From Frigoriflavimonas asaccharolytica (lineage in GTDB: Bacteria; Bacteroidota; Bacteroidia; Flavobacteriales; Weeksellaceae): DNA of 64,000 bases. Positions 1-64,000 of this stretch are shown one piece after another. Each line of letters starts with the position of its first letter. Position 1 is the first letter of the stretch. A program made the translations under genes and the position numbers. The notes beneath the pieces were generated by a model, which saw only the letters and a program-made list of their open reading frames with translations, was not told the DNA's origin and ran no database searches. The DNA lies in assembly GCF_013294015.1 (NCBI RefSeq), contig NZ_JABSNO010000007.1:62001-126000 (forward strand), written 5' to 3'.

Positions 1-1
1 A

Positions 2-937
2 CAAATCATTGTAGATCAGAGTATTTCCCCCGCCGAATTTCTTGTCTTTTTAGGGATTTTCTTTCAAATTTTACCTCCCCTGAAAAGTTTATCCAGTTCA
101 ATTTCTAATGTGCAAAAAGGAGAAGCTTCTTTGAAAAGAGTTCTAGAAATTCTAGATGCAGATGTGAAAATTGATGAAATTGCAAATCCGATACAGATTT
201 CTACTTTAAATTCACAAATTGAATTTAAAAATATCGGTTTTTATTATGATAAAGATAATTTGATTTTAAAGAATTTTAATCTCACCATACCAAAAGGAAA
301 AACTGTAGCTTTAGTTGGCCAATCTGGTTCTGGTAAAACAACCATTGCAAATCTTTTGGCTCGTTTTTATGATGTTTCCGAAGGAGAAATATTAGTAGAT
401 GGAGAAAATATTAAAAATTTAAAATTACTAGATTACAGAAAATTATTAGGAATGGTGACGCAAGAATCTGTTTTGTTTAATGATTCTGTATACAATAATA
501 TTTTAATGGGAAAACCCGATGCAACGCGGGAAGAAGTGATCACTGCGGCAAAAATTGCTAATGCAGATTTATTTATCACACAACTTCAAAACGGATATGA
601 AACAAATATTGGTGATGATGGCGGAAAACTTTCTGGCGGACAAAAACAAAGAGTTTCCATCGCAAGAGCAGTTTTGAAAAATCCACCAATTATGATTTTG
701 GACGAAGCAACCTCTGCTTTAGATACAGAATCTGAAAGATTTGTGCAAGATGCATTAGAAAAAATGATGGAAAATCGCACTTCCCTTGTTATTGCCCACA
801 GACTTTCTACCATTCAAAAAGCAGATTGGATTGTAGTAATGGAACAGGGAATAATAATTGAGCAAGGAACTCACAGCGATCTTTACACCAACAACGGACA
901 TTACAAAAAGCTGGTAGATTTACAGAATTTTGAATAA
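2..937 (+). CDS. ABC transporter, fused permease-ATPase, 3' part
   Basis: This is the C-terminal part of an exporter that joins a membrane domain to an ATPase; the 5' end lies outside the window. The frame is open from base 2, and a GTG at 110 is internal, not a start. The last membrane helix is followed by a full nucleotide-binding domain: Walker A GQSGSGKTT near nt 317, Q-loop TQES, signature LSGGQ near nt 629, Walker B IMILDEATSALD and switch His in IAHRLST. The layout fits the MsbA/lipid exporter family, homodimers that flip lipids or drugs across the inner membrane. The substrate cannot be told from this half. Enoyl-CoA hydratase follows after 42 bp. Confidence 0.9.
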   Translation, partial: QIIVDQSISPAEFLVFLGIFFQILPPLKSLSSSISNVQKGEASLKRVLEILDADVKIDEIANPIQISTLNSQIEFKNIGFYYDKDNLILKNFNLTIPKGKTVALVGQSGSGKTTIANLLARFYDVSEGEILVDGENIKNLKLLDYRKLLGMVTQESVLFNDSVYNNILMGKPDATREEVITAAKIANADLFITQLQNGYETNIGDDGGKLSGGQKQRVSIARAVLKNPPIMILDEATSALDTESERFVQDALEKMMENRTSLVIAHRLSTIQKADWIVVMEQGIIIEQGTHSDLYTNNGHYKKLVDLQNFE

Positions 938-979
938 ATTTTTATTAAATTTCCTTACTTTTACATAAATTACAATTAC

Positions 980-1747
980 ATGAGTTTTCAAAATATCATT
1001 ATCAATAAAGAAGCTGCAATTTCTATCGTTACCATCAATCGACCAGAAAGTTTGAACGCTTTGAACGCGCAAACCATCGAAGAATTGAGCCAAGCATTTT
1101 CTGAAATTGAAGCCGACGAAAATTGCAGAGTAGCAATACTAACCGGAAGTGGCGAAAAATCTTTCGTAGCTGGTGCAGATATTAAAGAATTTCAAGATTT
1201 TAATTCTGGAGAAGCTGAAAATTTAGCAAAAACAGGACAAGACAAATTATTTAATAAAATTGAAAACCTAAATAAACCTGTAATCGCAGCTGTAAATGGT
1301 TTTGCTTTGGGCGGCGGTTTAGAATTGGCAATGTCTTGCCACATTCGCTACGCTTCGGATAATGCAAAATTGGGTTTGCCAGAAGTAACTTTAGGATTAA
1401 TTCCCGGATATGGTGGCACGCAAAGATTGCCAAAATTGGTAGGAAAAGGTTTGGCAAACGAACTGATTTTCTCTGCAAAAATGATTTCTGGCGAACGTGC
1501 AAAAGAAATTGGATTGGCAAATGAAGTATTTCCTTTAGAAGAATTGATGCCAGAATGCATGAAATTAGCTACCCAAATTTCCAGAAATTCACCATTAGCA
1601 ATCACAAAAGCAATAGCAGCCGTAAATCTTTCCGATACCGAAAAAGGCTTTGAAAAGGAAATAAAATCCTTCGGAGAATTGTTTGAAATGAAAGATAAGC
1701 AAGAAGGGGTTTTGGCATTTTTGGAGAAAAGAAAACCGCAGTTTTAA
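980..1747 (+). CDS. enoyl-CoA hydratase (crotonase family)
   Basis: A 255-residue crotonase-fold enzyme that adds water to trans-2-enoyl-CoA in fatty-acid or amino-acid degradation. Both catalytic glutamates of true hydratases are present: Glu115 in GGGLELA and Glu135 in GLPEVTLG. The oxyanion-hole segment SFVAGADIKEF lies near residues 61-71. Length and motifs match short-chain enoyl-CoA hydratase / 3-hydroxybutyryl-CoA dehydratase. No other beta-oxidation gene is adjacent, so the exact pathway is open. The ATG at 980 gives a start typical of the family (MSFQNIIINK). Confidence 0.9.
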   Translation: MSFQNIIINKEAAISIVTINRPESLNALNAQTIEELSQAFSEIEADENCRVAILTGSGEKSFVAGADIKEFQDFNSGEAENLAKTGQDKLFNKIENLNKPVIAAVNGFALGGGLELAMSCHIRYASDNAKLGLPEVTLGLIPGYGGTQRLPKLVGKGLANELIFSAKMISGERAKEIGLANEVFPLEELMPECMKLATQISRNSPLAITKAIAAVNLSDTEKGFEKEIKSFGELFEMKDKQEGVLAFLEKRKPQF

Positions 1748-1897
1748 GCTGAGAAAGATTACCACAAAAGGAATACAAGCAGTCTCAATTATTTATAAAG
1801 TTGCTGTAAATTTTTTTTACGGTTAACAAAAGTTTTGAAAACCTACGGTTTCAGTTTATATCCTTCTTTAATTACTAAATTCCCACAAAACTTTTGT

Positions 1898-1905
1898 TAC
1901 TTTTG
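1898..1905 (+). promoter_or_regulatory. putative -7 promoter element of dCMP deaminase gene
   Basis: TACTTTTG matches the Bacteroidota -7 consensus TAnnTTTG and lies 16 nt before the TTG start at 1922. No clear -33 TTTG was found at the expected distance, so this is tentative. Confidence 0.35.
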
Positions 1906-1921
1906 TGGTTAAAATTACACT

Positions 1922-2356
1922 TTGAGTTTAAACAAAAATCCTACAAAATTTGATATTGCTTACCTGAAAATGGCGATGGAATGGGCAAAATTGTCATATT
2001 GCAAGCGCAAACAAGTTGGCGCACTCATCGTGAAAGATCGCATGATTATTTCTGATGGTTACAACGGAACACCTTCTGGTTTTGAAAATAATTGTGAAGA
2101 TGAAAACGGAAAAACGCAATGGTTTGTGTTGCATGCAGAAGCCAACGCAATTTTGAAATTGGCGAGTTCTACCCAATCTGCAAAAGGCGCAACTTTGTAC
2201 CTCACACTTTCACCTTGCAAAGAATGCAGCAAACTTATTTTGCAAGCTGGAATTTCAAAATTGGTCTACATCCACGAATATTCTGATGATGATGGTATTT
2301 CATTTTTAAAAAATCATGGAATAGATGTATTGCAAATTTCGGAAGAAGATTTTTAG
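1922..2356 (+). CDS. dCMP deaminase
   Basis: A 144-residue zinc-dependent deaminase of the ComEB/dCMP deaminase family that turns dCMP into dUMP for thymidylate synthesis. Zinc ligands and the catalytic acid are visible: HAE at residues 71-73 and PCKEC at 98-102. The start is a TTG: a stop at 1910 lies just upstream in frame, and the next ATG would remove the conserved FDIAYLKMA segment. A TAnnTTTG element sits 16 nt upstream. Generic cytidine deaminases are an alternative, but the YNGTPSGF segment fits dCMP deaminase. Confidence 0.88.
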   Translation: MSLNKNPTKFDIAYLKMAMEWAKLSYCKRKQVGALIVKDRMIISDGYNGTPSGFENNCEDENGKTQWFVLHAEANAILKLASSTQSAKGATLYLTLSPCKECSKLILQAGISKLVYIHEYSDDDGISFLKNHGIDVLQISEEDF

Positions 2357-2392
2357 CTTAAATTTGAGATAATTAATCACTAAATTAGCCTT

Positions 2393-2725
2393 ATGAATTT
2401 ACGAGACGCAATTAATACGAAAATGGCTGAATTTTTATTGTTATGTGAAAATCATAATGTGAAAAGTTTATATGCTTTTGGATCTTCAATTACCCCAAAT
2501 TTTGATGAAAGTAAAAGTGATATAGATTTAATGATTGAAATTAGTGATGAAGATCCACTACAACATGGAGAAAAACTGATGTCAATTTGGGATAAATTTG
2601 AACTTTTTTTTGAAAGAAAAGTTGATCTACTTACTTATAAATCTATAAAAAATCCTATCTTAAAAAAAAACATCGACGCTACTAAAATTTTGATTTATGA
2701 TGGACAGGACTACAAAATATCTTAA
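2393..2725 (+). CDS. mntA: MntA-type nucleotidyltransferase antitoxin
   Basis: A 110-residue minimal nucleotidyltransferase. The motif GS at residues 30-31 followed by DID at 43-45 is the metal- and nucleotide-binding signature of MNT-domain proteins. In known MntA/HepT systems the MNT protein inactivates the HEPN RNase by adding AMP units to a tyrosine beside its active site. The next gene is exactly such a HEPN protein and overlaps this one by 29 bp, supporting one two-gene unit. The pair lies between two housekeeping genes, which suggests insertion. Function is inferred from family and pairing. Confidence 0.82.
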   Translation: MNLRDAINTKMAEFLLLCENHNVKSLYAFGSSITPNFDESKSDIDLMIEISDEDPLQHGEKLMSIWDKFELFFERKVDLLTYKSIKNPILKKNIDATKILIYDGQDYKIS

Positions 2726-3035
2726 TGACATTTTAATAGCTGTAGATTTAATAGAGAATTTCACAGCGGATCAAAAAGATTTTGATGAATATCAAAAAGA
2801 TTTAAAAACTCAAAGTGCCGTAGAAAGACAATTAGCAATAGTAGGCGAAGCTCTTAATAATTTAAAAAAAATAAATCCAAATTTAAATATTGAGCATTCT
2901 CAAAAAATTATTTTCTTTAGAAATAGACTTGTGCATTCTTATGATAATATTGATAGCACAATAGTTTGGGCAATTATTCAAAGGCACCTACCTCAATTGA
3001 AACTTGAAGTTTTAAACATATTAAAGAAAATTTAG
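2697..3035 (+). CDS. hepT: HepT-type HEPN RNase toxin (DUF86)
   Basis: A 112-residue all-helical HEPN protein. The catalytic R-x4-H-x-Y motif is intact at Arg75, His80 and Tyr82 (RNRLVHSY). HEPN toxins of this type cleave RNA; Tyr82 is the residue that cognate MntA partners modify. The gene starts inside mntA, at ATG 2697 or the adjacent ATG 2700, in another frame, so translation is probably coupled. It ends 19 bp before xerD. Both active sites look intact, so the module is probably functional rather than a relic. Confidence 0.82.
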   Translation: MMDRTTKYLNDILIAVDLIENFTADQKDFDEYQKDLKTQSAVERQLAIVGEALNNLKKINPNLNIEHSQKIIFFRNRLVHSYDNIDSTIVWAIIQRHLPQLKLEVLNILKKI

Positions 3036-3054
3036 TCTTCGCTTTTAAAAAACT

Positions 3055-3960
3055 ATGACCTGGAAAGAAAAACTCAAAGACTTTCAAAACTACCTAAAAT
3101 TTGAAAAAAATTTTGAGAAAAATACCATTTCCAGTTATTTAAGTGACGTTTCTAAACTGAAATCTTTTGCCGAAACTGACGATCAATTTTCCCCAGAAAC
3201 AATCAATTACGAAAATATTCAGCATTTTTTGTTTGAACTTTCTAAAGAAAATTTAAGCGAAAGAACGCAAGCAAGATGCATTTCTTCTCTGAAAGCGTTT
3301 TTTAATTATTTGGTAGAAGAAGAAATTCGCGCAGACAATCCAACCGCACTTTTGGAAGGGCCAAAATTGGGAATTTATTTGCCAGATGCCTTAAGTTTAG
3401 AAAATATCGAAAAAATAATTGCAGCTGTAGATCTTTCAAATCCCCTTGGAAAACGAAATCTATGCATGATAGAAGTGCTTTATGGTTGCGGCTTGCGCGT
3501 TTCTGAAATGACGGGACTAAAGATTTCTAACATCAACTTCAAAGAATTGTACTTGAGAATTGAAGGAAAAGGTGGTAAAACGCGTTTCGTTCCTTTGGCA
3601 GAATTTACTTCTAAAATTATTAAAAATTACATTAATAATGAACGTGCAGAAGGAAAAATTAATGAAAAATTTAGCGATATTTTATTTTTAAATAGAAGAG
3701 GAAATGCCATCACCAGAAATATGGTTTTCATCATCATTAAAGATTTAACGGAAAAAGCAGGCATCAAAAAAAATATTTCACCCCACACTTTTCGCCATTC
3801 TTTTGCAACACATTTGATGCAAAATGGTGCAGATTTGCGCTACATACAAGAAATGCTTGGACATTCTAGCATCACCACTACAGAAATTTACACACATTTG
3901 GATACCGAAGAATTGCGAGATGTAATTTTAAATTGCCATCCGAGAAATAAAAATAAATAA
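3055..3960 (+). CDS. xerD: tyrosine recombinase XerD
   Basis: A 301-residue tyrosine recombinase with an N-terminal SAM-like core-binding domain (about residues 5-88) and a C-terminal catalytic domain. The catalytic set is complete: Arg148 (CGLRVSE), Lys in GKGGKTR near 172-175, His244 and Arg247 (HTFRH), His270 (LGHSS) and Tyr279. Length and lack of extra domains fit the chromosome-dimer-resolution enzymes XerC/XerD rather than a phage integrase; XerD is preferred on overall resemblance. It follows the toxin-antitoxin pair by 19 bp. No attachment site or integron structure is visible nearby. Confidence 0.87.
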   Translation: MTWKEKLKDFQNYLKFEKNFEKNTISSYLSDVSKLKSFAETDDQFSPETINYENIQHFLFELSKENLSERTQARCISSLKAFFNYLVEEEIRADNPTALLEGPKLGIYLPDALSLENIEKIIAAVDLSNPLGKRNLCMIEVLYGCGLRVSEMTGLKISNINFKELYLRIEGKGGKTRFVPLAEFTSKIIKNYINNERAEGKINEKFSDILFLNRRGNAITRNMVFIIIKDLTEKAGIKKNISPHTFRHSFATHLMQNGADLRYIQEMLGHSSITTTEIYTHLDTEELRDVILNCHPRNKNK

Positions 3961-4314
3961 TCGCTAAATTGACAAAAGCCTATAACGCGTATTTAGTTTT
4001 TCAATAGTAACCAAAATTTTGTAGTAAATCTATTCCAACTCTAACAAAATCTTTAACTTAACTTTCGTTTCTTTTGCAGTAAAAAATTGCACTAAATATT
4101 TAATATTACATTTTGATTCACTAAATTTATCAAAGATTTTTTAAATTTTGTTTCAGTGCATTACAAAAATTAAAATCTGAAAAATTAACCATTACTTGTC
4201 TTGTTCTCAAAACGAGAAAAGTCACAAAAGCAGATGTTTTTAAGTTGAAATTAAAATATTTTCAAACTTATTTTAACTTTTGAACTACTTCTTTAGCAGT
4301 TTCCTTTTGTTTCT
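3961..4314. other. intergenic stretch without a gene
   Basis: About 350 bp of very AT-rich DNA between xerD and the Nudix gene, with no credible ORF. An imperfect direct repeat is visible: a segment around 4066-4100 (GTTTCTTTTGCAG, then CTAAATA) resembles 4310-4343 (GTTTCTTTTGTGG, then GCTAAATA) at the Nudix promoter, as if the promoter region had been duplicated. A weak hairpin (TTCTC/GAGAA) lies near 4203-4218. Nothing else is supported. Confidence 0.4.
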
Positions 4315-4349
4315 TTTGTGGTTTAAAAATTTTTTGCTAAATAATTTTG
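4315..4349 (+). promoter_or_regulatory. putative promoter of Nudix gene
   Basis: TTTG at 4315-4318, a 23-bp spacer, then TAATTTTG at 4342-4349, matching the Bacteroidota -33/-7 pattern. The ATG follows 15 nt after the -7 element. Confidence 0.5.
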
Positions 4350-4364
4350 TAGTTAAATAAACCT

Positions 4365-4874
4365 ATGGAAAATATGCCTTTCTGCCCAAAATGCGGCAAC
4401 AAAACTTTGCAATACGATGGCGAAAAAAAATGGAGCTGCCCATGCAATTTCACGCTGTATAATAATGTTGCAGGTGCAGTTGCAGTTCTTATAAAATGTG
4501 GCGACGAATATCTTTTTACCAAGCGAAACCAAGAACCAAAAGCAGGAAAATTAGATTTGGCAGGTGGTTTTGTAGACCCAAAAGAAAGTGCAGAAACCAC
4601 TTGCAAAAGAGAACTTTTTGAGGAAATGAAAATGGATATTGATGAATCTAAATTGGTGTATGTAGCCAGTTTGCCCAACGTTTATCAATACAAAAATATA
4701 GATTACAATACGATAGATCTCTTTTATCTCTACGAAATGCAAGAAAAAACCGAAGTGCAATTAGAAATTTCGGAGATTTCTGAAATACAGTGGATTACAA
4801 AAGAAAACCTGAATTTAGAAGATCTGGCTTTTGATTCTCAGCAAAAATTTTTGAAAAATTATTTTAATTTGTGA
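4365..4874 (+). CDS. Nudix hydrolase with N-terminal zinc ribbon
   Basis: A 169-residue Nudix hydrolase. The N-terminus has a four-Cys zinc-ribbon pattern (Cys7, Cys10, Cys25, Cys27), as in NADH pyrophosphatase-like (NudC-type) proteins. The Nudix box runs from Gly68 to Met90, with Glu74, Arg82, Glu83, Glu86 and Glu87 present; the usual Gly near its end is Lys89. These enzymes cleave nucleoside diphosphates linked to another group; the substrate here is not predictable. The 3' end overlaps the convergent heme-binding protein gene by 16 bp. Confidence 0.85.
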   Translation: MENMPFCPKCGNKTLQYDGEKKWSCPCNFTLYNNVAGAVAVLIKCGDEYLFTKRNQEPKAGKLDLAGGFVDPKESAETTCKRELFEEMKMDIDESKLVYVASLPNVYQYKNIDYNTIDLFYLYEMQEKTEVQLEISEISEIQWITKENLNLEDLAFDSQQKFLKNYFNL

Positions 4875-5326
4875 GTACCAGAATCCAAAACTTTTTTGAA
4901 ATAATTAGCTAATAAAGTTCGCTCTGCAGTATTGATATTTGCTTCTGGATGATTGGCTACATAGCTTTGTTTTGGCATGCTTCTATCTTCCAATGCATCT
5001 ATTGCATTTTGCAACATGCTGCGCTGCAAATCCGGATTTGTAGCAGCCCAAGTTGAAAAATTCATCTGACTTCTCGCTTCTTTTATGTGCCCATTTATCA
5101 CCCAAGAAATTGGAGCAATAGATGCATAATTAGGATATTTAGTTTCCAAAGAGTGGCAATTGTAGCAGGTATTTTTAAGTAAATTTACAATTTTTGGTGG
5201 CGTATTTTCCACTACTTCAAATTTCGCTTTTTGGTCTATTGGTTTTTGAGATTGATCTATCGGGATGAGTTGTATCAACCCAAATCCTAAAATTATAAAT
5301 CCTATTATTTTTAAAAATTTTTTCAT
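4859..5326 (-). CDS. heme-binding domain protein, single CxxCH
   Basis: A 155-residue protein with one N-terminal membrane or signal helix (residues 4-22) and a single covalent heme motif, CYNCH at 54-58, followed by the SLETKYPNYASIAP pattern of the Bacteroidota Haem_bd family. It is probably an anchored periplasmic monoheme protein; electron partners are unknown. Its start overlaps the end of the upstream lipoprotein gene by 4 bp (ATGA), so the two are co-transcribed and probably translationally coupled. It converges on the Nudix gene with a 16-bp overlap. Confidence 0.82.
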   Translation of the reverse strand: MKKFLKIIGFIILGFGLIQLIPIDQSQKPIDQKAKFEVVENTPPKIVNLLKNTCYNCHSLETKYPNYASIAPISWVINGHIKEARSQMNFSTWAATNPDLQRSMLQNAIDALEDRSMPKQSYVANHPEANINTAERTLLANYFKKVLDSGTHKLK

Positions 5327-7077
5327 CGTCTTAATTCTTTTGTAGATTGATTGGTAGAATTAAACCCATTGCTGGATCTATCTAATTTATTTCTCTCGTT
5401 TTCTTCGTTATTTGGAAGGTTAGTGGGTTTGGAAATCGTGGTGGCAGATGGATCTAATTTTCGCTCATCTTTCAAATCCCATGTTTCTTCTATGGTCCAA
5501 AGTGGACGAATATTTAATTTTTTATAAAAGACAAATACTGGTTCGGCATCTTTTAAAATAGAAAAATCTGAATCATCATAAAACCCATTTTCGTTTTCAT
5601 CAGAGAGAATTTTTACGAAATATTCCCCAGGTTTTATGATATTGAATGAAATATCAGATGCATTGGTGTATTTGCTATACATCACATTTTCATTTGTATC
5701 CAAAAGTTGAATCCAAAATTTATTGCTCGGTATATTACTTAATTTCACAGAAAACACACCATAATTTTCCGTCTTATCACCTTCAAAATCAAAACGATAT
5801 GGTTTTGCATTGCTATCGTAATAAGAAGAAACTGTCTTTGAGGCTACTGTTAATTGATATTTATCTCCTTCTACAAAATTGGCTTTTACCAAAACTTGAA
5901 AAGGATTTGTTTCGGAAATTCTTGCAGTAAAAGGTATTGCAACCGTACTATCTTTATTTAAAGTCCAACTTTCTGGCTGTACTTTGTCTACAATTTGATT
6001 GGAGGTAAATCTAAATTCCTTTAGTGGTGGCAACAGATTTCCTTCATTATTAATGATGGTCATTTCATTTTTCTCATTTTTTTTGTAGAAAAGGGAAACA
6101 GAATCTTTTTTGCCATCTGCATTGTAAGAAAATTCTAATTTTTCGGTTTGAGCAATACCAATATTTTGAGAATCTGCATTGAAATAAACCCTCACAGAAT
6201 CTGAAAACTTTTGGTGAACAGCCTTATATTTTGTCAATTTTTCTGAAATAGAAAGCACATCAATTTTTTCTGGATTTCCCTCAAAAGTCATTAAGACTCC
6301 ACCATTCATTTCGGTAAGTTCTTTATATTTAACTTTCTTTTTAGCTTTAAATAATTTCAATGGTATGCCAGAAATATTTTTTTCTAACACGATATTTTCT
6401 TTTTGAAATGCTACTTTTTCCTTTCCTTCATCATATATAGAATTGCCATTCTCGTCTTCAAAAGCTAATATTTTATAGGTTCCGGGTGATAGATAATTCA
6501 ATTCAAAATATCCATCGTCATCTGCATTAGAAATATAGTATGGCTTTTCTTTATAATTTAAAGAGTCGGAATCTTTGTATAATCCTACTACATTTTTACT
6601 CATAGTATTAGCAACTTTGGTTATTTTAGACCCATCGGAAACCTCGCCACTTATGTATAGATTATCAATTTTATCTCCGGTAGAAAATGCAAAATTAAAA
6701 TACCTCAATATGTTAGATTCGTTATTGTCTTGTATAGAATTTCCAAAATTGAAATTGTAGGTAGTATTTGCCTGCAAAGAATCTTCCCAAGTAATTTCTA
6801 CAAATTTTGTAGCCAAAGTGGTTGGCAAAATTTTCACTATTTTCTTGATGGGCGGAGAAATGATTAAACTTTTTTGCACATCTTTTAATTGAATGTATTC
6901 ATTAAAATCTAACCTCAATTTTTTGATGTTCCTATCTACATTTATTCTCGTGGTATCTATATTTGCGCCCAAAAATACAGGTGGAATGGTATCTCTCTCG
7001 CCACCAACAGGAGATCCAACTCTGGCGCAAGAAAAAAATAAGAAACCCATCAAAAAATAAAGCACACATCTCTTCAT
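5323..7077 (-). CDS. Ig-like domain lipoprotein
   Basis: A 584-residue predicted outer-membrane lipoprotein. The signal peptide ends in a lipobox (FLFFSC, Cys17). The mature N-terminus carries the RDTIPPVFL...LDFNEYIQL pattern of bacterial Ig-like (SbsA-type, Big_5) domains, common in Bacteroidota cell-envelope proteins. The rest looks beta-rich with repeated segments such as FEDENGNSIYD and LSDENENGFYD, which resemble calcium-binding or carboxypeptidase-regulatory-like loops. The C-terminal 40 residues are polar and probably disordered. Precise function is unknown. It leads an operon with the heme-binding protein. Confidence 0.78.
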   Translation of the reverse strand: MKRCVLYFLMGFLFFSCARVGSPVGGERDTIPPVFLGANIDTTRINVDRNIKKLRLDFNEYIQLKDVQKSLIISPPIKKIVKILPTTLATKFVEITWEDSLQANTTYNFNFGNSIQDNNESNILRYFNFAFSTGDKIDNLYISGEVSDGSKITKVANTMSKNVVGLYKDSDSLNYKEKPYYISNADDDGYFELNYLSPGTYKILAFEDENGNSIYDEGKEKVAFQKENIVLEKNISGIPLKLFKAKKKVKYKELTEMNGGVLMTFEGNPEKIDVLSISEKLTKYKAVHQKFSDSVRVYFNADSQNIGIAQTEKLEFSYNADGKKDSVSLFYKKNEKNEMTIINNEGNLLPPLKEFRFTSNQIVDKVQPESWTLNKDSTVAIPFTARISETNPFQVLVKANFVEGDKYQLTVASKTVSSYYDSNAKPYRFDFEGDKTENYGVFSVKLSNIPSNKFWIQLLDTNENVMYSKYTNASDISFNIIKPGEYFVKILSDENENGFYDDSDFSILKDAEPVFVFYKKLNIRPLWTIEETWDLKDERKLDPSATTISKPTNLPNNEENERNKLDRSSNGFNSTNQSTKELRR

Positions 7078-7104
7078 GAAAGAATTTTTGGCAAATTTAC
7101 GGGT

Positions 7105-8358
7105 TTATTCGGAATATACGTTTGTGCTATCAGATACTTTGGCAGGTTCTTCCGTTTCGCCTATTGCTTTATTAAATTTTTCTGCTTCATACGGCAGATT
7201 CTCAAAAAGAGCGGAAAGCGAAAGCGCAGAATACACCCTTCTAGAAAATTTATTGCCTATCGCGATAATAGTTACTTTTGAATCTAAAAGATGTGCAAAT
7301 ACGGAATTTGTACCATGCCACCAACCATTGTGATAGGTTAATTTAGAGTTTTCGTCAAAAATTTTCATCCGAAAACCTATTCCATAATTGTTGACTCCAG
7401 CTTTTTCGTTAGAAAAAGGTTCAAAAATCATAGCTTTCAAATCTTCTCTCAAAAAATCTTTGGAATATAAAGCGATAGAAAAATTGAGCAAATCTCGTGG
7501 AGTTGTGTACACGTTTTTATCGCCGTATATTAAATCTAGCCTGTCATAAGGATAAACTTTTGGCCCTCTTTGGTAAAAAGATCTTGCGGCAGACTTCATG
7601 TTTTTTTTCTGAAAAATAAAGGAATTTTTCATTTCCAATGGTTGAAATACCATTTCATCCATTGCTTTTGGAAAAGGTGTTTTAGTAGCTTTTTCTATAA
7701 TTAAAGCAAGCAGTGCAAAATTGGTATTGCAATATTCAAACCCAGTATTTGGTAAGCGAGAAACGGGTGGTTTGTATTTTATTAAAAGATTTACTACATC
7801 CTCGTTTTTCAGATAATCTTTGGAAAGTTCTTTGGCGAGAGGATCGATGTGATCTACAAAATATTCATATTTTGGAAGTCCACTTCTTTGGGTTAAAAGG
7901 TTTTTAACTGTAATCCCTGGGTAAGGAAATTTTGGAAAAAATTTAGAAAGATCATCATTAAGATTGAGTTTCCCCGCTTCTACTAATTTCAAAGTTGCCA
8001 TTGCAGTAAGGGTTTTACTGATGGAAGCTACATGAAGTGGCGTATTATTTTCTATTGGGTTTTGATTATTTTCTTGAGAAAATCCCCGGTATTTTTCGTA
8101 AATAATTGTATTCCCTTTCGCTATCAAAAACCCACCCCAAAGATCTCCATTTTCCCAAACATTTTTGTAATAATCGTCTACTTTCGCAATCGCAGAATCG
8201 CCATTTTCTAGCTTACCTTCTTCTTTGGTGAAGACATCATCTAATTTTACGTTTGAAAAGTTGGGTAGATCTGATTTAAAAATTTTGGAAGAATTTTCAT
8301 CTTTTTTGCAAGAGAAAATGAGTAGAAAACAGAAAATTAAGAAAAGAAAATTCTTCAT
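7105..8358 (-). CDS. serine hydrolase, beta-lactamase/DD-peptidase fold, lipoprotein
   Basis: A 417-residue lipoprotein (lipobox LIFSC, Cys17) of the class C beta-lactamase / serine esterase family. The catalytic Ser-x-x-Lys is S112-I-S-K115, the Tyr motif is Y209-C-N211, and a third motif HNGWWHG lies near the C-terminal end. Family members are esterases, peptidases or penicillin-interactive enzymes; true beta-lactamase activity cannot be claimed. It lies 27 bp upstream of the Ig-like lipoprotein gene on the same strand, so it could be read into it. A second, distantly related serine hydrolase is at 47944-49086. Confidence 0.85.
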   Translation of the reverse strand: MKNFLFLIFCFLLIFSCKKDENSSKIFKSDLPNFSNVKLDDVFTKEEGKLENGDSAIAKVDDYYKNVWENGDLWGGFLIAKGNTIIYEKYRGFSQENNQNPIENNTPLHVASISKTLTAMATLKLVEAGKLNLNDDLSKFFPKFPYPGITVKNLLTQRSGLPKYEYFVDHIDPLAKELSKDYLKNEDVVNLLIKYKPPVSRLPNTGFEYCNTNFALLALIIEKATKTPFPKAMDEMVFQPLEMKNSFIFQKKNMKSAARSFYQRGPKVYPYDRLDLIYGDKNVYTTPRDLLNFSIALYSKDFLREDLKAMIFEPFSNEKAGVNNYGIGFRMKIFDENSKLTYHNGWWHGTNSVFAHLLDSKVTIIAIGNKFSRRVYSALSLSALFENLPYEAEKFNKAIGETEEPAKVSDSTNVYSE

Positions 8359-8460
8359 TGTATCATCTTGAAATTTAGATTGAAAGCAATTTACAGAAAT
8401 CTTCTAAAAATCTATTTTTTTAAATACATTTTGGGAAAATTTTAACAGAGGATCTAAACA

Positions 8461-8487
8461 AAAATTCCTGCGTGGTGCAGGAATTTT
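8461..8487 (-). terminator. terminator hairpin after DUF6705 remnant
   Basis: Perfect 11-bp stem AAAATTCCTGC / GCAGGAATTTT with loop GTGGT, followed on the minus strand by a T-rich run. A near-identical copy lies at 9072-9098. Confidence 0.75.
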
Positions 8488-8489
8488 AT

Positions 8490-8612
8490 TTATTGTTTTG
8501 TGAAAATAATATTTGATGCTACTGGTAGATGAATTGTAATATCAGATCCTGATGGACATTTATTACTATCTAATAATGTGCTGTTAGGTTCATAGTCCCA
8601 AGAAAGCTGATT
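8490..8612 (-). pseudogene. C-terminal remnant of a DUF6705-like gene
   Basis: The 40 codons after the stop of the 8613-9056 gene read, in the same frame, as a second C-terminus: WDYEPN near the start and NIIFTKQ before the stop. They align with the end of the 9100-9660 product (FEYEPS ... DIVLTKQ). The 3' flank is also shared: each stop is followed at once by the same TGCGTGGTGCA hairpin. The simplest reading is a deletion between tandem copies that left only the tail of a third gene. It has no start codon. Translation by readthrough of the stop at 8613-8615 is formally possible but unsupported. Confidence 0.7.
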
Positions 8613-9056
8613 TTAATTAAATTTTGTTAATTTTATTTCGCCCCATCCTACTCCACAATTTGTACCACCGTAATATAAAAGTAATTTTGTTCCGCTGTCT
8701 TCAACCCACATGCTGCGTATGGTATGTCTTAGTTGTGTCTGTGAAATATACTGATCTTGAGTATTATAAACAATTAAACCATTAGTAGTTTCTATTTTAT
8801 AATCTATGTTTATTAAATCATTGTAGTAATTATTTAGAAGACCATAAATCAATTTATGGTTTTCCAGATTTATATTTAAAGTAATAATATAGTTTTGATA
8901 ATTTGCCTTGTAAATCCCTACGAAAGACGGTAATTCATTGTTTAGGTCTTTTAAATAAGAATTATTAGGTATTTCAGTGTAATCCGTTTTCAACGGATAT
9001 TGAGCTGTACAAGAAATTCCAAGGTAAAATGTAATTAATAGTATAAAATTTTTCAT
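8613..9056 (-). CDS. DUF6705-like lipoprotein, copy 2
   Basis: A 147-residue predicted lipoprotein (lipobox GISC, Cys16). The mature N-terminus YPLKTDY...NSYLKDLNNEL...FVGIY matches the 9100-9660 product (FPLNTNL...NGYIKDLDNEL...YVGIW), so the two are paralogs. The rest is beta-rich and ends in EIKLTK like its neighbour. This pattern fits the uncharacterised family DUF6705, often found in tandem in Chryseobacterium. No function is known. A terminator-like hairpin lies upstream of it, so it may be read partly from the upstream gene and partly separately. Confidence 0.75.
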   Translation of the reverse strand: MKNFILLITFYLGISCTAQYPLKTDYTEIPNNSYLKDLNNELPSFVGIYKANYQNYIITLNINLENHKLIYGLLNNYYNDLINIDYKIETTNGLIVYNTQDQYISQTQLRHTIRSMWVEDSGTKLLLYYGGTNCGVGWGEIKLTKFN

Positions 9057-9071
9057 AGTCCAGTAAAGTTA

Positions 9072-9098
9072 AAAATTTCTGCGTGGTGCAGGAATTTT
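9072..9098 (-). terminator. terminator hairpin between DUF6705 paralogs
   Basis: Stem AAAATTTCTGC / GCAGGAATTTT (one G-T pair) with loop GTGGT, directly after the stop of the 9100-9660 gene. It is a copy of the hairpin at 8461-8487, duplicated together with the genes. Confidence 0.7.
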
Positions 9099-9099
9099 T

Positions 9100-9660
9100 T
9101 TATTGTTTTGTTAAAACAATATCTTTAGGAAAGTTGACGGGAAAGTCTCCATATTGTTGCTCATAAGCATTGTGTTGGCAATCTGCATCGTAGTAACTAG
9201 GCTCATATTCAAAATGCAAGGTCATTTGTGTAGTTGTAAAACTTTTGATGTATAATGAGACCCGCTTTCTACACATGTTTTTAGGCGAAAAAAGAAATTT
9301 TTCTTCCCCACTGTAGCTTCGAAATGGTCCCCTAATTTCAGGACTATCAAAATCGAAATTTGTTATCCTATCTATTTCTACTACGCCATTTGAACTAACA
9401 ACCTTTCTTTCTCCAAAAATTCTATCTTTATAATATGGATATTGTGGGTGATTTCTATGATCTTTAACTTTTTTGAATTCAATAGAGAGCGTTTTTCCAT
9501 TCCAATTTCCTACCCAAATACCTACATATTTATCAAGTTCGTTATCTAAATCTTTTATATATCCATTGTAAGGCACATCATCCAAATTTGTGTTTAAAGG
9601 AAAGATTTGTGATTTGCAAGAAATAGTTGTAATTAATAGTAAGAATAATATTGTTTTCAT
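9100..9660 (-). CDS. DUF6705-like lipoprotein, copy 1
   Basis: A 186-residue predicted lipoprotein (lipobox TISC, Cys15) and the longest of the tandem paralogs. The shared motif KDLDNEL...YVGIW lies near residues 37-49 and the C-terminus reads DIVLTKQ. It starts 17 bp after the stop of the JAMM-like lipoprotein gene on the same strand, so it is probably in one operon with it. That link, together with duplication and decay of downstream copies, recalls effector/immunity loci, but this is inference only; DUF6705 has no known role. Confidence 0.75.
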   Translation of the reverse strand: MKTILFLLLITTISCKSQIFPLNTNLDDVPYNGYIKDLDNELDKYVGIWVGNWNGKTLSIEFKKVKDHRNHPQYPYYKDRIFGERKVVSSNGVVEIDRITNFDFDSPEIRGPFRSYSGEEKFLFSPKNMCRKRVSLYIKSFTTTQMTLHFEYEPSYYDADCQHNAYEQQYGDFPVNFPKDIVLTKQ

Positions 9661-9677
9661 AATTTATTTATTTTGTT

Positions 9678-11255
9678 TTAAGGACAAGCCGTTCGTTTTC
9701 GTTTTCCATTCACTAAAGATATTTCAAAATTTCCAGAATCCAAAACTTCAAATAATTTCATTTTTGGCATTGGCATATATTTTTCAGTAAATTTTAAGAA
9801 CTGGTATTCTAGTTTTTCCATATAATCTTGTTGATAAGAATTTCCTGCAGCAATCATATAGTCCTTGTAATCATCGATAATATCATCAAATTCTTCTTGT
9901 GTATACGCGGGGTAAGCATCAATAGTTGTACTATCAAATGACATAAGGTATGTGCTAGTTTCAGTAACAACTGAAATTGTTAATTCTTTTACGTTTATTT
10001 TAATAGTATTATTAGGATCAGCATTATAGGCTATCACGCCTGCAATCCATTTGTTTAACTCAATCAAATCATCTGGCGAAAAGATTGGATACAACCCATT
10101 ATGATGTGAATGTAAAATAGCGAATGTTTGGGGCGTGTAATTAAAATTAAGCCTATTGGTACCCGGATAATTTTCAAGTATTTGATCTTGAGTACCAACC
10201 TGATTTGTACCTGGCATTGGATAACTTAATTTGTACCCAACCTCATTAGTTAAATTTACTTTAGTTTTTAGAATTGCTTTTTTAGCAATAAACTTTGCAT
10301 CATCCGTCGTTTTTTTAATTAATTCACAAGGGGTTTTGCCTTTTATTGGCCCCACATTCGGTTGCGTAGGCACACCAATAGCACAACCATTTCCATCTAC
10401 AAGACCAACTTCCCCAGGATTTGATGCTGCATTCACACAAGGATCTGGTGCTGGTCCTAGATCTCCACCGCCACCACCTGGACCGCCAGAATCTCCACCA
10501 CCACCAGCTCCATCAATAGGTACAATCGCTTCTGCAACTTCTTCACAACTATATGATGTATTTATATAATAACTAGGTTGATGTTCAGGAGGATTCTTAC
10601 AATTTGCCCAGTTTGCAAAAACATCAGCCGTTACATTAAAATTAGTTTCATTGTGTGCTCCTCCTTTACAAGGTTGATAAACGATAGTAGATTTCCAAAC
10701 GCACACCATCGTACTTTTTGCTAAGTGATTACCACTATTCATTGTACCAGCAGTAAGTTCCGTTATTAAAGTTTTACCTTTTGTATCTACAGGATGACCA
10801 AAGATTAATTTTTGTTTTTCTTGCACACTTAAATTATAAGAAACAAAAAATTCTTGATATGTTCCATTTGGCAAAGGTGCAAGTAAAAGATTTTCTACAG
10901 GGTCATTTGCTTGCGGATTTGTTCTTTTTATATTAAAAGTATAAGTGTGGTAATTAGGTCCATTTTCTATATAGATTACACCTTCTGTATCTATAGAAAT
11001 ACTATCCCCAAAATTTATTGTTTTACCAAACGGATTAATTGATTTATTAGTAAGCTGCTGCTTTGCAAATTTCAACTCTGGCAAAATTTTATTTCTATGC
11101 GCACTTTCTTTTAAAGAAATAATTTTAGAAGTTAGGCCGCTTTGTGCCGCTTGGTTTCTTGCATCTTGCTCCAGAAGAATATCTGGACGGCAGGAAAACA
11201 GGATTGCAAAGAGCAATAGCATCGCTGGGATTACATTTAAATACTTTCTATTCAT
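9678..11255 (-). CDS. large lipoprotein with JAMM/JAB-like C-terminal motif
   Basis: A 525-residue predicted surface lipoprotein (lipobox LFSC, Cys22). The ATG at 11255 was chosen because it places a proper signal peptide; an in-frame start at 11306 would add 17 unlikely residues. The N-terminal half is beta-rich without a recognised domain. A Gly-rich linker (about residues 250-270) leads to a C-terminal domain with Glu338 in NEVGY, HSH at 382-384 and Ser393-x2-Asp396 in FSPDD. This resembles the E...H-x-H...S-x2-D zinc site of JAMM/MPN+ metallopeptidases, with eight rather than seven residues between His384 and Ser393. Function is not established. Confidence 0.6.
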   Translation of the reverse strand: MNRKYLNVIPAMLLLFAILFSCRPDILLEQDARNQAAQSGLTSKIISLKESAHRNKILPELKFAKQQLTNKSINPFGKTINFGDSISIDTEGVIYIENGPNYHTYTFNIKRTNPQANDPVENLLLAPLPNGTYQEFFVSYNLSVQEKQKLIFGHPVDTKGKTLITELTAGTMNSGNHLAKSTMVCVWKSTIVYQPCKGGAHNETNFNVTADVFANWANCKNPPEHQPSYYINTSYSCEEVAEAIVPIDGAGGGGDSGGPGGGGGDLGPAPDPCVNAASNPGEVGLVDGNGCAIGVPTQPNVGPIKGKTPCELIKKTTDDAKFIAKKAILKTKVNLTNEVGYKLSYPMPGTNQVGTQDQILENYPGTNRLNFNYTPQTFAILHSHHNGLYPIFSPDDLIELNKWIAGVIAYNADPNNTIKINVKELTISVVTETSTYLMSFDSTTIDAYPAYTQEEFDDIIDDYKDYMIAAGNSYQQDYMEKLEYQFLKFTEKYMPMPKMKLFEVLDSGNFEISLVNGKRKRTACP

Positions 11256-11299
11256 AATTTGATTATTAGTTGCCCGAAACATAAAAACAAATTTTAACA

Positions 11300-11315
11300 T
11301 AGGCAAATACGCCTA
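11300..11315. promoter_or_regulatory. palindrome between lipoprotein and XRE genes
   Basis: Inverted repeat TAGGC-AAATAC-GCCTA in the 94-bp gap between the divergent lipoprotein (start 11255) and XRE regulator (start 11350). Position and symmetry suit the operator of the small HTH protein; binding is inferred. Confidence 0.5.
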
Positions 11316-11349
11316 CTATATTTTTTCTTTAAAATCCAAACTTTGCCTT

Positions 11350-11580
11350 GTGCAAAACCAAGACGAAATAATACTAATTAAAATTGGAAAGAAAATCCAA
11401 GAAATACGTCTTGCAAAAAATCTTACGCAAAAAGATATTGCTTTTGCTTTGGATGTAGAGATTTCCCAAATTACCAGAATAGAACGTGGGAAAATAAATA
11501 CTTCAATTCTCAATATTTTAAAAATAATTGATGCTCTTGATGTTTCTAAAGAAGAATTTTTTGCAGAATTAGAAATTTAA
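11350..11580 (+). CDS. XRE-family HTH regulator
   Basis: A 76-residue protein that is almost entirely one Cro/C1-type helix-turn-helix domain (about residues 10-66): IRLAKNLTQKDIAFAL, then ISQITRIERGK. It has no second domain, as in small dimeric repressors. The start is a GTG (MQNQDE), since no ATG lies upstream in a sensible place. It is divergent from the JAMM-like lipoprotein gene, with a 16-bp palindrome between them, so it probably controls that operon and itself. The 21-bp repeat array begins 15 bp after its stop. Confidence 0.85.
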   Translation: MQNQDEIILIKIGKKIQEIRLAKNLTQKDIAFALDVEISQITRIERGKINTSILNILKIIDALDVSKEEFFAELEI

Positions 11581-11595
11581 CTAATTATTACATCT

Positions 11596-11868
11596 TCAAA
11601 ACTCCTATTTCGGGCTTGTTTAATGATAGCTTGCGGTTGTATTACTAATATTTTGCCCTTCTGAAATGATATTTTGCGGTCTGGAAAACATCTCACGGCT
11701 TACAAAACACCTTCGTTGCGGTTGATATACCCCAAAATAGGCTTATTGAACCTGAAAATATCATCTCAAAACCTCAACACTTTATTCTGTAACCTCAAAA
11801 GTAGGGTTCTACAACCCCAACAGTTGTATCTGGAACGTGTAGCGAGGGGTTTAATAATGATTTGGTGT
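11596..11868. repeat. array of 13 degenerate 21-bp repeats
   Basis: Thirteen consecutive units of exactly 21 bp, without a single indel, fill the gap between the XRE gene and the hydroxyacid dehydrogenase gene. Units start at 11596, 11617, 11638, 11659, 11680, 11701, 11722, 11743, 11764, 11785, 11806, 11827 and 11848. A rough consensus is TTCTGnAACCTCAAAA followed by five bases usually ending GCGG, GAGG or GTAGG. No two units are identical. Read in the repeat frame they would give degenerate seven-residue units (for example FCNLKSR, YLERVAR), but a TGA interrupts at 11662. Role unknown; see findings. Confidence 0.75.
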
Positions 11869-11873
11869 GGTTT

Positions 11874-12803
11874 TTAACTGAAATTTACCAAAATCTTATC
11901 CACAATCACTTGTGCCAATTTTCTTTTGCTTTCAACCGTCCAACCTGCGATGTGCGGAGTGACGATTACTTTTTCAGATTCTAAAAGGTATTGCAGATCT
12001 GGGTTTTTAGTATTTAAATTCTCAAAAGAGGGTTTCTCATACTCTAAAACATCTAAAGCTGCACCCAAAATTTTGCCGGCTTTTAAAGCTTCTATCAAAC
12101 TTTTGGATTTTACTTGCTCTCCTCTTGCAGTATTAATTAGATAGAAATTTTTCTTCATTGCAGCTATGAATTTTCCATCTACATAGTATTTACTTTCTTG
12201 CGTTAATGGCAAATGCAAACTCACAATATCTGCTTTTTCTTGCAATTCTTGGCGAGAAACTTGCGTTGCAAATTCATCTTCTAAATTGGGCAAAATATCA
12301 TGAAAAATAACTTCAACCCCGAAACCAGAAAGTCTTTTTGCCACGGCTTTTCCCATGTTTCCATAGCCAATAATGCCGAAAGTTTTGCCTTTCAGTTCTG
12401 TACCACGATTTTCTTCGCGTTTCCAAATTCCGTTTTTTACTTCTATTGAAGAGATAAAAAGTCGGTTCATCAACACTAAAAGCATGCCCACAACTTGTTC
12501 TGCAACGGCATCTCTATTTCCTTCGGGAGAATTGATGAGTTTGATATTTAATTTTTGGGCGGTTTCTGCATCTATATTTTCCATTCCCGCACCAACTCGC
12601 GCTATGAATTTTAAATTTTTTGCATTCTCTAGAAAGTTTTTGTCTAATGGTATTCTGCTGCGAATAATAATGCCATCAAAATGACGAATTTTTTCTAAAA
12701 TTTCTTGGTAAGAAGAATAAAAATCTTCTTCTATTAAAAATCCTTTCGCCGAGAGTTGCTCAGCAATTAAACGGTGGTTTTTGTCTAGTTGAAGGATTTT
12801 CAT
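11874..12803 (-). CDS. D-2-hydroxyacid dehydrogenase (phosphoglycerate dehydrogenase-like)
   Basis: A 309-residue NAD-dependent dehydrogenase. It has a substrate-binding flank (RVGAGMENID), the Rossmann motif GYGNMG at 146-151, the catalytic-Arg segment NTARGE and the His segment TPHIAGWT near 287. There is no C-terminal ACT domain, unlike long SerA enzymes. The most likely reaction is 3-phosphoglycerate to 3-phosphohydroxypyruvate in serine synthesis, but glyoxylate or hydroxypyruvate reductase activity is possible, and no serC lies nearby. It ends 5 bp after the 21-bp repeat array. Confidence 0.8.
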   Translation of the reverse strand: MKILQLDKNHRLIAEQLSAKGFLIEEDFYSSYQEILEKIRHFDGIIIRSRIPLDKNFLENAKNLKFIARVGAGMENIDAETAQKLNIKLINSPEGNRDAVAEQVVGMLLVLMNRLFISSIEVKNGIWKREENRGTELKGKTFGIIGYGNMGKAVAKRLSGFGVEVIFHDILPNLEDEFATQVSRQELQEKADIVSLHLPLTQESKYYVDGKFIAAMKKNFYLINTARGEQVKSKSLIEALKAGKILGAALDVLEYEKPSFENLNTKNPDLQYLLESEKVIVTPHIAGWTVESKRKLAQVIVDKILVNFS

Positions 12804-12919
12804 AATTTAAATTTTTAAAATTAAAAAACAACGATAAAAAATTTTCACAAATAATTTGAATAACAAAAAGCTTGAGAAATTTTTTCAAAAATTAAACGAA
12901 CTTTAAACTTGCTACACTT

Positions 12920-13000
12920 TGCAGCCCGACCTGAGTGAAGCTCTTTTTCTGTGACTGAGCCCAAAGCGAAGCAACAGAAAAAAGCGGGAACGGAGGGCGG
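12920..13000. repeat. intergenic hairpin element of Flavobacteria type
   Basis: A GC-richer block (GCAGCCCGACCTGAGTGAAG ... GGGAACGGAGGGCGG) holding an inverted repeat, GCTCTTTTTCTGT at 12940-12952 against ACAGAAAAAAGC at 12974-12985. Similar GCCCGA...TGACTGAGC...GGCGG blocks recur between genes in flavobacterial genomes; I recognise the pattern from memory. It could act as a terminator or be a mobile repeat. Confidence 0.5.
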
Positions 13001-13004
13001 AAAT

Positions 13005-13131
13005 GTCTGCCATAAAAAAATAAATTTTAGTTTTCGACGTAGTCAAATGTCTGCCATAATAATAATTAAACATTCGACGAAGTCAAAAAGCTGCCATAAA
13101 AAATAAATTTTAGTTTTCGACGTAGTCAATT
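13005..13131. repeat. three tandem repeats of about 42 bp
   Basis: Three units begin at 13005, 13049 and 13090. Each has CTGCCATAA at the left and TTCGACGTAGTCAA (middle copy TTCGACGAAGTCAA) at the right, with AT-rich filler between. GAC-GTA-GTC is itself a short palindrome. A degraded fourth start (ATCTTCCAAAATAAT) follows at 13132. They lie between the thioesterase stop and the hydroxyacid dehydrogenase start. Confidence 0.75.
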
Positions 13132-13153
13132 ATCTTCCAAAATAATATCAATA

Positions 13154-13675
13154 CTAATTACAAAACAATTTTTTTAATTCTACAGAATCTGCAGGTTTCA
13201 TTCTTCCAGATAATATTAAAGACAGTTCTTTTCTACGCAAAGCGCCATTGAAACGCTCTTTTTCTAGATCCGTTTCTGGTATTAAAGCAGGAATAGGCAC
13301 TGGTTTGTTGTATTCGTCTACCGCTACAAACGTGTAAATCCCATCGTTTGTATGAATTTTTGTCTGGTTAATAGGATCGTCTAACCAAACGTCTACGTAA
13401 ATTTCCATAGAGGTAGAAAATGCGCGAGAAACTTTGGCTTCCAAAATCACAATTCCACCTTCTGGAATGGGATGATTGAAGGATACATGATTGACGGAAG
13501 CTGTAACCACACGTCTTTCGCAATGTCTTGCAGATGCGATTGCGGCACATCTATCCATTTTAGAAAGTAGTTCTCCTCCGAAGAGATTTCGCAAAGAATT
13601 GGTTTCATTGGGTAGCACAATATTCGTCATAATTGTATGAGATTCAGCGGCTACTTTTTCATTTTTCGTTTTCAT
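13154..13675 (-). CDS. acyl-CoA thioesterase (hotdog fold)
   Basis: A 173-residue single-hotdog acyl-CoA thioesterase of the YciA / cytosolic long-chain acyl-CoA hydrolase family. The active-site region NSLRNLFGGELLSKMD, followed by a helix and SVNHVSFNHPIPEG, is characteristic. The enzyme releases CoA from fatty acyl-CoA in the cytoplasm. Start ATG 13675 gives MKTKNEKVAAESHT, a plausible short lead before the conserved TNIVLPNETN strand. Repeats and a hairpin element follow it. Confidence 0.85.
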   Translation of the reverse strand: MKTKNEKVAAESHTIMTNIVLPNETNSLRNLFGGELLSKMDRCAAIASARHCERRVVTASVNHVSFNHPIPEGGIVILEAKVSRAFSTSMEIYVDVWLDDPINQTKIHTNDGIYTFVAVDEYNKPVPIPALIPETDLEKERFNGALRRKELSLILSGRMKPADSVELKKLFCN

Positions 13676-13766
13676 GTTTGAATTTCTATTTATTTAAATG
13701 GAGATAGATAATGGCAAACGCGCAATTACTAATACACCAAAAATATTGTTGCGATTTCACGCTTAA

Positions 13767-14474
13767 TTACTGATTTTTAATGTTTTGCGGAGCTATTTTT
13801 AAGCTATCCATTTTTGTAGAATCTACAATTATTTGTACTTTTTTTGCTGGTTTGCTATCTTCTATTCTGTGCGTCGCATTTTTGATGGTAACATCATTAA
13901 AAGATTTCTTGCCAAATATAAATTCTTGATTGGTGAAGGCAAAATATGCCAATGCTGAAATTGGAATTATTAACAGAAACAACCACAAGATGCTTTTGCT
14001 TAGTTTATAATCCTGATTTTTTTCTGCAGCATTAGGAGAAATTTCTTTCTCTTTATTCTCAATTTCGGAAAACACAATTTCTTCTAATCCAAAAAAGTCT
14101 GGTGCTAATGCAGGTAGTTTTTTCCCAACAAAGTTCATTTGGTGGTTTTCTAACACAAAACTTCCTAGTTCTGAAATAGCAAATTCTTCTTTTGCAGCAA
14201 TTTTCTTTTTCCAAAAGTCTGTTTGCGTTTGGATTTCATGTTTCGCATTTTGGGCAGAAACATTTTTTTCCTTGGAAATGTATTGAATTAAATTTTCATT
14301 CTCTTCCGCAAAATTTTGCTGAAAACAAACCAATTGTGAAGGCGGCATAATGCTTTTATTTTCATTATTGAATTGTGCACCCGCATTTTTCAAAGTAAAA
14401 ACACCGAAATTTGGAACAATCGCACGTTGATGATTTTGCAAATAATCTAAAATATATTGGGGAATATTTTTCAC
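13767..14474 (-). CDS. HU-CCDC81-type protein with one membrane helix
   Basis: A 235-residue protein. Residues 1-130 resemble the two HU-like CCDC81 domains of Bacteroidota (IPQYILDYLQNHQRAIVPNFGVF; later EFAISELGSFVLEN). A membrane helix follows at about 163-183 (ILWLFLLIIPISALAYFAF), then a short polar tail. In other Bacteroidota this architecture often ends in a SPOR domain; here the tail is short and no SPOR is visible. It may link DNA or protein binding to the envelope, but no function is established. It is downstream of the TonB receptor on the same strand. Confidence 0.7.
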   Translation of the reverse strand: MKNIPQYILDYLQNHQRAIVPNFGVFTLKNAGAQFNNENKSIMPPSQLVCFQQNFAEENENLIQYISKEKNVSAQNAKHEIQTQTDFWKKKIAAKEEFAISELGSFVLENHQMNFVGKKLPALAPDFFGLEEIVFSEIENKEKEISPNAAEKNQDYKLSKSILWLFLLIIPISALAYFAFTNQEFIFGKKSFNDVTIKNATHRIEDSKPAKKVQIIVDSTKMDSLKIAPQNIKNQ

Positions 14475-14529
14475 GTTGCAAATTTAGGTGTTTTTTGCTA
14501 TTCTAGAAAGTTAATTTTTGAAAGTACAA

Positions 14530-16632
14530 TTATTTTAAAATTATAGAAAATCCTGCCATGAAATTAAATCCTGCTTGAGAATAATAATATGGATTTACAT
14601 CATACACAAATCCGTTGTTCACATATTGCTTATCAAAAATATTGTTTAATAGTAAATTAAAATCTACTCCTACTCTTTTTAAATCTAAATGATAAACCGC
14701 ATTGAAATCTGATAAGAAATAAGATTCTAATTTCAATTTTTCATTATCTGTATTGTCTAAAAACTGGCTTCCAATGAATTGATTTTGAATAAACAAACTC
14801 AATTTTTTAGTAGGATTAAATTGAACTAATACATTCGAGATCACTTCTGGCGAGAAAGAAATTGGCGTATCTCCCAAATTGTTGATGCCACTTGCATTTT
14901 CTATATTGAAATCTTTATTTCTATTCTTGCTAAAAGTTGCATTACCAGAGAGCATCCATCGAGCAGATAAATTTGCTTGAGCAGAAAATTCTATACCAGC
15001 ACGATAGCTATTTCCGGAATTGATGCGGATAAACTCGCCAACATTGTTTATTTCTCCATTCAGAACCAATTGATTTTTGTAATTCATGAAATATAAATTA
15101 CTAGAAAATTGATATATACCGATAGATTTTTCTACTCCTGCTTCAAAATCATGCAATCTTTCAGATTTCGTTTCTGGGTTGCTCAACAAATCGTCTCTAT
15201 TCGGTTCTCGGTTTGCTTGTGCGTAAGAAAAATACAATTTCCCAGACGGAATTTTGTAATTAAAACCAACTTTTGGATTGAAAAACAGCCAAGAGTTACT
15301 CAGATTTGCTCCTTCATCATCACCTTCCATTACTACATTCGTATCGTAATTGATATTTCTCAATTGCAAATCTCCAAAAAACTCGAATTGATCTACCTTA
15401 TATAAAGCCTTCGCAAAAGATGAAAATTCTTTTTTCACAGAATTATTTCGGTAATATTCGTGCTCATTAATCTCTGGAAGGAAAACGCCTGTCACGTTGC
15501 CAAAATGCTTGCCATCATATTGATTTGCAACAATTCCTACATTAAAATCCACATCTTTAAAACCACCTGAAAGTGTGGATATAACGCCGTAGAAATCGTT
15601 ATCCAACCATTTTTTTCGTATGAAATCTGTTCTGGAAGAAGTTCCAACATTTGCTAAATTATATTTAGAAAATTTTGCAGATTGTTTGTAGTTTTCATAA
15701 AAACCCTTGCCTTTTGTAAAGTGCAAGGTTGTTTCTAAATTCCAATTATTTTTAAGCTTTTGGTTCCAAAGCAATTGGTAATGGTTTTGTCTATAATTAT
15801 CGGTTTCATTATCATAAAAATCGACAATATTTTCAAAGTTTTGGTCGTAGATGGCACCAGAGATATTAAATTTAGGATCGTTTTTATACGTTTCTGCATC
15901 AATTCCATTCCAAGCTTGATAGGTTTTTTCCTTCCCACCAAAAGCTAAGAAGCGTATCTCCGTATTTTTCTCTTCAAATAAAGCCGCAATATTGTATGAA
16001 TTTAAATTTGAAGAAGCACGATCTATAAACCCATCAGATTGAATACGGGTATATCTTCCCATGAGGCTCAATTTATTATTCAAAAATTTTCCAGAACCAA
16101 TTTCGGCAGAATTTTTAAAAGTATTGAAAGAACCAAAACTATTGTCAGATTTTACATAAAATTTTTCTTCTGGTTTTTTAGAAATGATGTTTACACTTGC
16201 TCCAAAAGCCGCAACACCATTGCTAGAAGTTCCTACTCCACGCTGAATTACAATTTGCGATGCCGAACTCGTAAGATCTGGAACATTAACAAAAAATGTA
16301 CCTTGAGACTCAGAATCATTGTAAGGAACGCCGTTCAACATTAGATTTATGGCGGTTCCACTTACACCACGAATTCTAAAGCCAGTATATCCTACTCCGT
16401 TTCCGGCATCAGAAGTTGAAACGATGCTCGTTTGGTTTTTCAGTAAAATAGGGAGATCTTGTCCTAAATTTTTTCGAGAGAGATCTTTTTCCACAGAAAT
16501 AATCTCTTTTGCGATGGGTAATTTTTTGGTAAAAACTACAGACTCTATGTCTTGTGTTTTCAGCGTGTCTTGCGATTGTTGAGCAAAACTAAATGGACTA
16601 ATGGCTAGTCCTAAAATAATGAATCCTTTCAT
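14530..16632 (-). CDS. TonB-dependent receptor, predicted thiamin transporter
   Basis: A 700-residue outer-membrane receptor with signal peptide (cleavage near FSFAQQ), an N-terminal plug (about residues 45-150: GVGYTGFRIRGVSG, INLMLNGVPYND, VQRGVGTSSNGVAAFGASVN) and a beta-barrel ending in a C-terminal aromatic-hydrophobic strand (FNFMAGFSIILK). A TPP riboswitch lies about 100 bp upstream, which points to thiamin or a thiamin precursor as substrate; TPP-controlled TonB receptors are a known predicted class in Bacteroidota. No other thiamin gene is adjacent. Confidence 0.85.
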   Translation of the reverse strand: MKGFIILGLAISPFSFAQQSQDTLKTQDIESVVFTKKLPIAKEIISVEKDLSRKNLGQDLPILLKNQTSIVSTSDAGNGVGYTGFRIRGVSGTAINLMLNGVPYNDSESQGTFFVNVPDLTSSASQIVIQRGVGTSSNGVAAFGASVNIISKKPEEKFYVKSDNSFGSFNTFKNSAEIGSGKFLNNKLSLMGRYTRIQSDGFIDRASSNLNSYNIAALFEEKNTEIRFLAFGGKEKTYQAWNGIDAETYKNDPKFNISGAIYDQNFENIVDFYDNETDNYRQNHYQLLWNQKLKNNWNLETTLHFTKGKGFYENYKQSAKFSKYNLANVGTSSRTDFIRKKWLDNDFYGVISTLSGGFKDVDFNVGIVANQYDGKHFGNVTGVFLPEINEHEYYRNNSVKKEFSSFAKALYKVDQFEFFGDLQLRNINYDTNVVMEGDDEGANLSNSWLFFNPKVGFNYKIPSGKLYFSYAQANREPNRDDLLSNPETKSERLHDFEAGVEKSIGIYQFSSNLYFMNYKNQLVLNGEINNVGEFIRINSGNSYRAGIEFSAQANLSARWMLSGNATFSKNRNKDFNIENASGINNLGDTPISFSPEVISNVLVQFNPTKKLSLFIQNQFIGSQFLDNTDNEKLKLESYFLSDFNAVYHLDLKRVGVDFNLLLNNIFDKQYVNNGFVYDVNPYYYSQAGFNFMAGFSIILK

Positions 16633-16734
16633 TCTTGTAAATTTTTGTTTAATTTATTTGAATAAAAGGGGCTTTTTGTGATATAATGACAATAGATAAT
16701 AAGCAATATACATCGCTTATTACCAATTCTTCAT

Positions 16735-16806
16735 TGGTTTTCCCTAAACAGCATTACCTGTTCTAGGTTCATTGGGTATCATCTCAGCTTTTTACAGCAC
16801 CCCTTA
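16735..16806 (-). promoter_or_regulatory. TPP (thiamin pyrophosphate) riboswitch
   Basis: On the minus strand the aptamer landmarks occur in order: GGGGTGC, CTGAGAT, ATACCC, GAACCT, then GGTAATGCTG and AGGGAA. These are the conserved THI-box segments. It precedes the TonB receptor start (16632) by about 100 nt. A hairpin follows at 16722-16738 (ACCAAT/ATTGGT), and CCCCTT near 16668-16675 could pair with the AAGGGG of the aptamer. It probably represses the receptor when TPP is plentiful. Confidence 0.9.
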
Positions 16807-16899
16807 AATTTGCAAACACAAAACTACAAATAATTATGTTTAAAATATATAAAAAGGAATTATTATTTAGGAAGTACATAAGAACTTCCTATTTTTTTG

Positions 16900-16907
16900 T
16901 ATTTTTG
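16900..16907 (+). promoter_or_regulatory. putative -7 element of aconitase gene
   Basis: TATTTTTG matches TAnnTTTG 38 nt before the ATG. No convincing -33 element was found. Confidence 0.3.
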
Positions 16908-16945
16908 TTTTCCACAATTTTTTTGATAAATAAAACATTACAGAT

Positions 16946-19216
16946 ATGACTTTTGATTTGGACATGATAAAGAAGGTGTACGAGCAATACCCTCAGAAAA
17001 TAGCTGCTGCTAGAAACGTACTAGGAAAGCCATTAACGCTTTCGGAGAAGATACTTTACACTCACCTTTGGGATGGCGCTGCTTCTCAAACCTTTGAGCG
17101 AGGAAATTCTTACGTAGATTTTGCGCCAGATAGAGTTGCGATGCAAGATGCAACAGCACAAATGGCCTTACTTCAATTCATGCAAGCGGGAAAAGCGAAA
17201 GTTGCAGTTCCATCTACTGCTCATGCAGATCACTTGATACAAGCGAGAGTTGGAGCAGAATCTGATCTTCAAGATGGAATCAACAAAAACTCTGAAGTAT
17301 TTAGTTTTTTAAGTTCAGTTTGTGATAAATATGGAATCGGTTTTTGGAAACCAGGCGCAGGAATTATTCACCAAGTTGTATTAGAAAATTATGCATTTCC
17401 TGGTGGAATGATGATTGGAACAGATTCTCACACCGTAAATGCTGGTGGATTGGGAATGGTAGCCATCGGAGTTGGTGGTGCAGATGCAGTAGACGTGATG
17501 GCAGGAATGGCATGGGAACTGAAAATGCCAAAACTAATAGGTATAAAATTAACAGGAAGACTAAATGGTTGGACTTCCGCAAAAGATATTATTTTAAAAG
17601 TAGCCGGAATTCTAACCGTGAAAGGTGGAACTGGTTGTATTGTAGAATATTTTGGAGACGGTGCAATTTCCTTATCTGCAACTGGAAAAGGAACTATTTG
17701 TAACATGGGTGCAGAAATAGGAGCTACAACTTCTACTTTTGGGTATGATGATTCTATGCGTAGATATCTTTCTGCGACAGGAAGACAAGATGTAGTAGAT
17801 GCAGCAGATGAAATTGCAGAACACTTAACAGGTGATGCAGAAGTATATGCAAATCCAGAACAATATTTTGATCAGGTAATAGAAATAGACTTAGATACTC
17901 TTTCTCCACATTTAAACGGACCTTTCACACCAGATTTGGCTACTCCGGTAGCAGAATTTAGAGAAAAAGCTTTGGCAAACGATTGGCCAATAAATATAGA
18001 ATGGGCTTTAATTGGTTCTTGCACCAACTCCTCTTATGAAGATCTTTCTAGAGCTGCTTCTATAGTAGAAGACGCTGTAGCAAAAGGTGTAAAACCAGTT
18101 GCAATTTTAGGAATTAATCCTGGTTCTGAAACCGTGAGATTTACGGCAGATAGAGACGGATTCTTAGATTCTTTTAGAAAATTTGAAAACGCTAGAATTT
18201 TCACCAATGCTTGTGGACCTTGTATCGGACAATGGGACAGAGAAGGAGCAGAAAAAGGTGAAAAAAATTCTATCATCCATTCTTTTAATAGAAATTTTGC
18301 AAAAAGAGCAGACGGAAATCCAAATACTCATGCTTTCGTTGCTTCACCAGAATTGGTTGCTGCAATTGCTTTAGCGGGTAGATTAGATTTTAATCCTATC
18401 ACAGATACTTTGACAAACCAAAATGGTGAAGAGATAAAATTGAACGAACCAAGTGGAATGGAATTGCCTCCAAAAGGATTTGATGTAGGAGACAATGGCT
18501 TTCAAGCACCTGCAGAAGATGGATCTGGAGTTGTAATTAAGGTAAACCCAGAATCTGATCGTTTACAATTACTAACACCTTTCCAACCTTGGGATGGGAA
18601 AAATATTACCAATGCAAGAGTTTTAATTAAAGCTTTTGGAAAATGTACAACAGATCATATTTCTATGGCAGGACCATGGTTGAAATATCGTGGACACTTG
18701 GACAATATTTCAAATAATATGTTGATAGGTGCTATAAACGCTTATAATATGGAAACCAATACCGTAAAAAATATGGTAACTGGAGAATATATGGAAGTTC
18801 CGGCTTCTGCTAGAGTTTATAAAGCAGAAGGAATTCCTACCATCGTAGTTGGAGATCACAATTATGGAGAAGGATCTTCTAGAGAACATGCAGCAATGGA
18901 GCCAAGACATCTTGGTGTGAAAGCAGTTTTGGTGAAATCTTTTGCAAGAATACACGAAACAAATTTGAAAAAACAAGGAATGCTTGGTCTTACTTTTAAT
19001 AATGAAGAAGATTACAATCTTTTTCTAGAAGAAGACACAATCAATTTCCTAGATTTAGATCAATTTGCACCTGGAAAACCATTACTATTAGAATTGGTTC
19101 ATGCAGATGGAAGTAAAGATCAAATTGTAACAAACCACACCTACAATCAAGCACAAATTGATTGGTACATCGCTGGTTCTGCTTTAAATTTAATTGCGGC
19201 AGAAGCAAATAAATAA
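16946..19216 (+). CDS. acn: aconitate hydratase (mitochondrial type)
   Basis: A 756-residue aconitase that converts citrate to isocitrate in the TCA cycle through a 4Fe-4S cluster. Cluster ligands are Cys359 (GSCTNSS) and Cys423/Cys426 (ACGPCIGQ). The substrate segment GTDSHT and the C-terminal swivelling domain ([26 protein letters not shown]) are complete. Length and order match the mitochondrial-type enzyme rather than AcnB. It stands alone, with a likely -7 element upstream and a hairpin in the downstream gap. Confidence 0.93.
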
Positions 19217-19234
19217 ATTTTTATCTTAAAATAT

Positions 19235-19280
19235 TCCCTTTCAGTCTCGCTTTAAATCGATATTGGAAGGGATTTTATTT
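19235..19280 (+). terminator. possible terminator after aconitase
   Basis: TCCCTT (19235-19240) pairs with AAGGGA (19267-19272) and is followed by TTTTATTTTT. The loop is long (26 nt), so confidence is modest. Confidence 0.4.
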
Positions 19281-19305
19281 TTAAATAACCTACAGCGAAA
19301 ATATT

Positions 19306-20433
19306 TTGAAAAGGAAAAACATTCTATTTATATCCTCTTGGTTTCCAAATAAAACAGAACCTACCGCTGGAAATTTTGTGCAAAGACATGCAGAAGCAGT
19401 TTCATTATTGAATGATGTAGAAGTATTGCATACAGTTGGAATTAAAAATCAGAAGGAGAAATTTGTTTTTGAAGATCAAATTATCAATGATGTAAGAATA
19501 TTAATTATTTATTTTAAAAATTCTAAATTTTCTACGCTCAATTTTTTGCGAAGAATGAAAGCGTATAAATTTGGATTTCAAAAAATGACAAAACCAGATT
19601 TGGTGCACGCAAACGTGATGCACAATCCTTTGCTTTTCGTTGTTTGGCTAAAAAAAATGTACAATATTCCCTTTATTATTACGGAACATTGGACGGCTTT
19701 GCAAAAAGATAATTTGCACAAGACACCAAATTTAATATTAAAAATCGCAAGAATTATTGGAAACCAAGCAGAGTTCATCCTTCCAGTAAGCCAAAACCTT
19801 TTAGAAAGTCTAGAATTAATTGGAATTAAAACTAAAAAAAAGGTAATTTCTAACGTAGTAAACACAGAAGTATTTAATATTAAAAAAAATGAAATTTCGG
19901 TTCCAAAATTTCTGCATATTTCAAATTTAATTCCAAGAAAAAAAGCAGATAGAATCATCGCGGTTGCAAAAAAATTGCATGATGATGGTTTTAAATTCAC
20001 AGTAGAATTAGGTGGTGATGGAGATTTTCAAAATTTACAAAAACAAATTGAGAATTTAAATGCTGAAAATTTTATAGAAACATTTGGTGAATTATCTTAT
20101 CAACAAGTTGCAGAAAAAATGCAAAATTCCAGCTGCTTTATCCTTTTTAGTGAAAACGAAACTCAAGGTTGCGTTATTTTAGAATCTTTTGCCTGTGGAA
20201 TTCCCGTTATTTCTACAGCTGTAGGTGGTGTTCCAGAATTCTTGCAAAAAGATTTCGGAATTCTAATAAAAAAAAATAACGAAACAGATTTGTATGAAGC
20301 AATGAAAAACTTGCTAGAAAATACCATTAAAATAGAAAAGCCAGAAGTCATGAGAAATTATGTGCTTTCGAATTTTTCCAGAGAATCAATAGCCAAACAA
20401 TTTGACGAAATTTATACAAAAGTTTTGCAATGA
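19306..20433 (+). CDS. glycosyltransferase family 4
   Basis: A 375-residue GT-B glycosyltransferase with an N-terminal acceptor domain (SSWFPNKTEPTAGNFVQRH) and a C-terminal donor domain with the GT4 E-x7-E motif, Glu285 and Glu293 (ENETQGCVILE). It probably adds a sugar to a lipid-linked glycan at the cytoplasmic membrane. The start is TTG, 69 bp before the first plausible downstream alternative. It overlaps the next gene by 4 bp and opens a four-gene polysaccharide operon. Confidence 0.85.
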   Translation: MKRKNILFISSWFPNKTEPTAGNFVQRHAEAVSLLNDVEVLHTVGIKNQKEKFVFEDQIINDVRILIIYFKNSKFSTLNFLRRMKAYKFGFQKMTKPDLVHANVMHNPLLFVVWLKKMYNIPFIITEHWTALQKDNLHKTPNLILKIARIIGNQAEFILPVSQNLLESLELIGIKTKKKVISNVVNTEVFNIKKNEISVPKFLHISNLIPRKKADRIIAVAKKLHDDGFKFTVELGGDGDFQNLQKQIENLNAENFIETFGELSYQQVAEKMQNSSCFILFSENETQGCVILESFACGIPVISTAVGGVPEFLQKDFGILIKKNNETDLYEAMKNLLENTIKIEKPEVMRNYVLSNFSRESIAKQFDEIYTKVLQ

Positions 20434-22082
20434 TAAAGGGGTTTTCCATACAAATAAATTCATCAGAAAATACTTTCAACTCTTTTCTGCAAAATAATTA
20501 TGACGATTTTTATCTTCAAACAGAAAATTTTGATTTTCTTTTCGAAGGAGTATTATTGAACAAGAAAAAATTATTAAAAGAATTTGCTTTGAAAGATTTT
20601 GAAACTTTCATCAGAGAAAAATATCGAAATCAAAAAGAGCAAATTATCAATTTATTCGAAGGAGAATATCGTGGTTTTATTGTGGATAAAATTCAAAATA
20701 AAATATTTATCTTCACCAACATAACTTCCACACAAAGGGTTTTTTATGGCAAATTTAAAGATACAATTTTTATAGATTCAAGTTTAATTAGATTAAATGA
20801 AAACCTTAAAAAATCTGGTGTCATTTCAGAACCAGATGAAGAATCTCTTTATCAATTATTATGTTTCGGAAACTTACCAGAGGATAAAACGCCGATTTAT
20901 AAGGTGAAAAAACTTCTAGACGGCTGTTTTTTAGAAATCGATTTAAATACATTAGAACTTACGGAAAAACAGTATTTTTCTCTTGCAGATATTTCGCGAA
21001 GTACTTTGAACAAAGAGAAATCTATAGATAAAGTTCATGAGATTTTCACAGAATCTATCGTTTTAGAATATGAAAAAGATGCTGAATTAAATACAAATCA
21101 TCTCGCGTTTTTAAGCGGTGGTTTAGATAGCCGAGTTGCGATGCTGTATGCTATTAAAAATGGATATAAACCAGACAACGCGCTTTGTTTCTCACAATCC
21201 AATTATTTTGATCATACTATTTCTAAAAAAATAGCTGAAGATTTCAACATTCATTATGAATTTATTCCTTTAGACGAGGGCAGATTTTTGAATAAAATAG
21301 ATGAGCTTATAGAAATTTCTGAAGGCATGAGCTTTTTCACCGGTGCAATTCACGTTCAACATGCGCTAGAAAATATGCAATACGAAAATTTTGCGCTTTT
21401 TCATGGTGGTGCGATTGGAGATGGCGTTTTAGGAGCTTTTAATTCTGAACCGAAAAGAAAAAAACCAACTGGTTATAAATTTATTGGCAATGATTTTTTT
21501 CTACCAAAAGTTCAAAATTCTCTAGATAAAATGATAGACGATTATGAAACTGAAGAATTATTTCTAATAAGAAACATTGCATTCAATAGAACTGTAATTG
21601 GCGCGCATGTTTTAGAAAAAAAAGCCTATCAAACTTCGCCTTTCATGACAAAAGATTTCCTAAAATTCGCAATTTCTATTCCAGAAGAGTGGAAGTACAA
21701 GCATCAATTCTATGTAGAATGGATCAATAAGCATTGCCTAGAAGCAACAAAATATCGTTGGGAAAGAACATTAATGAAACCAAACGCCGCATGGAAAACC
21801 ACTTTTGGAGATCAAGTTGTGAAAAGAGGTTTTAATATTTTAAATAATAAAATCTTCAAGATGCCGCAAGCTGCGAGTATGTATCCGTATCAATATTATT
21901 TTGAAAAAAATAGTAATTTGCAAAATATTTATCAAACTTATTTTGAGGATAACATTGGGAGAATTGAAGCTTTTCCAGAATTGCAACAAGATTTAATCAC
22001 GTTGTTTTCTTCCAAAAAATTTCATTACAAATGCCAATCTATCAATATTTTAGGTATTTTTAAACTTTATTTTTCCAAATGA
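20430..22082 (+). CDS. asparagine synthetase-like amidotransferase without glutaminase Cys
   Basis: A 550-residue protein with AsnB-like architecture. The ATP-pyrophosphatase loop is intact (LSGGLDS, residues 228-234). The N-terminal domain keeps the Ntn-hydrolase fold pattern (LFEGEYRGFIVD, RVFYGKFKD), but the protein begins MIKGFS, so the catalytic Cys2 required to split glutamine is missing. Relatives in polysaccharide clusters are thought to amidate or otherwise modify sugar acids. It may use free ammonia or another nucleophile. Overlaps of 4 bp on both sides tie it to the glycosyltransferase and flippase genes. Confidence 0.8.
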   Translation: MIKGFSIQINSSENTFNSFLQNNYDDFYLQTENFDFLFEGVLLNKKKLLKEFALKDFETFIREKYRNQKEQIINLFEGEYRGFIVDKIQNKIFIFTNITSTQRVFYGKFKDTIFIDSSLIRLNENLKKSGVISEPDEESLYQLLCFGNLPEDKTPIYKVKKLLDGCFLEIDLNTLELTEKQYFSLADISRSTLNKEKSIDKVHEIFTESIVLEYEKDAELNTNHLAFLSGGLDSRVAMLYAIKNGYKPDNALCFSQSNYFDHTISKKIAEDFNIHYEFIPLDEGRFLNKIDELIEISEGMSFFTGAIHVQHALENMQYENFALFHGGAIGDGVLGAFNSEPKRKKPTGYKFIGNDFFLPKVQNSLDKMIDDYETEELFLIRNIAFNRTVIGAHVLEKKAYQTSPFMTKDFLKFAISIPEEWKYKHQFYVEWINKHCLEATKYRWERTLMKPNAAWKTTFGDQVVKRGFNILNNKIFKMPQAASMYPYQYYFEKNSNLQNIYQTYFEDNIGRIEAFPELQQDLITLFSSKKFHYKCQSINILGIFKLYFSK

Positions 22083-23323
22083 AAAGTTTAAAGCTATTTC
22101 TAGAACAATTTTTGAAAAGCAAAGGACAATTTGTATTTCTATCTTTGCTTTTAGGTAAAATTACCGCTTTTCTTGGTTCTTGGCTTATCATCAGAATGTT
22201 GCCTATTTCAGAATTTGGAACCCTTACGATTGTCGCTTCCACTTTTGCAATTTTCTCCACATTTAATGGTTTTGGTAGCCAGCAAAGTCTATTGCGTTTT
22301 GGCTCAGTTTCTACAGAAAATTTAGAAAAAAATAACCTCGCTGCTTATCTATTTAGGAAAGGATTATTATATCAAATAATTTTGAGCCTTGCTTTTCTTT
22401 TATCTTCAATATTTTTCATTAATAAATTTGAAGATATATTCCTTGTTTTCATATTCTTCACTATTCGATTGGTTGGTTTTTATTTTTTCAACCATATCCA
22501 ATGTTACTTTAGAATACAAAATGAAAATGGAAATTTTGCAAAAGTGAACAATTATGTCAATGTATTTGGTTTAGTTTTATTAGTATCATTAACTTATCTT
22601 TTTGGTTTCCAAGGTTATTTATTTTCGATCGCTTTTACGCCATTTATTTCTTTGTTCTGGTTAAAAAAAATTCCTACTAAATCATTAAAAATAAATTTTT
22701 CATTTACAAAAAAGGAATTGTTTCAATATGGTATTTTCGCTTCTGCCACAGCATTATTATCAGATTTGATGTTTTCTGCAGATGTACTACTATTGGGTTT
22801 TATTTTAAATGATACTGCTGTTGCAAACTATAAAGTTGCCATTTTGATCCCTGCAAACATCACCTTTCTTTCTTTGGTTTTTATGCAAACTGATTTTCCG
22901 AAATTGGCGAAAAATTTTAAAAACAAGGTGTTTCTAAAACATTATATCATCAACTATTACAAAATATTTTTACCAGTTTGTACCATTATTTTTCTAGTAG
23001 GGTTTTACTTTGACCAGCAAATATTGAGCTACTTTTTTGGAAGCAAATATGGAAATAACGGTTGGATTTTCAGCATCTTACTTTTTGCTTTTGCCTTCAA
23101 TATGCTTTCTAGAAATTTATATGGAAATTTGCTTTCTGCAGTTGGGAAAATAAAAGTTAATAGCATTGTTTCGTTTTTATCCTTAATAATTCTTGTAATT
23201 TTATCCTTTATTTTGGTGCCAAAAATGCTCATTTTGGGTATGGCAATTAGCATTTCTGTAGCGATGATTTTTTCAGGTGTGTTTTTTGCATTTTTATTTT
23301 ATCTATATTACCGTAAATTATAA
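22079..23323 (+). CDS. polysaccharide flippase (Wzx/MOP superfamily)
   Basis: A 414-residue integral membrane protein with about 12 predicted helices, spread evenly, and the N-terminal pattern LLGKITAFLGSWLIIRMLPISEFGTL (shown in part) typical of oligosaccharide flippases. It would move a lipid-linked oligosaccharide across the inner membrane. The position after a glycosyltransferase and an amidotransferase, with a 4-bp overlap, supports this. Chain length is slightly short for Wzx but within range. Confidence 0.85.
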   Translation: MKSLKLFLEQFLKSKGQFVFLSLLLGKITAFLGSWLIIRMLPISEFGTLTIVASTFAIFSTFNGFGSQQSLLRFGSVSTENLEKNNLAAYLFRKGLLYQIILSLAFLLSSIFFINKFEDIFLVFIFFTIRLVGFYFFNHIQCYFRIQNENGNFAKVNNYVNVFGLVLLVSLTYLFGFQGYLFSIAFTPFISLFWLKKIPTKSLKINFSFTKKELFQYGIFASATALLSDLMFSADVLLLGFILNDTAVANYKVAILIPANITFLSLVFMQTDFPKLAKNFKNKVFLKHYIINYYKIFLPVCTIIFLVGFYFDQQILSYFFGSKYGNNGWIFSILLFAFAFNMLSRNLYGNLLSAVGKIKVNSIVSFLSLIILVILSFILVPKMLILGMAISISVAMIFSGVFFAFLFYLYYRKL

Positions 23324-23327
23324 TTAA

Positions 23328-23837
23328 ATGAAAAAATTTTTAAATATATTCTCCACCATTATTTTATGTTTCGTCTCTGTAATATCTTGTAGAACAGACG
23401 ATTCTGTGATACGCGAAATTGATCAAACCTTAAATATATTTGTAGATTCTGCTGGTATAGATATGTTGAACAGTAATGTAGATTTTGGATATCAAACGCT
23501 TACTTTCAACGACATCAATGGAGATACAGATAGTTCTCCAGTAACTATTAATTTGTTGAAAACTGCCGATACCATCAATTATTTACAATACGTTGCGGGC
23601 GCAAAACGTGTTTTAATAGATTCCTCAAACCTAGATAGAAAATTATATCAATCTAAAATTGCATTGAAGTTTTCAAAACCAACACCAAATCTGGGAACTT
23701 TTGTTGTAGATGATACCATGATTATCAATTATTCTTTCTCGCCAGAAAGATTTCAAATAGACAATGTGATTTATAATAATGAGCAAGTTTTTACAAAAAC
23801 CACTAATGGTGAAAATACTTTTAAAATTTTGAAATAA
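23328..23837 (+). CDS. lipoprotein of unknown function
   Basis: A 169-residue predicted lipoprotein (lipobox VISC, Cys21) with a beta-rich mature part and no recognised domain. It starts 4 bp after the flippase stop, so it belongs to the same transcript and might help export or anchor the glycan. This is inference from position only. The serS promoter overlaps its last codons. Confidence 0.75.
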   Translation: MKKFLNIFSTIILCFVSVISCRTDDSVIREIDQTLNIFVDSAGIDMLNSNVDFGYQTLTFNDINGDTDSSPVTINLLKTADTINYLQYVAGAKRVLIDSSNLDRKLYQSKIALKFSKPTPNLGTFVVDDTMIINYSFSPERFQIDNVIYNNEQVFTKTTNGENTFKILK

Positions 23838-23862
23838 GATTAATCAAAATTGTAAATTTGCT
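23830..23862 (+). promoter_or_regulatory. putative promoter of serS
   Basis: TTTG at 23830-23833, 21-bp spacer, then TAAATTTG at 23855-23862; the serS ATG follows 33 nt later. It matches the Bacteroidota consensus. Confidence 0.55.
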
Positions 23863-23895
23863 ACTGATTTTTAATAATAAGAAAAATACTACTAA

Positions 23896-25164
23896 ATGCT
23901 ACAAGTTCAATTTTTGCGAGACGAGAAAGAAAGAGTTTTAAATGGTTTGAAGAAAAAAAATTTCTCACCAATATCTTTGGTTGATGACGCAATTTCTACA
24001 GATGATTCTAGAAAGAAAATTCAATTTGATTTAGACGAAAATCTTGCAAAGATGAATGCACTTTCCAAAGAAATTGGAGAATTGATGAAAGCTGGAAAAA
24101 AAGATGAAGCCAATGAAGCGAAAGTTGCTACATCTAAATATAAAGAAGAAATTGAAAAACAAAAGGAAGAGTTAAAGAAAGCGGAAGCAGAATTACAAGA
24201 TATTCTCTACACAATTCCAAATATTCCAAATGAAAAAGTTCCGAATGGACTAACACCAGAAGAAAACGAAATCATCTTTCAATCTCATGAAGTAAAAGGT
24301 CTTGGCGAAGGCAATATTCCACACTGGGAATTGGCAAAAAAATACAATTTAATAGATTTTGAATTGGGAGTAAAGATTGCTGGAGCAGGATTTCCCGTTT
24401 ATTTTGGAAAAGGCGCAAGATTGCAAAGAGCTTTAGTACAATATTTTTTAGATAAAAATGTGGATGCTGGTTATTTGGAAGTCAATCCGCCTCACGTAAT
24501 TAATGAAGCATCTGGATATGGAACTGGACAATTGCCAGATAAAGAAGGACAAATGTACTACATCAACGAAGACAAATTATTTTTAATTCCAACTGCAGAA
24601 GTTCCAATCACCAATTTGTACAGAGATGTTTTGCTAGAAGAGAAAGATTTGCCGATAAAAAATACTGCATTCACCCAATGCTACAGAAGAGAAGCTGGAA
24701 GCTATGGCGCTCATGTACGCGGTTTGAATAGATTGCACCAATTTGAAAAAGTTGAAATTGTACGTCTTGAAAAAGCAGAAAATTCTTATGCTGTTTTGGA
24801 AGAAATGGTAGATCACGTGAAAAGTATTTTGGAAGATCTAGAATTACCCTACAGAATCTTGAGACTTTGTGGTGGCGATATGGGTTTCGCTTCTGCAATG
24901 ACGTATGATTTTGAAGTTTGGAGTGCAGCACAAGAAAAATGGCTAGAAGTTTCTTCTGTTTCTAATTTTGAAACTTTCCAATCCACAAGATTAAAATGCA
25001 GATATAAAGCAGAAGGTAAAAATCAACTGGTACATACATTAAATGGTTCTGCAATGGCTTTACCAAGAATAATGGCGGCGCTTTTGGAGAACAATCAAAC
25101 AGAAGATGGTATCAAATTACCAAAAATAATTGCAGATTATGCAAAATTTGAGATGATTGGATAG
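23896..25164 (+). CDS. serS: seryl-tRNA synthetase
   Basis: A 422-residue class II synthetase that charges tRNA-Ser. An N-terminal antiparallel coiled coil (about residues 30-105, rich in Lys and Glu) binds the tRNA. The catalytic core has motif 2 (TQCYRREAGSYG) and motif 3 (GSAMALPRIMAALLENNQ). Full length, with a good promoter upstream and a strong terminator after the stop. Confidence 0.96.
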   Translation: MLQVQFLRDEKERVLNGLKKKNFSPISLVDDAISTDDSRKKIQFDLDENLAKMNALSKEIGELMKAGKKDEANEAKVATSKYKEEIEKQKEELKKAEAELQDILYTIPNIPNEKVPNGLTPEENEIIFQSHEVKGLGEGNIPHWELAKKYNLIDFELGVKIAGAGFPVYFGKGARLQRALVQYFLDKNVDAGYLEVNPPHVINEASGYGTGQLPDKEGQMYYINEDKLFLIPTAEVPITNLYRDVLLEEKDLPIKNTAFTQCYRREAGSYGAHVRGLNRLHQFEKVEIVRLEKAENSYAVLEEMVDHVKSILEDLELPYRILRLCGGDMGFASAMTYDFEVWSAAQEKWLEVSSVSNFETFQSTRLKCRYKAEGKNQLVHTLNGSAMALPRIMAALLENNQTEDGIKLPKIIADYAKFEMIG

Positions 25165-25186
25165 TTCATTTTTATAAATAAATTAT

Positions 25187-25218
25187 AATCTGTGAATTTT
25201 TTTCACAGATTTTTTTTG
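25187..25218 (+). terminator. terminator after serS
   Basis: Stem AATCTGTGAA / TTCACAGATT with a T loop, followed by a T run, 22 bp after the serS stop. Confidence 0.85.
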
Positions 25219-25301
25219 CTTTGATTTGAAACAATTTGCAAAAATTATATTACTGTTTTTAAGCTTACTTTTTTATTTTTGAATGATTTTAATTTAAAGA
25301 T

Positions 25302-26774
25302 ATGAACTCTACAATGCTTCAATTTTTCCATTGGTATACCGAAGGAAATTCTACATTATATGATGAAATAAAAAATTCTGCAACACATTTAAAAGAATTA
25401 GGAATAGATAATGTTTGGTTTCCGCCTGCTACGAAAGGAAATGGTGGAGAAAGCACTGTTGGATACGATCCTTACGACCTTTTTGATCTAGGAGAATTTG
25501 ATCAAAAAGGATCAATACCTACAAAATATGGTAGCAAAGAACAGTATTTGAGTGCCATAAAGTCTTTGAAGGATAAACAGATAAAGGTGATTGTAGATAT
25601 TGTACTCAATCATAAAGCTGGCGGAGAAACTACAGAGAAATTTCAAGTAGTAAAAGTGGATCCTGAAAATAGGGAAAAGCCAATCAGTGATGTGATGGAA
25701 ATAGAATCTTACACAAAATTTGATTTTGAAGCAAGAAATAATAAATACTCGGATTTCAAATGGAATTTCACTTGTTTTTCTGGCGTAGATTATGCTGAAG
25801 GACAGCAAGATGGGATTTTTCGCATTGTTAATGATTACGGAGATGGTTGGGATACAATGATTGACGGTGAAAAAGGAAATTATGATTTTCTAATGTTTAA
25901 TGATATCGAACATCGAAATCCATTCGTGCGAGAAGAATTAAATCATTGGGGAAAATGGTACCAAGAAACGACAGATTTTGATGGAGTTCGATTGGATGCT
26001 GTGAAGCATATTTCTTTTGATTTTTATAAAGAATGGCTTACAACATTGCGATCTAATGCTGGCAGAAACATATTTGCTGTGGGAGAATATTGGGCACCCG
26101 GAAATTTACCACTGTTGCAAAAATATTTAGAATATACGGAAGGTTGCATGAGTTTGTTTGATTCCTCTTTGCAACACAATTTTCACGTAGCTTCCAAAGA
26201 AGGAAACTCCTACGATTTAAGACAAATATTTGCTGAAACATTAACGCTTGCAGATCCACTGCACTCTGTTTCTTTGGTAGATAATCATGATACGCAACCT
26301 TTGCAGGATTTGGAAGCGCCAGTAGAACCTTGGTTTAAACCTTTGGCCTACGCGTTAATTTTACTGAGGGAAAATGGTTTTCCATGTTTGTTTTATCCAG
26401 ATTTGTTTGGCGCAAAGTATACCGATAAAGACAAAGAAGGCAACGATCAAGAAATAATTTTACCAAAAGTAGAGAAGATTGAAGAATTATTAATAGCAAG
26501 AAAAAATTTCGCTTACGGAATACAAAGAGATTACTTTGAAGATGCCAATTGCCTTGGATGGACACGTGAAGGTGATGAATCTCACGCTGGTTGTGCAGTA
26601 GTTTTAAGCAACAAAGATGCCTACCAAAAATCCATGGAAATGGGCCAAAAATATATTGGGAAAACTTTCTATGATTATCTTGGCTGGTATGAAGATAAAG
26701 TAATTATAGATGAAAACGGTTGGGGAAATTTCCCTGTTCCTGCAGGAAATGTTTCCGTTTGGGTGGTGGAATAA
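25302..26774 (+). CDS. cytoplasmic alpha-amylase (GH13)
   Basis: A 490-residue glycoside hydrolase family 13 enzyme. Conserved regions: VDIVLNH, DGVRLDAVKHI (nucleophile Asp), AVGEYW (acid/base Glu) and VDNHDTQ (third Asp). There is no signal peptide, so it should act in the cytoplasm on glycogen or maltodextrins, as in AmyA-type bacterial amylases. A TATTTTTG -7 element lies at 25274-25281, 20 nt before the ATG. No other sugar-use gene is adjacent. Confidence 0.9.
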   Translation: MNSTMLQFFHWYTEGNSTLYDEIKNSATHLKELGIDNVWFPPATKGNGGESTVGYDPYDLFDLGEFDQKGSIPTKYGSKEQYLSAIKSLKDKQIKVIVDIVLNHKAGGETTEKFQVVKVDPENREKPISDVMEIESYTKFDFEARNNKYSDFKWNFTCFSGVDYAEGQQDGIFRIVNDYGDGWDTMIDGEKGNYDFLMFNDIEHRNPFVREELNHWGKWYQETTDFDGVRLDAVKHISFDFYKEWLTTLRSNAGRNIFAVGEYWAPGNLPLLQKYLEYTEGCMSLFDSSLQHNFHVASKEGNSYDLRQIFAETLTLADPLHSVSLVDNHDTQPLQDLEAPVEPWFKPLAYALILLRENGFPCLFYPDLFGAKYTDKDKEGNDQEIILPKVEKIEELLIARKNFAYGIQRDYFEDANCLGWTREGDESHAGCAVVLSNKDAYQKSMEMGQKYIGKTFYDYLGWYEDKVIIDENGWGNFPVPAGNVSVWVVE

Positions 26775-26906
26775 AACATCACTAACAACTTTAAATACCA
26801 CTAATCTTTTTGTTAATTTTTTATAGTTCTGTTAAAATTTTCTCAAAAAACAATATTATCCCTTTTTTAAATTATTAGACCTTAAATTTACAATAATAAA
26901 ATATTT

Positions 26907-27965
26907 ATGAATACAAATACAGTAAAAGCCTACGGTACAGAATCCAAAGAAGCAGATTTAAAAGAAATAAACATCGAGAGACGTGAAGTTCTAGCAAATG
27001 ATATAGAGATAGATATCCTTTTTTGTGGTGTTTGCCACAGCGATTTGCATACCGCAAGAAACGATTGGGGCGGCACAAAGTATCCTTCCGTTCCAGGACA
27101 TGAAATTGTAGGAAAAATTACAAAAATCGGAAGTGAGGTAAGTAAATTCAAAGTTGGAGATTTAGCAGCAGTTGGCTGTATGGTAGATTCTTGTAGAGAA
27201 TGCGAAAATTGCAAAAGAGATCTAGAGCAATATTGCACCAATGGAATGGTAGGAACTTATAACGGAAATGATAAAAATTTAGGCGGACACACTTTTGGTG
27301 GCTATTCAGAAAAAGTAGTCGTAGATGAAAACTATGTTTTGCGCGTACCAGAAAATTTAGATTTGGCTGCAGTTGCACCGCTTCTTTGTGCAGGAATCAC
27401 CACCTATTCGCCTTTAAAACATTGGAACGTGAACGAAAATTCAAAAGTTGCTGTAGTTGGCTTGGGAGGTTTGGGTCACATGGCAATAAAATTAGCAAAA
27501 GGTTTGGGAGCACACGTAAGTTTGTTTTCTCGCTCACCAGAAAAAACGCAAGATGCGTTGGATTTGGGTGCAGACCAAGTAATTATTTCTACAAACGAGG
27601 AAGAAATGAAAGCAGTGCAAGGCAAATTTGATTTAATAATAGACACCGTACCTTACGAACACGAATTGAATGAATATGTGAACACCTTAGATATTGATGG
27701 AACCATAGTTTTACAAGGTTTCATAGGGGAATTAAACAAAATGATTTCTACCGTTCCTATCGTTTTGGGAAGACGTTCTATTTCTGGTTCTTTAATTGGT
27801 GGAATTGCAGAAACGCAAGAGATGCTAGATTTTTGTGGAGAAAAAAACATCGTTTCGGATATAGAAATGATCAATATGGAAAACATCAACGAAGCCTACG
27901 AAAGAATGCTGAAAAGCGATGTGAAATATCGCTTCGTGATTGATATGAAGAGTTTGAAAAACTAG
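26907..27965 (+). CDS. zinc-dependent alcohol dehydrogenase (YahK/CAD type)
   Basis: A 352-residue medium-chain dehydrogenase that reduces aldehydes with NADPH. Catalytic zinc ligands are in CGVCHSD and PGHEIVG; the structural zinc site is the Cys cluster CRECENC...YC near residues 98-111. The nucleotide motif is GLGGLG with ALDLGAD further on. This set matches the broad-specificity YahK / cinnamyl alcohol dehydrogenase family. A terminator follows at 28044. Confidence 0.9.
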   Translation: MNTNTVKAYGTESKEADLKEINIERREVLANDIEIDILFCGVCHSDLHTARNDWGGTKYPSVPGHEIVGKITKIGSEVSKFKVGDLAAVGCMVDSCRECENCKRDLEQYCTNGMVGTYNGNDKNLGGHTFGGYSEKVVVDENYVLRVPENLDLAAVAPLLCAGITTYSPLKHWNVNENSKVAVVGLGGLGHMAIKLAKGLGAHVSLFSRSPEKTQDALDLGADQVIISTNEEEMKAVQGKFDLIIDTVPYEHELNEYVNTLDIDGTIVLQGFIGELNKMISTVPIVLGRRSISGSLIGGIAETQEMLDFCGEKNIVSDIEMINMENINEAYERMLKSDVKYRFVIDMKSLKN

Positions 27966-28043
27966 ATCTTTCACCACATAAGTTTCTTTGTTTTAGTATT
28001 AACTTTAAGAAACATTCGCGCACATTAGCGTTAAAAAAAAATT

Positions 28044-28073
28044 AAACACTTCAGAAATGGGGTGTTTTTTTTT
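28044..28073. terminator. terminator with AGAAAT hexaloop
   Basis: Stem AAACACTTC / GGGGTGTTT closing the loop AGAAAT, with T runs on both sides. It serves the alcohol dehydrogenase gene and could serve transcription from the right. The same loop occurs at 31864 and 54155 (minus). Confidence 0.75.
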
Positions 28074-28138
28074 AAATAATTTTTTAAATAAAAGAAATAA
28101 GTTTAATGTTTATTTAAAATTACAAAAACAATTAACAA

Positions 28139-28633
28139 TTAGAGAATTTCTTTGGTTTCAATTTCTTTGGTAGTTGCAAATCTTACTTTAATGTATTTTA
28201 CGGTAGCAATAAAGGCTTTGAAAATCAGAATACCAAATATCCAACCTGACCCAATTCCAAAAATAACACCACTAATAATTGCTATTAAATTACTAGTCCA
28301 CGGCCAAATTTGATTGCTTAAAATGAAGAAAATTAACGATGCAACAATTGTTAAGAAGGAACAACCAATGATAAATAACGTTTTGAAACCAGCAGACAAA
28401 CTCTTTTGATGAAACCCAACCAAAATAGAAGACGATATTGCGCCAACTGCGGCAAGTATAAATAATATTCCAAGAATAAGCACGGTGAATACAATGACAA
28501 CGATAAACGCAATGATAGAAAAGATTGCGCCCATTATCATCAGACTGATTAAAAAATTTTCTTCATCATTAAATGTGTAAATCATGTAGGAAGCATTTAA
28601 AAAGCACTTAAAAAAAATTTGAATTGCTAGCAT
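28139..28633 (-). CDS. four-helix membrane protein of unknown function
   Basis: A 164-residue membrane protein with about four predicted helices (for example IFSIIAFIVVIVFTVLILGI and TLFIIGCSFLTIVASLIFFI) and a charged C-terminal tail. No family is recognised. The ATG at 28633 is preferred over one at 28654, because a TAAATTTG -7 element covers 28652-28659 and would overlap the longer start. It stands alone, convergent with the alcohol dehydrogenase and divergent from the cobalamin locus. Confidence 0.65.
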   Translation of the reverse strand: MLAIQIFFKCFLNASYMIYTFNDEENFLISLMIMGAIFSIIAFIVVIVFTVLILGILFILAAVGAISSSILVGFHQKSLSAGFKTLFIIGCSFLTIVASLIFFILSNQIWPWTSNLIAIISGVIFGIGSGWIFGILIFKAFIATVKYIKVRFATTKEIETKEIL

Positions 28634-28651
28634 TTTATTATAAATTCTTTT

Positions 28652-28687
28652 CAAATTTACCTAAATTTTCGCATTTTGAAAGGCAAA
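28652..28687 (-). promoter_or_regulatory. putative promoter of membrane protein gene
   Basis: On the minus strand, TTTG at 28687-28684, a 24-bp spacer and TAAATTTG at 28659-28652, 18 nt before the ATG at 28633. Confidence 0.45.
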
Positions 28688-28736
28688 ATTTAGCCTAGAA
28701 AATTCATTCTTCGCCTATTCACATTTATTGCTTATC

Positions 28737-28900
28737 TTCGCAGGACTTTTTGGTCTTGTTGAGAAACGAGATAATAGGGAATGAAGCGTAAATCTTCAAC
28801 TGTCCCCGCAACTGTAAATCACGTAAGAAAATTTTTGCAAATCAGCCACTGTTGAAAAATGGGAAGGCGCAGAAAAAAGTGAAAGTCAGGAGACCTGCCA
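28737..28900 (+). promoter_or_regulatory. cobalamin (AdoCbl) riboswitch
   Basis: Conserved landmarks run in order: GGGAATGAAGCG, CTGTCCCCGCAACTGTAA, GCCACTG, GGGAAGGCGC and the B12 box AGTCAGGAGACCTGCC. It sits about 50 bp upstream of a BtuB-like receptor. Cobalamin should turn the receptor operon off. An unusual purine stretch, TCGGAGGAAAGGC, lies between aptamer and start codon and may be part of the expression platform. Confidence 0.95.
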
Positions 28901-28950
28901 AATTGCAATCAAAAAATATTGAACGTCTTCGGAGGAAAGGCAACAAGATT

Positions 28951-30771
28951 ATGAAAAAATTTTTTCTATTCATTCCGCTACTCTCTTGCATTTGCTTTTC
29001 CGCACAGGAAAAAGTGATAGACACCGTATTTTTGTTTGATAATCAACAAAAATCTTCGGAAAAAACTCAATCCGTACTTACCTTAAAAAACGAAGATATC
29101 AAGAAAAATGCGACCAATCTTTCTGAGGTTTTGCGTTTTCAATCTTCTGTTTATATTAAAGAAAACGGACGTGGTGCTGTATCTTCGCCTTCTTTTCGTG
29201 GAACTTCTGCACAGCAAACAGCATTTATCTGGAATGGATTAAATATTAATTCGCTTTTTCTAGGCCAAGGAGATGTAAACAATCTCGGACTTTTGGATTA
29301 TGATCAGATTGATATAAAATCTGGCGGTGGAAGCGTAATCTACGGTAGTGCAGCAATTGGCGGCAGTATCCATTTGAATAATTACACGAAATACAATAAA
29401 GGTTTTCAGCAAAAACTATTTGTAGAATATGGCTCTTTTCAAACAATTAATTCTCAATTAGTTTCCTCTTTTAGCAATGAAAATTTGAGTGTTAAATTTT
29501 CCGCTGGTTTATCAGATAGTGAAAATCAATACAAAATAGAAGAGAAAGATTATGAAAATTTTAATGGTCAATATCAAAATGAGACCATAAGTTTAGAAGC
29601 AGCCTATAAATTTAGTAATAGAAACCAAATTTCTTGGCTCACTCAATTTGTAGATGGTAGCCAAAATTTTCCAATCTTCACTGAAAATGGAAATAAAACA
29701 AAATATGAAACCAGCAGTGCAAGAAATCTTTTGTCGTACGAATATAATTCAGCGAAAATAAAGAATATCTTTCGCTTGGCATATTTGGAAGAAAATTTTG
29801 ATTATTTCGCAGATATTGACGGACCAAAATCTAGCGGTGGAACGGGTAAAAATTATATCATTAAAAATGATGTGACATACCAAGTTGGAAAGCAATTTAA
29901 TGTAAATCTAGTTGGCGAATTTCGGAAAGAAGAAGCACAAGGTTTTGGTTCTGGAATAGAAAATCCTAGCAGAAATGTAGGATCTGGAGCAATATTGTTT
30001 CGCTATTCTCCCTCAGAAAAATTGTATTTGGAAGGTGGGATAAAAAAAGACATTATAGAAAACCTCACAACACCAATTTTATATTCTTTTGGAAGCAGCT
30101 ATCAAGTTTCCAACTGGTATCAATTAAAATTAAATATATCCAAAAATTTCAGATATCCATCCTTCAATGATCTTTATTTTCAACCTGGCGGAAATTTAGA
30201 TTTAAAACCTGAAACTGCCTATCAAGGTGAATTGAGCAACAATTTTAAGTACAAAAACTTAACATTAAATGTAATGCCTTATTACATCTATATCAACGAC
30301 ATGATCCGTTGGATGCCTACTGCGAAAGGATATTGGTCGCCAATGAATACGAACAAAGTGCAATCCTATGGTTTAGAAACTTCTTTAAATTATAAAAAAG
30401 ACTGGCAAAATTCTGGAGTGAATTTTAAACTTGGCTACGCCTACACAAAATCTGAAAATCTGGAAACCAAACAACAATTATCTTATGTTCCCTTTCACAA
30501 ATTATTTGGAAACATAGATTACAACTATCGCTGGATCAGCATTTTTTCGCAGGCAATGTTCAATGGTTTCACTTATACCAGCACAAATGAAGATCTTGCA
30601 TCTTCTTTGAAAGAATATCTCATCATCAATGCTGGTATTTCTGTGCAACCAATCAACCATTACACCATAGGTTTTCGTGTTAATAATCTCACAAATCAAA
30701 TCTATGAAACTACCCGCTTTTTCGTAATGCCAAAAAGAAACTACGCAATAAATATCTCTTTAAATTTTTAA
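28951..30771 (+). CDS. btuB: TonB-dependent cobalamin receptor
   Basis: A 606-residue outer-membrane receptor: signal peptide (cleavage after CFSA), plug domain (about residues 35-140: LSEVLRFQSSVYIKENGRG, SGGGSVIYGSAAIGGSI) and a beta-barrel ending in INISLNF. An ATG 99 bp upstream lies inside the riboswitch and is rejected; 28951 starts the signal peptide. Control by a cobalamin riboswitch and a BtuG-like partner 10 bp downstream make B12 or a corrinoid the likely substrate. Confidence 0.9.
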   Translation: MKKFFLFIPLLSCICFSAQEKVIDTVFLFDNQQKSSEKTQSVLTLKNEDIKKNATNLSEVLRFQSSVYIKENGRGAVSSPSFRGTSAQQTAFIWNGLNINSLFLGQGDVNNLGLLDYDQIDIKSGGGSVIYGSAAIGGSIHLNNYTKYNKGFQQKLFVEYGSFQTINSQLVSSFSNENLSVKFSAGLSDSENQYKIEEKDYENFNGQYQNETISLEAAYKFSNRNQISWLTQFVDGSQNFPIFTENGNKTKYETSSARNLLSYEYNSAKIKNIFRLAYLEENFDYFADIDGPKSSGGTGKNYIIKNDVTYQVGKQFNVNLVGEFRKEEAQGFGSGIENPSRNVGSGAILFRYSPSEKLYLEGGIKKDIIENLTTPILYSFGSSYQVSNWYQLKLNISKNFRYPSFNDLYFQPGGNLDLKPETAYQGELSNNFKYKNLTLNVMPYYIYINDMIRWMPTAKGYWSPMNTNKVQSYGLETSLNYKKDWQNSGVNFKLGYAYTKSENLETKQQLSYVPFHKLFGNIDYNYRWISIFSQAMFNGFTYTSTNEDLASSLKEYLIINAGISVQPINHYTIGFRVNNLTNQIYETTRFFVMPKRNYAINISLNF

Positions 30772-30781
30772 AAATAAATAT

Positions 30782-31834
30782 ATGAAAACAAAAAAATTAT
30801 TGTCCCTTGCAGCTGCTGCAATCCTCTTATTTTCCACATCTTGTAGAAATGATGAAGAAATATACACAGAACTTCCAACCTCCCCAAAAGGTGCTTATGA
30901 AAATGGTATTCTCATCTCTAATGAGGGCAATTTTGGTACGCCATCTGGTACTGCTTCTTACATATCCAAAGATTTAGGAACGGTACAAAACAATATATAT
31001 GCAGCCAATAATAGTGGCGCCAATCTAGGAGATATTTTCCAATCTATCGCTTTCAATGGAGATAATGCCTATTTAGTTTTGAATAATTCAAATAAAATTG
31101 AAATCGTAAATAGATACACCTTCAAAAAAACTGCTACATTAACGCAAGAGATCAACCAACCAAGGTATATCGCCTTTAATGGTAACTACACCTATGTAAG
31201 TAATGACAAATATTTGGGAGCAAAATATTTGAGTATTTATAATAATGCAGACAATTCCTTCGTGAAAAAAATTACCTTCACAGATGCCGCAGAAGTAGTA
31301 GTTTCTGCTGGTAGCAAAGTATTTGTACAAAATTCTACCTACGGCTATGGCAACAAAATTTCTATGATAGATGCACTTGCAAATTCTTTGGAAAAAACAA
31401 TTACACTACCAAATGGAGATTTGAACGAGATTGTATCCTATAATGGCAACGTGTATGCCATTGCATATACTAGTACAGATTCTTATATCTACAAAATAGA
31501 TACCGCAGGAAATATAGTGAATACCAAAACTCTGACGGGAATTGCGAATGGAGATAATTTAGAAATCTACCAAGATAAATTCTATTTCAGCTCGGATACC
31601 AAAGTGTACACTATGGATATTAATAGCACTGTAGTACCTACTACTACTCTATTCACTGTGGCATTTACACCGTATTCTTCCTTATACGGTTTTAATGTGA
31701 TAGATGGCAAAATATATACTTCCGACGCTAATAGTTTTACACAGAACAGTACTGTAACAGTATATTCCTTAACAGGAGCCGTTTTGAAAACCTTCACCAC
31801 AGGTATTGGAACCAATGGATTCTATCAGAATTAA
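30782..31834 (+). CDS. BtuG-like beta-propeller lipoprotein
   Basis: A 350-residue surface lipoprotein (lipobox STSC, Cys21). The mature part reads as a seven-bladed propeller: YENGILISNEGNFG, then repeated blades such as AYLVLNNSNKIEIVN and NGNYTYVSND. This is the YncE/DUF5074-like fold of Bacteroides BtuG, which binds cobalamin tightly and hands it to BtuB. The gene is 10 bp after btuB under the same riboswitch. Whether the B12-binding residues are kept cannot be judged here. Confidence 0.75.
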   Translation: MKTKKLLSLAAAAILLFSTSCRNDEEIYTELPTSPKGAYENGILISNEGNFGTPSGTASYISKDLGTVQNNIYAANNSGANLGDIFQSIAFNGDNAYLVLNNSNKIEIVNRYTFKKTATLTQEINQPRYIAFNGNYTYVSNDKYLGAKYLSIYNNADNSFVKKITFTDAAEVVVSAGSKVFVQNSTYGYGNKISMIDALANSLEKTITLPNGDLNEIVSYNGNVYAIAYTSTDSYIYKIDTAGNIVNTKTLTGIANGDNLEIYQDKFYFSSDTKVYTMDINSTVVPTTTLFTVAFTPYSSLYGFNVIDGKIYTSDANSFTQNSTVTVYSLTGAVLKTFTTGIGTNGFYQN

Positions 31835-31852
31835 AATGAATTATAATTGATG

Positions 31853-31884
31853 AAAAGCACCCCAGAAATGAGGTGCTTTTTTTA
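31853..31884 (+). terminator. terminator with AGAAAT hexaloop
   Basis: Stem AAAAGCACCCC / GAGGTGCTTTT (one mismatch) closing AGAAAT, then TTT; 18 bp after the BtuG-like gene. Confidence 0.85.
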
Positions 31885-32114
31885 TAATAATGAACTGTAA
31901 AAGCCTGAAAAATTAAAAGCAGCGGCTTCTGATCGCTTTAGCTAGCAGGTATAAAAGAGCATAATTGTTTTACCATCGTTAATAATGCCCATAATATTTC
32001 AATCATAGCAGTTATTTTGCTTGTCGGGAACTTCTGAAAGTTATAGAATTATTGCTTCTCGTGTTGCACAGAAATTCATTAAACAATAAGAAACTGTTTA
32101 TTTTAAAATTTTAT

Positions 32115-32240
32115 AGGAGAAAGTTTCAAACTAGGGTGCGAGAAGCTTTCCGCTAGATGAGAAAGTCTGTTGCGAGGGTGTTTGGGTTTTTCTCGCCTTG
32201 CACAAAGCTTGTTGCGAGGCTACAAGAAGCTTTCTCGAAA
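32115..32240. repeat. second array of degenerate 21-bp repeats
   Basis: Six units of exactly 21 bp start at 32115, 32136, 32157, 32178, 32199 and 32220. Typical content is GAAAGCTTnTTGCGAGG; two units share TGTTGCGAGG and two share AGAAGCTTTC. Phase, unit length and the GCGAGG ending recall the array at 11596. Weaker units may extend left to about 32010. The array lies in a 551-bp gap (31835-32385) that has no gene. The remainder of the gap is AT-rich and includes an isolated TTGCGAGGCAATC at 32261-32273. Confidence 0.6.
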
Positions 32241-32385
32241 ATAATATTCTGCATTTGAAATTGCGAGGCAATCACTGTAATATTATAATTTTATAACTGT
32301 GAAAATCCATAGGCGAGTCGTGCGCTCTTTCTAATATAAAAATGGATTACTTCGCTCGATAGCTATTAGAATTGCAGTGACAGTC

Positions 32386-33129
32386 TTAATGACATGTTGC
32401 ATGATCACCCATTTTGTGGGCTTCGGAAGCGTTGTGTATTACTTCTAAAGAATCATGTGGTGGCGAAATGTAGGGAATGCCCAATTCTAAACCTCTTAGC
32501 ACGAATAAACCTCCCAAGACAATCATTAAAACAGGAACGGCTTTCAAGAATTTTGCACGAACGGGTATGCTCAACAAACTACCAAACAAAACGGCGGCAA
32601 ACATAAAGGGAAATGTACCTAAACCAAAGAATGCCATGAATGCAGCACCTTGCCAAACGCCACCTGCTGCAAGAGATGCCGTCATCGCAACGTATACCAT
32701 TCCGCATGGCAACAATCCGTTTAAAATTCCGGTGAGGAAACGGGAAGAATAATCTGTTTTTCTTAGCAGCTTGCCCAAATTCATTTTAATCTTTAATAAA
32801 AAAGAATTGAAAAAGGGAACGTTAGAAGCAAAATTGGGAGAGCCAAAGGTGAAAATAGCCAAAACAATCATGACAATACCTACAGAAATAGTTAAGTATT
32901 TTTGAATACCGACCATGTCAAAAGCTTCTCCAACGATGCCTAAAATTGCACCTAAAACTGCATAAGTAAAGATTCTACCAAATTGATAGGTGGCATTTTT
33001 TAAATGAAATTTTGCTTGGTTTTTTTTTGATAAACCTAGGGACAAAGCAATTGGTCCGCACATTCCGAGGCAATGAAAGCCGGTGAAAAACCCTATAGTA
33101 AGTGCAGAAAGTATGATTGCTATTTCCAT
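32386..33129 (-). CDS. SafE/TauE-family membrane protein of cbb3 locus
   Basis: A 247-residue membrane protein with about six helices. It opens with the conserved FHCLGMCGPIALSLG motif of the COG2836 sulfite-exporter-like family. In many genomes this family closes the ccoGHIS assembly region, where a role in copper handling for the oxidase has been proposed. A His-rich C-terminus (HNASEAHKMGDHATCH, 16 residues) could bind metal. It overlaps ccoH by 10 bp. Confidence 0.8.
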   Translation of the reverse strand: MEIAIILSALTIGFFTGFHCLGMCGPIALSLGLSKKNQAKFHLKNATYQFGRIFTYAVLGAILGIVGEAFDMVGIQKYLTISVGIVMIVLAIFTFGSPNFASNVPFFNSFLLKIKMNLGKLLRKTDYSSRFLTGILNGLLPCGMVYVAMTASLAAGGVWQGAAFMAFFGLGTFPFMFAAVLFGSLLSIPVRAKFLKAVPVLMIVLGGLFVLRGLELGIPYISPPHDSLEVIHNASEAHKMGDHATCH

Positions 33130-33575
33130 TGCAGTGCATAATCTTGTTGAAAATCTTTTTTATTTTGTTTCCATTTTACTTTTAAAGTATAAGAACCTGC
33201 TTTCAAGATTTTTGCTGGAATGAAAATCGAGCGCGTGATATTCAATTTTTCTTTGTTAGAAACATCAAAATTGGCATCATCTGTTCTATACAAAACGAAA
33301 GAAACCACACCATTTTCTGGCGAAATTTCTTTAGGAAATGCTAAACGAATACCAGCTTTCGTTTGTGTGTAAACGGGTTTGATAGGCAATGCATCTGCAT
33401 TCCCTTTTGCATCTATTACATTTTGAAATTGCAACTCTTCTTCATAGTAATTATCAGAAACCAATTCGGAATTTTTCATTCCGTTTCCGAAATAAATAAT
33501 CATGTATAATATGAAGATAATGAAAGAGCCAAGCGCTACAACGATGCCATGACCCCATGTGAATTTTTTGAACAT
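33120..33575 (-). CDS. ccoH: FixH/CcoH-like cbb3 assembly protein
   Basis: A 151-residue protein with one N-terminal membrane helix (about residues 9-31) and a periplasmic beta-rich domain (GNADALPIKPVYTQTKAGIRLAFP). This matches FixH/CcoH, needed for cbb3 oxidase assembly. It lies 8 bp downstream of ccoG and overlaps the SafE-family gene, so all three are one transcript. Confidence 0.85.
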   Translation of the reverse strand: MFKKFTWGHGIVVALGSFIIFILYMIIYFGNGMKNSELVSDNYYEEELQFQNVIDAKGNADALPIKPVYTQTKAGIRLAFPKEISPENGVVSFVLYRTDDANFDVSNKEKLNITRSIFIPAKILKAGSYTLKVKWKQNKKDFQQDYALQWK

Positions 33576-33583
33576 AATAATTT

Positions 33584-35035
33584 TTAAAACTGAAGTTTAA
33601 AAGGTCCTTCAAAATAAGTATCAAAAGTATCTAAAAGGTCGCCTTCTTGATTATAAACGCCAATTTCTACTTTTTGTTTGGAAAATTTCATCTCTTTTTC
33701 CGGAAAATTTATACTCACGCTTCCTTTTGAGATCACGCCTTTTTTCATTTTAATAATGTTGCTACCACTAAAGGAAATAGTACCATTATTTGGCTCCATC
33801 ACTTTGATGGTAACCAATAAATCTTCATTGGATTTATTAAGAATTGTATAATTGTAAATATTTGTAATCTGGTTATTCTTAATAAAATATCCAGATCCTG
33901 CTGGTTTGATGAATTTTGCATCTAAAGTACCTCTGTCATATAAAAGAAAACCTAAAAATCCTATCAATAATGCTAGTACGATTGTATATGCTTTTAATCT
34001 ACCATCAAATTTGAATTGTTTTTCATTTTCTATTTCATCTTCACTTGCATATCTTATCAAGCCTTTTGGTAGGCCAACTTTCACCATTACTTCATCGCAA
34101 GCATCTATACAAGCTGTACAGTTGACGCATTCCAATTGTTGTCCATCTCTGATATCTATACCAGTTGGACATACTACCACACATTGGTTGCAATCTATGC
34201 AATCTCCTTTTCCCTCCTCTCGTCGATCTTCACCTTTTTTCCATTTAGATCTGTTTTCTCCTCTTTTGAAATCGTAGTATACGTTGATTGTTTGTTTATC
34301 TATTAAAACTCCTTGCAATCTTCCATACGGACAAACCATTGTGCAAACTTGCTCTCTAAACCATGCAAAAACAAAGTAGAATGCTGATGTGAAGACAATC
34401 ATCACTGTGAAATTTGTAAAATTCACAAAAGGACCTTCTCTCATTATTTCAAACACCCTTTCATATCCAACAATATACATGAACATTACGTGGGTAATTA
34501 CTAAAGATAACAATACATATACACCCCATTTTAAAGATCTTTTCCAAATCTTTTCTGCATTCCATTCTTGCTTATCTAGGCGTATTTGCTTATTTCTATC
34601 TCCTTCTATTAAATATTCAATTTTACGAAATACCATTTCTAGGAATATGGTTTGAGGGCAAATCCACCCACAAAAAATTCTACCAAAAACTACCGTAAAA
34701 AGTATAATAAAAACTAATGATGTAATGGCGCCTAACGCAAGAATATAAAAATCTTGAGGATAAAATGGCTGTCCACCGATAAAAAATTCTCTGCTTGCAA
34801 GATTCAGTAGTAAAAATGGATTCCCATCTACTTTTACGAATGGTGTGATAAAAAATACAGCCAGCAGAATGAATGCAACAAAATTTCGATAATTGGTATA
34901 TGTTCCTTTTGGCTTTCTTGGAAATACCCATTTTCGTTTACCAGATTGCTCCATTGTACCAACAGAATCTCTGAAGGTTTCTGCAGTTATAACTTGTCCT
35001 TGTCCTCCGCGAACTTCGTTTACGTCTTCTACCAT
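33584..35035 (-). CDS. ccoG: CcoG/FixG copper-reducing ferredoxin-type protein
   Basis: A 483-residue polyferredoxin-like membrane protein. Helices alternate with Cys motifs, including CGWICPQT, CTMVCPYGRLQG and two 4Fe-4S sets (CIDCNQCVVVCPTG; CVNCTACIDACDEV), then a C-terminal Ig-like periplasmic domain. CcoG is a cupric reductase supplying copper for CcoN. A TTG at 35053 could add six residues; the ATG at 35035 is preferred. Confidence 0.93.
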   Translation of the reverse strand: MVEDVNEVRGGQGQVITAETFRDSVGTMEQSGKRKWVFPRKPKGTYTNYRNFVAFILLAVFFITPFVKVDGNPFLLLNLASREFFIGGQPFYPQDFYILALGAITSLVFIILFTVVFGRIFCGWICPQTIFLEMVFRKIEYLIEGDRNKQIRLDKQEWNAEKIWKRSLKWGVYVLLSLVITHVMFMYIVGYERVFEIMREGPFVNFTNFTVMIVFTSAFYFVFAWFREQVCTMVCPYGRLQGVLIDKQTINVYYDFKRGENRSKWKKGEDRREEGKGDCIDCNQCVVVCPTGIDIRDGQQLECVNCTACIDACDEVMVKVGLPKGLIRYASEDEIENEKQFKFDGRLKAYTIVLALLIGFLGFLLYDRGTLDAKFIKPAGSGYFIKNNQITNIYNYTILNKSNEDLLVTIKVMEPNNGTISFSGSNIIKMKKGVISKGSVSINFPEKEMKFSKQKVEIGVYNQEGDLLDTFDTYFEGPFKLQF

Positions 35036-35115
35036 AGTAGTGATATTAACCAAAAAATTCGTTATTTATTTAAAAAAATTAATAACGAATTTTGAATTTT
35101 TAAATAATTAAATGT

Positions 35116-35985
35116 TTATTTCTCCCATTTAGCAACAGTTCCTTGCGGAGCTGCTCCATTTGGTGCTGGTGCTTGTTCTTGATTGATGTGATAAACATAC
35201 GCTGCTACATTTTGAATATCAAAACCAGAAAGTTCTCCAGTTTTTCCAAAAGCACGCATTGCAGGATTGTTTGGCGATCCATTTTCCACCATATTAAATA
35301 CATTTTTGAATAATGTTTTCTCTGGTTGATTGATCCAATAATTATCCGTAAGGTTTGGTCCGATACCACCTGCTCCACCTGCCATGTGACAAGTAATACA
35401 AATAGCATTGAAAACTTCTTTTCCTGCTTCAATATTATCTGCAGAATATTCTGCATTATCTATAGTAGGAGGTGGGGTATCAATCAACCACTGAGCGTGT
35501 ACAATTGCAGCTTCTTTATTTTCTGCATTATATTCTGACACTGGATTTGCGAAATCTGTAGTCCAATAGGTAGCCATGTAAACTATGCAAAAAACAACGC
35601 CAAAGTAGAATAAACCTAACCACCATTTTGGCAATTGATTGTCCAATTCCATAATTCCATCAAATCCATGATCAATAAGAATATCTTTTTCCTCTGTAGA
35701 AGATTGTTTCTTTACAGCACTATCATACAAACCTTTAAAATAAGGTTTGTTTTTTTCTTCAATATATTTTGCTTTATCCTCTTCAGATAATTTTTGAAAT
35801 TTCTGATTTTCTATTAAATCCCCTAAAGAATGTTGAATAAAAGCTAAGATACACATTATTGCTACCGTGATCCAAAAGTATGGAGAAGATAGAAATGAGA
35901 AATCTTGAACAAACATGTTGTAGGCTATCATTAATATCACTAGAATAATGATAATACTTATATAAACCGGAGTCCGTTTTTTCAT
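35116..35985 (-). CDS. ccoP: cbb3 oxidase subunit CcoP, monoheme form
   Basis: A 289-residue membrane-anchored cytochrome c. Two N-terminal helices are followed by a cytosolic stretch, another helix (WWLGLFYFGVVFCIVYMATY) and a single c-type heme domain, CITCH, with distal Met in NNPAMRAFG. Proteobacterial CcoP usually has two hemes; only one CxxCH is present here. The ATG at 35985 is chosen because it follows the ccoQ stop by 4 bp. It carries electrons to the CcoN-CcoO fusion. Confidence 0.9.
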   Translation of the reverse strand: MKKRTPVYISIIIILVILMIAYNMFVQDFSFLSSPYFWITVAIMCILAFIQHSLGDLIENQKFQKLSEEDKAKYIEEKNKPYFKGLYDSAVKKQSSTEEKDILIDHGFDGIMELDNQLPKWWLGLFYFGVVFCIVYMATYWTTDFANPVSEYNAENKEAAIVHAQWLIDTPPPTIDNAEYSADNIEAGKEVFNAICITCHMAGGAGGIGPNLTDNYWINQPEKTLFKNVFNMVENGSPNNPAMRAFGKTGELSGFDIQNVAAYVYHINQEQAPAPNGAAPQGTVAKWEK

Positions 35986-35989
35986 AACG

Positions 35990-36193
35990 TTATTTTTTAA
36001 ATTTAAATTGATCATCTGGATGATCTTCAGCTAAAGGAGCATTCGCTTCTTCCTTATAATGATTTTTTGATCTTGAAAACACATACCAAACCAATGCGAT
36101 AAATATTAACATAAACAACAACATTGCTATTGTTTGATATAAACCAACATTACTACCATTTGATAAAATTTCTTTTAGACTTTGTGGTATCAT
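35990..36193 (-). CDS. ccoQ: CcoQ-like small subunit
   Basis: A 67-residue single-helix protein (helix about residues 20-40, IAMLLFMLIFIALVWYVF), then a basic and acidic tail. Size, position between ccoNO and ccoP and topology match CcoQ, which stabilises cbb3 oxidase. Sequence alone is not diagnostic. Confidence 0.8.
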   Translation of the reverse strand: MIPQSLKEILSNGSNVGLYQTIAMLLFMLIFIALVWYVFSRSKNHYKEEANAPLAEDHPDDQFKFKK

Positions 36194-36221
36194 ATTTATA
36201 AATTTTCTACTAAGACAAATT

Positions 36222-38489
36222 TTACTTTGTACTAGCAGTTTTTATTTCTGTAGTTTTTATATCTGTACCCAATCTTTGTAGGTAAGCTATCACAGCTACA
36301 ATTTCTTTTTTCTCAAGCTGATCAGATTCATTTCTATCTGCATAAGCTTTTTTAACGTCAGCTGCTTCAGAATAAATTTGTTTTACAATAAATTTCGCCT
36401 GATTATTTGCCCAAGCATCAATGGTATCGATTTCTGATTTCGTATAAGGAACATCAAAAACGTCTTTCATTAATACCAGTTTATCCTTCATTTGTGAACG
36501 ATCTAAATCGTTAGTTATTAACCATGGATATCTTGGCATAATAGAACCTGCGGAAGTAACTCTAGGATTTAGCATATGTTTGTAATGCCAAGAACTTGCA
36601 TTCTTTCCACCTTCTCTTTGCAAATCTGGTCCTGTTCTCTTAGATCCCCAAAGGAATGGCCTATCATATACAAATTCACCTGCCTTACTGTATTGCCCAT
36701 TTGCACCATTAAATCTAACAACCTCATCTCTAAAAGGCCTTACAAATTGAGAGTGGCATGCATTACAACCTTCCCTAATATATATATCTCTACCTTCTAA
36801 TTCCAAAGGTGAATAAGGTTTAACTGCAGCTATTGTTGGTACATTATCCTTGATCGTTAAGGTCGGTAGTATTTCTAATGAGCCACCAATTGCGACAGCA
36901 ACAAAAGATAAGACAGTTAATAAAACTGGCATTCTCTCCAACCATAGATGGAAACCTTCTCCTTCTTTTCTTTGTTTGCCAATGTTAGCCAATGCAGGCG
37001 CTTCAGCTGCTACATTTTTTTGGAAAGAACCAGCTCTTGCTGTTTTGTAAACATTCACACACATGAAAATCGCACCAGTCAAATAAAACAATCCACCTAA
37101 AACTCTTAATTGATAATAAGGTAGTATTTCTGCAAGAATCTCTAACCAGTTTTTATATAATAAAGTTCCGTCTGGGTTGAATTGTTTCCACATCAATCCT
37201 TGTGTAAATCCTGCGATATAAATAGGAACTGCATAAAAAATAATTCCTAATGTTCCCAACCAAAAATGCCAGTTCGCTAATTTTGTAGAATATAATTTTG
37301 TTCTCCACATAATTGGTACTAAGTAATAGATCATACCAAAGGTCATAAATCCATTCCAACCAAGTGCACCTACGTGTACGTGAGCAATAATCCAATCTGT
37401 AAAGTGTCCAATTTTATTCAAAGATTTTGTTGCTAAAAGTGGTCCCTCAAAAGTTGCCATACCATAGCAAGTTAATGCTACAACGAAAAACTTCAAAACA
37501 GGATTCTCTCGCACTTTATCCCATGCTCCACGAAGTGTAAGCAAACCGTTCAACATTCCTCCCCAAGATGGTGCAATCAACATAATTGAAAATCCTGTTC
37601 CCAAAGCTTGAGCCCAAGCTGGAATTGCAGTATACTGCAAATGGTGTGGACCTGCCCAAATATATACGAATATTAAAGACCAAAAGTGAATAATTGATAA
37701 CTTGTAAGAAAATACTGGTCTGTCTGCAGCTTTTGGGACAAAATAATACATCATACCCAAAACCGGAGTAGTCAATACAAACGCTACAGCGTTATGACCA
37801 TACCACCATTGAACCAAAGCATCTTTCACACCCGCGTAAGCAGAATAAGATTTCCAACCTGCAAAACTTATTGGCACCTCAAGATTATTAAAAATATGAA
37901 GCATTGCAATTGCAACCCACGTTCCTAAATAGAACCAGATAGCAACATATAAATGCCTAACCCTTCTTTTGGCGATGGTACCAAACATATTGATACCGAA
38001 TAAAACCCATATTATCGTAATGATAATATCTATTGGCCATTCGTGCTCCGCATATTCTTTTGAGGTATTGATACCCATTGCAAAAGTAATTACAGTTGCA
38101 ACAATCATCAATTGCCACGACCAGAAATGAATCCAAGATAGCGTATCGCTATACATTCTTGTTTTCAAAAGTCTTTGCATAGAGTAATAAGCTCCGGCAA
38201 AAAAACCATTCATTACAAAAGCAAAAATAACCGCACTTGTATGCATCATTCTTATCCTTCCAAAACCAAAGGCTCCTTGCGTATCTATAAGCCCTTGCAG
38301 AGAATTCACCCCGTGCAAACTATAAGTACTGGTATCATCTGTCCCAAATAATAACTCTGGTAATTCTGGATAGATAAGCATCGTAGCTGCTATAATTCCC
38401 AGTGTAAATCCAATGATAGCAAATACAATTGTGGCATAGAGAAATGCCCGAACTATATTATTATCATAACTAAATTTTTGTGTCTCCAT
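36222..38489 (-). CDS. ccoNO: cbb3 oxidase CcoN-CcoO fusion
   Basis: A 755-residue fusion. The first 480 or so residues are the heme-copper catalytic subunit CcoN, with many helices and His ligands (WWYGHNAVAFVLT, GPHHLQYTAIP, DWIIAHVHVGALGWNG). The C-terminal part is the membrane-bound c-type cytochrome CcoO, with one heme motif (REGCNACHSQFVRPFRDEV). It reduces oxygen with high affinity and pumps protons. N-O fusions are usual in Bacteroidota. It follows ccoS by 22 bp. Confidence 0.95.
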   Translation of the reverse strand: METQKFSYDNNIVRAFLYATIVFAIIGFTLGIIAATMLIYPELPELLFGTDDTSTYSLHGVNSLQGLIDTQGAFGFGRIRMMHTSAVIFAFVMNGFFAGAYYSMQRLLKTRMYSDTLSWIHFWSWQLMIVATVITFAMGINTSKEYAEHEWPIDIIITIIWVLFGINMFGTIAKRRVRHLYVAIWFYLGTWVAIAMLHIFNNLEVPISFAGWKSYSAYAGVKDALVQWWYGHNAVAFVLTTPVLGMMYYFVPKAADRPVFSYKLSIIHFWSLIFVYIWAGPHHLQYTAIPAWAQALGTGFSIMLIAPSWGGMLNGLLTLRGAWDKVRENPVLKFFVVALTCYGMATFEGPLLATKSLNKIGHFTDWIIAHVHVGALGWNGFMTFGMIYYLVPIMWRTKLYSTKLANWHFWLGTLGIIFYAVPIYIAGFTQGLMWKQFNPDGTLLYKNWLEILAEILPYYQLRVLGGLFYLTGAIFMCVNVYKTARAGSFQKNVAAEAPALANIGKQRKEGEGFHLWLERMPVLLTVLSFVAVAIGGSLEILPTLTIKDNVPTIAAVKPYSPLELEGRDIYIREGCNACHSQFVRPFRDEVVRFNGANGQYSKAGEFVYDRPFLWGSKRTGPDLQREGGKNASSWHYKHMLNPRVTSAGSIMPRYPWLITNDLDRSQMKDKLVLMKDVFDVPYTKSEIDTIDAWANNQAKFIVKQIYSEAADVKKAYADRNESDQLEKKEIVAVIAYLQRLGTDIKTTEIKTASTK

Positions 38490-38511
38490 AATGTATAATC
38501 ACTTTAAAGTA

Positions 38512-38700
38512 CTAAATATTTTCTTCAGATTTAGCATCTGACTCTTTTTTTTCTTTGATGATTTCTGTGTCTAGAAGCATTCTAACAGCAGGAGATTCAT
38601 CATCTTCAAATTGTCCGTTTCTGGCATTTACAATAAAAATAATCAAAAATATTACAGCTAAAGAAACGCTGCAGATAATCATTAAATATAGTATATCCAT
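38512..38700 (-). CDS. ccoS: cbb3 assembly protein CcoS
   Basis: A 62-residue single-helix protein (MDILYLMIICSVSLAVIFLI at the N-terminus), then the FEDDESPAVRML segment typical of CcoS. The family is needed to insert heme and copper into CcoN. A GTG at 38730 would add ten residues, but the ATG at 38700 gives the standard N-terminus, and a TATCTTTG promoter element lies at 38714-38707 just before it. Confidence 0.88.
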   Translation of the reverse strand: MDILYLMIICSVSLAVIFLIIFIVNARNGQFEDDESPAVRMLLDTEIIKEKKESDAKSEENI

Positions 38701-38706
38701 CGTTAG

Positions 38707-38741
38707 CAAAGATAGGAATTTTAGATGCACAATTTAACAAA
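38707..38741 (-). promoter_or_regulatory. putative promoter of ccoS-ccoNOQP-GH operon
   Basis: Minus strand: TTTG at 38741-38738, 23-bp spacer, TATCTTTG at 38714-38707. The -7 element ends 6 nt before the ccoS ATG, implying a very short or absent leader. An FNR-like box lies 5 bp upstream of the -33 element. Confidence 0.55.
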
Positions 38742-38746
38742 AATTT

Positions 38747-38760
38747 ATGAGATTAATCAG
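38747..38760. promoter_or_regulatory. FNR-like box upstream of ccoS
   Basis: ATGAGATTAATCAG matches TTGAT-N4-ATCAA at 7 of 10 positions and sits just upstream of the ccoS promoter. It is weaker than the site at 41257. Confidence 0.35.
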
Positions 38761-38813
38761 AAATGTTTTGTTTTTCCAAATTTATAAAAATTCTAAATAG
38801 TAATCAAGCCAAA

Positions 38814-41186
38814 CTACTGCTTAAAGTATTTTTTACCAGATACAAATGTTGCGACACTTGTAAAAATTACAACGCTAATGGAACTTGCCGGCATCAAAAT
38901 AGCTGCTACCAAAGGCGAAAGATGACCTGTAACGGCAAAGCCAAGACCTATCACATTATACATTAAACTCACCGCAAAAGTGAATTTCACGATCCTCATT
39001 GCGTCTTTGCTCAATTTTAGAAAATCTGGCAAATATTTCAACTGATCTCCATTCATGATTACATCTGAAGCTGGCGTGAAGGAATTGCCATCATCCGAAA
39101 TTGCAATACCTACATTACTCTGTTTCAGCGCTCCTGCATCATTTAAACCATCACCCATCATCGCAACTTTTTCTGTAGAATTTTGCAAAACTTCTACAAA
39201 TTTCAATTTATCTTCCGGACTTTGATTAAATGCTAATTGAGAATCTTTAGGTAAAATAGACCTCAGTTTTTCCTCCTCAGATGCATTATCTCCACTTAAA
39301 ATATGAATGGTGTACTTTTCTAATTTCTTAAACAACTCCTGCAATCCTATCCTGTACTCGTTTTTAAAAGTATACTTTCCTAAGAACTCATTTTCTTTTT
39401 TGATGTAAACCGCCGTTTCCAAATTACTAGCCTCTTCTCCTAAAAATTTAGCAGAGCCAATAGTGTAATTTTTACCCCTCACAACACCAGAATATCCTTT
39501 TCCTGCAGTTTCCACAAAATTTTCAATCGGAAAATACCCATCTGCAATATCTACAAAATCATACAAAGTTTTGGAAAGCGGATGGTTGGAATTTTTGAGC
39601 AAAGTTTTGATATTTTGCAGATCAAATTCATATATTTCTGTACCAATATACTTAATATTAGATTTTTTATTTTCAGTAATGGTTCCTGTTTTATCAAAAA
39701 CCAATGTCTCTATTTTGCTTAGCTTTTCTATTGTTAGTGTATCTTTTACGTAAAATTTATTTCTGCCCATTATCCGCATAATGTGTCCGAAAGTAAAAGG
39801 TGCAGAAAGCGCCAAAGCACATGGACAAGCAATGATCAAAATAGCAGAAACTACCTGAAACATTTTGTCAAAATCTATTTGATACCAATAAATTCCAGAA
39901 ATAATTGTAATCGTTAAAATACCGATTGTAAAGTATTTGCTGATGGTATTTGTAAGTGTATCTAATCCTGTTTCTGTTTTTTTAAAAGCTTCCTTATTCC
40001 AAAGTTGTGTTAGATAACTTTGATCTACATTTTTGATAACTTCCAGCTCCAAAATTGCCCCAGATTGCTTGCCTCCCGCAAAAATTTTATCTCCTGGTTG
40101 TTTAGTAATCGTCGCACTTTCTCCCGTGATGAAACTATTATCAACGTTTCCATCCCCTTTAATTAGAATACAATCTACAGGAATAATTTCCTGATTTCTC
40201 ACCATTATTCTATCTCCAACTTTTAATTCAGATAAAAGAATATTTTCCTGCGCACCGTTGAAATCTATTTTTGTAACAGCAATTGGATAGAAAGATTTGT
40301 AGTCTCTATCGTAAGAAAGAGCGCTATACGTTCTTCTTTGAAATAGTTTGCCAGCAAGCATAAAGAATAACAGACCGCACAAAGTATCAAAATATCCTGC
40401 GCCGTAATCCGTAAGAACCTCATATAAACTACGGAGAAATAATACCAAAATACCTAAAACGATCGGAACATCTATATTGATGGTTTTATTTTTTAACCCA
40501 AACCACGCAGATTTAAAATAATCTGAAGCCGAATAAAAAACAACTGGTATTGAAAGCAAAACCATCAAAAAACGAAATAAATATTTATAGCGCTCCATCC
40601 AGAAATCTCCTCCACCAATATATTCTGGAAAAGTGAAAAACATTCCGTTTCCGAAAGCGAAACCTGCTATTGCGAGTTTTATAATTAAGGTTTTATCCAG
40701 GGTAACTTCCGTTTTGTCGCTACTTTCTAAATTTATGACTGGTTTGTACCCAAGATTACTTAGAAAAGTTGCCAATTCACTCAACGGTAACTCTAAATGA
40801 TTAAAAGAAACCTGCACCGTTTTGCGTGTGAAGTTTACTTGAGAATATTTGATATTACTATTAATATTTTGCAAACTTTCTAGCAACCAAATACAAGAGG
40901 AACAGTGAATTACAGGAATTTCGAAAGTCACCAAGCTCGTCTCGCCTTCAGAAAAATCTACTACTGTATTGAAAATTTCTGGAGTATCTAAATATTCGAA
41001 TTGCGTGGTATTATCCGAATTTGGTTTGATACCTGCATTCTTATTTAATTCATAAAAATTATCTAAATCATGGATATTTAGAATTTCAAAAACAGACTTG
41101 CAACCATTGCAGCAAAAGAGATGATCATCAAAGGTAATTCTCTCTTTTTCAATCGGCTGTCCACAATGAAAACAATTTTCTTGCAA
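38814..41186 (-). CDS. ccoI: CcoI/FixI copper-transporting P-type ATPase
   Basis: A 790-residue P1B ATPase. It has an N-terminal Cys-rich segment (CFHCGQPI...LFCCNGCKSVF), a heavy-metal domain (VIHCSSCIWLLES), the membrane CPC motif (ACPCALALS), the phosphorylation site DKTGTIT and the hinge GDGLNDAGAL. In cbb3 loci this pump supplies copper for the CcoN active site. The start is TTG (MQENCFHC), with TAATTTTG at 41213-41206 upstream on the minus strand. An 83-bp gap separates it from ccoS. Confidence 0.93.
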   Translation of the reverse strand: MQENCFHCGQPIEKERITFDDHLFCCNGCKSVFEILNIHDLDNFYELNKNAGIKPNSDNTTQFEYLDTPEIFNTVVDFSEGETSLVTFEIPVIHCSSCIWLLESLQNINSNIKYSQVNFTRKTVQVSFNHLELPLSELATFLSNLGYKPVINLESSDKTEVTLDKTLIIKLAIAGFAFGNGMFFTFPEYIGGGDFWMERYKYLFRFLMVLLSIPVVFYSASDYFKSAWFGLKNKTINIDVPIVLGILVLFLRSLYEVLTDYGAGYFDTLCGLLFFMLAGKLFQRRTYSALSYDRDYKSFYPIAVTKIDFNGAQENILLSELKVGDRIMVRNQEIIPVDCILIKGDGNVDNSFITGESATITKQPGDKIFAGGKQSGAILELEVIKNVDQSYLTQLWNKEAFKKTETGLDTLTNTISKYFTIGILTITIISGIYWYQIDFDKMFQVVSAILIIACPCALALSAPFTFGHIMRIMGRNKFYVKDTLTIEKLSKIETLVFDKTGTITENKKSNIKYIGTEIYEFDLQNIKTLLKNSNHPLSKTLYDFVDIADGYFPIENFVETAGKGYSGVVRGKNYTIGSAKFLGEEASNLETAVYIKKENEFLGKYTFKNEYRIGLQELFKKLEKYTIHILSGDNASEEEKLRSILPKDSQLAFNQSPEDKLKFVEVLQNSTEKVAMMGDGLNDAGALKQSNVGIAISDDGNSFTPASDVIMNGDQLKYLPDFLKLSKDAMRIVKFTFAVSLMYNVIGLGFAVTGHLSPLVAAILMPASSISVVIFTSVATFVSGKKYFKQ

Positions 41187-41225
41187 TTTATTTTATTTAA
41201 TTATGCAAAATTAAGGCAAAAAAGA

Positions 41226-41256
41226 TTGTCTTTTATCCTTATAATAGTTAAATTCG
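41226..41256 (+). promoter_or_regulatory. putative promoter of Crp/Fnr regulator gene
   Basis: TTG at 41226-41228, 20-bp spacer, then TAAATTCG (one mismatch to TAnnTTTG) at 41249-41256. The FNR-like box begins at the next base. Confidence 0.4.
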
Positions 41257-41270
41257 CTGATAAATATCAT
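41257..41270. promoter_or_regulatory. FNR-like box next to crp/fnr start
   Basis: CTGATAAATATCAT matches TTGAT-N4-ATCAA except at the two outermost bases; the inner TGAT/ATCA arms are perfect. It covers the expected transcription start of the regulator gene and lies about 63 bp upstream of the likely ccoI start site. Confidence 0.55.
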
Positions 41271-41274
41271 TGGT

Positions 41275-41988
41275 ATGTCTTTAGAAAAGCAGGAGCAAAT
41301 AGAGGATCAAATTTCCCGAGTATTTAACGAAAAATTCTACAGTGAATCTCTGCCGAAAGCAGATTATGAAGCCTATATGAACGCTCGCGAAAAATTAACC
41401 TTCAAAAAAGGAGAACTTATATTCGAAGATGGCGCGGAATCTAAAGGCGTATACTTCGTAGAACACGGGACAGCCAAACTTTCAAAATCTGGCGTTTACG
41501 GCAAAGATCAAATTTTAAGATTTATAAAAGAGGGAGATCTAATTGGCTATCGTTCTCTATTGATAGGCGAAAAAATACAGGCAAAAGCCGAAGCTATGAC
41601 GGATGTGGAAATAGTATTCGTGCCAGGTGAAATATTCATAAATATTTTGAAGGTAGATTCTAAATTATCTTTCGCCTTATTGCAAAAAATAGCGTACGAA
41701 TTGGGAGAATCTTCTAATACGATTACATTTTTAGCCCAAAAAACAGTGCGAGAAAGATTGGCAGAAATCCTATTGTTATTAGAACAAAAATTGGGTGTAG
41801 ATCCCGAAGGATTTATAAAAATATCTTTAACCCGAGAAGAAATCGCCAATTTAATAGGAACTGCTACGGAAAGCGCTATTCGTTTGATTTCAGAATTTAA
41901 ACAAGATAAATTAATAGAAACAGAAGGAAGAAATATCCGTATTTTAGACAGAGAAAAATTAATAAAATTGGGCCATGTAGTTCTCTAA
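41275..41988 (+). CDS. Crp/Fnr-family transcriptional regulator
   Basis: A 237-residue regulator with an N-terminal cyclic-nucleotide-binding-like domain (about residues 25-140) and a C-terminal winged helix (LTREEIANLIGTATESAIRLIS) that keeps the Glu and Arg used for base contacts in Crp and Fnr. It contains no cysteine, so it cannot hold an FNR-type iron-sulfur cluster. It is divergent from the cbb3 locus, and FNR-like boxes lie on both sides of that locus, so it probably controls it. Confidence 0.88.
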   Translation: MSLEKQEQIEDQISRVFNEKFYSESLPKADYEAYMNAREKLTFKKGELIFEDGAESKGVYFVEHGTAKLSKSGVYGKDQILRFIKEGDLIGYRSLLIGEKIQAKAEAMTDVEIVFVPGEIFINILKVDSKLSFALLQKIAYELGESSNTITFLAQKTVRERLAEILLLLEQKLGVDPEGFIKISLTREEIANLIGTATESAIRLISEFKQDKLIETEGRNIRILDREKLIKLGHVVL

Positions 41989-42117
41989 AGTTAATAATCA
42001 GAAGAAGAAGGTCTACAGTTTTTCCAACTTATATATAGATAAAGACTTTTTCCAAACTTATCTACTTCTATTTTCAGACTTTCTTCATCCAACTTTAAAC
42101 AAAAAAAGTAAAAAACC

Positions 42118-42933
42118 ATGTCAGTACACAAAGATGTAAAAAGAGTTACCACAGAAACGCTTCGAAAAATGAAATTCGATAGCGAAAAAATCACCATGCT
42201 TACTGCGTATGATTTTACAACTGCAAAAATGGTAGATGTAGGTGGAATAGATGCTATTTTGGTGGGAGATTCTGCAGCAAATGTAATGGCAGGACATGAA
42301 ACTACGCTTCCTATTACATTAGACCAAATGATTTACCATGCGCAATGCGTGGTTCGTGGTGTAGAGCGAGCTTTGGTGGTGGTAGATTTACCTTTCGGAA
42401 GTTACCAAAGTGACCCGCAAAAAGCCTTGGATTCTGCCGTGAGAATCATGAAAGAATCTGGAGCACATGCAGTAAAATTAGAAGGTGGTGAAGAAGTAGC
42501 AGAATCTGTGAAAAGAATCATCAATGCCGGAATTCCCGTAATGGCACATTTGGGATTAACGCCGCAAAGCATCTATCAATTTGGAACTTATAAAGTACGT
42601 GCAAAAGAAGAAGAAGAGGCAGAGAAACTGATGAGAGATGCTAAATTATTAGAAGATTTAGGATGTTTTGCCTTAGTTCTAGAAAAAATTCCGGCAACGT
42701 TTGCCAAAAAAGTCTCAGAAAGCATTACGATCCCAACCATCGGTATTGGAGCTGGTAAAGATTGTGATGGGCAAGTTTTAGTGTATCATGATATGGTGGG
42801 AATGAATAAAGATTTCACCCCAAAATTTTTGAGAAGATATTTAGATTTATATTCAGAAATTTCTGGAGCTGTTGCTCAGTATGTACAAGATGTAAAAAGT
42901 GTAAACTTCCCGAATGATAAAGAAAGTTATTAA
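42118..42933 (+). CDS. panB: 3-methyl-2-oxobutanoate hydroxymethyltransferase
   Basis: A 271-residue TIM-barrel enzyme that makes ketopantoate from 2-oxoisovalerate and methylene-THF, the first step to pantothenate and CoA. Characteristic segments: [31 protein letters not shown] and [11 protein letters not shown]. No other pantothenate gene is adjacent. Its last 20 bp overlap the next gene, which suggests coupling. Confidence 0.94.
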
Positions 42934-43762
42934 AAATTTATCTTTATTCCTTATTATTTTACTTTTTTATAATTGTTCAGTTTTAAAAAATAACGACAGA
43001 ACATTTACAGAAATAAATGACCACAAAGATTCTACTGCAGATATTTCTAGAATTAAATTTATAAAAAATTTAGACTACTCAGATTTTAAAGAAGGTAAAT
43101 TTGACGATAAAAATCTAACGGTAAATTATAGATTGCTGAAGCCGAAAACGATTGCAAAAAATAAAAAATATCCTTTAGTTTTAGTTTTTCACGGTTCTGG
43201 AGCAATAGGCACAAACAATACTTCGCAAATGGGAGTTCTATCAAAAATGTGGCTATTACCAGAAAATAGAGAAAAACATCCTGTATATGTACTGTCCCCA
43301 CAATTTCCGGTAAGATCTTCTAATTATCATTTAGACGAGAATAGAAATGTGCAAGTTTCCGAATCTAATGAATATTTGGATTTAGTTTTAAATTCTGTAG
43401 ATTCGCTCTCGAAAACTGAAAACATAGATGAAAATAAAATTTATGTTATCGGATTTTCTATGGGAGGAGCAACCGTGATGAATGCAATTTCTAAAAGGCC
43501 AGATTTATTTGCTGCTGCCATCAATATTTCGGGCATTTCTGAATTTTCTAATGAGATAAATTTAAAAAAATTACCGATTTGGATCGTTCATGGAGGTTTA
43601 GATACAGACAATAAACCAGAAAGTAATTTGAAATTTTACGACGAAATGAAAAATTCTGGAAATGTGAAATTTTGGAAATACAAAGACAAATACCACAACA
43701 ATATATTATCCGCCGAACTGGTGAAGGAAATTCCACAATGGATTTTTAAATATAAAAAATAA
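42914..43762 (+). CDS. alpha/beta hydrolase lipoprotein (esterase/peptidase-like)
   Basis: A 282-residue predicted lipoprotein (lipobox YNC, Cys21) of the prolyl-oligopeptidase-like hydrolase group (COG4099 type). The nucleophile elbow is GFSMGG with Ser182; Asp in HGGLDTDN and His in KYHNN complete a likely triad near the C-terminus. [13 protein letters not shown] is the oxyanion region. The substrate is unknown. It starts inside panB in another frame. Confidence 0.8.
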
Positions 43763-43848
43763 AATGAAATCGCCAACAATAATTCGGTAACCAAACACCA
43801 AGAAATCTAGCGATTCCATATGACCTCAAAAAATATTAAAATCTACTT

Positions 43849-44178
43849 ATGAAAAATACACAACAAATACAAGGCATCGTTTCCATTGCAGCATTAGCTT
43901 GCTTGGCAATTGGTTGGTTCAAATTGCTATCGCCAGAAGTGAACGATATACTTTATCATCAAGTTTTCTATGCGTTGATTGGCATCAGTTTTTATTTACA
44001 AGCGCCAACTTTAGCGAATCCAAAATTCGTATATCCTATGTATGGAGCTGCTGCACTTTGTGTAATTGGTGCTGTATTGCCAGTAAACCTGGGACTTACC
44101 TTTATAAAAACAATTGGGCTTTTTGCGGGAGTGATAATTTCTTTGATTGGAAGACCAAAGGCTATAAAAAAAGACTAA
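43849..44178 (+). CDS. small membrane protein of unknown function
   Basis: A 109-residue hydrophobic protein with about four short helices, such as GIVSIAALACLAIGWFKLL and LTFIKTIGLFAGVIISLIG. No family is recognised. Its stop overlaps the start of the pseudouridine synthase gene by one base (TAATG), so the two are co-transcribed. Confidence 0.7.
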   Translation: MKNTQQIQGIVSIAALACLAIGWFKLLSPEVNDILYHQVFYALIGISFYLQAPTLANPKFVYPMYGAAALCVIGAVLPVNLGLTFIKTIGLFAGVIISLIGRPKAIKKD

Positions 44179-44873
44179 TGGCAAATCAAAATTTTCAAGA
44201 ATCTCAAATTCTTTTTGAAGACAATCATCTTCTTATCATCAACAAAAAAGCCGGACAACTAGTGCAAGGCGATAAAACTGGTGATGAATCTTTAATTGAA
44301 GGCATCAAAAATTTTATTAAAAAAAGAGACGAAAAACCAGGTAATGTTTTTCTTGGTTTAGTTCACAGAATTGATAGACCAACTTCTGGTTGCGTAATTT
44401 ACGCGAAAACTTCTAAAGGTTTGACGCGCTTAACGGTGATGGTGAAAAACAGAGAAATTGTGAAGACTTATTGGGCAGTTGTACCAAAAGTAGAAATTTC
44501 AAAGGCTCAAAAATTGAAACATTATCTGAAGAAAAACGAGAAGAATAATAAATCTACCGTTTTTCCAAAGCCAACAGAAGGTGCTAAAGAAGCTGTTTTA
44601 AATTACGAAATCATCAAGATTTTGGATAATTTCCAACTGCTGGAAATCGATTTAGAAACGGGTCGTCATCATCAAATTCGGGCGCAACTTTCTAAAATTG
44701 GAGCATCAATAAAAGGCGATTTAAAATATGGAGCAGCCCGCTCTAATGCCGATGGTGGAATTCATCTTCATGCAAGAAAATTAGAATTTTTGCATCCTGT
44801 AACGAAAGAAAATATTGTTGTAACTGCGCCTGTTCCAAGTGGAGACACTATTTGGGAAGCGTGTGAAATTTAG
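44178..44873 (+). CDS. RluA-family pseudouridine synthase
   Basis: A 231-residue pseudouridine synthase without an S4 domain. The catalytic motif is HRIDRPTSG with Asp66; KTYWAVV and ETGRHHQIRAQL are further family segments. It isomerises uridine in rRNA or tRNA; the site is unknown. The frame stays open upstream to 43899, but that part overlaps the preceding gene, so the ATG at 44178 is used. A strong terminator follows. Confidence 0.9.
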   Translation: MANQNFQESQILFEDNHLLIINKKAGQLVQGDKTGDESLIEGIKNFIKKRDEKPGNVFLGLVHRIDRPTSGCVIYAKTSKGLTRLTVMVKNREIVKTYWAVVPKVEISKAQKLKHYLKKNEKNNKSTVFPKPTEGAKEAVLNYEIIKILDNFQLLEIDLETGRHHQIRAQLSKIGASIKGDLKYGAARSNADGGIHLHARKLEFLHPVTKENIVVTAPVPSGDTIWEACEI

Positions 44874-44919
44874 CAATACAAAACTTTAAATCGCAAATTA
44901 CAAACTCATAAAAATTTAT

Positions 44920-44963
44920 AGAAACCGAAAAATTTGTTTGAATTTTTCGGTTTCTATTTATTT
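44920..44963 (+). terminator. terminator after pseudouridine synthase gene
   Basis: Perfect 15-bp stem (AGAAACCGAAAAATT and its complement) with loop TGTTTG and a following T-rich run. Confidence 0.9.
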
Positions 44964-45051
44964 TTGGAAATAAATATTGTAATTCTAAGGTTATTTTTTC
45001 TCATTTAAGTAAATAGACGACTTTACAATCCTATATAATTTAATAATTCCC

Positions 45052-45059
45052 TATTTTTG
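45052..45059 (+). promoter_or_regulatory. putative -7 element of glyS
   Basis: TATTTTTG matches TAnnTTTG, 17 nt before the glyS ATG. No clear -33 element. Confidence 0.4.
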
Positions 45060-45076
45060 CCACAAATTTATTTATT

Positions 45077-46618
45077 ATGGCGAAGCAAGAAGATGTTTTC
45101 AAAAAAGTAATTTCTCACGCAAAAGAATACGGGTTTATCTTCCCTTCCAGCGAAATCTACGACGGACTTTCTGCAGTTTACGATTACGGACAAAATGGTG
45201 CAGAACTGAAAAACAACTTGAAACAATATTGGTGGAAAGCCATGGTGCAACTCAATGAAAATATTGTAGGATTGGATTCTGCAATTTTGATGCATCCCAC
45301 AATTTGGAAAGCTTCCGGTCACGTTGATGCTTTCAATGATCCATTAATTGATAATAAAGATTCTAAAAAACGCTTTCGTGCGGATGTTTTGGTAGAAGAT
45401 TTCTGCGCAAAATTAGAAGATAAAGCACAAAAAGAAATAGATAAAGCCGCCAAAAGATTTGGTGATGCTTTTGATAAAAATGAATTTGAAACTACCAATA
45501 CAAGAGTGGTAGAATATAGAGCAAGACAAAAAACCATTTTAGAAAGATTAGCAAAATCTCTTACAGAAGAAAATCTTGCAGACGTAAAATCTTTGATAGA
45601 AGAATTGGAAATTGCAGATCCAGATACTGGTTCTAAAAACTGGACAGATGTTCGCCAATTCAACTTGATGTTTGGTACAAAACTCGGTGCATCTGCAGAT
45701 TCTGCAACAGATTTATACCTTCGTCCGGAAACGGCACAAGGTATTTTTGTGAATTTTGCCAACGTACAAAAAACTTCTCGTCATAAACTTCCTTTTGGAA
45801 TTGCACAAATTGGTAAAGCCTTTAGAAATGAAATTGTTGCACGTCAATTTATCTTTAGAATGCGAGAATTTGAGCAAATGGAAATGCAATATTTCGTTCC
45901 ACCAGGAACAGAATTAGAATTCTACGAAGCGTGGAAAGAAAAACGCATGAACTGGCATTTGGCTTTAGGTTTGGGCGAAGAAAATTACAAATTTCACGAT
46001 CACGAAAAGTTGGCACATTACGCAAATGCTGCTGCAGATATTGAATTTAAATTCCCATTTGGTTTCAAAGAATTAGAAGGAATACATTCTCGTACAGATT
46101 TCGATTTGAGTGCTCACGAAAAACATTCTGGTAGAAAATTGCAGTATTTTGATCCAGAAAGAAACGAAAATTACGTACCGTATGTGGTAGAAACTTCCAT
46201 TGGTTTGGATCGTCTGTTCCTTGCAGTTTTCTCTACAAGTTTGAAAGAAGAAGTTTTGGAAGACGGCACAGAAAGAACGGTGCTTTCGCTTCCACCAGCT
46301 TTAGCTCCTGTAAAAGCAGCAATTTTACCTTTGATGAAGAAAGATGGAATGCCGGAATTGGCGGAAAAAATCTTCAACGATTTAAAATACGATTTCAACA
46401 TCATTATGGAAGATAAAGACAGCATCGGAAAACGCTACAGAAGACAAGATGCTATCGGAACGCCTTTCTGCATTACGATAGACCAAGATTCTGTACAAGA
46501 TTTCACGGTAACAATCAGAGATCGAGACACGATGAAACAAGAACGTGTACCGATGGAAAATTTGAGAAAAATAATTGATGAAAAAGTGAGTTTTAGAAGT
46601 TTGTTGCGGAAGGTGTAG
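45077..46618 (+). CDS. glyS: glycyl-tRNA synthetase (dimeric type)
   Basis: A 513-residue class II synthetase of the single-chain alpha2 type, as in archaea, eukaryotes and Bacteroidota. Motif 2 spans FRNEIVARQFIFRMREFEQM and is preceded by LRPETAQGIFVNF; motif 3 is SIGLDRLFLAVF. The C-terminal anticodon domain starts near LPPALAPVKAAILPL. Full length. Confidence 0.95.
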   Translation: MAKQEDVFKKVISHAKEYGFIFPSSEIYDGLSAVYDYGQNGAELKNNLKQYWWKAMVQLNENIVGLDSAILMHPTIWKASGHVDAFNDPLIDNKDSKKRFRADVLVEDFCAKLEDKAQKEIDKAAKRFGDAFDKNEFETTNTRVVEYRARQKTILERLAKSLTEENLADVKSLIEELEIADPDTGSKNWTDVRQFNLMFGTKLGASADSATDLYLRPETAQGIFVNFANVQKTSRHKLPFGIAQIGKAFRNEIVARQFIFRMREFEQMEMQYFVPPGTELEFYEAWKEKRMNWHLALGLGEENYKFHDHEKLAHYANAAADIEFKFPFGFKELEGIHSRTDFDLSAHEKHSGRKLQYFDPERNENYVPYVVETSIGLDRLFLAVFSTSLKEEVLEDGTERTVLSLPPALAPVKAAILPLMKKDGMPELAEKIFNDLKYDFNIIMEDKDSIGKRYRRQDAIGTPFCITIDQDSVQDFTVTIRDRDTMKQERVPMENLRKIIDEKVSFRSLLRKV

Positions 46619-46680
46619 TCATTTTTAATTTCCAAAATTTAATTTTAATACATACAAATGGAAAATTTAAAACAAAAAAA

Positions 46681-47103
46681 ATGAAAATTAGAATTATTTT
46701 ATTGGCAATCTCTCTATTATCTTTAATGGGCTGTACAATTCCTACAGGATTTCGTTTACAGAATTTAACGGATAGAATTATCCCTTTAAAAATAACTTTT
46801 CAAAAGCCTTACAAAGAATTTATTTCAGGTGAGGGAATTGAATTTTATAGTTCAAATGAAATTACGATCGCCAAAAATTTACGAAACAGAAGGAATTCAG
46901 TAAAACTCGATTTTATTAAAATTGACGAAAAAAATTTCATTATTAATTTACCCCCAAAATCTACAACGGAAATAGAAAAGACAAAAAATTTTAATTATAA
47001 TATTGACAAAATTGAAATTGAAGGAAAACAAAGAAACTTGGGGGAATTAATAGCAAATTCTAATATGAAAAGAGATAACTATATTTACAGAATTATTTAT
47101 TAA
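46681..47103 (+). CDS. small lipoprotein of unknown function
   Basis: A 140-residue predicted lipoprotein (lipobox LMGC, Cys18) with a polar beta-rich mature part. No domain is recognised. It lies 62 bp after glyS and 10 bp before the dioxygenase gene, so it may share that transcript. Confidence 0.7.
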   Translation: MKIRIILLAISLLSLMGCTIPTGFRLQNLTDRIIPLKITFQKPYKEFISGEGIEFYSSNEITIAKNLRNRRNSVKLDFIKIDEKNFIINLPPKSTTEIEKTKNFNYNIDKIEIEGKQRNLGELIANSNMKRDNYIYRIIY

Positions 47104-47113
47104 TAATTCAAAA

Positions 47114-47839
47114 ATGGATTTAAAAGAACACCGCCAGAAAATTGAAGAGGAAGGTTTTACAATCATTAATGATGTTTTTTCTACTGATGAAGTGGAGGGA
47201 ATTTTAAAAAAAATTGATGAAGCAGACTCTGAAAAACCAACTTTTAGAAAATCTGACAATCTTTTTGCTATTCGCCAGTTTTTGAAAGAGATTCCAGAAA
47301 TTCAAAAGAGCATTTTTACAGAAAAATTAAAAAAAATAATTTTTGAACTTTTCGGAAATGATTATTTCGTTACAAAATCCATTTATTTTGATAAACCAGA
47401 ACAATCCAATTGGTTTGTTGCCTATCATCAAGATTTAACGATTTCTGTGGATAAAAAATTAGAAATTGACGGTTTTGGACCTTGGACTACCAAACAAAAC
47501 CAGTTTGCAGTGCAACCATCATTAGATTTTTTAGAAGATAATTTCACGATTAGAATACATTTAGATAATACCAACGAAGAAAATGGTGCTTTAAAAATAA
47601 TTCCAAGATCTCATTTAAAAGGGATTTATAGAGCAGAAACAATAGATTGGAAAACAGAAACTGAAGTAAGTTGCAATACAGAAAAAGGTGGAATTATGAT
47701 CATGAAACCGTTGCTACTTCACGCTTCCAGCAGAACAACTAATAATGAAAAACGACGCGTAATTCATATAGAATTTGGTAATAAAGAACTTACAAATGGT
47801 TTAAATTATTCTGAACGGATTGATTTACAATTAGTTTAA
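47114..47839 (+). CDS. phytanoyl-CoA dioxygenase family protein
   Basis: A 241-residue Fe(II)/2-oxoglutarate oxygenase of the PhyH family. The iron facial triad is visible: His105-x-Asp107 (YHQDL) and His203 (LLLHASS). The 2-oxoglutarate Arg is probably in KRRVIHIEF. ENGALKIIPRSHLKG is a signature loop. It hydroxylates a small molecule that cannot be named from sequence. Confidence 0.85.
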   Translation: MDLKEHRQKIEEEGFTIINDVFSTDEVEGILKKIDEADSEKPTFRKSDNLFAIRQFLKEIPEIQKSIFTEKLKKIIFELFGNDYFVTKSIYFDKPEQSNWFVAYHQDLTISVDKKLEIDGFGPWTTKQNQFAVQPSLDFLEDNFTIRIHLDNTNEENGALKIIPRSHLKGIYRAETIDWKTETEVSCNTEKGGIMIMKPLLLHASSRTTNNEKRRVIHIEFGNKELTNGLNYSERIDLQLV

Positions 47840-47873
47840 AATTATTCTATGACCTTTCTAAAAAACTAATAAT

Positions 47874-47901
47874 CCTTGAAAAAATTTTCAAGGTTTTTTT
47901 T
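47874..47901 (+). terminator. terminator after PhyH-type gene
   Basis: Stem CCTTGAAAA / TTTTCAAGG followed by eight T residues. Confidence 0.85.
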
Positions 47902-47943
47902 GTGAAAAACTCCAACGTTCAAGTTTTAATTTTATCTTTGAGT

Positions 47944-49086
47944 ATGAAAACCTTTCAAAAAATTATAAAAGTTGTCGCTGTATTTCTGGCTCTGTGTGTA
48001 GGTTTGTCTTATGCTTTTGGTTATGATTATCTGTTTAAAGGTATCGCGAAAACATATTTAATAGGAGAAACAGGCGCAACTATTGATGATGCAAAACTTT
48101 TCCCAAGCAACATCATCGAAGCTAAAAATCCGAAACCTTGGCAAAAAGACTCGCTCTACAACAAACAAAAATTAGCAAAAAACATTTTAGAAGATTTAGA
48201 AAAAAGTAATACATCTTCACTTTTAATTATTAAAAACGGTAAACTCTTGCACGAGGAATACTGGAGCGGTGCAAATGAAAACACAAAAACCAACTCCTTT
48301 TCTATGGCAAAAACCATCAGCGTTTTGCTTTTAGGAAAGGCAATTGAAGATGGTAAAATAGAAAGTTTGGATCAGAAATATTCCGCATTTTATCAAAATT
48401 ATGCTACCGTTCCTTTTGGTAAAAATCTCACTTTACGAGATTTGGCTGCAATGGAAGCTGGACTAGATTGGAACGAAGATTACAAAAATCCCTTCGCACC
48501 AAATGCAAAAGCCTACTACGGAAATAGTCTTGCAGAAGCAGTATTTTTACGAGGTTTTAAAGAAGAACCAGGCAAAAAATTTGAATATCAAAGCGGCGCA
48601 ACGCAATTGTTGGGTTTTGCAATACGCAAAGCAACCAACGAAAAACTATCTAGTTATTTATCAAAAAAAATATGGACGCCAATTGGAATGGAGCAAAATG
48701 CGACTTGGAGTACAGATGAAAATAATATGGAGAAAACATTTTGTTGTATTTCTAGCATCTCCCGAGATTTTGGGAAGATTGGTCAGCTTTTTTTAGATGA
48801 TGGAAAGGTGGATAGTTTGCAAATCATTAACCCAAATTTTTTGCAAAAAATGCTGCAACCAAATCCAAATTCTAGAAATACTTATGGTTTGGGCACCTGG
48901 CTAAACTATGAAAATACGATTCCTTATTATTTCTTGTGGGGTTTGCAAGGGCAATACATCATTATCGTACCATCAAAAAAAATGGTGATTGTGAAAACGG
49001 GAAGTTACAAAGATCAACCACAGAACGACAATGGAAGACCAGACCAAGTTAAGTTTCTTGTAAATGAAATTGCAAAGAGTTTTTAA
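47944..49086 (+). CDS. serine hydrolase, beta-lactamase fold
   Basis: A 380-residue enzyme anchored by an N-terminal membrane helix (about residues 6-24). The catalytic motif is S120-M-A-K123, with a later YQSGATQLLG as the Tyr motif; the third motif is the less typical WGLQGQ. It fits the class C-like hydrolase family (6-aminohexanoate-dimer-hydrolase type). The ATG at 47944 is chosen over a GTG at 47902, which lies in the upstream terminator's T tract. TATCTTTG ends 3 nt before this ATG. Confidence 0.82.
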   Translation: MKTFQKIIKVVAVFLALCVGLSYAFGYDYLFKGIAKTYLIGETGATIDDAKLFPSNIIEAKNPKPWQKDSLYNKQKLAKNILEDLEKSNTSSLLIIKNGKLLHEEYWSGANENTKTNSFSMAKTISVLLLGKAIEDGKIESLDQKYSAFYQNYATVPFGKNLTLRDLAAMEAGLDWNEDYKNPFAPNAKAYYGNSLAEAVFLRGFKEEPGKKFEYQSGATQLLGFAIRKATNEKLSSYLSKKIWTPIGMEQNATWSTDENNMEKTFCCISSISRDFGKIGQLFLDDGKVDSLQIINPNFLQKMLQPNPNSRNTYGLGTWLNYENTIPYYFLWGLQGQYIIIVPSKKMVIVKTGSYKDQPQNDNGRPDQVKFLVNEIAKSF

Positions 49087-49121
49087 CAAAAAGCTGAATC
49101 AAATTTCATTATTTTTGTAGT

Positions 49122-50198
49122 ATGAAACCTCGTTTTTTTTTGCTGATTCTTTTTTCTTGCTTGCAGAATATTGCAGGACAGCAAAAACAGGATTCTACAA
49201 AAATTTCCGTTAGTGATTCTATTACAAATACTTACAAAGAAAAACTAGATAGATACGTTGGTTTGCGATTGGATACAAATACCAATGTATCTAAATTTAG
49301 TTTCATCAATAGAGCTCCGCTTAAGAATATAGATGTGGTGCCCAATCAAGATTACCAAGCGAGAATAGCTATCAATTATAAATGGTTGACATTGGCATTC
49401 AGTTTTTCTCCTAAAATTGGTGGTTTAAATGACAATGTGCAAGAAAAAGGAAAAACAAAAATAACCAGTTTTGATTTCAGTTTTAATTTAAAAAAAACGC
49501 AACATCGGTTATTTTTTACCAAAACCAAAGGCTACTATCTTTCTAATTCGGAAATTTATAGAGCAGAACTTTTAAACCAAAATATCTTCAGCAGATACGC
49601 AAAATTACCAGATTTCGAATCTATTCAATTGGGATCAGAAACTTTCTATTTCTACAATTCCGATCAATTTTCTAAAGTTTTTTCTAGAGATAAATCTGAA
49701 ATACAATTGAAAAGCGCGGGATCTTTTGTTAGTTTTTTAGGGTTGTATTATTCAAAGATTGATGGTAGCGAGCAAGATTTATCTTTTTTAAACCTTTTTA
49801 CCAATAAAGATATTCCGTATCCAAACATCAACGAAAGTTACTATGGTGCTATAGGAAAGGGATATGCTTATAATTATATTTTTGAGAAAAACTTTTTCAT
49901 CACAGCATTGGGTATTCCATCTGTAGGTGTTCAATATTCTAGATTGCAATATCCTTTTGATGCTGCAGACACAAATAAAACAGAATTAACAGTCTCTATA
50001 CTTACAGAAGCTTCTATCGGATTCAGCGATAAAAAATGGTTTACAGGAATTCTCGGAAATTACACCGGCTTCACAAGTACGAGCAAAGGAAATAAACTTG
50101 CAGGAACAAAAGGCTATGCAACATTATTTATTGGCTATCGCTTTGCACCGCCAAAAGTAGTAAAAAATACTTTTGAATATATAGACGGACAGTTGTAA
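49122..50198 (+). CDS. DUF4421 outer-membrane-like protein
   Basis: A 358-residue exported protein (signal peptide, cleavage near NIAGQ). Alternating beta-strands and the NYKWLTLAFSFSPKIGG pattern fit family DUF4421, thought to form an outer-membrane beta-barrel in Bacteroidota. No activity is known. It lies 35 bp after the serine hydrolase gene and converges on hemE. Confidence 0.75.
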   Translation: MKPRFFLLILFSCLQNIAGQQKQDSTKISVSDSITNTYKEKLDRYVGLRLDTNTNVSKFSFINRAPLKNIDVVPNQDYQARIAINYKWLTLAFSFSPKIGGLNDNVQEKGKTKITSFDFSFNLKKTQHRLFFTKTKGYYLSNSEIYRAELLNQNIFSRYAKLPDFESIQLGSETFYFYNSDQFSKVFSRDKSEIQLKSAGSFVSFLGLYYSKIDGSEQDLSFLNLFTNKDIPYPNINESYYGAIGKGYAYNYIFEKNFFITALGIPSVGVQYSRLQYPFDAADTNKTELTVSILTEASIGFSDKKWFTGILGNYTGFTSTSKGNKLAGTKGYATLFIGYRFAPPKVVKNTFEYIDGQL

Positions 50199-50208
50199 TT
50201 GCAAAAAT

Positions 50209-51237
50209 CTAGCTTGGTTTCCAATCTATTACCGCTTGTATGAAAGCTCCAGCATTCTCTACAGGAATGTTTGGTAGAATGCCATGACCAAGGTTTACAA
50301 TATATTTATCTTTGCCAAATCTATCAATCATTTCGTGCACCATTTTCCGGATAGTTTCTGGGGAAGAGTGCAGTCTAGAAGGATCAAAATTACCTTGCAA
50401 AGTGATGGAATTACTGGTGAGTTTTCTCGCCATTTCTGGGGTTATCGTCCAGTCTACACCCAAAGCAGAAGCTTTGCTTTTTGCCATATCTTCTAGTGCA
50501 AACCAACATCCTTTGCCAAAAACTACCACAGGAGAAATTTCGTGCAATGCATTCACAATTTGCTCTATATATTGATAAGAAAATGTTTGATAATCTGCTG
50601 GCGAAAGTGTTCCTCCCCAAGAATCAAAAATTTGAACAGCAGAAACGCCTTTTTCTATTTTTTTCCGCAGATAAGCTATCGTTGTATCGGTAATTTTTTG
50701 CAGAAGCGAATGTGCTGCTTCTGGGTTTTGCCAACAAAATGTCTTTGCAATATCAAAAGTTTTACTTCCTTTTCCTTCTATACAATAGCATAAAATTGTC
50801 CAAGGTGAACCTGCAAAGCCAATTAATGGTATGCTATTGTCTAATTTTTCTAGTGTTAATTCTATGGCATCAAAAACATATCCTAGAGAATCAGAGACAT
50901 CTGGAACTTGAATTTTTTCTACTTGTTTTGCAGATCTGATGGGATTTTCTAAATATGGACCTATACCATCTCGCATTTCAAACGGAATTCCCATTGCTTG
51001 CGGAACTACCAATATATCTGAAAAAAGAATTGCAGCATCCAAAGGAAATCTGCGGATTGGCATCATTGTAATTTCGGATGCTAATTCTGGAGTTTGGCAT
51101 CTGGTGAAAAAATCATATTTGCCACGCATTTCTCTAAATTCAGGTAGAAATCTTCCGGCTTGTCTCATCATCCAAACTGGTGGTCTTTCTACGGTTTCAC
51201 CTTTTAATGCCTTTATATATAGATCGTTTTTTATCAT
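50209..51237 (-). CDS. hemE: uroporphyrinogen decarboxylase
   Basis: A 342-residue TIM-barrel enzyme that removes four carboxyl groups from uroporphyrinogen III. The N-terminal signature [19 protein letters not shown] and the [12 protein letters not shown] segment are both clear. It is the last gene of hemA-C-D-E and overlaps hemD by 4 bp. Confidence 0.95.
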
Positions 51238-51911
51238 AACTTATTTTTTATCAGATGAAGTAAATCTTCCAAAGTGCTTTCTTCACTGGTATAAATTTCA
51301 TCTTTTGTGAATTTTTCAATTTCTTTGGTGGTTGTTTCGCCAATAGAAAATATCTTTTTACCTTCAATTTTATTATACTTCACAAAACTTTGCACACCAC
51401 TCGGACTGAAAAACACCACCTCATCAAAAGGGTTTTCTATCTCGGGATATCTAAATTTTGTATTGTAGACAACCACTTTTTTATACTTTATCTTTTCATT
51501 TTTAAATTGAACTTGCAGTGTATCTAACGCTAAATTTCCACAAAAGTGCAAAAAATTCTCTTTATTAAAATTTTCGATGATGAATTTTGCTAAATCCTTT
51601 GCGTTATTTTTGATTTTAAAAGTTCCAAAACCGTGCTTTCGCAAAGCATTTTTAGATTTTTTACCAACAGTATATATTTTATTAAAATCTTTTTCTACAA
51701 AATTTTCATTTGGCGAAAAACCGTTTTCGAAAAAAGCATTTACACCTTGAACACTCGTGAATATTAAAGACTTGTTTTTAAGATCAAACGTTGGAATTTT
51801 CAAATTTTCAAAAGAAAGAACATCTACAAAATCTATATCTAAATTCTCGCCCAATTCCTTGGAAATCATTTTTCTATCTAAACCTTTTTTGGTGAAAAGG
51901 ATTTTCTGCAT
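51234..51911 (-). CDS. hemD: uroporphyrinogen-III synthase
   Basis: A 225-residue HemD protein that cyclises hydroxymethylbilane with ring-D inversion. HemD is poorly conserved; here the evidence is the length, [17 protein letters not shown] and [17 protein letters not shown] segments and the position between hemC and hemE, overlapping hemE by 4 bp. Confidence 0.88.
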
Positions 51912-51918
51912 TGTTTCG

Positions 51919-52824
51919 TTATTGAGCTTTAATATCGTTCATGATGTTTTGGGCACCACTTTTCAGCATTTCTAATGCTATTTTTTCACCAAAATTTTCT
52001 TCAGAACTGTATTTAAAAACATCATCAGTTTCTATTTCATTTTTTCCGTCTAAAGAGCAAATTCTACCACGAAATCTCATTTCATCGCCAATTATTTCTG
52101 CAAAAGCGCCTATCGGTGCAGTGCAACCACCTTCCATAGTTTGCAGAAAGATTCTTTCCGTTTCTACACAAATCTGTGTTTCATCGTCGTTGATGAAGTT
52201 AACCAAATTGATTATTTCTGCATCATCTGTTCTCGCAACAACTGCTATTACGCCTTGTCCAGGAGCAGGAATTAGATTTGTTAATTCTTCATAATCTATT
52301 TTCAATTTCATTCTTTCTATAGCTGCCTGAGAAAAGATGGTCGCGTCAAAATCTTGTTCTTCCAGTTTTTTCAATCTGGTGTTCACATTTCCACGAATGT
52401 CGCAAAACTCTGTTTCAGGAAAATCTTTCAGCCAAAAAGCACGTCTTCGCAAACTGCTGGTTGCAATTTTCAACTCGTGGTGTTCTTTGTTTTTGCTAGA
52501 TTCTTTTTTCACCAAAACATCTTTTGGGAAATCTCTCTTCAAATAAGCAATGATGGAAAGATTATTTGGCAATTTTGTCGGGATATCTTTCAAAGAATGA
52601 ACGGCAATATCAATACGGTTTTCTAGCAGTGCAACGTCCAAATCTTTCGTGAAAACCCCCGTAATTCCCATCTCGTAGAGTGGGACCGCCAGATTTTTAT
52701 CACCAGTAGAAATTATTGGGATAATTTCCGTCTTATAATTTTTATTTTGCAGATGTCTTGCCACTTCTCTAGCTTGCCAAAGTGCTAAAGGAGAATTTCT
52801 ACTGCCAATTCTAATGTTTTTCAT
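51919..52824 (-). CDS. hemC: hydroxymethylbilane synthase
   Basis: A 301-residue porphobilinogen deaminase. The cofactor-attachment Cys234 is in EGGCTAPIGA; IGSRNSPLALWQA starts the protein and KDIPT, SSLRRR and GNVNTRL line the active site. It joins four porphobilinogens. It overlaps hemA by 14 bp. Confidence 0.95.
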   Translation of the reverse strand: MKNIRIGSRNSPLALWQAREVARHLQNKNYKTEIIPIISTGDKNLAVPLYEMGITGVFTKDLDVALLENRIDIAVHSLKDIPTKLPNNLSIIAYLKRDFPKDVLVKKESSKNKEHHELKIATSSLRRRAFWLKDFPETEFCDIRGNVNTRLKKLEEQDFDATIFSQAAIERMKLKIDYEELTNLIPAPGQGVIAVVARTDDAEIINLVNFINDDETQICVETERIFLQTMEGGCTAPIGAFAEIIGDEMRFRGRICSLDGKNEIETDDVFKYSSEENFGEKIALEMLKSGAQNIMNDIKAQ

Positions 52825-54088
52825 TAAATTCTGTATTGGGATATTCTACCAAAATTTCGTGCATCAACTTGCTTATTTCATCGGCTCTATCTGGATGATC
52901 AAGGATAAATTTGGCGAATCTGTTAGTAATTTTTTGAATCATTTTATTAGAAAGCTCCATATCCTCTACCTTTGCGTAACGAAATTTCTTGTGGATATTG
53001 TGCAATTCATTGGTTTCAATATTTTGCAATGCTGCTTTAAATTGATGAATATTTGGTGCCATTTTTCTTTTATTTTCCCATTCTTCAAACTCCAATGTCA
53101 TTTCTGCGATGATATTTTCTGCTTTCGGAATTTCTTTTTTTCTATTTTCTAATGTTCCTTGTATGTTTTGAGATAGAAAATCTACATCTACCAATTCTAC
53201 ATTAGGATTGTCGGTGATGTTTTTTTCTACATTGTGTGGTATGGAAAGATCTATCACCAAAGTTTTCTTACCATTCGGGAAGTGCCCTTTATTGATGATG
53301 GGATGCGCTGCTCCAGTAGCCACAATAAGAATATCTGTTTCTTTCAATTCTGCTTGAAAATCGTCGTAATGAATATGCGGAATATTGTATTTTTCAGAAA
53401 TTTTTTCTGCTTTTAAAGAAGATCGATTGGCAATTTTCACATGAGGATTGTACACATGTTTCACTAAATTCTCTACGGTGTTTTGGCCAATTTCACCTAC
53501 TCCCAATAGCAAAATATTTTTGTCTGAAAGTTGCTTTTCATTATTTAAAATATAATGTACTGCGGCATAAGAAACAGAAGCTGCACCGTTGGAAATGCCT
53601 GTTTCGTTTTTAATTCTTTTAGAAATTTGTATCGCAGAATTAATGACTCTCTCTAAATATGGATTGGCATTTTGCTTTTCTTTTTTAAATCTATGGTAAG
53701 CATTTTTTATCTGCCCAATAATTTCAAAATCACCAATGATTTGACTCTCTAAACCTGCAGCAACACGAAATAGATGTTTCACAGCTTCTTCTCTTTTCAA
53801 AATATGTACAAATTGCATATATTCTTGAATAGAAACGCCAACGGTATCGCAATATAATTCTGCGATGTGCAGATAATTTTGCGTGGTGGTATAAATTTCT
53901 GTTCTATTGCAAGTAGAAACCACAAATGCATCACCCAGATTTTCATCTTTGATGTTGTTTACAAAAGCTTTTATATGAGAATCAAAAAAAGCGAATTTTC
54001 CTCGCGTTTCTGCATCTGCTTTTTCATAGCTTAGAGATAAAACTGCGAAATTAGATGTTTGATGTAAGATGGAATTCTCTGCAATCAT
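52811..54088 (-). CDS. hemA: glutamyl-tRNA reductase
   Basis: A 425-residue NADPH-dependent enzyme that opens C5 heme synthesis by reducing Glu-tRNA. Catalytic Cys60 is in STCNRTE; the NADPH domain has LLGVGEIGQNT; a C-terminal dimerisation helix follows. It leads the hemACDE operon from a good promoter. Confidence 0.95.
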   Translation of the reverse strand: MIAENSILHQTSNFAVLSLSYEKADAETRGKFAFFDSHIKAFVNNIKDENLGDAFVVSTCNRTEIYTTTQNYLHIAELYCDTVGVSIQEYMQFVHILKREEAVKHLFRVAAGLESQIIGDFEIIGQIKNAYHRFKKEKQNANPYLERVINSAIQISKRIKNETGISNGAASVSYAAVHYILNNEKQLSDKNILLLGVGEIGQNTVENLVKHVYNPHVKIANRSSLKAEKISEKYNIPHIHYDDFQAELKETDILIVATGAAHPIINKGHFPNGKKTLVIDLSIPHNVEKNITDNPNVELVDVDFLSQNIQGTLENRKKEIPKAENIIAEMTLEFEEWENKRKMAPNIHQFKAALQNIETNELHNIHKKFRYAKVEDMELSNKMIQKITNRFAKFILDHPDRADEISKLMHEILVEYPNTEFNEKH

Positions 54089-54095
54089 AGGATAG

Positions 54096-54127
54096 CAAAT
54101 TTACGACAATTTTAATGATAATACCAA
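54096..54127 (-). promoter_or_regulatory. putative promoter of hemACDE
   Basis: Minus strand: TTG at 54127-54125, 21-bp spacer, TAAATTTG at 54103-54096. The ATG of hemA begins only 7 nt later. Confidence 0.55.
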
Positions 54128-54140
54128 TGAGGTTTGTCAC

Positions 54141-54170
54141 AAAAAAACGCTCTCATTTCTGAAAGCGTTT
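54141..54170 (-). terminator. terminator with AGAAAT hexaloop
   Basis: Minus strand: perfect 10-bp stem AAACGCTTTC / GAGAGCGTTT (one G-T pair) closing AGAAAT, then a T run. It ends the 54218-55471 gene. Confidence 0.88.
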
Positions 54171-54217
54171 GATTGTAAGTTTATTACTTTATGTTTAATA
54201 ATTTTCTATTAAAAATA

Positions 54218-55471
54218 TTATTTTCGTATTTCAAATTTACCATTTTGGTTACAATAAATTACATCGGAATTTGATTCAAATTGTTTATAACAAGCATCGT
54301 TGGTTTTTTCTGCTAATAAAAATTTATTGTTGTAAGAAATAAAATTTAATTCTACTCCATTGTTTGTTTTTATCGTCGTAGCATCATCTACTAATACAAA
54401 ATCAGCATCCCCATTATCTTTGTATATCCAAACTTTAGCTTTGGTAGGATCATCAGATTTCATTAAACTTCCTTCGGATAGATTCGCAAAACGATCTATT
54501 TTAAGTTTTCCAGTTTTCGCCTGTCCTTTTTGAATAACGCTTCCGTCTAAATTGATATAATATACAGAATCATAAGATAAATTATTGATTTTCACGCCAC
54601 TATTCTTCGAGTTTACCAGGATAAAACTATCAATAATTGATTTCGTGTTTGTTGGCCACATGCTAAACATACCCACATTTTGTTTGGCAGTTTCAAGATA
54701 TTCTAATGATTGATCAAAATTGGAAAGAAAAAGATTTACGAGCGATAAATTGAGGTAAACAATTTCATTAAGATCTTTAGAATTTATTTTCTTATACTCT
54801 TTTCCTACAAAACTGGAATAAAATTTTTCCAAACCTGATAAATAAGAATTATCTAATGAATTATTTTCTATTTTATTTAGAAATTCATCAGTTTTAGTAT
54901 TAAATTCTATTAAATCTTCAAATTTATCAGCTTTTTCAAATATGCCATAATTTAATGTAAACTCCTTTTCATTAGTAATTAAATTATTATCTCCTATGTA
55001 TTTATATGCTAAATTATTTAAATCATTTGTAAGACTTTGATTGGGCTTCCCATTGTAAGTTACTGAATACATTGCGGCATTAAGTCCTTTTTCATAGATA
55101 ATCTCATTATTCTTATCTAAAATTAAATATTTAAAATCTCCATCCAAAGCAAATTGACCGTTACTAGATTTCTTGTAAGTAGCTCCTTTATAACCCATAA
55201 ACACACGAAAATCAGGATTTATAGTATCTTTTTTAGAATAATTTTCGATGCTATTTTTCGTCACATTGTGTTCATAGGTTTTTTTTGTCTTGTGAGCATA
55301 TTCTTTGTTCCAAGAGTCATCACCCTGAATGATAATATCATACGTATTTAAGCCTTTATAAAATTCGTTTTTAGGAATTTTGATTGTAACTTTTTTCTTT
55401 TCAATTTCAGCTTTTTGAGCGTAAATAAATGTTGTAAATCCAGTTAGTAATAATAAAATTATTCTCTTCAT
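54218..55471 (-). CDS. exported protein of unknown function
   Basis: A 417-residue exported protein (signal peptide MKRIILLLLTGFTTFIYAQ). An upstream in-frame ATG at 55492 would add seven residues, but 55471 starts the signal. The mature part is polar and has Lys-rich and beta-rich segments, including a C-terminal block with GDADFVLVDDATT. It recalls envelope proteins with MORN-like or WG-like repeats, but no repeat is clear. No function is assigned. It stands alone between hemA and mreB. Confidence 0.65.
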   Translation of the reverse strand: MKRIILLLLTGFTTFIYAQKAEIEKKKVTIKIPKNEFYKGLNTYDIIIQGDDSWNKEYAHKTKKTYEHNVTKNSIENYSKKDTINPDFRVFMGYKGATYKKSSNGQFALDGDFKYLILDKNNEIIYEKGLNAAMYSVTYNGKPNQSLTNDLNNLAYKYIGDNNLITNEKEFTLNYGIFEKADKFEDLIEFNTKTDEFLNKIENNSLDNSYLSGLEKFYSSFVGKEYKKINSKDLNEIVYLNLSLVNLFLSNFDQSLEYLETAKQNVGMFSMWPTNTKSIIDSFILVNSKNSGVKINNLSYDSVYYINLDGSVIQKGQAKTGKLKIDRFANLSEGSLMKSDDPTKAKVWIYKDNGDADFVLVDDATTIKTNNGVELNFISYNNKFLLAEKTNDACYKQFESNSDVIYCNQNGKFEIRK

Positions 55472-55700
55472 AGTGTTTTTAATAATTTGCAAAAATATAA
55501 AAATAAGTGAGTTAAATACATGAAAGTTTGCTGATATAAATCTAATTTTAAAGAATTAATTTGTTAAAAATGATGCGATATATTATTAATGAATAATCGC
55601 TAAAATCTAAATCTGAAAAGAAAAACTAAATTTTTTTTAATTTTAAGACTTTTTAACCAAAAATATAAATATTTCCCTCCTTATAATGCATCAAAATTTA

Positions 55701-55708
55701 TATCTTTG
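55701..55708 (+). promoter_or_regulatory. putative -7 element of mreB operon
   Basis: TATCTTTG matches TAnnTTTG, 27 nt before the mreB ATG. No -33 TTTG is visible. The divergent gap of 264 bp contains no other feature. Confidence 0.45.
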
Positions 55709-55735
55709 TAGCCTTATAAAAAGCAGAAAAACATA

Positions 55736-56761
55736 ATGGGATTATTTGATATGTTCACGCAGGAAATTGCGATTGACCTTGGTACAGCAAACACTTTAAT
55801 CATTCACAACAATAAAATTGTGATAGATCAACCTTCCATCGTAGCGATAGAACGCTCCACTGGAAAACCAATAGCTGTAGGTGAACAGGCAAAACACATG
55901 CAAGGAAAAACCCACGAAGACATCAAAACTGTGAGACCATTGAAAGATGGTGTAATTGCAGATTTCGCTGCTTCGGAACACATGATAAAGGAATTCATTA
56001 AAAAAATCCCTGCTTTGAAGGGCAAATTATTTCAACCAGCTTTAAGAATTGTAATTTGTATTCCATCTGGAATTACGGAGGTTGAAAAACGTGCTGTTAG
56101 AGATTCTGCTCAAAAAGTAAATGCAAAAGAAGTTCGCCTTATTTTTGAACCTATGGCTGCAGCAATTGGTGTAGGTATAGATGTTCAAAAACCTGAGGGA
56201 AACATGATTATTGATATAGGTGGTGGTACTACAGAAATAGCAGTGGTTGCTTTAGGAGGTATCGTTTGCGATAAATCTATAAAAATTGCAGGAGATGTTT
56301 TTACCAATGATATTGCTTATTATCTGAGAACACACCACAATCTTTACATTGGAGAAAGAACAGCAGAAAGAGTGAAAATTGAAGTTGGCTCTGCAGTAGA
56401 AGAATTGGATGTGGATGTAGAAGATATTCCAGTACAAGGTAGAGATTTGATTACTGGGAAACCAAAAGAAATCATGATTGGCTATAAAGAAATAGCAAGA
56501 GCGATAGATAAATCTATCATAAGAATAGAAGATGCAGTAATGGAAACACTATCTCTTACTCCGCCAGAATTGGCTGCAGATATTTACAAAACAGGTATTT
56601 ATCTTGCAGGTGGCGGTGCACTTCTAAGAGGTCTTGCAGATAGAATACATAGAAAAACAGGCTTACCTGTTTTTGTAGCAGAAGATCCGTTGAGAGCAGT
56701 AGTTCGCGGAACTGGAATTGCACTTAAAAATATTGATAAATTTAATTTTTTAATTAAATAA
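55736..56761 (+). CDS. mreB: rod-shape protein MreB
   Basis: A 341-residue bacterial actin. The ATP-binding motifs are clear: DLGTANTLI at the start, IDIGGGTTEIAVVALGGIV in the middle and LAGGGALLRGL near the end. It polymerises beneath the membrane and guides lateral wall growth. First gene of mreBCD-pbp2-rodA. Confidence 0.97.
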   Translation: MGLFDMFTQEIAIDLGTANTLIIHNNKIVIDQPSIVAIERSTGKPIAVGEQAKHMQGKTHEDIKTVRPLKDGVIADFAASEHMIKEFIKKIPALKGKLFQPALRIVICIPSGITEVEKRAVRDSAQKVNAKEVRLIFEPMAAAIGVGIDVQKPEGNMIIDIGGGTTEIAVVALGGIVCDKSIKIAGDVFTNDIAYYLRTHHNLYIGERTAERVKIEVGSAVEELDVDVEDIPVQGRDLITGKPKEIMIGYKEIARAIDKSIIRIEDAVMETLSLTPPELAADIYKTGIYLAGGGALLRGLADRIHRKTGLPVFVAEDPLRAVVRGTGIALKNIDKFNFLIK

Positions 56762-56786
56762 AATCTAATTTACTTCACATCATCTC

Positions 56787-57635
56787 ATGGGTTTTCTACT
56801 GCGGTTATTTTCCAAGAACGGACTATTGATGTTCTTTCTATTCTTGCAAATAATTGCATTGGCATTGATTTTCAGTAGAAATTCTATGCAAAAATCTTGG
56901 TTGGCTGCGCAAGTTGCAGCTTTCAACTCTTCCGTTTCTGGTGTGGTAGATGAAGGGGCTTCTTATCTTCAATTAAAACAAACCAACGAGAAATTGGTGG
57001 CGCAGAACAAAGATTTGATGAAACAAGTCTATGGAAAAGATGCCAGCAAAATTCCAATTTTTCGAAAAGTGCACGATACTGTTGGCGGAGGGCAAATTTT
57101 CACATTCGTTTCTGGCGAAATTGTTTATAATTCTATCAATAGAAAAGACAACTACTTTACCATTAACCGTGGAAAACGCGATGGCGTAACTACGAAAATG
57201 GGCGTAATGGCACCAAATGGAATCGCAGGTATAGTGATAAATACAACGGATAGTTATTCTTTGGTGCAATCTGTATTAAGCATGAGCAAAATTAAAATAA
57301 ATGCAGCGCTCAAAAACACAGGATATTTCGGGACTTTAACGTGGAGCGGAGAAAACTCTAGAATCATGCATTTGAATGAAATACCAAAATATGTACCCCT
57401 GAAAATTGGAGATACTGTGCAAACAGACGGAAAATCTTCCCTATTTCCACAAGGTAAAACAATAGGAACTATTGCTGGCTACAAAGTAGATAGCAAAACG
57501 GGATATTGGGACATTTCTGTAGAACTTACAGAGAAAATGGGTACATTAAGTACTATTTATGTGGTGAAAAATCTTAAAAAAGCGGAAGTACAAAAAATAC
57601 AAGACACCTTGCAAGCTACAATAGATAGAGAATGA
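56787..57635 (+). CDS. mreC: rod-shape protein MreC
   Basis: A 282-residue protein with an N-terminal membrane helix (MFFLFLQIIALALIFS), a coiled coil near residues 50-80 and a periplasmic beta-barrel domain (KRDGVTTKMGVMAPNGIAGI). It links MreB to PBP2. It overlaps mreD by 4 bp. Confidence 0.94.
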   Translation: MGFLLRLFSKNGLLMFFLFLQIIALALIFSRNSMQKSWLAAQVAAFNSSVSGVVDEGASYLQLKQTNEKLVAQNKDLMKQVYGKDASKIPIFRKVHDTVGGGQIFTFVSGEIVYNSINRKDNYFTINRGKRDGVTTKMGVMAPNGIAGIVINTTDSYSLVQSVLSMSKIKINAALKNTGYFGTLTWSGENSRIMHLNEIPKYVPLKIGDTVQTDGKSSLFPQGKTIGTIAGYKVDSKTGYWDISVELTEKMGTLSTIYVVKNLKKAEVQKIQDTLQATIDRE

Positions 57636-58138
57636 TAAGCAGAACCATCTACACAGACCTATTACTCATTGCTTTTCTTTTGGCTTTGCAAATTTTCGTG
57701 CTCAACAGAATCCGATTATTTGGAGAATACACCCCCGTTTTGTATCCAGTTTTTGTGATGTTTTACCCATTTTTTCGCAATAAATTTCATTTTCTTGGCT
57801 TAAGTTTCATCATAGGTTTAGGAATAGATGCATTTCTTGGAACTTGGGGTATTAATGCCTTTGCCACGGTTTGCTTGGCATACTTTCGCTTAATAATTTT
57901 CCGAACATCTACAGATACTTCCACAGATTTTTTTTCTTTTAGCTCTTTGCAGTGGACACAATTTTTAATATTTATCTTAGCGTCCATCTTTTTTCATCAA
58001 TTTTTGGTGCAATTTTTAGAGTTTTTCAAATTCTCTAGAATTTTTGAAATTTTATTAGATATCCTTATTTCTAGTGGTATTTCTTTTATATTTATTGTAC
58101 TTTACGCACTCATCTTTAAAATCAAACAAAAAGTTTGA
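57632..58138 (+). CDS. mreD: rod-shape protein MreD
   Basis: A 168-residue membrane protein with five or six helices. Family resemblance is loose, as usual for MreD; position between mreC and pbp2, size and topology (LLIAFLLALQIFVLNRI at the start) support the call. It overlaps both neighbours by 4 bp. Confidence 0.9.
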   Translation: MISRTIYTDLLLIAFLLALQIFVLNRIRLFGEYTPVLYPVFVMFYPFFRNKFHFLGLSFIIGLGIDAFLGTWGINAFATVCLAYFRLIIFRTSTDTSTDFFSFSSLQWTQFLIFILASIFFHQFLVQFLEFFKFSRIFEILLDILISSGISFIFIVLYALIFKIKQKV

Positions 58139-60171
58139 AACCTCAATATTATAAAATTACTATCGCCTTATCCATCATTGCTCTTATTTTTGTGGCAAGG
58201 CTTTCCTATTTGCAATTGTTTACAGATAGATATGCGCTAAATGCCGCCAATACTTCTATAAAAACCCATTACGATATTCCACAACGAGGCGTTATATTTG
58301 ATAGAAACGGCAAAATCTTAGTAGGAAATCAACCCGCTTACGAAATTTCTTACACAGAAGCATTGATGCGACCAGATTTCGATACCTTAGATTTTTGCTC
58401 GCTGTTGAAAATAAGCAAAACAGATTTCATTACTAAAATAAAATCTATAAGAAAGGAAGAATATTTCTCTAAGTTAACTCCCATTACTTTTATAAAAAAT
58501 TTAAATAGAGAGGAGGTTGCAAGAATCCAGGAAATTATTTTTAAATATCCCGCATTTAATATAGTTTCAAGACCAGTTCGCCAGTATGAAGTGAGTACTT
58601 CCGGAAATCTTTTGGGCTATACAAATGAAGTAAATGCAGGCGACATCAAGAAAGATTCTACCTACTATCGCCCAGGAGATATTGCTGGAAAAACAGGCGT
58701 AGAAAAATCTTACGAAAAATTTTTACGAGGCGAAAAAGGAGTACAATTCATTCAAAAAGATATTAAACTTCGAGATGTTGGCCCTTACAAAGATGGAACA
58801 TTAGATGTAGACAAAGTTATTGGCTCAGATATTACCCTAACTATAGATTATGATTTGCAAAGAATTGCAGAGGAAATGATGGTTAATAAACGTGGTGCAA
58901 TTGTAGCTCTAGACCCAAAAACTGGCGAAATTCTAGCAATGGCAACTGGACCAGACATAGACCCAAATATTTTTGTAGGGAGCAATAAATCCAGAGATAT
59001 CTATCGTTTAGGAAAGGACACTTTCAATATGCCAACTTTTGATAGATCTATACAAGCTGGATATCCACCTGGTTCTACTTTTAAATTATTAACGGCACTT
59101 GCAGGAATGCAAATGGGCGTTCTTGATGAAAATACCGTATTCCCATGTGGTGGCGGTTTTAATTATAAAGGATTACGCATAAAAGGACATGGCGGCGCAG
59201 TTCCCATGATACCTTCTATACAAGTTTCCAGCAACTGTTATTTTTCTTATGCAATGTTGGCAATCATTAACAAATATCCTGGAAACCCATCAAAAGGCGT
59301 AGATGAATGGCGCGCCATAATGAAAAGTTTTGGCTTAGGAGACTATATGAATAATGATCTTGCTGTAGGAGCACCTGGTAAAATTCCATCTGGGAAATAT
59401 TATGAAGATTATCAAAGAAGAATCTACAAAGGAGCAGGCATAGATAAAGATGTAAAAGATTGGAGTCCGCTTTCTACTGGGGCAATTTTTGATGGAATGG
59501 GACAAGGAGATATTTTGGTTACACCACTACAAATGGCGAATTTCACAGCAGCTATTGTGAATAAAGGTTGGTATGTCACACCTCACATCGTTAAATCCAT
59601 CGACGGAAAACCAAACCCAGATCCAAGATTTAAAGTAAAACATAAAACCCTGGTTACAAATCCGCATTATTACGATGTTGTGATGAAGGGTATGGAACAA
59701 GTAATGCTTGCAGGAACTGGTAGAAGCTTAAAATCCAAAGATTTCACGCAGCTTGCAAAAACGGGAACTGCGCAAGTGCCACAAGGTAAAGATAATTCAA
59801 TATTTGTTTTGGCTGCGCCTGCAGAAAATCCAACAATCGTAGTAGTTGCCGTTATGGAACACGCTGGTTTTGGAGCAACTTGGGCAGGACCAGCTTGTAC
59901 CGTAATTGCAGAGAAATTTTTGACAGGAGATATAAAAAGAGAAAATCTATACAAAAAAATGATCAACGGAAGTTTCATGAGTGAGTATAGACGACAAGAA
60001 ATTGCACGCCTGAAAAAGAAAGGTTGGTACAAAGAACCCAACAAAGATTCTCTGAAGATTCTCCAAATACAAGATAGTTTAAAATTTATAAAAGATGCCG
60101 CGCTTCGTGCAGAATTGCTTTATAAAAAAGATTCTCTACAGATAAGATTAAACCTAAAATCCAAAAAATGA
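58135..60171 (+). CDS. mrdA: penicillin-binding protein 2
   Basis: A 678-residue class B penicillin-binding protein: N-terminal membrane helix, dimerisation domain (IPQRGVIFDRNGKILVGN) and transpeptidase domain with Ser314-x-x-Lys317 (PGSTFK), S365-S-N367 and K542-T-G. It cross-links new peptidoglycan during elongation. The start is TTG inside the mreD stop. The C-terminal 70 residues are a polar extension rich in Lys, Asp and Leu. Confidence 0.95.
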   Translation: MKPQYYKITIALSIIALIFVARLSYLQLFTDRYALNAANTSIKTHYDIPQRGVIFDRNGKILVGNQPAYEISYTEALMRPDFDTLDFCSLLKISKTDFITKIKSIRKEEYFSKLTPITFIKNLNREEVARIQEIIFKYPAFNIVSRPVRQYEVSTSGNLLGYTNEVNAGDIKKDSTYYRPGDIAGKTGVEKSYEKFLRGEKGVQFIQKDIKLRDVGPYKDGTLDVDKVIGSDITLTIDYDLQRIAEEMMVNKRGAIVALDPKTGEILAMATGPDIDPNIFVGSNKSRDIYRLGKDTFNMPTFDRSIQAGYPPGSTFKLLTALAGMQMGVLDENTVFPCGGGFNYKGLRIKGHGGAVPMIPSIQVSSNCYFSYAMLAIINKYPGNPSKGVDEWRAIMKSFGLGDYMNNDLAVGAPGKIPSGKYYEDYQRRIYKGAGIDKDVKDWSPLSTGAIFDGMGQGDILVTPLQMANFTAAIVNKGWYVTPHIVKSIDGKPNPDPRFKVKHKTLVTNPHYYDVVMKGMEQVMLAGTGRSLKSKDFTQLAKTGTAQVPQGKDNSIFVLAAPAENPTIVVVAVMEHAGFGATWAGPACTVIAEKFLTGDIKRENLYKKMINGSFMSEYRRQEIARLKKKGWYKEPNKDSLKILQIQDSLKFIKDAALRAELLYKKDSLQIRLNLKSKK

Positions 60172-61397
60172 AGTGGCTAGAAGGTTTAGATAAAATTGGC
60201 ATTCTTTGCTACCTATTCATTTGTGGTTTTGCCGTTGCAAATGTATATTCTGTAGACGAAAAACTAGGCAACAAGCAAGCCTTGTATTTAGGAATTTCCC
60301 TCTTTCTAGGCTTGATAATTTTCGCTATGCGCACCAAATTTTTCGAGAATTTAGCAGGTGTTTTCTATATCGGTGGCGTATTACTTTTGATAGGTTTATT
60401 TCCATTTGGTACAGAAATTCTTGGACAAAGAAACTGGTACAAATTCGGAAGTATGACGATGCAACCGGTAGAATTTGCAAAAATTGGAACAGCACTAATG
60501 CTTGCCAATTATGTATCTGGAGGAGATTTTAATCTTAAAAATAATAAATCCCTCGTCACTTCTATTGCCATTATTGGCATACCTGCTTTTGTAGTTCTTA
60601 TGATTCCAGATGTAGGTTCTGTACTCGTATTTTCTGCCTTTGTGATTGCACTTTTCCGCGAAGGATTAAGTGGTTATGTATTTGGAGTGGTAGGTGTTAT
60701 TGGCGCCGTATTTCTAATCTCTTTAGCAGTAGATCCGCTTTATGTGGTGATTGCAATTATAATATTAGCAGCTATTTTAATCGTAGTAAATTTATACAGA
60801 ATTACTTGGGATATAATAAGTATCGGAAAATATTCTGGGATATTAATTTTTCTTTGCGGGCTTTCTTTCGCTTCGCCATTAATTTTAGAAAAAATGCCAG
60901 ACCATCAAAGAGAGCGAATTTTAGTATTATATAAAGGCGAAAAAGCCTTTCGAGATACTTCTGGCTACAATCTTTTATACTCAAAAACGGCAATCGGTTC
61001 TGGCGGATTTTTCGGGAAAGGCTACAAAGAAGGTTCTGTAACGCAAGGTAAATTTGTACCAGAACAAGAAACAGATTATATATTTTGTACAGTTGGCGAA
61101 GAATGGGGTTTCTTTGGAAGTTCTTTGTTAATTTTAATTTATTCCTTATTCATCGGAAGAATCTATTATTTAGCAGAAAAACAAAAAACGGTTTTCAATC
61201 GGGTTTTTGGCTACTGTTTCGCGTCTATTTTATTGCTACATTTTTCTATAAATCTCGGAATGGTGATGGGACTTTTCCCTACCGTTGGTATTCCACTACC
61301 CTTTTTCAGCTATGGCGGAAGTTCTTTGGTTGCCTTTTCAATCATGACGTTTGTTTTCTTTAAGTTGAATTACAGCGATCAGAATTCTTTGGTGTAA
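60168..61397 (+). CDS. rodA: peptidoglycan glycosyltransferase RodA
   Basis: A 409-residue SEDS-family polymerase with about ten helices. Conserved segments are GQRNWYKFGSMTMQPVEFAKIG, IGSGGFFGKG and PLPFFSYGGSSL. It polymerises glycan strands with PBP2 as partner, overlapping its gene by 4 bp. Last gene of the elongation operon. Confidence 0.96.
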   Translation: MKWLEGLDKIGILCYLFICGFAVANVYSVDEKLGNKQALYLGISLFLGLIIFAMRTKFFENLAGVFYIGGVLLLIGLFPFGTEILGQRNWYKFGSMTMQPVEFAKIGTALMLANYVSGGDFNLKNNKSLVTSIAIIGIPAFVVLMIPDVGSVLVFSAFVIALFREGLSGYVFGVVGVIGAVFLISLAVDPLYVVIAIIILAAILIVVNLYRITWDIISIGKYSGILIFLCGLSFASPLILEKMPDHQRERILVLYKGEKAFRDTSGYNLLYSKTAIGSGGFFGKGYKEGSVTQGKFVPEQETDYIFCTVGEEWGFFGSSLLILIYSLFIGRIYYLAEKQKTVFNRVFGYCFASILLLHFSINLGMVMGLFPTVGIPLPFFSYGGSSLVAFSIMTFVFFKLNYSDQNSLV

Positions 61398-61486
61398 ACT
61401 AAAAATTTTGGTTTCACAATTGAAGATTCTTCGACAGTTAAACTGTTATTTATACTAAAATTTCGTCCAGAAGTATTTAATTACTA

Positions 61487-61591
61487 TTCTGCAGAACTTC
61501 AATGGCTTGTTGAAGAATTACGAATGAATTTTGCTTCACTCCGAATGAGTTTGAAGTGAAATTTGAACCGTCGTAGAAGGATTTTATGCTT
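61487..61591. repeat. possible third set of 21-bp repeats
   Basis: In the 277-bp gap after rodA, CGAATGA recurs at 61521 and 61542, exactly 21 bp apart. Five 21-bp units can be laid out from 61487 in the same phase as the array at 11596 (first unit TTCTGCAGAACTTC). Agreement is weak and this may be chance. Confidence 0.3.
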
Positions 61592-61674
61592 TTTGATAAA
61601 AATCATGTTTTATTGTATGAAAACTTCAAATTTTTCTTCACTATCTTTACAATCAGCAAGTTCAATTTTTAATA

Positions 61675-62424
61675 ATGAAAACAATCGCCGGTTTAGATTT
61701 CACAGATCCTGTTACATTTCTGGTGTCGCTGGTTTTGATATTCATCATTGTTTACATCCGCTATATTTTGCTTTCGGGTTTTTATCAATGGTTGGTTTTC
61801 AAAATTTTTGATAGAGGAAACAAAGAACGCATTCTTTTCACACCTAAAAATAATGGCAAACAGATACAAAGAGAATTGATATTATCTTCCTACAGCGCCA
61901 TCATTTTTAGTGTGATGGGTATGATTTTGCTGGTTTTTTGGCAGCTTGGTTTCACCCAAATTTATACAGACATCTATGATTTTCCACTTTGGTATATCCC
62001 AATAAGCGTGATCATTTATCTACTGATCCACGATTTTTATTATTATTGGTTGCACAAATGGATGCACACTTCCAAAATTCTGAAAAAATTTCACATGGCG
62101 CATCATCAAAGTGTAAACACCACCGTTTTCACCTCGTTTTCATTTCATCCCGTAGAATCTTTTTTGCAAGCCATCATCGTTCCTGCAATATTGATGGTTT
62201 TGCCAATGAGTTTCGTAGCTGTGATGATTACGCTATTTTTAATGACGCTTTCTGCCATCATCAATCATGCTGGTGTAGAAATCTATCCTTCTATCAAAAA
62301 ATTTAAATTTTTCCAGAAGCATATTATTGGTGCTACTCATCATGATCAGCACCACAGAAATTTAAAGAAAAACTTCGGTTTGTATTTTACTTTTTGGGAC
62401 CGATGGATGAAAACTGAAAAGTAA
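61675..62424 (+). CDS. sterol desaturase / fatty acid hydroxylase family protein
   Basis: A 249-residue membrane di-iron enzyme. Three His clusters are present: HDFYYYWLHKWMH, HMAHH and HDQHH, typical of the ERG3/FA_hydroxylase family. Several helices surround them. Its nearness to a lycopene cyclase (200 bp on, same strand) hints at a carotenoid role such as ring hydroxylation, but it is longer than classic CrtZ; a lipid hydroxylase is equally possible. Confidence 0.82.
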   Translation: MKTIAGLDFTDPVTFLVSLVLIFIIVYIRYILLSGFYQWLVFKIFDRGNKERILFTPKNNGKQIQRELILSSYSAIIFSVMGMILLVFWQLGFTQIYTDIYDFPLWYIPISVIIYLLIHDFYYYWLHKWMHTSKILKKFHMAHHQSVNTTVFTSFSFHPVESFLQAIIVPAILMVLPMSFVAVMITLFLMTLSAIINHAGVEIYPSIKKFKFFQKHIIGATHHDQHHRNLKKNFGLYFTFWDRWMKTEK

Positions 62425-62624
62425 ATTGTTAACTGAACTATTAAGAAATTAAGGGAAATTAAGTTTTTGGTAGAAACTATTTCAAAATTGACGAATGATG
62501 TACTTAATAATCTTAATTTCTTAATGGTTGAAAAATCTTTTCAAATTTCTAGCAATAAAATTTTTCTAAAATTAATTGTTTACTGTATCTTTAAAATTTC
62601 ACGCTATTTTTTCTTTATTATAAT

Positions 62625-63785
62625 ATGACAACTTCTGAAAATAAATACGATTACATCATCGCAGGATCTGGAGCTGCAGGATTGAGCTTGCTCTACAGAA
62701 TTTTGAAAAATTCAACATTAAACAAGAAAAAAATCCTCGTGATAGACAAAGCTGAAAAGAATAGCAATGATAGAACTTGGTGTTTTTGGGAAACTGGAAA
62801 AGGTATTTTTGAAGAAGTAGTCTGCAATCAATGGAAAAATTTAGAATTCAAAACTGAAAAATTTACCAAAGAATTCCATTTGAAAAATTATAGCTACAAA
62901 ATGATTCAAGGTTTAGATTTTTATCAATTTGTGTTTTCTTTTGCTAAAGATTTTGGGAATGTAAGTTTCTTAACAGAACCTATTGTAAATATTTCGTCTG
63001 AGGAAAATTTGGCAATAGTAGAAACAGATAAAGGGCGATATTCAGCGCAATATATCTTTAATTCCACGACTTTATTTAATCCTGAAATCAACGTAAAAAA
63101 CGCCTTATTACAGCATTTTACAGGTTGGGTGATCCAAACTGAACGCGCAACATTCAATAGTGAAATTGGCACCTTGATGGATTTTACTTTAGACCAAAAA
63201 AACGGCGCAACATTTATGTATGTTTTGCCTACGAGTTCTACGGAAGCCTTGGTAGAATACACTTTATTCAGCGAGAAAGTTTTGGAAAAAGAAGCGTATG
63301 AGATTGCGTTAAAAAAATACATCCGAGAAGATCTGAAAATAGAAAATTTTAAGATTAAACACACAGAATTTGGCATCATTCCGATGTCTTTAGCAAAATT
63401 TGAAAGAACGGCTTTACTTTCTAAAAATATTATCAATATAGGAACTGCAGGTGGATTTACGAAAGCAAGCAGCGGATATACTTTCCAATTTATTCAGAAA
63501 AACACTGCAGAAATTGTGCACAATTTAGAGTTAGATAAATATCCTCATCCTGCAAAAACCTTTCGAGATAAAATGTTTGATTGGTATGATCGTACGTTGC
63601 TAGAAGTGTTGCTGAGTAAAAAACAAACGGGTAAAGAAATTTTTGCCGTAATGTTCAGAAAAGTATCCCCAGAAAAAATTTTTAAATTTCTTGGAAACGA
63701 AAGTTCCATCTGGGAAGATATTAAGATAATGAGCGTTTTGCCCATCAAAGATTTCCTTATTTCAGGTATAAAACAATTAAAATAA
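62625..63785 (+). CDS. crtY: lycopene cyclase family protein
   Basis: A 386-residue flavoprotein with an N-terminal dinucleotide fold (YDYIIAGSGAAGLSLLYRIL) and the cyclase motif DRTWCFWE. It should turn lycopene into beta-carotene by closing the end rings. A GTAGGFTKASSGYTF segment near residue 275 matches CrtY/CrtL. The 200-bp upstream gap shows no clear feature. Confidence 0.9.
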   Translation: MTTSENKYDYIIAGSGAAGLSLLYRILKNSTLNKKKILVIDKAEKNSNDRTWCFWETGKGIFEEVVCNQWKNLEFKTEKFTKEFHLKNYSYKMIQGLDFYQFVFSFAKDFGNVSFLTEPIVNISSEENLAIVETDKGRYSAQYIFNSTTLFNPEINVKNALLQHFTGWVIQTERATFNSEIGTLMDFTLDQKNGATFMYVLPTSSTEALVEYTLFSEKVLEKEAYEIALKKYIREDLKIENFKIKHTEFGIIPMSLAKFERTALLSKNIINIGTAGGFTKASSGYTFQFIQKNTAEIVHNLELDKYPHPAKTFRDKMFDWYDRTLLEVLLSKKQTGKEIFAVMFRKVSPEKIFKFLGNESSIWEDIKIMSVLPIKDFLISGIKQLK

Positions 63786-63807
63786 TTCAGCAAAATTCAA
63801 CAAAAAA

Positions 63808-63836
63808 AATCCTTTGAAAATTTTCAAAGGATTTTG
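63808..63836. terminator. bidirectional terminator between crtY and NlpC/P60 genes
   Basis: A 26-bp perfect palindrome (AATCCTTTGAAAA and its complement) flanked by an A run on the left and T-rich DNA on the right, between convergent genes. Confidence 0.85.
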
Positions 63837-63856
63837 TATTTTTAAAACAAAGCTTT

Positions 63857-64000
63857 TTAGTTTTGTGCCATATTCACTGGTTCACTATCTGCGTTGATGA
63901 TTCTTTTTGCATATCTAAATTTAGGGCTCCAATAGCTGCTTTCGCCCAAGGTCGTTATCATCACACCTTTGGATGTTGCGGCATGTATAAATTTGATATC
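63857..64000 (-). CDS. NlpC/P60 peptidoglycan hydrolase, 3' end
   Basis: The last 47 codons of a minus-strand gene whose start is outside the window. The segment FIHAATSKGVMITTLGESS with YWSPKFRYAKRI is the C-terminal part of the NlpC/P60 fold; the His of FIHAA is a catalytic residue. Such enzymes cut peptide bonds in the cell wall. Only the tail can be seen. Confidence 0.75.
   Translation of the reverse strand, partial: DIKFIHAATSKGVMITTLGESSYWSPKFRYAKRIINADSEPVNMAQN

What the first reader, a model, noticed from the sequence alone, without database searches (positions are those of the whole stretch)
11596..11868. 13-unit array of degenerate repeats locked to exactly 21 bp
Seen directly: the whole gap between the XRE gene and the hydroxyacid dehydrogenase gene splits into 13 units of exactly 21 bp with no indel, although no two units are alike. 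A TTCTG/AACC left half and a G-rich right end recur. A strict period with low sequence identity suggests selection on spacing: 21 bp is two helical turns (same-face protein binding or DNA bending) and also seven codons. The repeat frame has only one stop in about 90 codons, so a decayed heptapeptide-repeat gene is an alternative. I do not recognise a described family.
Basis: seen in the sequence. Interest (0 to 1): 0.75.

Follow-up and report, generated by a model that had tools for sequence, protein, structure and literature searches.

The report
Palindrome array paired with orphan protein
The odd repeats in this gap are probably the leftover half of a two-part genetic element, an uncharacterised protein gene with a neighbouring row of short palindromes spaced two DNA turns apart, that turns up in at least four bacterial phyla and that I found no description of.

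Summary
The array is real: its 293-bp window is the most 21-periodic of 4,248 in the 64 kb. It is not exactly 21 bp. Peaks fall at 21, 43, 64 and 85, and its units are palindromes of 21 or 22 bp around GGTTNNN(N)AACC. Arrays of this unit, found by DNA alone, sit beside one ~160-aa protein family in 24 of 61 loci. The family reaches no Pfam, NCBIfam or PADLOC cut-off. Starting from the protein, 70 of 70 first-fetched loci have a 21/22-bp array on the 3' side. The pairing recurs, with exceptions, in Acidobacteriota, Cyanobacteriota and Pseudomonadota. Unit sequence differs between protein lineages; period and mostly dyad symmetry persist. In 61 of 103 loci a predicted terminator separates gene and array. 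RNA-like covariation is weak and, outside the GGTT type, there is no 10.5-bp bending wave, so I read it as rows of dimer-binding DNA sites. The window copy has no partner gene: an XRE gene fills the slot and half the gene's terminator remains. Binding and function are inferred, not shown.

The parts
11595..11886 (.). 21/22-bp palindromic array (about 13 units), copy without a partner gene; the profile segment runs 13 bp into the dehydrogenase gene's 3' end
   Evidence: cyclic profile segment; autocorrelation; homologous to arrays at G000:C19 (77%) and G000:C32 (69%)
11606..11621 (+). right arm of a transcription terminator (TATTTCGGGCTTGTTT), probably a remnant of the lost partner gene
   Evidence: aligns with the terminator GCCCGAAA..TTTCGGGC that follows the partner gene at C19; the 77% match to C19 begins at 11606
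11350..11580 (+). XRE/HTH_3 regulator, 76 aa, in the slot held by the ~160-aa partner gene at the paralogous C19 locus
   Evidence: Pfam HTH_3 E=1.8e-13; gene order compared with L002
9678..11255 (-). divergent lipoprotein-like gene, homologous to the one beside the C19 copy (73% over 875 bp)

Best explanation
Shown: the sequence is a copy, without its gene, of a two-part element made of (1) a ~160-aa protein of unknown function, predicted all-alpha and mostly acidic, and (2) a 200-400 bp array of 21/22-bp units, mostly dyad-symmetric, next to it, often just past a predicted terminator of the gene. Shown: unit sequence tracks the protein lineage, while the period persists whatever the sequence. 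Inferred: each unit is a double-stranded DNA site for a symmetric dimer; two-turn spacing puts all dimers on one face, so they load side by side into a nucleoprotein filament. The binder is the linked protein or a partner it recruits, and each lineage has its own private site sequence, as in centromere or iteron systems. Arrays without a gene, as in the window, would be satellites served in trans or fossils. What the filament does (anchoring, partition-like, silencing, or selfish maintenance) is not known.
For: Association found in both directions. From arrays: 24 of 61 loci hold the same protein family next to the array. From protein: 70 of 70 first-fetched loci have a 3' array, 28 by GGTT profile of 60 bits or more and the other 42 by autocorrelation z 4.6-22.2 at lags of 21/22 and multiples. 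Pooled set (61 protein-first, 22 array-first) 81 of 83 downstream against 2 of 82 upstream and 6 of 225 behind other ORFs. Further loci, re-fetches removed: 24 of 38 downstream plus 4 upstream; 19 of 24 downstream plus 3 upstream. Dyad symmetry: reverse-complement z of 4.5 or more in 35 of 40 GGTT and 26 of 43 other arrays, 0 upstream; the highest of 830 shuffles reached 4.8. Array similarity follows protein identity (Mantel r 0.61, 0 of 500 permutations). DNA rather than RNA: predicted terminator before the array in 61 of 103, control 21 of 124; inner-stem mismatches GT 198 against AC 193; outer stem pairs do not covary. Arrays without a gene occur in genomes that carry the gene: 17 of 19 against 129 of 296.
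Against: The protein is acidic (median pI 5.35 in 119 sequences), unusual for a DNA binder; its one fold model matches nothing of weight, and no binding was tested. Some copies have no array: 10 of 38 (one with no sequence to test), 2 of 24, 2 of 83 under z 5, and the Thiodictyon plasmid copy. The array lies upstream in the three Ralstonia copies and four others. Some pair covariation exists near the dyads (z 2.4-4.1 for three inner pairs and 6.1 for the central step of the second dyad; z 3.0-3.8 at 3, 8 and 9 bp). GT exceeds AC over all seven pairs of the first dyad (312 against 248), in the second dyad (151 against 106) and in single-mismatch dyads (119 against 81), more than the about 1.14-fold that the printed sense-strand composition predicts. 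Only 3 of 19 subfamily-2 loci show a terminator before the array. Same-genome paralogs with similar proteins can have different arrays.
Confidence: 0.55

Rival explanations
1. Mobile or selfish element: the array is a non-autonomous repeat (as REP sequences are to RAYT) that spreads, and the ~160-aa protein helps it move or persist.
For: A 281-bp array segment is duplicated at 95% identity in G010 with unrelated flanks and without the gene. Arrays without a gene nearby occur mainly in genomes that have the gene. One to seven gene copies per genome.
Against: No transposase signature in the linked proteins scanned (the nearest mobility hit is MobP3 relaxase, E 0.012, 15 bits against a cut-off of 150). 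None in phage or viral collections; one plasmid record in two searches. Where the gene is present the array is nearly always at its 3' side.
Confidence: 0.2
2. The array is transcribed and works as a string of RNA hairpins bound by the protein.
For: The unit consensus is a palindrome; covariation near the dyads and an excess of GT over AC outside the inner stem (312 against 248 over seven pairs, 151 against 106, 119 against 81). Only 3 of 19 subfamily-2 loci have a terminator before the array.
Against: Outer stem pairs do not covary; inner-stem GT equals AC (198, 193); terminator before the array in 61 of 103; array upstream of the gene in some lineages; fold energy of the window array is no better than shuffles (z 0.0 and -1.3); no Rfam family at a gathering score, one chance-level hit.
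Confidence: 0.12
3. Bent or wrapped DNA: the array is a topological site such as a gyrase or nucleoid-protein wrapping site and does not need the linked protein.
For: Two-turn phasing. The E. coli gyrase motif has a 10.75-bp GC oscillation (PMC6379681, passages read). GGTT arrays have a weak 10-11 bp component. Few arrays lie between divergent genes: 15 convergent, 35 tandem, 4 divergent, 6 undetermined of 60 loci.
Against: No 10-11 bp A+T/G+C component in 62 non-GGTT arrays. Tight linkage to one protein family is not expected.
Confidence: 0.07
4. Neutral minisatellite: a tandem repeat arose beside the gene in an ancestor and has drifted since.
For: Some arrays are strongly self-similar, so arrays do turn over by duplication (L023, L159).
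Against: The period, and in most arrays the dyad symmetry, persist through change of unit sequence.
Confidence: 0.07
5. Decayed heptapeptide-repeat gene.
For: Few stops in one frame (reader; not counted by me).
Against: 100 of 625 internal units are 22 bp and 6 are 20 bp; peaks at 43, 64 and 85.
Confidence: 0.01

Closest known systems
BrickBuilt MITEs of Porphyromonas gingivalis (PMC4596501; passages read)
   Same: Intergenic tandem minisatellite in a Bacteroidota genome, several copies per genome
   Different: 23-nt unit; leader, tail and terminal inverted repeats similar to those of insertion sequences; described in one species; no linked gene family reported in the passages seen. Here: 21/22 bp, palindromic unit, linked protein, four phyla
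REP/BIME and RAYT (PMC2817692; abstract start and one passage seen; the rest recalled)
   Same: Extragenic palindromes in arrays, associated with a protein gene and found without it too
   Different: RAYT is a tyrosine transposase; the linked protein here shows no such signature; units here are contiguous at 21/22 bp
Plasmid iterons and centromere arrays (parC-, tubC- and R6K-type; recalled, no paper read)
   Same: Cis array of sites about two helical turns apart (iterons) next to a gene
   Different: I recognised no Rep, ParM or TubZ-type gene among the recurrent neighbour clusters listed (judged by eye); two searches of the plasmid collection gave one record; unit sequence changes with protein lineage
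E. coli gyrase binding motif (PMC6379681; passages read)
   Same: Helically phased, degenerate and long
   Different: 10.75-bp GC wave around a central cleavage region; the period here is 21, with no 10.5-bp component in the non-GGTT arrays

Membership tests
BrickBuilt MITE | 23-nt tandem unit | tested here: not met
   Units 21 (519), 22 (100) or 20 (6) of 625
BrickBuilt MITE | terminal inverted repeats and target-site duplication | tested here: inconclusive
   Flanks of one duplicated pair (L012/L029) printed and read by eye, none seen; not tested systematically
REP/RAYT | linked Y1 tyrosine transposase | tested here: not met
   The linked proteins scanned match no transposase model
REP/RAYT | hairpin kept by base pairing | tested here: inconclusive
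   Palindromes are strong, but covariation is absent in the outer stem and modest near the dyads
Plasmid iteron system | direct repeats about two helical turns apart next to a gene | tested here: met
Plasmid iteron system | linked replication initiator | tested here: not met
   No Pfam or NCBIfam Rep match for the linked proteins scanned
Partition (centromere) system | linked NTPase (ParA, ParM or TubZ) | tested here: inconclusive
   None recognised by eye among the 14 recurrent neighbour clusters listed, within short loci
Gyrase wrapping motif | about 10.75-bp GC periodicity | tested here: not met
   Lag 10/11 near 0 in 62 non-GGTT arrays, about 0.09 in 47 GGTT arrays
Structured RNA family (Rfam) | match to a covariance model at its gathering score | tested here: not met
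   Window 11300-12100: only MIR821, 17.7 bits against 249, E = 0.91
Heptapeptide-repeat gene | unit length a multiple of three throughout | tested here: not met
   three 22-bp units in the window itself

The most novel reading that the evidence does not exclude
A new class of bacterial protein-DNA pair: a small all-helical protein and a private array of dimer sites whose sequence is free to change but whose geometry (dyad, two-turn spacing) is fixed. Each protein lineage, even each paralog within one genome, would have its own array 'address', and orphan arrays could be served in trans.
Probability: 0.4. Interest if true: 0.92.

Novelty: categorically new. Interest (0 to 1): 0.85.

Why it matters
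A protein family that reaches no family-model cut-off in the libraries searched, sharing a locus with a strictly phased array in four phyla, is a rare case where function can be approached at once: the candidate partner DNA is in the same kilobase and changes with the protein lineage. If the protein (or a partner) binds it, the natural series of protein-array pairs is a ready-made specificity experiment. It also warns that 'degenerate' intergenic arrays, such as this one that Tandem Repeats Finder missed, may belong to a defined element.

Tried and rejected
Heptapeptide gene: rejected. Gyrase or bending: a leading idea until the 10-11 bp component proved absent in the non-GGTT arrays. XRE as the necessary partner: XRE-like ORFs lie in 16 of 145 gene loci (re-fetches included), of several types, so not general.

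Dead ends: the first cyclic model collapsed to background. The three-unit alignment meant for a covariance model was useless because MAFFT shifted the units, so none was built. Fold searches: no PDB or viral match of weight; VIA looked at 34 chains and mainly covered residues 49-120, so absence of a known fold is not shown. PDB sequence search: two chance-level hits, E about 0.66. A plasmid relative in Thiodictyon has no array. Acidobacteriota: 1 of 149 genomes, that one being the genome I started from, with a Bacteroidota-heavy profile, probably an undercount.

Limits: my GGTT profile and the scan pattern select GGTT-type arrays; autocorrelation takes the best window, so z near 5 needs the controls quoted, and one of the 70 protein-first loci (L150) reaches only 4.6. 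The 70 are the 30 loci returned plus 40 that I picked by hand from its hit table, before looking for arrays there; several coincide with array-first loci. One search held 5 re-fetches, all with arrays, which I removed; its L164 and L185 are neighbouring genes that probably share one array. Phylogeny is not controlled in the Mantel test or the 17-of-19 comparison; of those 17 genomes G311 has only a weak gene hit (E 4.9e-8) and G144 one with a stop. 'Without a gene' means none within the fetched locus, about 1.5 kb on each side. The terminator scan is my own simple rule and compares stretches of unequal length.

Literature: ten searches of the held library showed no description in their listings; subscription papers and preprints are mostly not held. 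Also seen: PMC7537859 and PMC1242344 (abstracts), PMC12393610, PMC6344855 and PMC5771137 (passages).

Full report
WHAT IS IN THE WINDOW. The gap between the XRE gene (11350-11580) and the dehydrogenase gene (11874-12803) is periodic. Autocorrelation of 11581-11873 against 1,000 dinucleotide shuffles gives lag 21 z 6.8, lag 43 z 6.1, lag 64 z 4.4 and lag 85 z 4.1; lags 22 and 42 have 4.3 and 4.0. In a scan of 4,248 windows of 293 bp it has the highest combined score, 10.4; the best starting outside 11200-12000 is 3.3. The spacing is therefore 21 with occasional 22, not exactly 21. A cyclic profile with insertions, trained on this and three related arrays, gives a palindromic unit GGTTTaaAACCccaAaaTTGg (score 231; five mononucleotide-shuffled sets at most 15.5). 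Tandem Repeats Finder does not report the array.

HOMOLOGS IN THE SAME GENOME. The array has two homologs in its own genome, at C19 (77%, query 26-293) and C32 (69%, query 17-272). Beside both lies a gene for a ~160-aa protein; beside the window copy there is none. At C19 the order is lipoprotein-like gene (divergent), ~160-aa gene, array; in the window it is lipoprotein-like gene, XRE gene, array. The part shared with C19 begins at 11606, in the right arm of the terminator that follows the C19 gene. I infer that the window array lost its gene and kept half the terminator. A third gene copy, at C5, has a stop inside and a 21-bp array of another sequence (L201).

ARRAYS ELSEWHERE. A search with a related array hit 17 of 296 genomes of the family. 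An exact pattern of two units hit 12 of 296; the reversed control pattern showed none. The same pattern over the 84,980-species collection gave 43 stretches: one in Ralstonia, two in one cyanobacterium, two in Acidobacteriota, the other 38 in records whose titles I read as Bacteroidota. Training on these and the earlier loci gave 753 units in 64 arrays, after five duplicate loci were dropped; of 625 internal units 519 are 21 bp, 100 are 22 and 6 are 20, and 89 inserted bases fall in the palindrome loop.

THE PARTNER GENE. Clustering ORFs near arrays found by DNA alone gave one outstanding family: 24 of 61 loci, including both Acidobacteriota loci. The alignment has 21 rows; L37, R42, D82, L119 and Y122 are invariant. 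No member scanned reaches a Pfam, NCBIfam or PADLOC cut-off: the weak hits include DUF6730 E 0.04, MobP3 relaxase E 0.012 and, for one distant member, Gag_p15 E 0.0002 under its cut-off. PHROGs gave a partial hit of unknown function, phrog_2196, E 0.0014 over 34 residues. The AlphaFold model is all-alpha with a 55-residue helix, mean pLDDT 87 and pTM 0.68; no fold match of weight.

PROTEIN-FIRST TEST. The profile hits 129 of 296 family genomes in 16 of 33 genera, 22 of 247 across the phylum, 2 of 200 in the phylum of the Ralstonia genome, itself included, 1 of 149 in that of an Acidobacteriota genome, itself, and 7 of 146 in the phylum of the cyanobacterium, itself without a hit. Of 70 first-fetched loci, 31 have a GGTT-type array of 40 bits or more downstream and none upstream. 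The 42 below 60 bits have a downstream autocorrelation peak of z 4.6-22.2 at lag 21, 22, 42, 43, 63 or 65, with lags 15-69 allowed; upstream the same scan gives at most 3.9, except L142 with 8.2 at lag 28. Pooled and de-duplicated (61 protein-first, 22 array-first): 81 of 83 downstream with z at least 5, against 2 of 82 upstream and 6 of 225 behind unrelated ORFs.

OTHER LOCI, MISSES INCLUDED. One search listed 43; 5 are re-fetches. Of 38 distinct loci 24 have the array downstream, 4 upstream (L165 and the three Ralstonia copies) and 10 neither (one of them with no sequence to test). 24 loci: 19 downstream, 3 upstream, 2 neither; of its 21 cyanobacterial loci 17 downstream, 2 upstream, 2 neither. 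In both calls all lags from 12 to 69 were allowed. A Thiodictyon plasmid copy has no array. The four Acidobacteriota copies tested (L059, L066, L197, L200) all have it downstream.

SEQUENCE FREE, GEOMETRY FIXED. The arrays outside the GGTT type have different units (examples), yet 26 of 43 have a reverse-complement z of at least 4.5 (GGTT type 35 of 40; upstream 0; highest of 830 shuffles 4.8). Array similarity rises with protein identity: median 0.26 below 30% identity, 0.75 above 90%; Mantel r 0.61, 0 of 500 permutations. Nine same-genome pairs below 45% protein identity have unrelated arrays (0.20-0.34). The ten same-genome pairs above that are mixed, from 0.83 down to 0.17 (L202/L204, 86% identical proteins), so the tracking is not perfect. 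Phylogeny is not corrected for.

DNA, NOT RNA. A predicted intrinsic terminator lies between stop codon and array (up to 45 bp past its estimated start) in 61 of 103 loci, against 21 of 124 control stretches upstream and 11 of 103 inside arrays. Mirror pairs of the outer stem do not covary within arrays. In gene-sense orientation inner-stem mismatches are GT 198 and AC 193, without the wobble bias of RNA. Against this: three inner pairs (z 2.4-4.1) and the central step of the second dyad (z 6.1) do covary (also z 3.0-3.8); GT exceeds AC over all seven pairs of the first dyad (312, 248), in the second dyad (151, 106) and in single-mismatch dyads (119, 81), where the printed composition predicts about 1.14-fold; and only 3 of 19 subfamily-2 loci have the terminator. 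The A+T/G+C pattern has period 21 and no 10-11 bp component in 62 non-GGTT arrays (47 GGTT arrays about 0.09), which argues against plain bending or gyrase-like wrapping (motif described in PMC6379681, passages read).

ARRAYS WITHOUT A GENE. A 281-bp segment holding an array is duplicated without the gene in G010 (95%). Of 19 family genomes with a GGTT array that has no partner gene in the fetched locus, 17 carry the gene elsewhere (background 129 of 296, Fisher P 4e-5). The arrays may thus be used in trans, or persist after gene loss as in the window.

READING. The best-supported mechanism is a row of dimer-binding DNA sites on one face of the helix, bound by the linked protein or its partner. 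The acidic charge of the protein (median pI 5.35) and the lack of any binding data keep this at 0.55. The literature searches made found no description; the nearest published Bacteroidota repeat that I saw is the BrickBuilt MITE (PMC4596501, passages read), which differs in unit length, ends and partner gene.

Noticed in passing
window 9678-11255 (-); L002 2374-3267; L003 2384-2926: Lipoprotein-like genes with a similar N-terminus (SCRxDIxLxxE) lie divergently beside the array modules in the window, at C19 and at C32; a homolog of the C19 one lies in 9 loci of the clustering (some are re-fetches). Pfam finds nothing in the window protein.
   Followed up: partly
L002 1860-2285 (G000:C19): The C19 partner gene has an open frame of 153 codons, but the mechanical ORF list starts it only at an internal TTG, so its start codon may be unusual or lost.
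   Followed up: no
window 11350-11580; L014, L131, L134, L145, L147 and others: XRE-like regulators of several types lie near 16 of 145 loci that hold the partner gene, sometimes directly upstream on the same strand.
   Followed up: partly
window about 13007-13064 and 13091-13147: A 58-bp direct repeat, 91% identical, between the dehydrogenase gene and the next gene (self-match of L001).
   Followed up: no
L195, L198, L203 (G563); L207 (G597); L214, L222; L165: In these copies (Ralstonia, a relative in its phylum, two cyanobacterial, one Bacteroidota) the array is upstream of the gene instead of downstream.
   Followed up: partly
L173, upstream of the gene: A strong 14-bp tandem repeat (z 24.9) of another kind lies 5' of the partner gene.
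   Followed up: no
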